A stretch of 36,073 nucleotides of DNA from Chloroflexota bacterium (GTDB taxonomy: Bacteria; Chloroflexota; Dehalococcoidia; Lucifugimonadales; Lucifugimonadaceae). Position 1 is the stretch's first letter. Every line of letters begins with the position of its first letter. The position numbers and the translations under genes are program-made. Shown here piece after piece: positions 1 to 36,073 of the stretch. The stretch is taken from the NCBI GenBank assembly GCA_018649665.1, contig JABIHL010000004.1, positions 1-36,073 on the forward strand, read 5' to 3'. The notes beneath the pieces are model-generated. The model searched no databases and was not told where the DNA came from. It was given only the letters and a program-made list of their open reading frames with translations.

Positions 1-494
1 AGGGTTGAACCTGTGAGGTACGTGCTAATTGCGACCGGGTCCATGATCAGTGGCGATCGGATGTTTGGGTAAATGCCACGAGATACGTCGTAAGGCATGA
101 TCCAATAAGCAATTCGCCAAGGACGTCCAGCGTGAATAAGCGGGAAGACCAGAGCTGTAAGCAGCGAGAACACCGTTAGAAGTTCTGCTGCTCTCGTAAC
201 CGGTCTACGCCATTCAGCCTGCGTAAGGCGAAGGATTGCCGAAATCATAATTCCGGCGTGAGAAATACCAACCCAGAAAACGAAGGTCGTGATGAACAGA
301 CCCCAGTACACGGGCCGTGCGAGACCCGTTACGCCAAGGCCTTTGTTGACCATAATGGCGATTACTACCACACCAATTAGAACCACGACTCCAAGAATGC
401 TGACTGTTGGCAGCCACCATTTGGGCGTGTCTAACTGACCGTTTAGTAGTTTACGGTTTGTATAGACCTGATCTAGTTCTCGTCGCTGTTGCAT
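1..494 (-). CDS. actC: Alternative complex III subunit ActC (NrfD family), 3' end outside window
   Basis: This is the N-terminal 164 residues of an integral membrane quinol-binding subunit of alternative complex III. The complex oxidises quinol and passes electrons through ActB and ActA to cytochrome c or an oxidase. The start is the ATG at 494-492, giving MQQRRELDQVYTNRK. A first membrane segment lies around residues 27-48. It is followed by the ActC/NrfD signature PVYWGLFITTFVFWVGISHA, by AGIMISAILRL, and by LVFPLIHAGRPW. These motifs are characteristic of ActC and of the polysulfide-reductase NrfD family. It is the last visible gene of the minus-strand operon, 51 bp after the ActF-like gene. 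The reading frame is open to the window edge, so the C-terminus is missing only because of the window. Confidence 0.9.
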   Translation of the reverse strand, partial: MQQRRELDQVYTNRKLLNGQLDTPKWWLPTVSILGVVVLIGVVVIAIMVNKGLGVTGLARPVYWGLFITTFVFWVGISHAGIMISAILRLTQAEWRRPVTRAAELLTVFSLLTALVFPLIHAGRPWRIAYWIMPYDVSRGIYPNIRSPLIMDPVAISTYLTGST

Positions 495-545
495 CTGTTA
501 GTCAGTTACCTGTAGTTATGCGTCAGATTCGTTGCTGAAGTGTTA

Positions 546-1949
546 TTAGTCTGGCTTCGCGACCAACGTAGCGTGGCCTCGAATGTACTTGATTGGCTTA
601 GAAAGTAAGTTGAATTCCTGAACCTGCCACACCGACAGAACAGGGATCACACGGGTCATCATCATCACGATGAACGCGACGAGTGAAATTCCACCTGCCA
701 TGATCACAATGTCGAATATATCTGGCCAGTAAGTGGCTGGGATTTCCTTGAGCCACTTCTCGTGGATCTGGTCACCTGGTACTGACCATGCAGGCACGAA
801 CATGCGTATACGGTCGAGCATAAGACCAAGAAGAATTACAAATGATCCCATCACCATAGCGGTGGTCCCGCGACGTACCTTGTTCCAGATCAGGATCCAC
901 CATGGAACGAACCATAGGAGAATCATGGCTCCGAAGAACGCCCAGATCATAGGGCCCTTTATCTGATGGTTCAGGGTGGCGATATCGTTTTCCGACCTGC
1001 CGTACCAGAACACAATGAACGAGGAGTAGAAGAAGTAAATCCATAGCAGAGTCAACGCAAACAGCAACCGACCCAGCGACCAGAAAGCATCCAAATGAAT
1101 GTACTTCTCTAACTTCATGTACTTGCGTGAGAAGTAGAGGGCGATGACCACAGCAGCTACACCAGCCTGGAAGCCAGAAACCGTGTGGTACATGGGGAGA
1201 ATAGCGTCACGCCATCCCGGAACCATGCTTTGACCGAAATCGGTCGTAAACAAAAAGTTAGCGAATACGAGAATCAGGAAGTAGAAAGTTCCGAACATGC
1301 CGATACGCATTCGTAGCGTTCGCCACTGAACGTCGGTACCAACCCAACCACGAGCAAGGCGCTTACCCAAACGCTGACGCCAGCCAGTCGAGTGGTCACG
1401 CATTGAAGCGAAGTCAGGCAGTGCTGCAGAGTAAAACAACATGATGCCAGTGCCAAGAAGCATTACTAGTGCAAGTGTCGTCCAGAAGTGCGGCGAGTAG
1501 TCGGGAGCCGCGTACCAAATAGTTCGGCGTCGGGCGCCTTCAGTAACCAGCGGAGGCAGGATAGCCACCAGCGGGATAAGCATTATGAGAGTCACCACAC
1601 TCGCGAACGAAAATAGCGAAGCAATTCGGGTAATAGGTCGTACCCAGTTTGCTTTTGCCATTACAGGAGCCATGGCCACCATAGGTGCGCCACCAGCAAC
1701 TGAAAGCAAGAACGACACCAGTGCAGCAACGTAGCCCCACTTGGTGCTGTCGTCACCCTGATTGATGAATTTGATGACGAGTGCAGCGATACCGGCAATC
1801 GAAAGAATACCGAGGATCCACACCCACGCCTTGAAACGACCGCTTGCACCAGTGGTGGTTGCGACCAATTCTGTCGAGATCACGTCTGCAGCCACCTGAG
1901 GTGGTGGTGCGTGATGCTCGGCTTCATGTGCTACAGCTTGACTAGCCAT
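546..1949 (-). CDS. actF: Alternative complex III membrane subunit, ActF-like (NrfD family)
   Basis: A 467-residue polytopic membrane protein with about ten hydrophobic segments, after a hydrophilic His-rich N-terminus (residues 1-40). It resembles ActF, the second NrfD-type quinone-binding subunit of alternative complex III. The telling stretch is LGRLLFALTLLWIYFFYSSF followed by IVFWYGRSEND, matching the family pattern LGKLLFAF-x-x-FWAY-x-x-FSQF-x-x-IWYAN-x-x-EE. The ATG at 1949 is preferred over one 13 codons upstream because it overlaps the end of actB2 by 8 bases (atggctag), as expected for translational coupling. It precedes actC here, whereas the usual operon order places actF after actC to actE. 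It could instead be a duplicated ActC-type subunit, but the motifs fit ActF better. Confidence 0.75.
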   Translation of the reverse strand: MASQAVAHEAEHHAPPPQVAADVISTELVATTTGASGRFKAWVWILGILSIAGIAALVIKFINQGDDSTKWGYVAALVSFLLSVAGGAPMVAMAPVMAKANWVRPITRIASLFSFASVVTLIMLIPLVAILPPLVTEGARRRTIWYAAPDYSPHFWTTLALVMLLGTGIMLFYSAALPDFASMRDHSTGWRQRLGKRLARGWVGTDVQWRTLRMRIGMFGTFYFLILVFANFLFTTDFGQSMVPGWRDAILPMYHTVSGFQAGVAAVVIALYFSRKYMKLEKYIHLDAFWSLGRLLFALTLLWIYFFYSSFIVFWYGRSENDIATLNHQIKGPMIWAFFGAMILLWFVPWWILIWNKVRRGTTAMVMGSFVILLGLMLDRIRMFVPAWSVPGDQIHEKWLKEIPATYWPDIFDIVIMAGGISLVAFIVMMMTRVIPVLSVWQVQEFNLLSKPIKYIRGHATLVAKPD

Positions 1950-2688
1950 GCGTTGCAGCTTCTCCCGCGCCGACCTTCTTGTCAGCATCGATCTTCGCTA
2001 GGTAGATAACGTTAGGGTCAGTTCCGAACTGGTCGAGAAGCGTGTAGTGACGCTTGTCTTCCTTCATCTTCGAAACCTTACTTTCAGGGTCATTGAAGTT
2101 TCCGAAGTTTAGTGCACTCGTCGGGCAAGCAGATGAGCATGCAGTTTGAACTGCGCCATCAGCAATTTCGACACCGGCACTTCGGGCGTTGCGTGATTCT
2201 CGACGGATACGGTGCACACAGAAGCTGCACTTCTCCATGATTCCACGGCTTCGGACTGTTACATCAGGGTTGAGGTGGTTGCGGAGAGATTCCGGCCACA
2301 CAGGCTCCCAGTAGTTGAAGAACCGAACAATGTAAGGGCAACCGTTTGCGCAGTATCGGGTACCAACACATCGGTTGTATACCTGAACGTTCATGCCTTC
2401 CGAGTTGTGGTAGGTGGCATAAACCGGGCAAACGGGCTCACAAGGTGCGTTCTCACAGTGTTGACACATGATCGGGATGAACCGAGCTTTTGCATCAGGG
2501 AAGTCGCCTTCCCAGTATCGTTCAACACGAATCCAAGAAATCGATCGAGCTCGCTCGACACGATCCTGGGTGTTGATCGGAATATTGTTTTCTGCCTGAC
2601 ATGCGATTACACATGCGTTGCAACCGATGCACTTGTCGACATCGACAACCATGCCCCAGTTGTGGGTTCCAAATTCAGCTGTTGTCAT
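1942..2688 (-). CDS. actB2: Alternative complex III iron-sulfur subunit ActB2
   Basis: A 248-residue ferredoxin-like electron-transfer subunit carrying four iron-sulfur cluster motifs. They are CIGCNACVIAC near the N-terminus, CQHCENAPCEPVCP, CVGTRYCANGCPY, and CSFC with CSSACPTSA. The third has Thr where a four-cluster ferredoxin would have Cys. This CVGTRYC form is typical of ActB and fits a [3Fe-4S] cluster, the others being [4Fe-4S]. In most characterised alternative complex III operons this domain is the C-terminal part of one ActB of about 1000 residues. Here it is a separate gene just after actB1. A GTG start at 2709 is possible, but its Shine-Dalgarno spacing is very short. The ATG at 2688 has AAAGG about 10 bases upstream and is preferred. 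The 3' end overlaps actF by 8 bases. Confidence 0.9.
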   Translation of the reverse strand: MTTAEFGTHNWGMVVDVDKCIGCNACVIACQAENNIPINTQDRVERARSISWIRVERYWEGDFPDAKARFIPIMCQHCENAPCEPVCPVYATYHNSEGMNVQVYNRCVGTRYCANGCPYIVRFFNYWEPVWPESLRNHLNPDVTVRSRGIMEKCSFCVHRIRRESRNARSAGVEIADGAVQTACSSACPTSALNFGNFNDPESKVSKMKEDKRHYTLLDQFGTDPNVIYLAKIDADKKVGAGEAATHG

Positions 2689-2721
2689 TGGGCTACTGCC
2701 TTTAGGCACTGGTCCTGCATA

Positions 2722-5034
2722 TTACTCATGGTCGCCAGACTCCTTGCCTTCACCGAGGAACTGTTCTTGGTACAGGTGATGGTTATCTGTCTGCACATCG
2801 GATGCGGTCTCGCCGATACCAACTACCAAAACAGGTACACCCGGTTCTATCGGTCGTGCTTCCACGTTACCTTCGAACTTCGGAACCTTGACCCGCTTGC
2901 CTGCTCGCTGAACTTTTACTCGAGTTGCAGCCCATGCGAGGGCGCCGGTCTCTGAATCTTTCTCGTCTACGAGAATAGAAAGAACATTTGAACCGCGTTC
3001 CTCAGCGTATCGACCGCTTCTGCGGTGACCTTGTCCCATAGGGATTCCGATCACGCCGGGGCGAACGCCGGGGTGTGGGTAAGCGAGGACTTCGATCTCA
3101 CCTGAGGTTGAACGAATCAAAAGGACGTCGCCTTCTTTGATTCCGAGCTCATCAGCCTGAATGCTGTTGATCTCTCCCCAAGTTGACCATGAAGCAGATG
3201 AAATAGGGTCGGGCGTCTGCTGTGCCCAAGGAGCGGCAGCGAGCCGACCGTCTAACAGTGAGTTAGAGAGAAACGGAACGAGGTGGAAGTCATTGCCTTC
3301 ACCAAGCGATCCGGTTTCTGAGTAGTTGGCACTCTGTGCCGATGTGGCTACTTTGCCTACGCTACTTGAACCACTGTTTTTAGTGTCCCACCAACCACCA
3401 CGCTGCAGAGCACCGTTGGTGAAGAGAGACGATGATGATGCCGATACCGATCCACGTCCTGTCGAGTGAAGCTCGGAAAGTGCACCACGAACAAGGCTTT
3501 CCATGTCTCGACCGTAAGAACCGTCTGACATAGCGAGTAGCGTGTCGCCGAATCCACGGGCGTCACTGATGAGCCCCGATTCGTCCCGTGAAATAGTTGG
3601 ACCTACGACCGGCTGCTGTGTACCAACAACTTGATACCCAGGGCCTGGTTCTGGAATTTCGGTTCCCCATGACTCCAAGAAAGTCTCTTCAGGAAGAATG
3701 AGGTCAGCGAAATCCATCGTGTCGTCATGTATCGCACCGAATGCGATGACGTTCGGAACGTTTTCGAGAGCTTCACGAATAGCCACTGAGTTGGGCATTC
3801 CATGAACGATGTCGGCACCACGAATGATGACCGTTTCGACGTTACCCGCTCGCCAGTTGGCGATCTCCTGTTCCCATGCTTCGAATGAAGCACCGGTTGC
3901 AGATGCTGGAACATCGTCTATTGCTGATCCTGGGTTGGAAGTAATTCCGCCCTTAGAATCGACCGCACCAACCAAAATGTTCAGTGCGTAGATTGCTCCG
4001 AGATTGAAACTACCGTTGGTGTGAGCACCGGCCGAGCCGCCACCGAAGGCGACCGAAGGTGTGTGCTCTGCGAAATGTTCGGCAGCTTTCTTGATTCGAT
4101 CTGCATCGACGCCCGTTCGGGCTGCAACGTCACTGAGAGTCACATTCCTGACACCTCCGGGAATTGCTGCTTCAAATGCCGCAACGTTCGAGGCGCTGAC
4201 GAGCCCTTCATCGATGATGACCGATGCGATACCAAGTGCGAGGTGACCCTCAGTACCTGGAACAGGGGCAAGCCATAAGTCGGCAGCGGCAGCAGTCAAA
4301 GACATACGAGGCTCGGCGTGAATCATGTATCCACGGTCACTCTGCTCGCGGAACTCACCGTACTTCACACCGAACTGGGTTGGTGATCCCCAAGTGCCGA
4401 GCCAGTCGGCACCGAAGGACAAAACTGTCTGTGCGTTAGAAATATCAAATGTAGGGAGCTGGTCTTGACCAAGAACCGATTTTACCGCTCCGTGGAGCAC
4501 GCCCTGTTCAACAGGATCGAACGCCATGTGCTTGCCGTTGTACTGTGCAGCAAACTTGCTAGCAACGCTGCCCAAATGTCCTCGGAGAGGGTTGGTGACA
4601 ACTGTTAGCGCACCGTCGGCGTTCTTAAGAGCTTCGGTGAATCGTGCTTCTGCCTGATCCCAAGAAGCATTAACAAGATTTCCAGCTTTGGAATACCGAA
4701 GTTGCGGGCTACTAATACGATCGGGGTGGTAAAGAAGCTGTAGAACCGCGTCGTACCTAGCTGTTGCCTTGCCGCGAGTTACAGGGTGATCGGGGTTTCC
4801 CTCGATCTTCTTTGCCCGACCTTCCATGACACGAACAAGCACGCCATCACCGTTGGAGAAATCTCCCATTGAAGTTGCGTACCAAGCGTCCTCACCCCGT
4901 ACCAAGTCTTCTGGTAGGTCTACAGGGCTCTGAACAATTAACTCGCGCTCGGGTAGTCCGCAGGCTGCAAATATCACAGCTCCGACTGCCGTTTTACCGG
5001 TAAGCGCTAGGAATTCTCGTCGATTTAGCTTCAT
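2722..5034 (-). CDS. actB1: Alternative complex III molybdopterin-oxidoreductase-like subunit ActB1
   Basis: A 770-residue protein of the molybdopterin oxidoreductase fold corresponding to the large N-terminal domain of ActB. The start is set at MKLNRREFLALTGK. This gives a Tat-type signal (RREF) followed by a hydrophobic stretch ending in FAAC-GLPE. That Cys may be lipidated, as reported for ActB of other alternative complex III enzymes, although Phe at -3 is a non-standard lipobox residue. No N-terminal Cys motif for a [4Fe-4S] cluster is seen, as expected for ActB, which does not bind molybdenum cofactor. The C-terminus contains the dinucleotide-binding-like barrel (around GEINSIQADELGIKEGDVL). 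The stop lies 33 bp before the preferred actB2 start. In vivo it should sit outside the membrane with ActA and ActB2. Confidence 0.9.
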   Translation of the reverse strand: MKLNRREFLALTGKTAVGAVIFAACGLPERELIVQSPVDLPEDLVRGEDAWYATSMGDFSNGDGVLVRVMEGRAKKIEGNPDHPVTRGKATARYDAVLQLLYHPDRISSPQLRYSKAGNLVNASWDQAEARFTEALKNADGALTVVTNPLRGHLGSVASKFAAQYNGKHMAFDPVEQGVLHGAVKSVLGQDQLPTFDISNAQTVLSFGADWLGTWGSPTQFGVKYGEFREQSDRGYMIHAEPRMSLTAAAADLWLAPVPGTEGHLALGIASVIIDEGLVSASNVAAFEAAIPGGVRNVTLSDVAARTGVDADRIKKAAEHFAEHTPSVAFGGGSAGAHTNGSFNLGAIYALNILVGAVDSKGGITSNPGSAIDDVPASATGASFEAWEQEIANWRAGNVETVIIRGADIVHGMPNSVAIREALENVPNVIAFGAIHDDTMDFADLILPEETFLESWGTEIPEPGPGYQVVGTQQPVVGPTISRDESGLISDARGFGDTLLAMSDGSYGRDMESLVRGALSELHSTGRGSVSASSSSLFTNGALQRGGWWDTKNSGSSSVGKVATSAQSANYSETGSLGEGNDFHLVPFLSNSLLDGRLAAAPWAQQTPDPISSASWSTWGEINSIQADELGIKEGDVLLIRSTSGEIEVLAYPHPGVRPGVIGIPMGQGHRRSGRYAEERGSNVLSILVDEKDSETGALAWAATRVKVQRAGKRVKVPKFEGNVEARPIEPGVPVLVVGIGETASDVQTDNHHLYQEQFLGEGKESGDHE

Positions 5035-5099
5035 CTGGTCAGTGGTGTTCCTGTTGTCGCAGTTTATAACTGAGACCGGGTAGTACCCGAGTAAATTTC

Positions 5100-5804
5100 C
5101 TAGTAGTGGCAAGCCGCACAGTCGGTCGGTGCACCGTTATCACGGTGGCAATCGACACACTGGCCCATTTTGAGAGATTCAACCTGCTCGACCTGCTGCA
5201 TAGCTGCGACGTTTCCGTGACAGGTTGAACAGACGCCGGAAGGTCCTTCAGTAACACCATCAGTAGAGTTTTTGACTTCCGATGGGTTAGCGGTGAGATA
5301 TCGAATGTGAGGTTCGTGAACGAAACGTACGTGGTCGGGTAAGCGATGGACACGCTGCCAGTTGACTGGTGAAGCTCCGTCGTCGCCAACAATGTCTGCT
5401 GCGTCTCGTAAGATCGTCAGCGGAACGTTGTCTGCAGCACCAATCACTTGGTGACATGTTGCACAGAAATTTACTGCTGGAACGCCGGCGTTTGCCTGAG
5501 TGGTGACAGTTCGATGGCAGAAAGTACAGTCGAGACCAAGACCTTCCATGGTCTGACCATCGGCTGCGACACGATCGAGCTGTTTAGTAGAGGCGTGAAC
5601 CGTATGCGGGAAGTCGATTGGTTGATCGAAAGTCTGTTCGAATCCGAGTACCGGAACCGGCTGACCGAGCCAGCCAGTGATTATAAATGCTGCGACTACA
5701 CCCATCACGGCAACTACACCGAGACCGCCAATAGCCAATACCGGCACAAGCATCTTAGGTAAAGATGACGATTTGGAGTTCGAGTTATCGTTTTCCGGCG
5801 CCAA
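5100..5804 (-). CDS. actA: Alternative complex III pentaheme cytochrome c subunit ActA
   Basis: A 234-residue membrane-anchored multiheme cytochrome c. One membrane segment lies near residues 19-44 (MLVPVLAIGGLGVVAVMGVV). Five CxxCH haem c sites follow: CTFCH, CATCH, CSTCH, CVDCH and CAACH, the last almost at the C-terminus. Five haems and one anchor match ActA of alternative complex III. It probably relays electrons from the ActB iron-sulfur clusters to the periplasmic acceptor. The start codon is TTG at 5804, supported by GGAAAG six bases upstream. Many extra histidines (for example FPHTVHA, VHEPHIRYL) are candidates for second axial ligands. It lies between the small membrane protein gene and actB1. 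Confidence 0.93.
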   Translation of the reverse strand: MAPENDNSNSKSSSLPKMLVPVLAIGGLGVVAVMGVVAAFIITGWLGQPVPVLGFEQTFDQPIDFPHTVHASTKQLDRVAADGQTMEGLGLDCTFCHRTVTTQANAGVPAVNFCATCHQVIGAADNVPLTILRDAADIVGDDGASPVNWQRVHRLPDHVRFVHEPHIRYLTANPSEVKNSTDGVTEGPSGVCSTCHGNVAAMQQVEQVESLKMGQCVDCHRDNGAPTDCAACHY

Positions 5805-5865
5805 GCGTTCTTTCCAGTCTGAACTAGCCGAAGCTAGCTATTAGCGTTAAGGATGGGGGCAGTTG

Positions 5866-6156
5866 TTACTGCCACCACCGTGAGTAAGTGCGGTTTAGGA
5901 AATCGATGTTCTCGGATGCCATAAACAGGGATGCGAAAATGCCAATCACACAAACGATTCCAATTACATATAGAGGAGCTCGGAATTTTGTCCACTTAGC
6001 AGCGACGGTTTTAGTGTCGACAACTGAAGGAATAATCGCGTGCGCCGTCATAAGCGAAGGGCCAGCGACTAACGCAAATCCCAAAGCAAGCCACAGAAAC
6101 TTGAGTGCTGTACCGACTTCAGCCCATTCGGCAGTGGTTAACGGTTTCGGATCCAT
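5866..6156 (-). CDS. Small two-helix membrane protein heading the act operon
   Basis: A 96-residue protein with two predicted membrane segments (LKFLWLALGFALVAGPSLM and LYVIGIVCVIGIFASLFMA), a charged linker and a basic, Trp-rich C-terminus ending YSRWWQ. I do not recognise a family. It is the first gene of the alternative complex III operon, 61 bp before actA. That suggests an accessory or small membrane subunit, comparable in position though not demonstrably in sequence to the extra small subunits seen in some complexes. The start chosen is ATG at 6156 (MDPKPLTTAEW), with AAGAAG just upstream. An in-frame start at 6201 would add 15 residues of poor character. Confidence 0.7.
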   Translation of the reverse strand: MDPKPLTTAEWAEVGTALKFLWLALGFALVAGPSLMTAHAIIPSVVDTKTVAAKWTKFRAPLYVIGIVCVIGIFASLFMASENIDFLNRTYSRWWQ

Positions 6157-6251
6157 ACTCTTCTTAAGAGCTCCCGATTCAATAATTACTAGAAGGGCCA
6201 AAAGCGAACGCGAACGAACAGCGCATGCCCTGCAAAATAGCGCATGTGAAA

Positions 6252-6279
6252 ACTATCACGGAGGATTTTTCAGTGTCAA
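6252..6279 (-). promoter_or_regulatory. Candidate sigma-70-type promoter for the act operon
   Basis: Read on the minus strand, a perfect TTGACA (6279-6274) is followed after 16 bases by GATAGT (6257-6252), which matches TATAAT at 4 of 6 positions. Transcription would begin near 6245, about 90 bases before the first gene. Assigned by pattern and position only. Confidence 0.45.
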
Positions 6280-6328
6280 CAGTTCGAGGGGGCAAATAGA
6301 GGGACCTCAGAATTGAACGTGCGTGTGA

Positions 6329-6703
6329 TTATGAATAAACGAGTTTTACCGAGGTCTGTAACAACAGGTATGGCTCGCCTATTTGGTCGTTCGCCCCAAG
6401 TACCCAAGGTGAATCAGAAGATGTGGGGCGTAGCCTAATTCCTTCGTCTCCTCCATGGATCATTAGTGCCTGTCCCGAGCCTGAATCTCCAACCAGCACG
6501 GCGGTCACTTCACAAGGCATTCCACCGTTATCTGAGCACCATCCAACAACCTCATGGGGTTCGTCGTTTTCGGGAATACTTGGAATGGTGATTAAAGCCG
6601 CGGTTTGCGGCTCGCTTTGCGTTTCGAAAACTTGAATCGGAAAATATCCACAGTTGTCGTTCTCTTCGATGTCGATCATCAACTGATCAAATGATTTGTC
6701 CAC
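6329..6703 (-). CDS. Hypothetical protein, 124 residues
   Basis: Not recognised. It is a soluble acidic protein with no signal peptide or membrane segment. It begins MDKSFDQLMIDIEENDNCGY and contains two Cys around EVVGWCSDNGGMPCEV, so a metal or disulfide pair is conceivable but unproven. The GTG start at 6703 has a strong GGAGGG Shine-Dalgarno sequence five bases upstream, which argues for a real gene. It sits 81 bp downstream of the GNAT gene on the same strand and upstream of the act operon promoter, so it is probably the last gene of the 9160-6329 transcript. Confidence 0.65.
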   Translation of the reverse strand: MDKSFDQLMIDIEENDNCGYFPIQVFETQSEPQTAALITIPSIPENDEPHEVVGWCSDNGGMPCEVTAVLVGDSGSGQALMIHGGDEGIRLRPTSSDSPWVLGANDQIGEPYLLLQTSVKLVYS

Positions 6704-6784
6704 TCCAGCCCTCCGAGTTTCCGGCGTACGCCTCTAAACGGTTCTTGCAAGTCTAGTTAATCACGATTTCAGGGCTGAATAAGG

Positions 6785-7273
6785 TCAGAAATTGATGTGG
6801 TATTCGACGGACGGAACCGGACCTGAGAATCCGACCTTCTCGTATGCACTGCGGGCGGGAGCGTGCGCTTCGTCGCCACCGGTGGTAACGATCGCTGCCT
6901 TCATGCCCGCCTGCTTCATTTGGCCAAGCACGAACTCATACATTCTTGCGCCAATGCCCTTGTGGTGGTGCGCAGGTGAAACGGCATTGTTACCGATTTC
7001 CGCCACTTTTCTATCGTGGTCCATGTTGACGGTGATAAAGCCAACTATTTCAGAATCGCTCTCGGCTATCCAAACCTGCCTTGGGTCGTCCGCTTGGCAC
7101 GCCTTGCTGACCTGTTCACGTTTTCTGGCGTTAGGGTCAGCGTGAACTATTTCGAATAGTTCTTCTCCAACGATTTCTCTGGTTGAAGCAAATATTGGTT
7201 GCCAAGCGGCAACAGTAATCTCGATGATCGGTTCTAGGTCTGTCGGTCGGAATGATCGGATACTAAACGCCAC
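6785..7273 (-). CDS. GNAT-family N-acetyltransferase
   Basis: A 162-residue protein of the Gcn5-related acetyltransferase fold, which transfers acetyl from acetyl-CoA to an amine. The N-terminus FSIRSFRPTDLEPIIEI is the usual first strand and helix. WIAESDSEIVGFITV gives the central strands. The acetyl-CoA pyrophosphate-binding motif A is present as VSPAHHHKGIGARMYEF (Q/R-x-x-G-x-G/A type, here HKGIGA). The C-terminal SAYEKVGF is motif B. The start is GTG at 7273, only 9 bp after the stop of the preceding lipoprotein gene, so the two are probably co-transcribed. The substrate cannot be predicted. Confidence 0.88.
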   Translation of the reverse strand: MAFSIRSFRPTDLEPIIEITVAAWQPIFASTREIVGEELFEIVHADPNARKREQVSKACQADDPRQVWIAESDSEIVGFITVNMDHDRKVAEIGNNAVSPAHHHKGIGARMYEFVLGQMKQAGMKAAIVTTGGDEAHAPARSAYEKVGFSGPVPSVEYHINF

Positions 7274-7282
7274 AGGTAATCT

Positions 7283-9160
7283 CTAACGATTGCGTACATT
7301 CGGTAGGCAGAAGCTGTTCGAGCATCGAACAGCTTTAAGATTCCTCGAAGCCACATCGTGATATATCACCAAAGGAAGACCGTCGGAACCGATCGTGATC
7401 GACGTGTGCTGACCGGCTAATGCAGATGTATCGACATCTACAGATGTGGCGTTTGTGCAGGCAATGTCGTCGCAGTGTGCGATTTCCAGAAAGCCGTTGA
7501 ACGAATCGTAGTAGCTGATGATTGCTCGCCCGTCGGTTCCGATTGTCATCGAGTTCCAGTCGCCAACACCACCACTGGTTACAGTTGCGGCCGTGGTCGA
7601 TGCCGAGCACGACATGTTTGAACAGTGGGCAGTTTTGAGATCGTTGCTCGTCACGTCGAAGTAGCTGACGAGCGCTCGACCATCGATACCGATAACGATA
7701 GAAGTGTCTTTACCGACATCGCCTGCGGAATCGATAATTTCATTCGTGCTGGTAGTGCAAGCCAAGTTCGAACAGTGTGCAACTTTCAGTGCTGTATTGG
7801 TCACATCGTAGTAGCTGATGATCGGGAAGCCGTCGGCTCCAATAGCAAGTGATGTATAGCGCCCAACGTCGCCGGTTTCATCGATGACGTTGATATCAGC
7901 CGAAGTGCAAGCCGTGTTGTTGCAGTGCGCAACTTTCAGGTTTCCGTTTGTCGTGTCGTAGTAGCTAGCGACACCTAGCCCGTCTGTACCGATTGCGATC
8001 GATGTGTACGCTCCAACGTTCCCTGTTCCCTCGATAGTCGTCTTGGAACTGTTTGCGCAGCTGATCGTCTGACAGTGGGCTATCTTGAAATCGGAACTGG
8101 TTGAGTTTTTGTAAGCGATCAGAGGCAGCCCGTCGGTTCCAATTATCACCGATGCATGCAAGTCGCCAGACCCAGTGCTTTCAACAATAGAAGGTGTGGC
8201 AGAAGTGCATGAAACGTCGTCACATTGGGCGAGATAAAGAGCATTGTTCGCTTCGTAGGCGAGCACTGGCAGACCGTCATCGCCGATAGTCACCGAGTTC
8301 CATAATCCTGCGTCACCGGGGCCGATCACGAGGGTGGTATTCACGTGCTTGGCACGCTGAAACGGAACAGTTTCGTTGGACGATAGCGTGATACATACGA
8401 GATTTCCGGTAGCGTCAATTCCGACTGCTACCAGACCCGCACCGCACGATTGACTCGATATTGCGTAGTCGCCGCTGGATGGCCCGGCATCACCACAGAC
8501 CCATGTCGAACCGTTAAAGATGGCTATCTCGGATGAACCGCAGTTCATTCCGCCGAGGGTGGTGTTGAGTGCTGCTGGACGATTGAGAATTTCGTTCCAG
8601 TTCACTGCTTCCAGACTATCGTCGCCATCGTCTAATCCAGCAGGTCGATTTACGATGTCGTCCCATTGGACTGAAGAAGCGACACCACCGGAGCTAAGGT
8701 CGCCCGGGACACCTGTAATCGATTCCCAAGCAACATCGGCAGTTCCCGCTGCCAGTTCGAGCGCTGTGAAGTAGTCGGCGTCGTGATCGTGGTCGCTTCG
8801 CGCAACTGTATTCGCTTCACCTGTACCGTCGAAATCTACTGAAGCTACATCACCTTCGATAGCGCCAGCAGTGGTGAGTCCAGGACCTATCGCGAGAACA
8901 CCTGATTTTCCATCGTCTCCTGATGCTCCAGTCAAGCCTTTAGGCCCTCGTGATCCTTCCGGGCCGGCCACTCCGGGGAAGCCTTGAAGACCGGTCGAGC
9001 CAGCAGGTCCTTCAGCGCCAATTTTACCTTGGGCCCCGGCAGGTCCCTGCGGTCCAATCTCGCCTTCGCTTCCTCCACACGCAATAACGACCATTAGTGC
9101 TAATGCGAGGGCAAGAATCGTGATTCCGGATTTCGAGGGCTGAGTAACTCGATGATTCAT
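7283..9160 (-). CDS. Lipoprotein with collagen-like stalk and seven-repeat probable beta-propeller
   Basis: A 625-residue predicted surface lipoprotein. The signal peptide ends in a lipobox (VVIAC) around residue 29. It is followed by about 19 Gly-X-Y triplets (GPQGPAGAQGKIGAEGPAG and on), a collagen-like rod. A middle section contains VARSDHDHD and two WxxIxNRPAxL motifs of the type found in fibre and tail proteins, then a Cys-containing linker. The C-terminal half is seven repeats of about 50 residues with the core TSIxIGxDGLPLISYYD followed by LKVAHCxxxxC. Seven such units suggest a seven-bladed beta-propeller, and every unit carries a C-x4-C pair. It is likely an exported adhesion or glycan-binding protein. 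The ATG at 9160 is preferred over a GTG four codons earlier. Confidence 0.8.
   Translation of the reverse strand: MNHRVTQPSKSGITILALALALMVVIACGGSEGEIGPQGPAGAQGKIGAEGPAGSTGLQGFPGVAGPEGSRGPKGLTGASGDDGKSGVLAIGPGLTTAGAIEGDVASVDFDGTGEANTVARSDHDHDADYFTALELAAGTADVAWESITGVPGDLSSGGVASSVQWDDIVNRPAGLDDGDDSLEAVNWNEILNRPAALNTTLGGMNCGSSEIAIFNGSTWVCGDAGPSSGDYAISSQSCGAGLVAVGIDATGNLVCITLSSNETVPFQRAKHVNTTLVIGPGDAGLWNSVTIGDDGLPVLAYEANNALYLAQCDDVSCTSATPSIVESTGSGDLHASVIIGTDGLPLIAYKNSTSSDFKIAHCQTISCANSSKTTIEGTGNVGAYTSIAIGTDGLGVASYYDTTNGNLKVAHCNNTACTSADINVIDETGDVGRYTSLAIGADGFPIISYYDVTNTALKVAHCSNLACTTSTNEIIDSAGDVGKDTSIVIGIDGRALVSYFDVTSNDLKTAHCSNMSCSASTTAATVTSGGVGDWNSMTIGTDGRAIISYYDSFNGFLEIAHCDDIACTNATSVDVDTSALAGQHTSITIGSDGLPLVIYHDVASRNLKAVRCSNSFCLPNVRNR
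7286..8330 (-). repeat. Seven tandem repeats of about 150 bp within the propeller lipoprotein
   Basis: Each unit encodes about 50 residues built on IGxDGLPLxxYxD and AHCxxxxC. The repeats have diverged at the DNA level but keep shared words such as gtagtagctgatgat and gaacagtgtgcaac on the plus strand. They explain the internal repetition of this stretch. Confidence 0.75.
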
Positions 9161-9461
9161 GTAATTCCACACTGAATATCTGGGTTGGTGACGCGATTAG
9201 ACATGTGCTCGTGCGTACATGACGCGATTGCTTGGATTGTACTGTCGCCCAGAAATTCGGTTCAGTTCAAACCCATTACCGGAATTAGATGACCATTCGG
9301 TCTTTACTGGGAAATTATTTAGATTTTGAAATGCACAGTTCGATAGAGGTACGAAAGAGGCTGTTCGCTATATCCTTCTCTTCGTTCGGCTCTTGTGGTC
9401 ATCCGTGGGTCTACGAATTGGCTTATTCTGTGTGCACAACGACAAAAGGATTCTCATAAGA
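9161..9461. other. Divergent intergenic region without a recognised gene
   Basis: This 301 bp gap separates the minus-strand lipoprotein from the plus-strand TrpB2-like gene, so promoters for both should lie here. I found no well-matched -35/-10 pair, terminator or repeat. AAAAGGA at 9444-9450 is a ribosome binding site candidate for the downstream gene, 11 bases before its ATG. Confidence 0.5.
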
Positions 9462-10826
9462 ATGGCAACTGTTACTGGCAACCGAATTACGCTGAACCCT
9501 CGTGAAATGCCTTCCCGTTGGTACAACGTTGAGGCCGATCTGCCGTTCAGAGTTCCGCCGATGATGTCGCCTTCCGGATATCCAATTACCGCTAGAGAAC
9601 TCGCTCCACTGTTTCCTAAACAGATAATCGAGCAAGAGCTAAACGCCAAAAGCCGCACGTTCAACATCCCTAAGGAAGTGAAACAGGCATATCAGCAGTG
9701 GCGGCCGACTCCCATGTTCCGGGCTACGGCTCTCGAAAAGGAACTGGGTACTACTGCCAAGCTGTTCTACAAGGTAGAAAGCGGGAGTCCGAGCGGATCA
9801 TATGAATCGAATACCGCAATTCCGCAGGCGTACTACACGAAGAAGGCGGGTGCCGACGGAATTGTTACGGGCGGAGCCGGAGGCGTCTGGATCAGCGCTA
9901 TCGGTCATGCTGCTTCACTGTTTGGGCTCGAGAGCCGCGTTTACAGCGTTAGAAAGCTCGGTTCTGATCGGGCTCGGGGCGATGCATACGGTCGGGTTTG
10001 GGGAGTTGATGTACAGGCAAGTCCATCGGAGAACACGCGAGTAGGCAAGCATCAGTTCAAAAAGGAAGGCGCTGATTCTGGATCGATCGCAACTGCGCTG
10101 GCAGAAGCTTACGAAGAGGCGACACTCAATCCGAACGTGAAATTTGCGATTCCTACCTTGATGGGCAACACGCTTATTCACCAAACGATCGTTGGACTCG
10201 AAGCTCAACGACAATTGGCTGCAGTAAACGAAGCGCCGGATCATGTCATCGGATCTATCGGGGCCGGATCGCACTTCGGTGGTCTTATCGCTCCGTTTAT
10301 TCCGGCTCGAATCCAAGGTCGTAATACAAGATTTGTCGCCGTTGAAGAATCTTCTTCACCGAGCCTCACACGCGGGGTCTACACCGAAGAGTCTGCCGAT
10401 GCAGCCGGTCTTATGCCGCAAGTGCCGATGTACACACTGGGACGTGAATACTCACCGCCGGGAGTACTGGCAGGGGCAATGCGATATCACGGTGTAGCTC
10501 CTATCGTTTCATCGCTTTATCGAGAGAAGTACATCGAGGCTGTGGCTCACGGACAGATCGAGTCGTACAGCGCTGGTCTGATGTTCACTCGTGCGGAAGG
10601 AATCGTTCTTTCACCTCATGCCATGTACACCGTTAAAGAGGTGATAGAGGAGGCATTGCGTGTGAAAGAAAAAGGAACCGACGACACAATTTTGTTCACG
10701 GTTACTCCAGCGATCAATGCTGAATCGTCGCCATACGATTCGCTACTCGACGGAGTTATGCACGATGAGAAACCTGAAGAGGCTTCGCTGAAGAAGTCAC
10801 TGGGTCGATTTATCGGTCGCGGCTAA
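9462..10826 (+). CDS. TrpB2-like fold-type II protein lacking the PLP lysine
   Basis: A 454-residue protein clearly homologous along its whole length to TrpB2-type tryptophan synthase beta chains. Shared elements include MPSRWYNVEADLP, ELAPLFPKQIIEQE, WRPTPMFRATALEKELGT, IGLEAQRQL, GSHFGGL, SLTRGVY, MYTLGREYSPPGVLAGAMRYHG and a late AEGI. The active site is rewritten. The PLP-lysine motif SGSHKINTA reads SGSYESNTA, so E115 replaces Lys. The loop ETGAGQWG reads GGAGGVWI, so G137 replaces the catalytic Glu. The phosphate loop is GAGSH, the later PAPES-x-HA is LSPHAMY, and the C-terminal SGHG is TPAI. It is therefore unlikely to make tryptophan. It may be a pseudoenzyme or a new catalyst. The ATG at 9462 matches the TrpB2 N-terminus. 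It precedes the E1 genes on the same strand. Confidence 0.9.
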   Translation: MATVTGNRITLNPREMPSRWYNVEADLPFRVPPMMSPSGYPITARELAPLFPKQIIEQELNAKSRTFNIPKEVKQAYQQWRPTPMFRATALEKELGTTAKLFYKVESGSPSGSYESNTAIPQAYYTKKAGADGIVTGGAGGVWISAIGHAASLFGLESRVYSVRKLGSDRARGDAYGRVWGVDVQASPSENTRVGKHQFKKEGADSGSIATALAEAYEEATLNPNVKFAIPTLMGNTLIHQTIVGLEAQRQLAAVNEAPDHVIGSIGAGSHFGGLIAPFIPARIQGRNTRFVAVEESSSPSLTRGVYTEESADAAGLMPQVPMYTLGREYSPPGVLAGAMRYHGVAPIVSSLYREKYIEAVAHGQIESYSAGLMFTRAEGIVLSPHAMYTVKEVIEEALRVKEKGTDDTILFTVTPAINAESSPYDSLLDGVMHDEKPEEASLKKSLGRFIGRG

Positions 10827-11009
10827 TTCCAGTCGATAGTTTTGCTCCGCACAGCGCTTCACGATGCTAAAGTTCTCGTGTCGTAACGCCGGTCGCTATC
10901 TGACCATTCGAATTCGACCAATGTCTTGATCTGAAATATGCGCTTGAGTAGGGCTGATTGCCCGCTGAAGTCACCAAAGCACCAAACGGTTAGCCGGAGG
11001 CACTTAAAG

Positions 11010-12008
11010 ATGGATATCTCCAAAGAGAAGCTGGAGTGGATATACACGACGATGTATCGAATCCGCCGCTTCGAGGAGACGATGCTCGAACAGACCCTTA
11101 AAGGAAACTCGATGGGTGTGGCACACACATCCGACGGGCAGGAAGCACCTCCCACCGGAATCTGTGCGCACCTAACCGACAAGGACTGGATCGGCTCGAC
11201 TCACCGTGGGCACGGTCACTGCATCTCTAAGGGTCTCGAAACCGACAAGATGATGGCTGAAGTGTTCGGTAAGGCGACAGGCCAGTGCGGCGGCAAGGGC
11301 GGCTCGATGCACATTTCCGACTTCTCGAAAGGGATGCTCGGAGCGAACGGCATTGTAGGAGCTTCGATTCCACTGGCAGTTGGTGCAGCATTGACTGCAA
11401 AGCTCAAGGGCATCGAGCACGAGTCAGTCGGAGTTTCGTTCTTCGGCGACGGTGCTTCTTCACAGGGTGTACTTCATGAATCAATGAACCTCGCTTCTGT
11501 CTGGAAGCTCCCGGTTATTTTTGCTTGCGAAAACAATGGCTACGCCGAAGCGACACCTTCCTGGTACGCCGTTTCCGCTGAAGACATTGCCTCACGAGCC
11601 GAGGGCTACGGAATGCCCGGTATCGTTGTGGATGGCATGGATGTATTCGCCGTCTACGACGCAGCGGGTGAAGCAATTGCACGAGCCCGTGCGGGTGAAG
11701 GTCCAACATTCATCGAGATGAAGACTTACCGGTACCACGGTCACTTCCACGCCGACGATACAAGCAAGTACCGAAAGCCAGAAGAAGAAGAGTTTTACAA
11801 GAAGCTCGACGCCATTAAGCATTTTGAACGAACTGTTTCCAAGCAGAAGCTGATGACAGAAAAGAAGATGAAGAGCATCCGTGATTCCATCGAACAGGAA
11901 ATGCTTCACGCTGTTGAGTTCGCTTTGAATAGCCCTATGCCGGACATTTCGACTCTGTATGACGATGTTTACGTCAACTACTCGAACCCAATTGCGGGTC
12001 TGCGCTAA
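11010..12008 (+). CDS. Thiamine-diphosphate dehydrogenase E1 alpha subunit (acetoin/pyruvate type)
   Basis: A 332-residue E1 alpha chain of a 2-oxoacid or acetoin dehydrogenase. The N-terminus YTTMYRIRRFEETMLEQ is the family signature, followed by THRGHGHCISKG and GGKGGSMHISD. The thiamine diphosphate and magnesium motif starts at G146-D147 (GDGASSQG) and ends at ENNGYAE (N175, N176). That loop sequence and GMLGANGIVGA resemble AcoA of acetoin dehydrogenases more than branched-chain enzymes. The start at 11010 has CCGGAGG nine bases upstream. The E1 beta gene follows after 66 bp. No lipoyl E2 or E3 gene is in the window, so the complex must use partners encoded elsewhere. The exact substrate is not determined by sequence. 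Confidence 0.9.
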   Translation: MDISKEKLEWIYTTMYRIRRFEETMLEQTLKGNSMGVAHTSDGQEAPPTGICAHLTDKDWIGSTHRGHGHCISKGLETDKMMAEVFGKATGQCGGKGGSMHISDFSKGMLGANGIVGASIPLAVGAALTAKLKGIEHESVGVSFFGDGASSQGVLHESMNLASVWKLPVIFACENNGYAEATPSWYAVSAEDIASRAEGYGMPGIVVDGMDVFAVYDAAGEAIARARAGEGPTFIEMKTYRYHGHFHADDTSKYRKPEEEEFYKKLDAIKHFERTVSKQKLMTEKKMKSIRDSIEQEMLHAVEFALNSPMPDISTLYDDVYVNYSNPIAGLR

Positions 12009-12074
12009 CCGCACACTATCCCTTTTGGTCAACCAGATTATTTAGTACCCAGAATTCAAGAATTAGAAACAGAT

Positions 12075-13145
12075 ATGACGACCTCACAAGCAAATAACCC
12101 GCTAGGACCCGGATACGACGGTGTCGCGGGCTCGGAGATGCGATTCCGAGACATTTTCCGTGACACGCTACGAGCGGAAATGAACAGAGATGATGATGTG
12201 TTCCTGATGGGCGAAGACATCTCAGGTGGCTTCGACAAGGACACCAAAGAACCACTCGACGCGTGGGGCGGGCCGTTCGCTGCCACTAAGGGATTGGTTC
12301 AAGAGTTTGGCGTTGAACGCATTCGTGATGCACCAATTTCCGAAGCCGGATTCGTTGGCGCAGCCGTAGGTTCCGCATTAACTGGCATGCGCCCAGTTGT
12401 CGACCTTATGTACTTCGACTTCGTAACTGTGGCGTTCGACCAGCTGCTTTCAAATGCAGCCAAGAGTCGCTACATGTTCGGTGGGCAGACCAAGGTCCCG
12501 TTGACCTTGTTTGCACGTTCAGGCGCAGGCACGGGGCACGCGGCTCAGCACTCAGAGAGTTTCTACTCGATGCTGGCGCACATTCCTGGGCTCAAGGTAG
12601 TAGTTCCTTCCGATCCTTATTCGGTGAAGGGCTTGCTCGCAGCAGCAATTCGTGACGACGATCCAGTATTCCTCGTGAACGATAAGAAGCTAATCAACCT
12701 CACCGGATTTGTTCCTGACGAGGATTACGTTATCGAGCTCGGCAAGGGTCGCTACATGCGACGCGGAACCGACGTAACGTTGGTTGGCATGTCGTACACA
12801 TCGGTTGTATGTCAGAAGGCTGCCGAACAGCTTGCTGAAATCGGAATCGATGCTGAAGTGATCGACATGATGTCGCTTTCACCGTTCGATGAAGACATCC
12901 TCATCGAGTCGGTTGCCAAGACGAACAATGTAGTGATCGTCGATGAGGACACTCCTCGCGCTTCGATGTCTTCAGAGTTTGCCGCAATTATTGCCGACAA
13001 GGCATTCGATCACCTCGATGCTCCTGTGAAGCGAGTCACCTCACCTCACTCTCCGGTTCCGTACAACAGTGCTCTCGAACAGGCGTTCATGCCTCAGCCG
13101 GCAGATGTTGTTGGAACGGTGAAGAACCTACTCGGACGAGAGTAA
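12075..13145 (+). CDS. Thiamine-diphosphate dehydrogenase E1 beta subunit (acetoin/pyruvate type)
   Basis: A 356-residue E1 beta chain pairing with the preceding alpha subunit in an alpha2-beta2 decarboxylase. Conserved features are VFLMGEDIS, RIRDAPISEAGFVGAAVGSA (the Glu that activates thiamine diphosphate), AAQHSESFYSMLAHIPGLKVVVPSDPY and the C-terminal domain ending in VTSPHSPVPYNSALEQ. The N-terminus is about 21 residues longer than typical. An internal ATG at residue 22 (MRFRDIFRD) would match the usual start, but GGAG abuts it directly, so the first ATG is kept. Where homologues usually read ENK, this protein has VNDKKL, which may affect specificity. A strong terminator follows 30 bp downstream. 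Confidence 0.9.
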   Translation: MTTSQANNPLGPGYDGVAGSEMRFRDIFRDTLRAEMNRDDDVFLMGEDISGGFDKDTKEPLDAWGGPFAATKGLVQEFGVERIRDAPISEAGFVGAAVGSALTGMRPVVDLMYFDFVTVAFDQLLSNAAKSRYMFGGQTKVPLTLFARSGAGTGHAAQHSESFYSMLAHIPGLKVVVPSDPYSVKGLLAAAIRDDDPVFLVNDKKLINLTGFVPDEDYVIELGKGRYMRRGTDVTLVGMSYTSVVCQKAAEQLAEIGIDAEVIDMMSLSPFDEDILIESVAKTNNVVIVDEDTPRASMSSEFAAIIADKAFDHLDAPVKRVTSPHSPVPYNSALEQAFMPQPADVVGTVKNLLGRE

Positions 13146-13174
13146 TAGTTCGTAGTCAAATAAGACTTAAATGA

Positions 13175-13211
13175 AAACCGGGTAGCTCGTATTGAGCTAC
13201 CCGGTTTTTTT
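13175..13211 (+). terminator. Intrinsic terminator after the E1 genes
   Basis: A perfect 14 bp stem (AAACCGGGTAGCTC with GAGCTACCCGGTTT) closes a five-base loop and runs into seven T residues at 13205-13211. It ends the 9462-13145 gene group. Confidence 0.92.
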
Positions 13212-13251
13212 GTAGTTGATTCGTACCAGCGTTGCCGGTTCGTATCACCTC

Positions 13252-13345
13252 TGTCACCCTGAATTCATTTTCAGGGTCAAACGTTCGGTTGGTTTCATCG
13301 TTTGGTGCGCCAGCGATAGATCCTGAAAATGAATTCAGGATGACA
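13252..13345. repeat. 94 bp palindromic element (MITE- or REP-like)
   Basis: Two 27-base arms (13252-13278 and 13319-13345) are inverted copies matching at 25 of 27 positions, separated by 40 bp. The ends read TGTCA and TGACA, and the arm core is CCTGAATTCATTTTCAGG. No transposase gene is present. The form suggests a dispersed non-autonomous repeat or an RNA hairpin element. Copy number elsewhere cannot be judged from this window. Confidence 0.7.
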
Positions 13346-13367
13346 TATGCCGATTGCTAGTTATCGC

Positions 13368-13402
13368 CCAGAAGTCCTTTCGGTTAAGGAGAGGACTTCT
13401 GG
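13368..13402. repeat. Inverted repeat, 11 bp arms
   Basis: CCAGAAGTCCT (13368-13378) and its exact complement AGGACTTCTGG (13392-13402) flank a 13-base spacer. It lies directly beside the 94 bp palindrome and a TTGCTGAGCTTGTCGAAG word (13406-13423) of a type commonly seen in dispersed intergenic repeats. Confidence 0.55.
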
Positions 13403-13477
13403 CATTTGCTGAGCTTGTCGAAGTGTGAGGGGGGGCGCCCGACGTTGGCACGGTCGCACGAATCTCCCTCAACCCAA

Positions 13478-13498
13478 CCTTCTCCCGCTGGGAGAAGG
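13478..13498. repeat. Short hairpin, CCTTCTCCC stem
   Basis: A nine-base perfect stem (CCTTCTCCC and GGGAGAAGG) closes a GCT loop. The surrounding words ccctcaacccaacc and gggagaagggg resemble a widespread class of intergenic repeats. Confidence 0.55.
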
Positions 13499-13562
13499 GG
13501 TTATTACTCGCAGAAGCCATCTCTACGAGACCATCTGTAAGTGGTCAACCTCATTTATCGTC

Positions 13563-13585
13563 CTCCCTCCCAGAGTGGGAGGGAG
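13563..13585. repeat. Short hairpin, CTCCCTCCCA stem
   Basis: A ten-base perfect stem (CTCCCTCCCA and TGGGAGGGAG) closes a GAG loop. It is followed by gttagagggtgggag. It resembles the hairpin at 13478-13498 in style, and together they flank a stretch with no coding potential. Confidence 0.55.
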
Positions 13586-13650
13586 TTAGAGGGTGGGAGA
13601 CTGCGACGCGTGACTGAGTCGTCCGACGACGATGAAACCTAACGCCCTCG

Positions 13651-14544
13651 CTAGCCCACTGGCATCTGACGGTTGGTCATCTTGCGTCCGACGGTTGCCT
13701 TCTCTTCGCCGCCACCGGAGAAGATGTTAGCGCCCATGTCGATAAGAACCTGAATGTTTCCAGCGTCGTCCTTGTTCGGGTCGTTCCAAGAGCATAGGAA
13801 CTTGAGACCATTACGGTCCGCAGCGCCCTTGATCTGTTCACGAACTCGGTTCATCTCTTCTGGGTACGGTGGGTCGTGAGCATCTGCCATTCCGAACGAC
13901 ATTCCCATGTCGCCAGGACCCCACTCAACGAACGCTAGTCCCGGCACTCGACAAATAGCGTCTGAATTGGCGGCCGATTCTTGATTTTCCAGCTTGAGAC
14001 CCAAGAAGAGTTCGCCTTCTGGGTTCAAAGGCCAAGGGTCGGCAATCTCGGTGTAGCGCTGAGGAGTTACGCCCCAAATTTCAGATGGCTGTTTCTGACC
14101 ACCGGCTCCACGCTGACCTTCGCCTAGCCCCTCGCGTCCGCTCTTGTGGAACGGGTATCGGCACTCTTCGATGAACGCACGAACGGCGTCGGCCTGTCGA
14201 GCGTGCGTGTGGAGAATTCCGTGAACTCCGGCAGAGAGGACTTGTCTGATCTGCCATGCATTAGCTCGAACTTCTTCGATGGTTCGGCAGTTGGACGGCA
14301 GTGTTGAGATAACAGCCGGTGTGCGGTGCCCAGCTTTGGTAGGCCCGCCATCGACGAGTCCTCTCATGAATTCCGTTAGGCCCGCAACATCGAAGGCGTG
14401 GTGCTCGAAATCGGTAATGAGGAAGTCGGCCCAAGTGCTTGCCTGCTTCAGTCCATTTTCGTACGTCAGATCACCGGTTCCGGTGTAGTAAACCGGTTCT
14501 CCGGATTCGATGAGTTCAATAACTCGGTTGATTCGTTTTACCAT
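13651..14544 (-). CDS. HpcH/HpaI aldolase / citrate lyase family protein
   Basis: A 297-residue member of the metal-dependent class II pyruvate aldolase family (HpcH/HpaI), which cleaves or forms carbon-carbon bonds next to pyruvate-like enolates. Family features are FLITDFEHHAFD (for the usual WxxIDxEH), SAGVHGILHTHARQADAVRAF, the GREGLGEGQRG stretch that aligns with the GxRGxG region, the metal-ligand Glu in GLKLENQES, and the Asp in FVEWGPGDMGMSFG. A tail of about 50 residues ends in GEEKATVGRKMTNRQMPVG. The ATG at 14544 has AGGG about seven bases upstream. It stands alone between the repeat-rich region and a divergent gene, so its substrate is not suggested by context. Confidence 0.85.
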   Translation of the reverse strand: MVKRINRVIELIESGEPVYYTGTGDLTYENGLKQASTWADFLITDFEHHAFDVAGLTEFMRGLVDGGPTKAGHRTPAVISTLPSNCRTIEEVRANAWQIRQVLSAGVHGILHTHARQADAVRAFIEECRYPFHKSGREGLGEGQRGAGGQKQPSEIWGVTPQRYTEIADPWPLNPEGELFLGLKLENQESAANSDAICRVPGLAFVEWGPGDMGMSFGMADAHDPPYPEEMNRVREQIKGAADRNGLKFLCSWNDPNKDDAGNIQVLIDMGANIFSGGGEEKATVGRKMTNRQMPVG

Positions 14545-14727
14545 TTTTATCCCTGATAGCTGTTCGTAAAATCAGTTTCGGATGCGCGATTTCTTCTCGG
14601 GCGCCGAATTCGTGTGGTCACAACTTCGTTCCGGCGGGTATCTTAACCCTGCTTTGCGTTTTGTGCGCAAGCATCGGCGTACATCTCAACGCTTCTAAGC
14701 ATAGAAACCTAAGACAGGAAATCGAAA

Positions 14728-15153
14728 TTGAGCAATTCAGCACAGGAAGCGATCGATACTTTTACGCGTTGGGCGCAAACGTTTAACGATCGCGACGCCG
14801 ACGCGATGATCGCCGAAATGCATTTCCCCCACATGCGACTCGCCGGAACTGAGTTTCAGACCTGGGTCACGAGTGACGATTTTAAAATGCCTCAGGACGA
14901 TATGACCAAGGCATTGGTTGCCGAAGGTTGGCACACAACGATCTCGAAATCGGTGACCGCAGCGCAGGCTGGTCCGGAGAAAGTGCATCTGGTGATTCGT
15001 CAATCACGCCAGCACAAAGACGGTTCGGAGTACAACGGCTTCGACACGCTGTGGATTTTCACGAAGATCGACGGTCGGTGGGGTGTTCAGTTCCGCTCGT
15101 CGTTCCTAGCGAACGCAACTCAGTCGTACGGAGCCAGCAAGCCAACGTTTTAG
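14728..15153 (+). CDS. NTF2/SnoaL-like small protein
   Basis: A 141-residue protein with the pattern of the NTF2-like superfamily. An N-terminal helix (EAIDTFTRWAQTFNDRDADAMIAEMHFPHMRL) is followed by alternating strands ending in LWIFTKIDGRWGVQFRSSF. Members act as small hydrolases, isomerases or ligand-binding proteins, so no function can be named. The start is TTG at 14728 with AGGAAA about eight bases upstream, and no ATG in the right position competes. It converges with the minus-strand lipoprotein gene, the stops being four bases apart. Confidence 0.65.
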   Translation: MSNSAQEAIDTFTRWAQTFNDRDADAMIAEMHFPHMRLAGTEFQTWVTSDDFKMPQDDMTKALVAEGWHTTISKSVTAAQAGPEKVHLVIRQSRQHKDGSEYNGFDTLWIFTKIDGRWGVQFRSSFLANATQSYGASKPTF

Positions 15154-15157
15154 TTGT

Positions 15158-15520
15158 CTAGCAGTGCTGTTCTGTGCGGCCCTGAGAATCCCACGTGTAT
15201 GAGCACACTAGCGTGGTCGCTTTCAGGTAAGTCGGCGATAGTGCCGGATCAGTCGTGGTGAACTCATTAGTCGGCTCCGTAAGCGCTTCGGGCCATTCAC
15301 CGGATTCGATCATCCAGAGATTCATTGCAGATTGAATATCCGATGCCTCTGAAATCAAGGTTGAGTTTAACGTCGATGAAGAAAGCGTGGCGGCGACGTT
15401 CGCAGTTACGGTTGCCGCACGATTGTCTCGACTGGTCACATCAGAAGAAGATATTTGATTGCAACCAGCGGTGAACGTGAAAATCACGACAGCTGCGAAT
15501 ATGAGAAATTTCTTGTGCAC
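15158..15520 (-). CDS. Small predicted lipoprotein
   Basis: A 120-residue exported protein. A Lys-rich start and hydrophobic core (FLIFAAVVIFTF) end in the lipobox TAGC near residue 20, followed by a Ser/Thr-rich spacer. The remainder contains SDIQSAMNLWMIESGEWPEAL and a C-terminal Cys pair (LVCSYTWDSQGRTEQHC), which could form a disulfide. It is vaguely pilin-like in its C-terminal half but is not assigned to a family. The start is GTG at 15520 with only a weak ribosome binding site. Confidence 0.6.
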   Translation of the reverse strand: MHKKFLIFAAVVIFTFTAGCNQISSSDVTSRDNRAATVTANVAATLSSSTLNSTLISEASDIQSAMNLWMIESGEWPEALTEPTNEFTTTDPALSPTYLKATTLVCSYTWDSQGRTEQHC

Positions 15521-15660
15521 GATACTTTTCAGTTACAACGGTCGAGACGTGAGTAGCGCTCGTCGTCGGACGACTCGGCTCCACGTCGCAATTCTCCTAC
15601 CCTAGCCCTTCCATCCGGAAGGGAACTGAATATCGGAATATCGCCTAACCGCTAAGCGTG

Positions 15661-16200
15661 CTACCCGAACTTTGCTGCGTATAGCCCTCGGATATAGGCT
15701 ATTTGTCCTGTGTGTTGGCCGTTTTCTACTGGGATTCTGCCGAGTGCCCAGAGGAGCGTCGGTGCTCGATCGGGAGCGTGTTCCCAAATCTCAGGGCGTT
15801 TGTCTCCAAGCTGATCGACGGTGACACCCTCAATCGAAGGAATCAACAGCTCGCGTGCTGCCTTCCAGTAGCCGGTAACTTCTTCGACCGATACGTCAGG
15901 AAAATCTCGAACCTGTTCGATCGAATCGCCAGCGCCATTGCGTTCTGGCTCGATTCCCAAGCGCTCAGCCCAACTGCCTTCGATCCATGCGCTATCGCCT
16001 TTACCTCGTAGGTACCAGCCCCACATATCTTCCATCCGGCCCATGTGCCACAGAGTCCAAAGTATGTGGTTCGAATTAGGCGTAGGCATCCAGCGCGCTT
16101 CTTCGATTTCTAAACCCTTGAGTGCTCGTTCCAACTGGCGACCGTAGTCGCCAACCGATTGCAGCGTCACGTCTCGATGATCGAGCTGTCGATCTGCCAT
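15661..16200 (-). CDS. DinB-like (DUF664-type) four-helix protein
   Basis: A 179-residue protein of the DinB/YfiT-like helical-bundle superfamily, many members of which bind a metal through three His and act as thiol-dependent transferases. Likely ligands are in SNHILWTLWHMGRMEDMWGW and in the C-terminal VENGQHTGQIAYIRGL. The start is the ATG at 16200 (MADRQLDHRD), which overlaps the stop of the upstream DUF971 gene by one base (tgATG), indicating translational coupling. A longer frame to 16293 would extend into that gene and is rejected. The biological substrate is unknown. Confidence 0.78.
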   Translation of the reverse strand: MADRQLDHRDVTLQSVGDYGRQLERALKGLEIEEARWMPTPNSNHILWTLWHMGRMEDMWGWYLRGKGDSAWIEGSWAERLGIEPERNGAGDSIEQVRDFPDVSVEEVTGYWKAARELLIPSIEGVTVDQLGDKRPEIWEHAPDRAPTLLWALGRIPVENGQHTGQIAYIRGLYAAKFG

Positions 16201-16550
16201 CAGTTCGCCTCGCACACGACAGCATCGTCGTTCGCCGCAAGTCGAAGAAGCATCTGGTACGGGTAAATTCCTGAATCGTGACCGTCGGTCCACAGAAACT
16301 GGATTGCGTACTTTCCGACCATCAGATGATCGGCAGCGATGATGTCGTTCGGCACTTGAGAAACGTTCAGAAGCGGCCGACCCGTCATCTCCTCAACACA
16401 AGCGGCGCAAGCGCACTGCAGTCGAAGATATCGATAAGGATAGGTACAGGTTTGACCGTTGTCCCAGGCGATTTGAACACCGGTGCCGGTCATAACGATG
16501 TCAGTCGGAACAGCGGCCGTGGTGCCTGAGTATTCTGGGGTCATCGACAT
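16200..16550 (-). CDS. DUF971 (GBBH-like N-terminal) protein
   Basis: A 116-residue protein of the DUF971 family, related to the N-terminal domain of gamma-butyrobetaine hydroxylase and found as small stand-alone proteins often linked to iron-sulfur or cofactor metabolism. The pattern IAWDNGQTCTYPYRYLRLQC with CACAACVEEMTG, then ADHLMVGKYAIQFLWTDGHDSGIYPYQML, is characteristic. Three clustered Cys (CACAAC) could bind metal. The start is ATG at 16550 with no clear ribosome binding site. It is coupled by a one-base overlap to the DinB-like gene. Confidence 0.82.
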   Translation of the reverse strand: MSMTPEYSGTTAAVPTDIVMTGTGVQIAWDNGQTCTYPYRYLRLQCACAACVEEMTGRPLLNVSQVPNDIIAADHLMVGKYAIQFLWTDGHDSGIYPYQMLLRLAANDDAVVCEAN

Positions 16551-16709
16551 TATTTTTAGAGCTTTCGTTCAGGATTGTCGCGTTTAGCGGGGATTTTAGA
16601 TTGTGTCATCGGCTGATTGACGTAAACTTCCAGCCTCAGTTCTGTGCGCGCAGAGATTTTTATCTGCTTAGCGTACCTATATAAATTCACAGTAGAGGAT
16701 TATCGCCAG

Positions 16710-17771
16710 ATGGCAAACGAAACGATAAAAGTCGGTTTCATCGGAGCAGGTGCCAATACGGCGTTACGCCACATTCCTGGCCTACGCGCCCAACAGGGTG
16801 TGGAGCTCGTTGGGGTTGCGAACAGGTCGATCGAATCGAGCCAGATCGCAGCCGACAAGTACGAAATTGGCGAGGCGTACCCAACTTGGCTCGACCTCGT
16901 TGAAGATCCAGATATCGATGCCGTATGCATTGGCACATGGCCATACATGCATTCCACCACTACGTTGACCGCGCTCGATAACGGCAAGCACGTTCTGGTT
17001 GAAGCTCGAATGGCGATGAACGGTTCCGAAGCGCGTGACATGCTCGCTGCATCACTCGCCAATCCCGATCTGATTACGCAGGTCGTTCCGCCTCCGCATC
17101 TCATGGCATGCGAACAGCACGTGATCGACATCATTGCTGATGGCTACGTTGGCGATATCGTCAACGTGAACGCACGAGTCACTGACGGAAGTGCATTCCC
17201 CGATTCTGATCAGGACGCTCACTGGCGTCACATTCGCGAACTTTCGGGTAACAACGTTATGACTACCGGAATTTGGTATGAAAACCTGATGCGAATTATT
17301 GGCCCTGCATCATCGGTTTCGGCAAATTCTCAGGTTCGGGTTCCTTCCCGCAAGGGCTGGGACGGATCGCGAATGGCAATGACGATTCCTGACCAGATCG
17401 ACATCATCTACACAACGGGTGCCGGCGTTAACGTGAACCTTTCGGTCACTACTGTTTCAGGTCCGTTTGTTCCACCAACCGAAATTTGGATTTACGGCAC
17501 AGAAGGAACTATTCACATTGCAACAAGCGGACTCGGCAACGATCCGGTCGTGAGTGGTGGTCGTAAGGGCGACGACAGGATGAGCGTCATCGAGGTTCCA
17601 GCCGAGAAGCGTGGCAGCTGGCGTGTTGAGGAAGAGTTCATCAATGCCATCAAGGGCGTTGAGCCTGTGACTCGTTCAAACTTCACCGATTCGTTGAAGT
17701 ACATGGAGTTTACCGACGCTATTCAGGAGTCGTGGCAATCGGGAATGCGGGTTAACCTGCCCTGGTCGTAA
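16710..17771 (+). CDS. Gfo/Idh/MocA-family oxidoreductase-like protein without the EKP lysine
   Basis: A 353-residue protein with an N-terminal Rossmann domain (KVGFIGAGANTALRHIPGL, glycine motif GxGAN) and the C-terminal alpha/beta domain of the Gfo/Idh/MocA family. Members are NAD(P)-dependent sugar or inositol dehydrogenases and related enzymes. The usual catalytic EKP motif after GKHVL reads VEARMAM, so A99 replaces the conserved Lys. The protein may therefore catalyse a different reaction or be non-catalytic. The C-terminal domain contains GNNVMTTGIWYENLMRIIG. The start at 16710 has AGAGGA about ten bases upstream. It is flanked by minus-strand genes and appears monocistronic. Confidence 0.85.
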   Translation: MANETIKVGFIGAGANTALRHIPGLRAQQGVELVGVANRSIESSQIAADKYEIGEAYPTWLDLVEDPDIDAVCIGTWPYMHSTTTLTALDNGKHVLVEARMAMNGSEARDMLAASLANPDLITQVVPPPHLMACEQHVIDIIADGYVGDIVNVNARVTDGSAFPDSDQDAHWRHIRELSGNNVMTTGIWYENLMRIIGPASSVSANSQVRVPSRKGWDGSRMAMTIPDQIDIIYTTGAGVNVNLSVTTVSGPFVPPTEIWIYGTEGTIHIATSGLGNDPVVSGGRKGDDRMSVIEVPAEKRGSWRVEEEFINAIKGVEPVTRSNFTDSLKYMEFTDAIQESWQSGMRVNLPWS

Positions 17772-17791
17772 CGTACGGATTTTGGTCTAGC

Positions 17792-17829
17792 GACTGCTCG
17801 CTGCCTGATTATGGGTAGTGAGCAGTCGA
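17792..17829. terminator. Stem-loop between convergent genes, possible bidirectional terminator
   Basis: CGACTGCTC pairs perfectly with GAGCAGTCG, and the stem continues inward through about six more pairs, including G-T pairs, to an eight-base loop. No T tract follows on either strand, so intrinsic termination is uncertain. It lies between the ends of the 16710-17771 and 18181-17903 genes. Confidence 0.45.
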
Positions 17830-17902
17830 AATTCGCGTAGGAGTAGTCCCCGTTCGACTCGGTGCATTTAACCTACTTCCTCCGGCTGCAGATCTGCTCG
17901 GA

Positions 17903-18181
17903 TCAAGCAACGGTAGACGAAGGTACTGGCTTAACGAATATGCCACCATGAATCGCACAATTTCCTACTGGCAGTTGGTGCGTCCAGTGAGTCAAGGGAT
18001 AAATAGTTGAAACCTTGGATTCGCACTTCTGCCACGCTTTGTCGCAAACAAGAGTGCCGTTGTTGAGTTCATCGTTGATCAGATCACCGATTTTCTCTCT
18101 CAGTTGGCACGGAGTTAGTCCTTCGCTACTCAGAATTATCTGAATGTGACGTAGTACTTCCTGGGCATCATAGTTACTCAT
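17903..18181 (-). CDS. Hypothetical protein, 92 residues
   Basis: Not recognised. It is a small soluble protein beginning MSNYDAQEVLRHIQIILSSE, with a helical N-terminal half (GLTPCQLREKIGDLINDEL) and four Cys distributed along the chain. The start at 18181 is fixed by a strong AAGGAG ribosome binding site five bases upstream. An ATG 20 codons earlier is rejected because that site would then lie inside the gene. The strong translation signal supports a real gene. Confidence 0.6.
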   Translation of the reverse strand: MSNYDAQEVLRHIQIILSSEGLTPCQLREKIGDLINDELNNGTLVCDKAWQKCESKVSTIYPLTHWTHQLPVGNCAIHGGIFVKPVPSSTVA

Positions 18182-18535
18182 TCTCTCTCTCCTTAGCTCT
18201 CGATTAGCGAACCCGCCCTCCTTGATTTGGAGACCATTCAACCAAGGTAATCAACCGTATTCTTCCTTGTGCTCGATCGATAGAACTCGCTATTCCTACT
18301 TCGCTCCACGTCAATACGCCCCAGACGTTCACATTGAGAACGCTAGGGTTGTGCCTCATCTGTGTCTACTCCCGCCCGCCGTTTGTGTAAAGCTAAGATG
18401 AACAGCAAAAAAATGAGAAAACCGCGAGGAATTACTTGGTGGGGGCTGAGAGTGCCTCCCAGTTCGCCTCAGAAGCTATTCACCCAGTCGAACGCAGGTT
18501 CACTGTCTGCGGCAGAGGCGTTTGATGAACGCTAG
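18182..18535. other. 354 bp intergenic stretch, no supported gene
   Basis: This gap separates two minus-strand genes. It should contain the promoter of the 92-residue gene, but no clear -35/-10 pair was found. A plus-strand frame of 45 codons at 18398-18535 exists but lacks a ribosome binding site and is not called. Confidence 0.4.
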
Positions 18536-19639
18536 CTAGAACAGCTCGCCGCAGTTCCAGTCTTCTAGAGCGACCAATTTAGGGAATATCTGCCGTGCAG
18601 CATCTCTCGCACCCGGAGTGTCTGGAGAGAACTTGGAACCCATAGGCACCATACGGATGATCGGATAGAGCAACGCTCGTCGGTACTCACGTAAAAGATC
18701 TTCCATTCGATAGTCGTCGATACCACCGTCGTGAAGGCCCGCAAGATACCGTTCCAGTAGGCTCGTCTCCGCTTGCTTACGTTCTTCGGGCTCGAGACTG
18801 AAAATGAAGAAGTTCGTAACGTCTCGAACACCCTGCTGAACGGCTGTGCGCTGCCAGTCGATAACCCTAACGCCGGGCTTGGTGTCATCATCGAACAGGA
18901 AAAGGTTCCCGGGGTGCGTATCGCCGTGAGTCAGCGTTACGGCTGCATCTTCAGGCACTGTCATAACATCAGTAATCTTCGGACCGAACGCCGCTGTGAT
19001 TTCGCGGGTGCCGGGTTGGAGCAGATCACCCCACGAATCGAAAAACTTATCCAAAGAGGCTACGTAAGCAGTTTGCCTATCGTGCCACACTTTCGGATCT
19101 CGACCGTCGACCGCCCATTCGAATGTATCTAGCTCTGGGCTGTTCCAACGTGGCGTGTGTAGCTGGGCCAGAGTATCGACGATTCGTTCGGCATCCGGCA
19201 CCGGCGTATATGTGAAAAACGTACTCATTCGTCCGTGCGATAGGTCTTCAAGAAGCAGAACGTAGTCGTGACTGACTGGTTCAGCAGCGGAAAAATAGCA
19301 ACGAGGGTGAATCGCATCCCCGCTATCTGCACCAGTGTTGTTTGCGAATGTCCTGTAGTAACCGACTTCAATATCGAACACTTCCGATTGAGCAGCTCGT
19401 TGTGCCGGTTCTTTGTCGGGAATTTTAGCGATGAGAGTTTGAGGTAGTGCTGGGTTTGGATTTTCGTATGTTGGGGTCAAACGTGCGAGAACGCCGTTGA
19501 AGCCGTCCATCTCACCGATTCTCTCAGCACTAACACCGATCACCGTGGCACCCGGGAGCACTGCCGGCAGCCATTCGGGCGTCATCTCTTCGATAGTGGT
19601 CGGAAACGGTGATTGTGCGGGAGAGCTGGAGTTGGGCAT
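18536..19639 (-). CDS. APH-family (aminoglycoside phosphotransferase-like) kinase
   Basis: A 367-residue protein of the protein-kinase-like phosphotransferase fold that covers aminoglycoside kinases, choline kinases and ecdysteroid-kinase-like proteins. It has LIAKIPDKE (ATP-binding Lys), VLLLEDLSHGRM (hinge), VTLTHGDTHPGNLFLFDD (catalytic HGDxHxxN) and VRVIDWQRT (magnesium-binding Asp of the DFG equivalent). The chain is long compared with resistance enzymes, and the AKIP and EDLS forms resemble the broad EcKL/DUF1679 group. The physiological substrate is therefore probably a small alcohol rather than an antibiotic. The start is ATG at 19639 with a weak ribosome binding site. No partner gene is adjacent. 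Confidence 0.82.
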   Translation of the reverse strand: MPNSSSPAQSPFPTTIEEMTPEWLPAVLPGATVIGVSAERIGEMDGFNGVLARLTPTYENPNPALPQTLIAKIPDKEPAQRAAQSEVFDIEVGYYRTFANNTGADSGDAIHPRCYFSAAEPVSHDYVLLLEDLSHGRMSTFFTYTPVPDAERIVDTLAQLHTPRWNSPELDTFEWAVDGRDPKVWHDRQTAYVASLDKFFDSWGDLLQPGTREITAAFGPKITDVMTVPEDAAVTLTHGDTHPGNLFLFDDDTKPGVRVIDWQRTAVQQGVRDVTNFFIFSLEPEERKQAETSLLERYLAGLHDGGIDDYRMEDLLREYRRALLYPIIRMVPMGSKFSPDTPGARDAARQIFPKLVALEDWNCGELF

Positions 19640-19810
19640 TTAGGCAATTTTCTCGTCGTTGGAAATTATTCCCGCAGAGCTTACCTGTAGTTTGGCTGAG
19701 AGGGATTACCGTAATAAACCTTCTCAGCATTATTTCTAGAGCGTAGCCCGGCACAGTGGAGAGATCATCGGTGGCGCGGAGCGAGGGTGATGAGTTGCAG
19801 TCCGCTCTTT

Positions 19811-20016
19811 CTATACTTCTGCCTCGAATTGCCCGCCGTCGGTTTTATTCCTGAATAGTGCCCGTTTAATCTGGACAATACCCACGGTCACCAAGACAAG
19901 AATGGCGATTAAAAATACAGTTGGCAAAGGCGAGACTCGGAGTCGTTTGTGGGTTCGACCCCAATCTTATTTTCTGGTGTGACATCCACGGTTAAGAATT
20001 GAACTTGCCTCGGCAT
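19811..20016 (-). pseudogene. Probable frameshifted gene for a small C-tail-anchored membrane protein
   Basis: Two adjoining reading frames look like one protein of about 68 residues. The first starts at ATG 20016 (MPRQVQFLTVDVTPENKIG), is hydrophilic and runs to a stop just after CQLYF. The second, one base back, encodes LIAILVLVTVGIVQIKRALF and a charged tail ending FEAEV, with its stop at 19813-19811. The frames meet at five A residues (19911-19915 on the plus strand). A sixth would join them into a soluble head plus one membrane helix with a basic cytoplasmic tail. Options are a true frameshift, a sequencing error, slippage, or a separate 38-residue membrane peptide starting at TTG 19927. 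The ATG lies 14 bases from the divergent radC start. Confidence 0.4.
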
Positions 20017-20030
20017 AAACTGCCGGGACT

Positions 20031-20780
20031 ATGACTTTAATTACTGTTCCCGCTTCCCCTGCTGCCGAGTCCATCGGTGATGCCGTAAGAATTACCCACC
20101 CTGCGATTCGTGACTTTCCTTCGGGAGAACGACCTAGAGAGCGTTTGGCTTCCTACGGGGCAGGGCATCTGTCGAACTCTGAGCTTCTGGCGATTCTGCT
20201 TCGAACAGGTCTTGAAGGCGAGAATGTTCTCGTTATGGCGAGTCGATTGCTTGCCGAGTTCGGAGGTATTTCGGGGCTATCTCGAATCACTTTCGATGAG
20301 ATGTGCGATTCTCGTGGAATTTCCACCGCTAAGGCGTGCCAGATTCTTGCTGGTATCGAATTGGGAAGGCGTGTTGCATCGCTAACTCCTGAAGATCGCG
20401 TGACCATTACTTCCCCGTCCGATCTTGCCACGCTGTTTTTAGCCGAAATGTCATCGTTCGACAGAGAGCACCTGCGAGTCGCTACTTTATCGACACGCAA
20501 TCAAGTGCTGGGTATTGAGGATCTTTATTCAGGCAGCGTGAACGCCGCACTGATTCGCCCAGCTGAGGTATTTGCGACGGCTGTTCGACGAAACGCACCT
20601 CAAATAGCGATTGTCCACAATCATCCGTCGGGCGATCCGACTCCAAGTAGTGAAGATATCGCTATTACCAAGACGTTAGTCGAGGCAGGGAAACTACTGG
20701 ATATTGAGATTGTCGATCACTTGGTAATCGGGCAGGGCAAGTACGTTTCCATGCGAGAGAAAAAGCTCGGATTCAGTTAG
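20031..20780 (+). CDS. radC: RadC-family JAMM/MPN+ domain protein
   Basis: A 249-residue RadC protein. The N-terminal helix-hairpin-helix region has the usual ERPRERLASYGAGHLSNSELLAILLRTG. The C-terminal JAMM metalloprotease-like domain carries IVHNHPSGDPTPSSEDI, with H196, H198 and the downstream Asp as zinc ligands. The family was named for DNA repair, but its molecular role is still unsettled. The first residues (MTLITVPASPAAESIGD) are an extra leader relative to the family, yet no alternative start is obvious. No ribosome binding site precedes the ATG. The 3' end overlaps the convergent gene by 8 bases. Confidence 0.92.
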   Translation: MTLITVPASPAAESIGDAVRITHPAIRDFPSGERPRERLASYGAGHLSNSELLAILLRTGLEGENVLVMASRLLAEFGGISGLSRITFDEMCDSRGISTAKACQILAGIELGRRVASLTPEDRVTITSPSDLATLFLAEMSSFDREHLRVATLSTRNQVLGIEDLYSGSVNAALIRPAEVFATAVRRNAPQIAIVHNHPSGDPTPSSEDIAITKTLVEAGKLLDIEIVDHLVIGQGKYVSMREKKLGFS

Positions 20781-21474
20781 TGGGAGCCGGTCTAGGCGTT
20801 GCAGTTGGTTCCGGTGGTCGGAGCCATACGGGAGCACGAGCTTCCGATTCGTAATCGCCATAGAATGCTTCAACTCGATAGATATTGCCTGTTAGCGCAT
20901 CGACAACCACGGTTAGATTGTCGTAATCGACCTTCTCACCATTATCGAGTTCTAGGCGTACATCGCCAGCGAATGCGAACGCCCAAATTTCAGTCTCTGA
21001 CGGAGTTTCGAGTAAGCCTAGGTCTGCACGGTTTCGCTCGCCGGTCGCTACGGCGTATTCGCCAAATCGAATACGACGACCAATGTGATCGAAATTTTGA
21101 CTTACCAGCCCGGCGTCTCTTGCGGCGGCGAGTGCAAGGCTGAGAGCTTGAACCTCGGTCATGAACTCGGGGCCAGCGAATGGCGTTGGTGTCGGAAAAC
21201 CCTCGGCTGTGATTACTTCGTCGCCATCTCCACTGAACAGCGACATCACTAACCAAATCGACAAAATAGCGACGGCGACTCCGCCGAATCCGATGATTGC
21301 GTTGCGAGTGCGGGCAGTTAAGCTCGTAGTGCGAGGACTTACTTGACCTTTTTTTGACCATGCAGTCTTGCTAAAAGAAGCGGCTTTCGCACTACCTGCA
21401 ATGCGAGGTGATCCGAAAATGCGCCATACGGACGCTAATTTGTTGCTGAGTCCTTGTAGAAACTGATCAAGCAT
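20773..21474 (-). CDS. Single-pass membrane protein with proline/threonine-rich linkers
   Basis: A 233-residue protein of unknown function. A basic cytoplasmic N-terminus of about 58 residues is followed by a membrane helix (AIIGFGGVAVAILSIWLVMSL) and the short linker FPTPTPFAG. The extracytoplasmic domain includes TEVQALSLALAAARDAGLV and LTVVVDALTGNIYRVEAFYG, the latter reminiscent of PepSY-like strands. It ends in the tail PEPTATPRPAPTN. Such PTATP tails are common in Chloroflexota secreted proteins. The stop overlaps the end of radC by 8 bases on the other strand. The start is ATG at 21474. Confidence 0.7.
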   Translation of the reverse strand: MLDQFLQGLSNKLASVWRIFGSPRIAGSAKAASFSKTAWSKKGQVSPRTTSLTARTRNAIIGFGGVAVAILSIWLVMSLFSGDGDEVITAEGFPTPTPFAGPEFMTEVQALSLALAAARDAGLVSQNFDHIGRRIRFGEYAVATGERNRADLGLLETPSETEIWAFAFAGDVRLELDNGEKVDYDNLTVVVDALTGNIYRVEAFYGDYESEARAPVWLRPPEPTATPRPAPTN

Positions 21475-21620
21475 AGCGACAGTGTAAATGTCTCCTGGAA
21501 ATATCTCCTACTGTGCTACGCTCCAAGTGCAAGCAATCTGGCGGCATATACAGGTCGTTCTTTGCTTGTAGATATCCCCGAATCCCACCCCGCAATTTGT
21601 AAGAGTGATGGAGCTGGTAA

Positions 21621-22418
21621 TTGACGATTAGTGCGACAGGACAGATCGATTTTAATGCCGATATCGGTGAGTCATTTGCTGGGTATGAACTTGGACTCGA
21701 TCGTGAAATCGTGAAGTACATCACCTCTGCGAATATAGCGACCGGATTTCACGCGGGTGACCCCGATTGGATGGCGAAAACGGTGAACCTGGCGATCGAT
21801 AACGGCGTAGGTATTGGTGCCCATCCGGCATATCCAGACCTCGCGGGTTTCGGCCGGCGAAACATGGATCTGACACCTACGGAAGTTCGAAACGCCGTCA
21901 CCTATCAGGTAGGTGCACTGGCAGCGTTTACACCTGATCGAAACCTGCAACATGTAAAACCGCACGGTGCGTTGTACAACACCGCCGTTCGTGATGAAGC
22001 GGTAGCTGAAGCGATAGTGTTGGCTGTTAAGGCGTTCGATCCTGAACTAATTCATGTCGTGTTGGCCGGTTCGCCATGGGAGTCGATCGCGAGGGCACAG
22101 GGCGTGCGAGTGGCGCGAGAGTGCTACGCAGATCGTGCTGTAACCGCCGAAGGAACACTTGTTCCACGTTCGCAACCGGGCGCGGTTGTTCACGATCCCG
22201 ATCAAGTTGTGGAAAGGTCGCTCAAACTGGCGACCGAAGGCAAAGTGACCGCAATCGACGGTACTGAAATCGACTTCTCCGCCGATTCGATATGTTTGCA
22301 CGGCGACACCGCAGGAGCGGTCGAGTTAGCGGCAGCAGTCCGAGGTTCGCTCGAAGCCGCAGGCGTAGAGATAACGTCGATGAACAAGCTCATCGCTGGT
22401 ATCGGTGCAACTCAGTAG
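21621..22418 (+). CDS. pxpA: 5-oxoprolinase subunit PxpA (LamB/YcsF family)
   Basis: A 265-residue LamB/YcsF protein. PxpA with PxpB and PxpC forms the prokaryotic ATP-dependent 5-oxoprolinase, converting the damage product 5-oxoproline to glutamate. Conserved blocks are IDFNADIGES, ANIATGFHAGDPDW, GIGAHPAYPDLAGFGRR, LQHVKPHGALYNTA and the C-terminal ICLHGDTAGAVELA. The start is TTG at 21621, supported by GGAG eight bases upstream. The only nearby ATG is in another frame and stops at once. pxpB starts one base after the stop, so the three genes form a tight operon. Confidence 0.93.
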   Translation: MTISATGQIDFNADIGESFAGYELGLDREIVKYITSANIATGFHAGDPDWMAKTVNLAIDNGVGIGAHPAYPDLAGFGRRNMDLTPTEVRNAVTYQVGALAAFTPDRNLQHVKPHGALYNTAVRDEAVAEAIVLAVKAFDPELIHVVLAGSPWESIARAQGVRVARECYADRAVTAEGTLVPRSQPGAVVHDPDQVVERSLKLATEGKVTAIDGTEIDFSADSICLHGDTAGAVELAAAVRGSLEAAGVEITSMNKLIAGIGATQ

Positions 22419-22419
22419 T

Positions 22420-23118
22420 ATGGCAACGAACGAAGCTTCAGGAACCACGTACCCACGGCTTGTTCCGGCTGGCGATTCGGCTATCGTCATCGAACTAGGA
22501 TCCGAGATCGATCCGAATGTGAACGATCAAATATATAGCCTCGTGAAGACGGTCGAAATGGCAGGTCTCGAAGCAGTTAGAGAGCTTGTGCCGACCTATC
22601 GATCGCTGTTGGTAAGTTACGATCCGCTGGTGTCCAGATTCGTTGAAATGAACGAACGACTGGCGGAATTAGTTGATCGTTCGAAAGATCGACCCGATAA
22701 AGAAGCTGAGCAGGCACGGATCGTCGAGCTGCCGGTTGTTTACGGTGGGGATGATGGCCCAGATCTTGACTCGCTCGCTGAGCACACCAACCTGTCTGTT
22801 CAAGAAGTTATCGATATCCACTCGGGTATCGACTACCGCGTTTACATGATCGGTTTTGCACCGGGCTTTCCTTATCTCGGTGGTCTCGATCAAAGAATCG
22901 CAATGCCTCGACTGAAAACGCCTCGCGTTAGTGTCCCCGCTGGTTCGGTCGGGATAGCCGAATCTCAGACCGGGGTATACCCGAACGCCAGCCCCGGCGG
23001 ATGGCAATTGATCGGTAGGACACTGGCAAAATTGTTTGACGTGAGTAGTAAATCACCGTCTTTGATTACCCCTGGTTCCAAAGTGCGTTTCGTCTCGGTG
23101 AAATCTCATGACCGATAA
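22420..23118 (+). CDS. pxpB: 5-oxoprolinase subunit PxpB (KipI family)
   Basis: A 232-residue protein of the KipI / allophanate hydrolase subunit 1 family. The signature is IGFAPGFPYLGGLDQRIAMP followed by PRVSVPAGSVGIAESQTGVY and SPGGWQLIGRT. The N-terminal domain has the typical LVPAGDSAIVIELGSEID. In 5-oxoprolinase it pairs with PxpC to activate the substrate with ATP. The ATG at 22420 lies one base after the pxpA stop. The 3' end overlaps pxpC by 11 bases. Confidence 0.93.
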   Translation: MATNEASGTTYPRLVPAGDSAIVIELGSEIDPNVNDQIYSLVKTVEMAGLEAVRELVPTYRSLLVSYDPLVSRFVEMNERLAELVDRSKDRPDKEAEQARIVELPVVYGGDDGPDLDSLAEHTNLSVQEVIDIHSGIDYRVYMIGFAPGFPYLGGLDQRIAMPRLKTPRVSVPAGSVGIAESQTGVYPNASPGGWQLIGRTLAKLFDVSSKSPSLITPGSKVRFVSVKSHDR

Positions 23119-24202
23119 CCCATCCCGAACCATTCTTATTGTTCAACCGGGACCTATGACACTGGTTCAGGATCGAGGTCGATTCGGATTTCAGCAGCTT
23201 GGTGTATCGGTATCGGGCGCTGTCGATATTGATGCGCTCGACACCGCTAACTTGCTTGTTGGAAACGACCCGAATGCCGCCTGCCTAGAAGTGATGCTCG
23301 GTGGGCTGGAGATCGAGTTTCCGAACGCTATAGTTATCGCAGTCACCGGAGCGGAATCTGATGTAACCATCGACGGCGTGCCGATTTCACTCGGCGTTTC
23401 ATACTTCGTACATGCTGGTGCCCGGCTCGAACTCGGTATGGCAATTAACGGCCTACGAACGTACATCGCAGTTGCAGGTGGCATCGAAATTGCCCAGACG
23501 CTTGGCTCGCGATCAACTCACCTTGCTTCAGGAATCGGCGGGGTCGACGGCCGTGCGTTGGTTGCCGGTGACGTAATCGATCTAGGTGAACCAAGTGACG
23601 CAGTTGCGTCAGGATTATTGCTGGAAGATGACTCCCAAACTTTGCCTGGTAGCGAAATTAACGTGCGTATCGTTCTCGGGCCACAAGACGATGAGTTCTC
23701 AGGAAACGGTATCGCATCACTCTTTAACTCCACTTACACAGTTTCCGACCAGTCCAATCGCCAGGGCTTACGCCTCGATGGCCCGGTGATCGAGTCGAAA
23801 TCGGGTCGTTACGACATAGTGTCTGACGCTGTGGTAAACGGCTCGATCCAAGTACCCGGCGATGGAAAACCTATCATCCTTCTTGCCGATCGCCAGACTA
23901 CGGGTGGTTACGCCAAGATCGCTACAGTAGCGACCGTGGATCTGCCTCGGCTTGGGCAAGCAGGTCCTGGTACGAAGATAACTTTCTCCGCGATTACCGT
24001 CGAAGAATCTCAAGAGCTGCTTGCAGCGCGAAGCGAGCGATTCAAGCCAGAAAACCTTGCCAGTATCGTCGAACAAATTTCGCTCAAGGTCGATGGCGAT
24101 GACATCGTGGTAGGCGTGGCTGATAACGGTTCGAGTACGCTGGCTGCTGTAGAACGTAATACCTATCCGGTTTCAGTCGAGGAATATACCCCCGCTGGGT
24201 AG
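23108..24202 (+). CDS. pxpC: 5-oxoprolinase subunit PxpC (KipA family)
   Basis: A 364-residue protein of the KipA / allophanate hydrolase subunit 2 family. Diagnostic stretches are VQPGPMTLVQDRGRFGFQQL with GVSVSGAVD near the N-terminus, LEVMLGGLEIEF, and the later PGDGKPIILLADRQTTGGY with IATVATVDLPRLGQ. It completes the oxoprolinase complex with PxpA and PxpB. The C-terminal 45 residues are a hydrophilic extension ending YPVSVEEYTPAG. The ATG at 23108 lies inside the pxpB end, indicating coupled translation. The decarboxylase gamma gene follows after about 84 bp on the same strand. Confidence 0.93.
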   Translation: MTDNPSRTILIVQPGPMTLVQDRGRFGFQQLGVSVSGAVDIDALDTANLLVGNDPNAACLEVMLGGLEIEFPNAIVIAVTGAESDVTIDGVPISLGVSYFVHAGARLELGMAINGLRTYIAVAGGIEIAQTLGSRSTHLASGIGGVDGRALVAGDVIDLGEPSDAVASGLLLEDDSQTLPGSEINVRIVLGPQDDEFSGNGIASLFNSTYTVSDQSNRQGLRLDGPVIESKSGRYDIVSDAVVNGSIQVPGDGKPIILLADRQTTGGYAKIATVATVDLPRLGQAGPGTKITFSAITVEESQELLAARSERFKPENLASIVEQISLKVDGDDIVVGVADNGSSTLAAVERNTYPVSVEEYTPAG

Positions 24203-24286
24203 AGAGCCTTTGTTAGAATCAGCCATCGTATTTCTCGATGATGACCGAATTCGCATAACTTTGCGAACGCTTTAGGGAGCACTGAC

Positions 24287-24664
24287 ACGTTCGATCAAGA
24301 TCTGCTAAACGACGGGTTGACGTTGAGCCTTGTTGGCATGGGCATTGTTTTTGCCGTGTTGGCGATTTTGTCCCTGTCGATTAAAGCCATCAGCCTGCTC
24401 GATAAAGAGCGGTCACCGAAAGTTGCTGCCACCGAATCGGTAATTCCAGCGACTGTGGCGGCTCCTACTTCAGCATCTGATGGCGAAATCACAGGACAGC
24501 AAGTTGCAGCCATCGCTGTAGCACTTGCTTTATCTGAACCCAAACGATCTTCGATTGGTCCCGCTATTTCTAGAGCCGGCAGCAGTGCTGGATCATGGTT
24601 GCAAAGCGGAAGAATGCGGGTACTAGGGTCTAGTTCAACCGGCGCTCGGGAGAGGCGCAATTAG
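24287..24664 (+). CDS. oadG: Sodium-pump decarboxylase gamma subunit (OadG-like)
   Basis: A small membrane protein of the OadG family, the gamma subunit that links the parts of sodium-translocating biotin decarboxylases. The N-terminal membrane segment GLTLSLVGMGIVFAVLAILS is typical, followed by an Ala/Pro-rich linker and a segment GQQVAAIAVALALSE. The start is uncertain. The family pattern (FDQDLLNDGLTLSL) and an AGGGAG site at 24274-24279 point to the ACG at 24287, seven bases downstream. The first conventional start is TTG at 24317, which would cut into the helix leader and lacks a ribosome binding site. The stop overlaps the GTG of the biotin-carrier gene by one base. Confidence 0.72.
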   Translation, partial: TFDQDLLNDGLTLSLVGMGIVFAVLAILSLSIKAISLLDKERSPKVAATESVIPATVAAPTSASDGEITGQQVAAIAVALALSEPKRSSIGPAISRAGSSAGSWLQSGRMRVLGSSSTGARERRN

Positions 24665-25113
24665 TGGCTACTAAGAATTACAAAATTACGATTGCGGGCC
24701 AGACGTACGACGTTGAGGTTGGCGACATTTCGACATCCCCTGTCGAAGTATCAGTCGACGGTACAACCTACGAGGTCGAAATCCCCGATTCGGCGGCACC
24801 GGCTGCTCCTGCCACCCCTTCTATTAGTGCGCCAAAAACGGTAACTCCCGCTCCACAGGCCATCTCTCGACCAGCCGTTCCTACATCAGGCGGAGACGGA
24901 GTTGTTCGCTCGCCAATGCCCGGCAAAATCGTCAGCGTGAGCGTGGCTGCAGGTGCAACTGTCACCAAGGGACAGCCAATTATGATCCTTGAATCTATGA
25001 AAATGGAAAACACGATTGCTTCACCGACCGACGGCACAGTTTCGGCTGTGTTGGTCGCTGCGGGCGACGCGGTTCAGCACGGTCAGACACTGGCCGAGAT
25101 CGCACAGGCTTAG
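24664..25113 (+). CDS. Biotin carboxyl carrier protein of a decarboxylase/carboxylase
   Basis: A 149-residue biotin carrier. The N-terminal part (KNYKITIAGQTYDVEVGDI) resembles the linker domain of sodium-pump decarboxylases. An Ala/Pro/Thr-rich hinge covers residues 43-75. The biotinyl domain has VRSPMPGKIVSVSVAAGATV and the biotinylation site ESMKMEN, with K113 as the modified lysine, ending in GDAVQHGQTLAEIAQA. The start is GTG at 24664, overlapping the gamma gene stop by one base. The beta gene starts five bases after its stop. The carrier shuttles carboxyl groups from a carboxyltransferase, not encoded here, to the membrane beta subunit. Confidence 0.9.
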   Translation: MATKNYKITIAGQTYDVEVGDISTSPVEVSVDGTTYEVEIPDSAAPAAPATPSISAPKTVTPAPQAISRPAVPTSGGDGVVRSPMPGKIVSVSVAAGATVTKGQPIMILESMKMENTIASPTDGTVSAVLVAAGDAVQHGQTLAEIAQA

Positions 25114-25118
25114 TCTCT

Positions 25119-26315
25119 ATGTCGACTGAGTTTGCGGCACTATGGGAAGGCTTCACGGCAATAGGCGAAGAGCCTCGCATGGTTCTTATGTGGGCGATTG
25201 CTGGTGCGTTGTTATGGGTCGGGATTGCCAAGAAAAAAGAACCGCTATTGCTGGTTCCGATTTCGATGGGGATTTTGTTCGCCAATCTCCCACTTGGTGA
25301 GTTCATTCGCGAGGGTGGCGACGGTGAACCTGCAGGGCTTCTGAGAACGTTCCAGAGCGTCGGCATGGAAACCGACATCTTCCCGCTGTTGATCTTCCTT
25401 GGGGTCGGTGCTGCGACTGACTTCAGCCCAATGCTTTCGAACCCGAAAACCCTGTTGCTTGGCGCAGGTGCTCAGGCGGGTGTTTTTGTAGCGCTTCTGG
25501 GAGCATTGCTACTGGGAATGACCGATTTCTTCGAGTTCGGACTTCTTGAAGCGTCGTCCATCGGAATCATCGGTGGTGCCGATGGTCCGACAACTATTTT
25601 CATCGCCACTCGTATGCGAGAGCTAGGCGAATCGCTGCCGAACGTTGAGGTTCGTGACATCGTCGGGGCAACAGCGGTTGCTGCCTATTCGTACATGGCT
25701 CTAGTTCCGATCATCCAGCCGCCTATCATCAAGTTGCTGACCACCAAGAAAGAACGCTTGATTCGCATGGAATACTCGGCAACGCCAGTTTCCAAGCGAA
25801 CTCAGGTTTTGTTCCCTGTTCTAACAACGATCATCATCAGCGTTTTGGTGCCTTCTGCTTCGCCGCTAATCGGAATGCTCATGCTCGGCAACCTCATCAA
25901 GGTTTCGGGTGTGGTTCCACGATTGGCCGACGTTACTGAGAATGCGTTGATGAATGCGGTGATTGTTCTGCTAGGACTCGCAGTGGGTTCGACAATGCCC
26001 GCGCATATCTTCTTGCAGCCGGAAACGATCGGAATCTTCTTACTCGGACTGTTTGCGTTCATGACTGCAACTGTGGCTGGAATTATGCTTGCCAAATTAA
26101 TGAACCTTGTCAGCAAGGATCAGATAAATCCGATGATTGGCGCAGCCGGAGTTTCGGCGGTGCCGATGGCTGCCAGAGTTGTGCAGGATATGGGTCAAAA
26201 AGAAGACCCCGAGAATTTCCTGTTGATGCACGCAATGGGACCCAACGTTGCCGGAGTAATTGGTACAGCTACTGTCGCAGGTGTTCTACTCGCTATCGTC
26301 GAAACGATGCTTTAG
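25119..26315 (+). CDS. oadB: Sodium-translocating decarboxylase beta subunit (OadB/GcdB/MmdB family)
   Basis: A 398-residue polytopic membrane protein that decarboxylates carboxybiotin and exports sodium. The signatures are LIFLGVGAATDFSPMLSNPK, SIGIIGGADGPTTIFIATRM, YSYMALVPIIQPPIIKLLTT, and the C-terminal ISKDQ-like SKDQINPMIGAAGVSAVPMA with LMHAMGPNVAGVIGTA. The length fits the family. Together with the gamma and biotin-carrier genes it forms a pump module. The alpha subunit that would define the substrate (oxaloacetate, methylmalonyl-CoA or glutaconyl-CoA) is missing from the window. The start is ATG at 25119. Confidence 0.93.
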   Translation: MSTEFAALWEGFTAIGEEPRMVLMWAIAGALLWVGIAKKKEPLLLVPISMGILFANLPLGEFIREGGDGEPAGLLRTFQSVGMETDIFPLLIFLGVGAATDFSPMLSNPKTLLLGAGAQAGVFVALLGALLLGMTDFFEFGLLEASSIGIIGGADGPTTIFIATRMRELGESLPNVEVRDIVGATAVAAYSYMALVPIIQPPIIKLLTTKKERLIRMEYSATPVSKRTQVLFPVLTTIIISVLVPSASPLIGMLMLGNLIKVSGVVPRLADVTENALMNAVIVLLGLAVGSTMPAHIFLQPETIGIFLLGLFAFMTATVAGIMLAKLMNLVSKDQINPMIGAAGVSAVPMAARVVQDMGQKEDPENFLLMHAMGPNVAGVIGTATVAGVLLAIVETML

Positions 26316-26490
26316 GCGATTATTTTGGTGATGATGCGTATCTAGCTTCAAGCTGAACTTCAGCTCGTAGCTCGGGTTCCTCTGTTGCGTTCCTGCGTGA
26401 GGGATGCGAGTATCCGCCTCGTAAATGAACAGCATTCGTCTGTTCAGGTGTTCAAGTTCGCTTTCCGCTATTTATTGGAGATTTCGAAGC

Positions 26491-27393
26491 ATGCTAGATC
26501 GATCAATGAAGGGTGTATACCCGATCCTCTCAGCCCCTATTAACGAAAAGGGCCAGCTGGTGATAGGCGACCTCGAGAATCAGGTCGAATGGATGATCGG
26601 CAAAGGTGTGCACGGTCTTGGAATCGCGGTAGCTACTGAGATTTATAAATTCACAGAAGCAGAGCGTGACCTCATCCTTAGCACTGTGGTTCGAGTTGCG
26701 AACGGTCGAGTCAAAATCGTGATGAACACGGGGGGCGAGGGTACAGATGTAGCCATCGCTTACTCAAAAAGTGCGGAAGAACTAGGTGCCGATGCACTGA
26801 TGATTCGACCTACTTCGTTCATTCCTGTCGCAGCTTCGGAAAATATCGAATACTTCGGCAAAATCGCTGAATCGGTTTCGCTTCCTATCTTCTTACAGGA
26901 TCAGAACACTGCTCCAGTACCGCCAGCGATGGCGGTGGCATGTGCCAAGCGCCACGAGAACCTTTGCTACATCAAGGTGGAAACTCCTCCGACTATCCCA
27001 AGAATGGGTGAAACGCAAAAACTTGCCGAGGGAACCGGACTGGTTTTGTTCGGTGGTGCCGGGGGAGCGTTTGCTGTTGAGGAGTTTAAACGAGGCTCGG
27101 TTGGAACCATGCCAGGTTCGACCTTGCCCGATATGTTCGTTCGTGTTTGGGATGCGTTCCAAGCTGGCGATGAAGACACCGCGAATGCTGAAATGCGACG
27201 ACACGCCGCATTGTTCGGGATGCTGGCTCAGGGTCAAGGATTCGCCAACTGGATTTACAAGCACATTATGGTTCGGCGTGGAGTGTTCTCACCGGGATCT
27301 GACTTTGCTCGTCACCCGGCGCTGAAACCGGATGCCGAACATTACAAAGAAATCGATAGCTTGCTCGAAAGCCTCGACCTCATCGGCAAATAA
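26491..27393 (+). CDS. Dihydrodipicolinate synthase / N-acetylneuraminate lyase family protein
   Basis: A 300-residue (beta/alpha)8 aldolase of the DapA/NanA family. The Schiff-base lysine is retained as K162 in CYIKVETPP. Two other catalytic elements differ. The GTTGE loop reads AVATEIYKF. The YNVP motif reads LQDQN after LPIF, so L135 stands where the catalytic Tyr should be. It is therefore unlikely to be the lysine-pathway enzyme and is probably a catabolic lyase for a sugar acid or other 2-oxo compound. The ATG at 26491 has TGGAGA about nine bases upstream and matches the family N-terminus (MKGVYPILSAPIN). It is followed by the TauE cluster on the same strand. Confidence 0.87.
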   Translation: MLDRSMKGVYPILSAPINEKGQLVIGDLENQVEWMIGKGVHGLGIAVATEIYKFTEAERDLILSTVVRVANGRVKIVMNTGGEGTDVAIAYSKSAEELGADALMIRPTSFIPVAASENIEYFGKIAESVSLPIFLQDQNTAPVPPAMAVACAKRHENLCYIKVETPPTIPRMGETQKLAEGTGLVLFGGAGGAFAVEEFKRGSVGTMPGSTLPDMFVRVWDAFQAGDEDTANAEMRRHAALFGMLAQGQGFANWIYKHIMVRRGVFSPGSDFARHPALKPDAEHYKEIDSLLESLDLIGK

Positions 27394-27411
27394 TTCTGGT
27401 CAATCGAGCTA

Positions 27412-27439
27412 TTGCACGTCCACTGGGCGCGGATAGAAT
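27412..27439 (+). promoter_or_regulatory. Candidate promoter before the TauE cluster
   Basis: TTGCAC (27412-27417), a 16-base spacer and TAGAAT (27434-27439). The -10 matches 5 of 6 positions and the -35 only 3 of 6. Its place 37 bp before the small cysteine-rich ORF is suitable. Confidence 0.3.
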
Positions 27440-27475
27440 CGATTCCTCTACAGATTAGTTTGCAAAGAAGACGAA

Positions 27476-27583
27476 GTGCCTGAATTCGAGTCTGAACTCT
27501 CCGACTGTCCTTCCGACTGTTGTCGCCAAAAAGGCGATCTGTCGGAATGTCCGACCACGCCTAGTTACGGGGTGGCGGACTAA
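27476..27583 (+). CDS. Cysteine-rich small ORF (35 residues) coupled to the TauE/SafE gene
   Basis: A GTG-initiated frame of 35 codons starting MPEFESELSDCPSDCC and ending YGVAD. Four Cys fall in the pattern C-x3-C-C-x8-C, in an otherwise polar peptide with no membrane segment. Its TAA stop overlaps the ATG of the TauE/SafE gene by one base (TAATG), the arrangement expected for translational coupling. AAGAAG lies five bases before the GTG. It could be a metal- or sulfur-handling peptide or simply a leader that couples translation. No family is recognised and the call depends on context. Confidence 0.45.
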   Translation: MPEFESELSDCPSDCCRQKGDLSECPTTPSYGVAD

Positions 27584-28431
27584 TGGGTGACGGTCTGACG
27601 ACTCTTGCTCTGGCTGGAGCTGATCTATCTGGAGTGGAACTGACGGGATTGGCGATCATGTCGTTGATCGTTGGCGTTGTTGGCGGAATCGTCGGAATTG
27701 CCCTTGGCGTCGTCCGGCTACCTGTCATGACGGCTGTTGGGGTGGATCCGCTCATTGCTGCAAGCACTAATCTTTTCGTTAGCGTGCTTGGCTCATTCGC
27801 GGGCTCATGGCCTGCGATTCTTCAACGTCGAATAGTCTTCCGGGTCGTCATCGTCATCGGAATTCCGGCGATTGCAGGATCGTTCATTGGTGGACTGTAT
27901 GCCGACCTCGTTTCACGAACAGTTCTGTTAAGCATCGTTGCTTTGCTACTCGTTTGGTCGGCGACGACGATGATTCTTCGTGCCACTTCTGAACTACGAG
28001 GAAAAGCTGAATCACACGAGGAATCTAATGATGATCCGAGTGCGGGCAGAGGCGATCTCACCGGAAAGACAATCGCTCGTGAGAGCGTTCTCGGTTTCGG
28101 AATAGGGTTGATCGGTGGTGCCGTTGGCTTGGCGCTTGGTGTGCTTCGAATGCCGGCTTTGATCCACGTACTCAAGATGAGACCTTCTCTCGCAGCGGGG
28201 ACGAATCTTGCATTGACGATACTTGTTGGATCATCAGGATTCACCGGGCATCTTATTCGTGGACGAGTCGATTGGCTTCTCGTTTCGGTAATCGGGGTTC
28301 CAGCGATGATCGGTATGTTTGCTGGCTCTCGAATGAGCGGAAACGTCGACCCTACAAAACTCCGATTAGTGGTTGGACTCGTGCTGTTGGCTGTTTCTCC
28401 ATTGGTTTTTTACGACGCTTTCTGGGGCTAG
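27583..28431 (+). CDS. TauE/SafE family membrane transporter
   Basis: A 282-residue membrane protein with the internal duplication typical of the TauE/SafE family. The first half has LIVGVVGGIVGIALGVVRLP, and the second half repeats it as FGIGLIGGAVGLALGVLRMP. About seven or eight membrane helices are split by a charged cytoplasmic loop (residues 140-165). Family members export or import sulfite, sulfonates and other small organic anions. The start at 27583 overlaps the preceding small cysteine-rich ORF by one base. The methylcitrate gene prpB follows 55 bp downstream, so the transported anion could be linked to that pathway or to sulfur compounds. This is inference only. Confidence 0.87.
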   Translation: MGDGLTTLALAGADLSGVELTGLAIMSLIVGVVGGIVGIALGVVRLPVMTAVGVDPLIAASTNLFVSVLGSFAGSWPAILQRRIVFRVVIVIGIPAIAGSFIGGLYADLVSRTVLLSIVALLLVWSATTMILRATSELRGKAESHEESNDDPSAGRGDLTGKTIARESVLGFGIGLIGGAVGLALGVLRMPALIHVLKMRPSLAAGTNLALTILVGSSGFTGHLIRGRVDWLLVSVIGVPAMIGMFAGSRMSGNVDPTKLRLVVGLVLLAVSPLVFYDAFWG

Positions 28432-28471
28432 TTCGCCTCAGACGGCTACCCGTAGTTCACCTGATCGCACC

Positions 28472-28477
28472 TATAAT
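28472..28477 (+). promoter_or_regulatory. TATAAT box immediately upstream of prpB
   Basis: A perfect TATAAT ends nine bases before the prpB ATG, and no ribosome binding site lies between. If it is the -10 element, the mRNA would start within a few bases of the ATG and be essentially leaderless. No good -35 hexamer is seen. Confidence 0.35.
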
Positions 28478-28486
28478 CTGCTGACT

Positions 28487-29383
28487 ATGGAAATGCTTCC
28501 CGGAACATCGTTCGCCTCGGTAATCCAAGCCGAATCTCCACTCCAGCTAGTGGGCGTCACAAACGCGTATCACGCTGTGATGGCGAAAACCGCTGGCTTC
28601 AACGCACTATATTTATCGGGGTCGGGCGTTGCCACTGCCTCGTATGGACTCCCAGACCTGGGAATGACCACGCTCGACAACGTTCTCGAAGATGTGCGTC
28701 GAATTACGGCTGCCTCAGAACTGCCTTTGTTAGTCGATGTGGACACAGGTTGGGGCGGAGCTTTCATGATCGCTCGAACGATGAAAGAGATGGAGCGTGC
28801 GGGTGCTGCCGGAGTTCACATCGAAGATCAAGTTCAGGCAAAACGGTGCGGACATCGACCGGGTAAGCAAATAGTGTCTACAGCCGAGATGTGTGATCGT
28901 CTCAAAGCCGCTGCCGATGCCAAAGCGTACGACGATTTTGTACTGATGGCACGAACCGACGCTATCGCCAACGAGGGCGTCGATGCAGCGATCGAACGGT
29001 CGGTTGCATACGTTGAAGCAGGTGCCGACATGATCTTCGCCGAGGCGGTTACGGAGTTAGCTGATTTCCGAAGATTCAAAGACACTGTGGGCGTTCCGGT
29101 TCTCGCAAACCTCACCGAATTTGGTAAAACTCCTGCGTTTACGATCGAAGAACTGGGCAGCGTTGGCGTTGATATCGCTCTCTACCCGCTGACAGCTTTC
29201 AGGGCTGCGAACAAAGCAGCTGAAAACGCTTTCAGAGAGATTCGAGCCGCTGGCACGCAACGCGCGATCATCGGTGATCTGCAAACCCGAGCTGAACTGT
29301 ACGAATATCTCGAATATCACATCTACGAATCGAAGTTGGACGAGCTTTTCGAAGCTGAGTCCGACCACGAGTCGGCAAACTAG
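28487..29383 (+). CDS. prpB: 2-methylisocitrate lyase (PrpB)
   Basis: A 298-residue member of the isocitrate lyase / PEP mutase superfamily. It cleaves 2-methylisocitrate to pyruvate and succinate in the methylcitrate cycle. Motifs are LYLSGSGVATASYGLPD, LLVDVDTGWGG (magnesium-binding Asp), HIEDQ and the catalytic KRCGHRPGK with C121. FVLMARTDAIANEG and the C-terminal TRAELYEYLEYHIYE also fit PrpB. The ATG at 28487 begins MEMLPGTSF. No ribosome binding site precedes it, but a TATAAT box does. prpC follows 23 bp later and prpD is coupled to prpC, supporting the methylcitrate role over other lyases of the superfamily. Confidence 0.93.
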   Translation: MEMLPGTSFASVIQAESPLQLVGVTNAYHAVMAKTAGFNALYLSGSGVATASYGLPDLGMTTLDNVLEDVRRITAASELPLLVDVDTGWGGAFMIARTMKEMERAGAAGVHIEDQVQAKRCGHRPGKQIVSTAEMCDRLKAAADAKAYDDFVLMARTDAIANEGVDAAIERSVAYVEAGADMIFAEAVTELADFRRFKDTVGVPVLANLTEFGKTPAFTIEELGSVGVDIALYPLTAFRAANKAAENAFREIRAAGTQRAIIGDLQTRAELYEYLEYHIYESKLDELFEAESDHESAN

Positions 29384-29406
29384 GTCTACCAATAGGAATT
29401 ATCGAA

Positions 29407-30522
29407 ATGACATCATCAGGATTGAACGGAGTTACGGCGGGGTCTTCGGCGATTTCTACGGTCGGACAAGAGGACGTTGGACTCACCTACCGAGGCTATT
29501 CGATCACCGATCTCGCAGCCAATTCGACTTTCGAGGAAGTCGCCTATTTGCTTATCTACGGCAAACTTCCTGGCCGGCGCGAGCTCGACGCCTACATGAA
29601 AAAACTTGCTGGATTACGGTCGCTTCCTGACGCACTGAAGACTTTGCTGGAAGCATTGCCGGCATCGACTCACCCTATGGACGTTTTGCGAACTGGTACG
29701 TCGCTTTTGGGGACTTTGGAGACCGAAGGTCAGGATGGTCGCACGGCGGTTGCCATTGGAGATCGTCTTACCGCCAGCTTCGGATCGATGTTGGCGTACT
29801 GGTATCGATTTCACTTACGCGGTGAACGAATAGCGACGGAGTCGGACGAGGATACCGTCGCTGGTCACTTCCTTAGTCTGATGTCGGGCAAACCGGCAGA
29901 TCCGCTGAAGCGAAAAGCACTCGACACGACATTGATTTTGTACGCTGAACACGAGTTCAATGCCTCGACGTTTACAGCACGTGTGATCACCTCGACACTC
30001 AGCGACACATACTCGGCAATTGCCGGTGCGATTGGCGCTTTACGAGGTCCGCTTCACGGCGGTGCCAACGAGGCTGCGATGGAGCTGGTTTCATCTTTCG
30101 ATTCGCCGCAAGACGCCGAGAAGTCGATGATTCACATGCTGGCAGCAAAACGACTCGTGATGGGCTTCGGTCACAGGGTCTACAAGAACGGCGACCCTCG
30201 ATCTCCGATCGTAAAACAGCTTGCTAAAGAACTATCTGAAGCTGCCGGAAATACGTCTTACTTCGATATTTCTGAGCGGATCGAAACTGTGATGATGCGA
30301 GAAAAGGGCATGCACCCGAATCTAGATTTCTACGCAGCGACCGCCTACCACATGTGCGGTATTCCAACTGGGATGTTCACCCCGGTCTTCGTGATCGCTC
30401 GAACATCAGGCTGGATAGCGCACGTGATCGAGCAACGGGCAGACAACAAATTGATTCGTCCATTGTCCGACTACACCGGCCCCGAGCCACGCCCATACGT
30501 GAGCGTCGAGGAGCGAGGATAG
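29407..30522 (+). CDS. prpC: 2-methylcitrate synthase / citrate synthase (PrpC)
   Basis: A 371-residue citrate synthase-fold enzyme. It condenses propionyl-CoA with oxaloacetate to 2-methylcitrate. The N-terminus [20 protein letters not shown] and [16 protein letters not shown] are typical of the short bacterial type. Catalytic residues are visible as H217 ([13 protein letters not shown]), H256 ([15 protein letters not shown]) and D307 (NLDFYAA). The start is ATG at 29407 with AGGA about nine bases upstream. Its stop overlaps the prpD GTG by one base. The operon context argues for methylcitrate synthase, though many such enzymes also use acetyl-CoA. Confidence 0.92.
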
Positions 30523-31961
30523 TGCCAGAGGATCAGGCTCGACAAACCGATTCCGTAATTGCCGTGATCGCTGACTATGCAGTTAATTACAAGCCAGATT
30601 CGGCTCTGGCGCTCGATACTGCTCGTCTCACACTGATGGATACGATCGGCTGTGCGTTGCTTGCGATGGACTACCCGGCTTGCACGAAGCTGCTGGGACC
30701 TGACGTTGAAGGCACGGTTGTGCCTCACGGCGCCCGGGTGATGGGCACAAGATTTCAACTCGACCCAGTGAAAGCTGCGTTCGATACCGGCGCTGCGATT
30801 CGCTGGCTTGATTTCAACGACACTTGGCTCGCCGCTGAGTGGGGACATCCGTCGGATAATTTCGGTGCGATTTTGACCATGGCGGATCATCTGAGTCGAG
30901 TTGCTAGGTCGGAATCCAATCGACCGATGTCAGTGTTAGATGTCCTCGAATACGCGATAAAGGCTTATGAGATTCAGGGAGTATTGGCACTCCAGAATTC
31001 ATTTAATCGCGTTGGCATCGACCACGTGTTGTTGGTGAAGGTTGCTTCTACGGCTGTCGTTACGGCGATGTTAGGCGGCGACGTTAAGCAGGTTGAGAAC
31101 GCAGTTTCGAACGCGTGGCTCGACGCTACGTTGCGGACTTATCGCCATGCGCCAAACACCGGCTCTCGCAAGTCGTGGGCGGCGGGTGATGCGCTTGGCA
31201 GAGCTGTTCGATTTAGCTTGAACGCTATGGCTGGTGAAATGGGTTATCCATCAGCACTTTCGGCTCCCGGCTGGGGATTTCAAGATGTTTGGTTTAAAGG
31301 GAATGAGATCACTCTCGAACGCGATCTTGACGCATACGTGATGGAGAATATTCTGTTCAAAGTTTCGTTCCCGGCAGAGTTCCATGCGCAGACGGCGGTT
31401 GAGTGTGCTTTTGAACTTCATTCGGAAGTTGCTTCCCGCCTAGACGATATCGAAGAAATCGTGATCACTACGCAAGAATCGGCTCTTCGAATCATCGATA
31501 AGACTGGGCCGCTGAATAATCCGGCAGATCGAGATCACTGCATTCAGTACATGACCGCGATCGGGTTGCTAAAAGGATCGCTCACCGCCGGGGACTACGA
31601 GGACGAAGTGGCGGAAGACCCTCGTGTTGATCAACTGCGCGACAAAATGGTGATGAAGCACGATCAACGATTCACTGATGAGTATCTCGATTCTGATAAG
31701 CGTTCAATCGCCAATGCAGTACAAGTGCGGTTCAAGGATGGATCGACGACAGAAAACGTGGTGGTCGAGTATCCAATTGGTCACCGTCGCCGACGTGAAG
31801 ACTCTAAGCCGTTATTACTCGATAAATTCCGTGCCAATGTAGCGACTCAATTGAACTCTGCCACCGTTGAACGGTTGGTTGAACTCTTCACAGATCAACA
31901 AGCCGTTGAGTCGATGGCTGTTGACGAGATGATGGATTTGTTGATTCCGTCGGTCGATTAG
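30522..31961 (+). CDS. prpD: 2-methylcitrate dehydratase (PrpD, MmgE/PrpD family)
   Basis: A 479-residue MmgE/PrpD enzyme that dehydrates 2-methylcitrate on the way to 2-methylisocitrate without an iron-sulfur cluster. Long stretches are near-canonical Prp[40 protein letters not shown], and [20 protein letters not shown]. Later blocks include [20 protein letters not shown] and [18 protein letters not shown]. The start is GTG at 30522, overlapping the prpC stop by one base, with GAGGAG upstream inside prpC. A longer frame from 30354 runs inside prpC and is not used. The trio prpBCD lacks an obvious local regulator. Confidence 0.94.
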
Positions 31962-32102
31962 TCACACCACTAACTGTTCGATCTGGTGCTAATCTTTTCA
32001 ACTGTTTGCGACTTCTGGAGTCAGTCGGCTATCAACAGTGTGATCTCGACTCCTTATGGCAAACGATGATCTGTCCTTAAAAAACGAAAGCACTCGAGAA
32101 AT

Positions 32103-33782
32103 ATGGCTAAGACTACTGGTAGTGATCTTCTAATTCGCGCACTACGAGCTGAGGGCGTTGATACCGTCTTTGGTATCGCTGGCGACCACATTCTGCACAT
32201 GCTGGACACGATGTTCGATGCGCCGTTGCGAATGATTGACTTCCGGCACGAATCGGGTGCTGCCCACGCTGCTGACTCCTATTCGAGAATTCTCAAAAAG
32301 GGTGGAGTCATGCTTTCGACCACCCCGGGGCACGCCAACGCATTGCCTGCGCTCGCGAATGCAATGCACTCCGAGGCTCCGCTGATCAACATTGCTGGTT
32401 CTGCCGAATCGGCGAACATGGGTCGTGGGGCAATGCAAGAGTTCGACCAAATCGGTGCAGCTCGACACATCACTAAAGGCGCATGGGACGTGCCGACGGC
32501 TGCTCGTATTCCAGAATATGTAGCGCTGGCTTTTAGGACTGCTTTGAGCGGACGTCAGGGTCCAGTGCACCTCACGATTCCGCACGATTTTCAGATGGCA
32601 GAAGTAGACGATGCAGAAGCCGCTCGATACGCACCTAACGAATACGGAACGCCGCTGAACGTTCTTGGTGATCCTGCCCAGATCGAACGTGCTCTTGATG
32701 TTCTAAATTCAGCACAGCGTCCTGTGATTTTCGCCGGTTCGTCGGCTGGGGCAACGGCGTTGCCCGCCGAAGTTCAGCGACTCGTCGAGACGCTGCGCAT
32801 TCCGTTCTTCTCGGAAGATTCTGCGAGGGCATTGATTCCAGATTCGCACGAGTACTCGATGGGACTCGGCTACCAGCCGTTGAACCTGACTGTGAAGAAC
32901 GTTGGCGATGCCGACGTGGTGCTGATGCTCGGTAAGAAGCTTGACTACACGAACGGCTTTGGCGGAAACCCACCCTTTGCCGCCGACGTGAAATTTGTTG
33001 TTGTCGATCCTTCACCGGCTCAAGTGGCTCGTGCTCGAACTGCTGCTGTTGGAATCGTTGGTGATGTTGGCTCCGTCGTTACTCAAATGGCCGATGCCGC
33101 TGAAAAGCGTACTTGGACAGAGCGTACTGAGTGGGTAACACGACTGCGAACGGCGTTCGACGAGTGGCATGAAGGTCTCGCCGAGCTAGGCAAGGTCGAG
33201 AATCCGATGCACCCGATGCACATTTCGAACACGCTTCAGAAATTTATTGACGATGACACGCACGTTACGTTCGATGGCGGTGACTATTGCCACTTCTTGC
33301 GTGCTTCGATCAAACGTGACGATCCGTATCGGTTCCACAATGTGTCGAGTTTCGGAATGATTGGTGTGGCACTGCCTTACGCACTCGGAGCGCAAGTTGC
33401 CCTTCCAGACAGCAAGACGGTTCTGGTGAACGGTGATGGCTCGCTAGGGTTCAACGGTATGGAGATCGATACGATGGTTCGCCACAACCTGCCGGTGAAA
33501 ATGATGGTTGGAAACAACTCTATCTGGGGCATCGATTGGCAGATTCAAAAAGGCCTATATGGTCGTCCTGTTTGGACTGATTTGCTGCCGACTCGTTACG
33601 ACATCATGGCTCAGGGTCTGGGCGCCTATGGTGAGCACGTCACCAAGGCTGAAGACGTCGAAGGTGCGATGAAACGTGCGTTCGATCACGATGGTCCTGC
33701 GCTGTTGAACATTGATATCGAGCAGGTGATAAGTCCGGTTGCAGAGGCAGCTATTAGTCGCAAGACTGGATCGCACGGATAA
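32103..33782 (+). CDS. Thiamine-diphosphate-dependent enzyme of the acetolactate synthase / oxalyl-CoA decarboxylase type
   Basis: A 559-residue three-domain ThDP enzyme. The N-terminal Pyr domain has GVDTVFGIAGDHILHMLD and the catalytic Glu, E50, in FRHESGAAHAAD, plus QEFDQIGAARH. The central domain includes VIFAGSSAGATALPAEV. The C-terminal PP domain has the ThDP/magnesium motif from G444 (NGDGSLGFNGMEIDTMVRHN) to GNNSIWGIDWQ. The usual TSGPG loop reads STTPGHAN. It could be a catabolic acetolactate synthase, a 2-hydroxyacyl-CoA lyase, a benzoylformate-type decarboxylase or similar, and sequence alone does not decide. It follows prpD after 141 bp and precedes a cupin gene. The ATG at 32103 has only weak ribosome binding site support. 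Confidence 0.87.
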   Translation: MAKTTGSDLLIRALRAEGVDTVFGIAGDHILHMLDTMFDAPLRMIDFRHESGAAHAADSYSRILKKGGVMLSTTPGHANALPALANAMHSEAPLINIAGSAESANMGRGAMQEFDQIGAARHITKGAWDVPTAARIPEYVALAFRTALSGRQGPVHLTIPHDFQMAEVDDAEAARYAPNEYGTPLNVLGDPAQIERALDVLNSAQRPVIFAGSSAGATALPAEVQRLVETLRIPFFSEDSARALIPDSHEYSMGLGYQPLNLTVKNVGDADVVLMLGKKLDYTNGFGGNPPFAADVKFVVVDPSPAQVARARTAAVGIVGDVGSVVTQMADAAEKRTWTERTEWVTRLRTAFDEWHEGLAELGKVENPMHPMHISNTLQKFIDDDTHVTFDGGDYCHFLRASIKRDDPYRFHNVSSFGMIGVALPYALGAQVALPDSKTVLVNGDGSLGFNGMEIDTMVRHNLPVKMMVGNNSIWGIDWQIQKGLYGRPVWTDLLPTRYDIMAQGLGAYGEHVTKAEDVEGAMKRAFDHDGPALLNIDIEQVISPVAEAAISRKTGSHG

Positions 33783-33810
33783 GTCTGCGCAGAGTCGGCG
33801 AGGTATCAGG

Positions 33811-34173
33811 ATGCTTCCAGAAAATTATTTTTATAGCGAGAGTGATGTTGAGAGGCGCGAGCTTCTTCCCGGTGTGTACGCTCGCCTGATGTGGGGCGAG
33901 AAGATCATGATGGGCATCATCGATATTGATGCCGACACCGAGGTTCCCGAGCATTCGCATCCGCACGAACAGTGCGGGAGGGTGCTCGAAGGGGCTGCAT
34001 GGTTCTACGTTGGCGATTCGGAGCAGCTACTAAAAGCTGGTGATCACTACGTCATTCCCGGCGATATTCCTCACCGAGTGGTTGCGACCGAGAACGGGTG
34101 TACTGCACTCGATATCTGGTCGCCAATTCGCGAAGAATACATCTCGGACGCAGTGGATTTTTTCAACGAGTAG
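33811..34173 (+). CDS. Cupin-domain protein
   Basis: A 120-residue single-domain cupin. Motif 1 is VPEHSHPHEQCGRVLEGAAWFYVG, where the His residues and Gln/Glu can bind a metal. Motif 2 is GDHYVIPGDIPHRVVA. Cupins of this small type serve as sugar or acid isomerases, dioxygenases or ligand sensors, and no specific role is evident. The start is ATG at 33811 with GAGG eight bases upstream. An in-frame extension would overlap the preceding ThDP gene and is not supported. The gap to that gene is only 28 bp, so the two are probably co-transcribed. Confidence 0.87.
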   Translation: MLPENYFYSESDVERRELLPGVYARLMWGEKIMMGIIDIDADTEVPEHSHPHEQCGRVLEGAAWFYVGDSEQLLKAGDHYVIPGDIPHRVVATENGCTALDIWSPIREEYISDAVDFFNE

Positions 34174-34231
34174 AGTCGGACCACTTGCAGCGAGCGTTTG
34201 ATCGCCCGTCGCGGATTGTGATCCAAACAAT

Positions 34232-35164
34232 CTACTCAACCATTGTTAGTTGATATTCGATGGCGCTGTAGTAGAAAGTGCTGAGTCCCTCGAATCCAGA
34301 GTCGGTTCCCACGAGTAGCCAAAGCACTCCGAAATCGTCTGTTGATACCGTCACAGTGCGTCCAGTGTTGTCGAGTGTTTTTATCCTGTATTCGCTACCA
34401 ACGACTTCGAAATTGGCGACGTTTCCGATAGGTAACATTTCGGAGCCGTGGCTGGACTGATTGCCCTTGTCAACGCTTATCCGCAGATGCCCAAGATCGT
34501 CAGATGAAATGATCGGTTCGTCGGTGGATGCGCCTGCTTTTACATACACACTTTCACCTGGAGAACCGCCGATGCCCATCATTGCGGCTGGGACGTTCGC
34601 TGCGATATCGATGGCAAGAACGACTTCGTAGTTGGTATTGGGTTTGAGGCCGGTGATCTGCTTGGTCAGATACATGAACAGATCATCGCTTCGGTTGTGA
34701 CCCTGAATGTAGATTCCGTTGCCATCGAGTCCGTCAGGAAGTTGTCTGAATTCTGTAGCAAGTTCATACAGATCGTCGGTCCAGTTGGCCGGCAGATCGG
34801 CGAATCCTGCGGTCCAGCCTTCGTTGTCGACTTCGAACAAATCCGTGTGAGAGATTTCAGATGGAAATGTAATTTCGACTGGAGTGGCTGTAGGAGGAAT
34901 TGCGGTTGGCGGAACAGATGTAGGTGGGATGACAGTCGGTGTCGCAGGAGCCGGTGTGACTGTGGGAGTGTTCGCTGGAACCGGGGTCGCTGTGCTTGGT
35001 ACTGCTGTTGGCTCAACGGTCGGCGTGTTTGTAGGTGCAGGTGCGATCTGAGTTGGTTCTGCGGTTGGTGGAACGATTCCCTTTGATTGGTCGCTGCATG
35101 CTGTCGCAACAATGGCGATAGCAGTTACGGAGCTTACGATCAATAGTCGATGTATCTGATTCAT
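34232..35164 (-). CDS. Lipoprotein with long Pro/Thr-rich linker
   Basis: A 310-residue exported lipoprotein. The signal peptide (LLIVSSVTAIAIVATAC) ends in a lipobox Cys around residue 23. A Pro/Thr/Ala-rich linker of about 75 residues follows, built on repeated PTxxP and TPxP units. The C-terminal domain of about 200 residues begins near FEVDNEGWTAGFADLPANW and contains ITGLKPNTNYEVVLAIDIAA. This resembles a beta-sandwich, carbohydrate-binding-like module of unknown specificity. The start is ATG at 35164 because the lipobox position then fits. A start 22 codons upstream would displace the signal. It converges with the cupin gene. Confidence 0.78.
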   Translation of the reverse strand: MNQIHRLLIVSSVTAIAIVATACSDQSKGIVPPTAEPTQIAPAPTNTPTVEPTAVPSTATPVPANTPTVTPAPATPTVIPPTSVPPTAIPPTATPVEITFPSEISHTDLFEVDNEGWTAGFADLPANWTDDLYELATEFRQLPDGLDGNGIYIQGHNRSDDLFMYLTKQITGLKPNTNYEVVLAIDIAANVPAAMMGIGGSPGESVYVKAGASTDEPIISSDDLGHLRISVDKGNQSSHGSEMLPIGNVANFEVVGSEYRIKTLDNTGRTVTVSTDDFGVLWLLVGTDSGFEGLSTFYYSAIEYQLTMVE

Positions 35165-35354
35165 TTCGGTTTCGTGGATTCTGTATCTATCTGTTAATTT
35201 GGTCTGTGTTAATAGTGACGAACGAACCACTGAATTCGTTCCATAAATGTTGTGATTGACGACAAAACGATTGTTTTGGCTGATTTACTGGTCGTGACGT
35301 ACGCATGGCTGTGTATAAATTGACGTCGTAGGGGCAATATCGATTTTAGTTCGG

Positions 35355-35381
35355 TTGATGATCGAAATTAAGTCATATACT
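35355..35381 (+). promoter_or_regulatory. Possible promoter for the isocitrate dehydrogenase gene
   Basis: TTGATG (35355-35360) and TATACT (35376-35381) are separated by 15 bases, shorter than the ideal 17. They lie in the AT-rich 276 bp gap between the divergent lipoprotein and isocitrate dehydrogenase genes, about 60 bases before the ATG. No other feature was seen in this gap. Confidence 0.25.
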
Positions 35382-35440
35382 TATTCGCTGTTTGACCCAT
35401 ATATACGCGCCGTTGCACGGCAGTTTCGATAGCACATCTC

Positions 35441-36073
35441 ATGACCCAATCACCTTCAATCATTTACACGTGGACCGACGAAGCACCTGCGCTTGCTACG
35501 CACGCTTTCCTTAAAGCAATTCGTGCGTTTGTGAAGACGGCCGGTGTAGAAATTGAGACACGTGATATTTCGCTTGCAGCGCGGGTGCTAGCGCAGTTCC
35601 CTGAAGTACTCGGAAACGACGCTGTAGAAGACGACCTCGCTGATTTGGGTCGATTGGTTGAACTTCCAGAAGCGAATATCATCAAGCTTCCGAATATTTC
35701 TGCCTCGACTCCCCAGATGAAAGCTTGTATCGCCGAGTTGCAGTCTCTCGGATTCGCAATTCCTGAGTACCCGGACGATCCGGGCACCGACGCTGAACGT
35801 GACGCCAAAGCGCGATACGGCAAGGCAATGGGAAGTGCTGTGAACCCGGTTTTGCGACAGGGCAACTCGGATCGACGTGCTCCGAAGGCCGTGAAGGACT
35901 TCGCACAGGCGAATCCGCCTCGTGCAAGCGAGTGGTCATCTGATTCGAAGACTCACGTTGCGACTATGTCGGATGGCGATTTTTTCCACAACGAAAAGTC
36001 GGTCACGATTGCTGCCGACACGACCGCCAAAATCGAACACGTTTCCAAGAGCGGTAAAACAACGACGCTTGTG
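35441..36073 (+). CDS. icd: Monomeric NADP-dependent isocitrate dehydrogenase, N-terminal part
   Basis: The first 211 residues of a monomeric isocitrate dehydrogenase, usually about 740 residues long. The frame is open to the window edge. The enzyme oxidatively decarboxylates isocitrate to 2-oxoglutarate, making NADPH. Diagnostic stretches are [58 protein letters not shown] and [20 protein letters not shown]. These match the monomeric class and not the dimeric one. The ATG at 35441 fits the family N-terminus ([16 protein letters not shown]). No clear ribosome binding site is seen. It is divergent from the lipoprotein gene. Confidence 0.93.

Follow-up and report, generated by a model that had tools for sequence, protein, structure and literature searches.

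We identified a TrpB2 homolog in which Glu takes the place of the PLP-binding lysine. Sequence comparisons strongly support the proposal, made in a first-pass annotation of this DNA, that a gene kept intact has lost its PLP-lysine chemistry: the lysine-less proteins form one clade, the gene is under purifying selection, and no conserved substitute lysine was found. Because an internal aldimine could not form at the usual place, TrpB-type PLP catalysis by this protein appears very unlikely. Strong selection has preserved the Glu-containing copy, which therefore probably has another function, and gene order tentatively points to a partnership with a thiamine enzyme encoded next downstream.

The gene lies in a 36,073-nucleotide stretch of DNA, hereafter the window (contig JABIHL010000004.1, positions 1 to 36,073, forward strand, of assembly GCA_018649665.1, a Chloroflexota bacterium of the family Lucifugimonadaceae). 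The source genome (2.65 Mb, 180 contigs) is 86% complete. Among named relatives, the closest are SAR202 Dehalococcoidia assemblies, one of them being CP046147, the complete genome of Candidatus Lucifugimonas marina JH1073.

A TrpB2 scaffold with an altered active site

The gene and the altered elements of its product are as follows.

9462-10826, plus strand: TrpB2 homolog without the PLP lysine, intact, 454 amino acids (translation, profile match, structure match and dN/dS)
9792-9818, plus strand: SGSYESNTA, residues 111-119, with Glu115 for the PLP lysine (codon GAA, 9804-9806) and Tyr114 for the preceding His
9870-9890, plus strand: GGAGGVW, residues 137-143, mostly ETGAGQW in K-type (lysine-containing) TrpB2; the catalytic Glu and the Gln are gone
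10260-10274, plus strand: GAGSH, residues 267-271, equivalent of the phosphate loop GGGSN
10611-10631, plus strand: SPHAMYT, residues 384-390, APExxHA in K-type TrpB2 (the ES-x-HA element)
10698-10715, plus strand: TVTPAI, residues 413-418, mostly xxSGHG in K-type TrpB2, with TPAI at 415-418

Translation gave a single open frame. The protein matched NF009057 (TrpB2/PRK12391, "TrpB-like pyridoxal phosphate-dependent enzyme") over residues 7-443 with 452 bits against a cut-off of 366, bearing out the earlier view that the TrpB2 scaffold is kept from end to end. A second TrpB2-type model, TIGR01415 (trpB_rel), scored 393 bits, under its cut-off of 519, and the closest solved structures were TrpB chains (6hul, 4qys and 6hte). 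The likeness to TrpB2/PRK12391 covers the whole length and includes the WRPTP, GxGS and RYHG elements, whereas the PLP lysine, catalytic Glu, Gln142, Glu386, His389 and SGHG element are replaced. Since the NF009057 cut-off is passed, automatic annotation would probably name a PLP enzyme, even though a whole clade lacks the residue by which PLP enzymes are defined. All 15 other loci of the genus align from residue 1, which supports the start at 9462 and makes a longer TTG start at 9393 unnecessary.

Translation and alignment confirmed each substitution reported at first pass, i.e., Glu115, GGAGGVW with Gly137, and altered ES-x-HA and SGHG elements. Among 88 aligned TrpB2 rows, some of which are one gene under two identifiers, the lysine column contained Lys in 61, Glu in 26 and Gln in one; all three TrpB1 rows had the lysine. 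The catalytic Glu at column 137 was present in 32 of 34 K-type rows, the exceptions being two Streptomyces plasmid rows (L112 and L115) with Gly at this position and the PLP lysine kept. The former adjoins an acyl carrier protein gene, and the latter adjoins a gene for a phosphopantetheine-binding protein, near an adenylate-forming enzyme.

Two grades of lysine-less proteins, a basal grade and the window lineage (ten rows each), were present in the residue comparison. Changes at 115, 137 and 142, together with Tyr for His389 of the ES-x-HA element, were found in all 20 rows, Glu115 itself in 19, and the SGHG element was altered in most rows of both grades; in total, the residue type at 19 columns differs between the lysine-less and the K-type rows. 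The basal rows have Glu (nine) or Gln (one) at 115, Ala (six) or Gly (four) at 137, and Glu (nine) or Asp (one) at 142, where Gln occupies all 34 K-type rows; they also all keep Glu386, which was lost only in the window lineage. All ten window-lineage rows contain Glu115, Gly137, Val or Leu at 142, and His271, the last seen in no other row of the comparison, and lack Glu386. The proposal of a coordinated loss at four sites therefore needs correction, because relatives show intermediate steps: all four sites are altered in the window protein, but the comparison indicates that the active-site change was stepwise, from the basal grade to the window lineage. It was also an overstatement that the whole PLP active site had been rewritten. 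Three of the five phosphate-loop residues (Gly267, Gly269 and Ser270) are retained in all ten window-lineage rows, and Gly269 and Ser270 in all 20 lysine-less rows.

Only Lys104 and Lys227 occur in at least 90% of the lysine-less rows. Both are common in K-type rows as well (34 of 34 and 20 of 34, respectively), so neither is a candidate for a new aldimine, and the residue comparison revealed no lysine that is conserved in lysine-less rows yet rare in K-type rows. An aldimine formed through a substitute lysine was thus rejected, there being no candidate specific to the lysine-less proteins.

Pocket positions were more conserved than the rest of the protein in the window lineage: 21 of 25 were invariant, compared to 182 of 429 elsewhere, in ten rows from two genera (Fisher p 4.5e-5), for a list of positions that we chose after the motifs were known and drew from presumed contacts in Salmonella TrpB. 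A similar contrast was seen in the K-type rows under a less strict criterion (95% conservation), with 19 of 25 pocket positions and 91 of 429 others. For this choice of positions, a pocket in use is favored over a bare scaffold.

Conservation and purifying selection

The gene was present in 16 of 19 genomes of the window genus, and the 15 other copies are 82-96% identical to the window protein. The SGSYESNTA motif is identical in all 16, including that of the cultured Ca. Lucifugimonas marina. For the window gene and 14 orthologs (L038 was left out), dS was below 2 in 14 of 105 pairs, and these gave a median dN/dS of 0.027 (range 0.017-0.050); synonymous sites are saturated in most pairs, which makes this value approximate. 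Motif codons varied only synonymously in these 15 copies, with Glu115 encoded by GAA in 14 and by GAG in one. Catalytic residues have been lost and the gene has been maintained, the combination expected of a TrpB-derived pseudoenzyme. The earlier argument against sequencing error and decay holds: error is rejected by the same residue in orthologs from separate assemblies, including CP046147, and decay by purifying selection and the purely synonymous variation of the motif codons.

Distribution and phylogeny

Profile and pattern searches detected lysine-less TrpB2 in at least 32 Dehalococcoidia genomes. These include three genera of one family, namely the window genus (16 of 19 genomes), g26 (five of seven) and g4 (two of four), and nine further genomes from six other families of the class, the ninth copy (L186) being cut by a contig end. 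In a 393-genome sample of the class, at least 16 genomes had a lysine-less copy among the top-scoring loci and pattern hits. The motif pattern gave 27 matches in 26 of these 393 genomes, 15 of them TrpB-like, compared to seven for the reversed control, and it missed one known member (G254, motif GGGHE). Outside the class, none was lysine-less among the best 30 loci of 400 phylum genomes and seven of 14 plasmid records.

In a tree of 53 rows, a single branch (100/100) separated 27 lysine-less rows from the rest, with a program warning that the long branches of L083 and of the window lineage may have been grouped falsely. A second tree (57 rows, including five of the 16 rows of the window genus and 34 of the 61 K-type rows) was rooted on TrpB1 and built after five motif regions had been taken out of the alignment. 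It contained one clade of 20 lysine-less rows (100/100), with a bootstrap that had not fully settled. Repeated loci were counted once (L033-L047 repeat L004-L018); L060 and L061, which duplicate L019 and L002, were omitted. With the motif columns removed and the clade still at 100/100, the simplest reading of the sequences is one old loss of the PLP lysine. We are unsure of the position of L083 within the clade. The clade lies on the TrpB2 side of the TrpB1 root, and the trees fix no branching point among the K-type rows. In the 57-row tree, a long stem (0.99 changes per column) leads to the window lineage; together with strong constraint on the present genes, this is consistent with a new function that was acquired and then fixed.

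Paralogs and tryptophan synthesis

The source genome encodes, elsewhere, a TrpB1 with a normal motif (635 bits) and a K-type TrpB2. The trpA gene was over the cut-off in all 40 relatives and lies on a different contig (C36) from the lysine-less gene (C128). A role as substitute for a missing tryptophan synthase was thus rejected, and, with all three genes present, the lysine-less gene is unlikely to be retained for tryptophan synthesis. K-type TrpB2 was not seen in seven of the 16 genomes of the window genus that have the lysine-less gene (these assemblies are incomplete). In two genomes of this genus, the K-type copy looks broken and the lysine-less copy is intact (G014:C1:63203-64508 and G009:C10:105425-106681); the signs are two pieces and one internal stop.

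The K-type TrpB2 genes of the source genome (L061) and of G021 (L062) and the lysine-less copy of g4 (L060) are each less than about 1 kb from a member of one gene cluster, which had galactonate-dehydratase (enolase superfamily) matches in L060 and L061 and was recognized in L062 by similarity only.

The E1 alpha/beta neighborhood

Three features follow the gene on the same strand.

11010-12008, plus strand: E1 alpha of a 2-oxoacid dehydrogenase (profile matches; open frame starts at 10938)
12075-13145, plus strand: E1 beta, the partner subunit (profile matches)
13173-13209, plus strand: terminator-like 17-pair stem with T tract, 3' of E1 beta (consensus scan)

Both E1 genes are intact homologs. 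The E1 alpha start (MDISKEKLEW at 11010) was judged from where the alignments of relatives begin, and the protein scored below its NCBIfam cut-off (342 vs 394 bits). By eye, the stretch GDGASSQG..NN resembles an intact form of what we take to be the TPP-binding motif. Between the TrpB2 homolog and E1 alpha, the only terminator-like site was one of five pairs (10820-10835). The same consensus scan found no promoter-like site before the TrpB2 homolog, and its four terminator-like sites were not above the 4.4 expected from shuffles, so these genes are at most a candidate operon.

The E1 alpha and beta genes were directly downstream in all 20 testable loci of the window lineage, which comprises two genera about 60% identical in the TrpB2 homolog. 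Among the 15 named loci of the window genus, 14 have both genes downstream on the same strand, and L038 ends at a contig edge; all five g26 loci share the gene order of the window, with E1 beta cut by the contig end in L100. The gap to the start of the E1 alpha match was about 60-250 bases in 18 of the 20 loci and about 860-890 in L033 and L035. In L035 (Ca. L. marina), a 241-residue frame without a Pfam match (7372-8097) lies between the two genes.

Within the window genus, an E1 beta ortholog occurred in all 16 genomes with the gene and was missing from two of the three without it (G001 and G003). G006, of the same genus, has E1 alpha/beta at the same locus without the TrpB2 homolog, which is therefore not essential to E1. 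In G020-G024, of other genera, and in G019 with less of this context, E1 alpha/beta likewise lies beside the same upstream genes with no TrpB2 homolog there. An older locus has therefore either gained the gene or lost it. The source genome has three E2 genes, all on other contigs (two of which carry other E1 beta paralogs), so the E1 considered here is without an adjacent E2.

Ten basal loci (L060, L156 and L101-L108) had no E1 neighbor within the flanks examined, some of which were short. A link to E1 was thus rejected for the lysine-less clade as a whole, being seen in the window lineage only, and a partnership with E1 cannot explain the origin of the clade.

Possible functions

We tentatively prefer, at somewhat below an even chance, a re-purposed pocket in an accessory partner of the downstream E1. 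The former active site would still be under selection for a different ligand, probably held by the GxGS loop together with the new groups Tyr114-Glu115-Ser116-Asn117 and His271. In the SAR202 window lineage, gene order suggests that the protein may be a regulatory or structural partner of the E1 alpha/beta thiamine enzyme and that it might sense or present a small acid related to the E1 substrate. Several lines of evidence support this proposal: an invariant motif with synonymous variation and low dN/dS, one clade with no new conserved lysine, a pocket more invariant than the rest, E1 alpha/beta next downstream in every testable locus with shared presence in the window genus, TrpB1 and K-type TrpB2 elsewhere in the genome, and no E2 beside E1. 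It is weakened by the fact that gene order is not interaction, and by the wide gap in two loci and the intervening frame in one of them.

The main alternative, itself somewhat unlikely, is a PLP-independent enzyme. Glu115 would form an acid-base pair with His271 in the window lineage, or with Glu/Asp142 in the basal grade, and act on a substrate that is not an amino acid, for instance a sugar-acid breakdown product then taken by E1. New charged groups, not simple loss, characterize the lysine-less proteins (at 115 throughout nearly the whole clade and at 142 in the basal grade), and the conserved pocket, for a list chosen afterwards, also fits. A convergent gene (13651-14544), which has no Pfam match and only a faint likeness to an aldolase (28 bits, well short of the cut-off), occurs nearby in 13 of 15 loci of the window genus, in one via a 60-residue match only. 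Cultured SAR202 bacteria are reported to break down sugars and sugar acids (PMC10444878). However, the second charged residue is not common to the two grades, Glu142 having been lost and His271 gained, which makes one common reaction doubtful. A wider form of this idea is slightly less likely again: the ancient Dehalococcoidia TrpB branch would be a family of PLP-independent enzymes using Glu with a new acidic residue or His, and one SAR202 branch would have been captured upstream of the thiamine E1 as part of the same pathway.

It is improbable that the protein binds vitamin B6 non-covalently, with PLP or PMP in the GxGS loop and Glu115 replacing the lysine, for storage, delivery or PMP chemistry. 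The retained phosphate-loop residues are consistent with such binding, but positions 114, 268, 271, 415 and 416, which we assume from Salmonella TrpB to be PLP contacts, are changed in the window lineage. Lysine-less B6 enzymes do exist: the PMP-dependent dehydratases of fold type I known as ColD and E1 (not the thiamine E1) have His for Lys and still bind B6. They share with the present protein a B6 fold without the Schiff-base lysine and differ from it in fold, in having His where Glu is found here, and in the retention of B6.

That the protein is a bare scaffold, or that the gene is being lost, with no role for the pocket in either case, was already disfavored and is quite improbable. Several catalytic elements are gone, and three of the 19 genomes of the window genus lack the gene; on the other hand, dN/dS is about 0.03, the pocket is conserved, at least 32 genomes have a copy, and the broken-looking copy in two genomes is the K-type paralog. 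An assembly or sequencing error, for which a single base change from Lys to Glu would suffice, or an aldimine on a lysine elsewhere is hardly credible, given the recurrence of the motif in separate assemblies, including a complete genome, and the presence of both conserved lysines in K-type rows.

Related systems

A close parallel to an accessory partner of E1 is TSB-like of eudicots, described, in the part of the paper accessible to us, as a TrpB-derived pseudoenzyme that acts as a non-catalytic partner and activates TSA (PMC12727527). Its key changes there are catalytic Glu to Ala and Asp to Glu, with no lysine change mentioned (PMC12727527). Both proteins derive from TrpB and have lost the same catalytic Glu; TSB-like no longer synthesizes tryptophan and instead assists a second enzyme (PMC12727527), a role only proposed here. 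TSB-like arose from plant TSB, whereas the present protein descends from TrpB2, has lost the lysine and is encoded next to a thiamine E1.

No description of lysine-less TrpB2 was found in literature titles or abstracts, mostly without subscription journals, and the available parts of a paper on TrpB2 evolution (PMC1854888) and of the cultured-SAR202 paper (PMC10444878) do not mention it. The graded relatives, from partial changes to a rebuilt pocket, amount to a natural experiment in how a cofactor-dependent fold leaves its cofactor, and the lineage is testable, since one of its members is a marine bacterium that has been cultured and completely sequenced (CP046147).

Other genes in the region

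A 629-residue protein with a collagen-like triple-helix repeat at residues 34-91 is encoded at 7283-9172 on the minus strand of the window, and such a gene was found upstream of the TrpB2 homolog in 13 of 15 loci of the window genus. Further upstream (546-5804, minus strand) lies a set resembling Qrc menaquinone reductase, under curated cut-offs, which comprises a multiheme cytochrome, a molybdopterin-like subunit and a membrane subunit (weak match). Qrc-like parts also adjoin E1 alpha/beta in six of seven genomes without the TrpB2 homolog there. Among eight basal loci, an MscS channel gene within about 3 kb was the sole recurrent neighbor (four loci: L101, L102, L105 and L108), and two of these four loci also contain trehalose-related genes.
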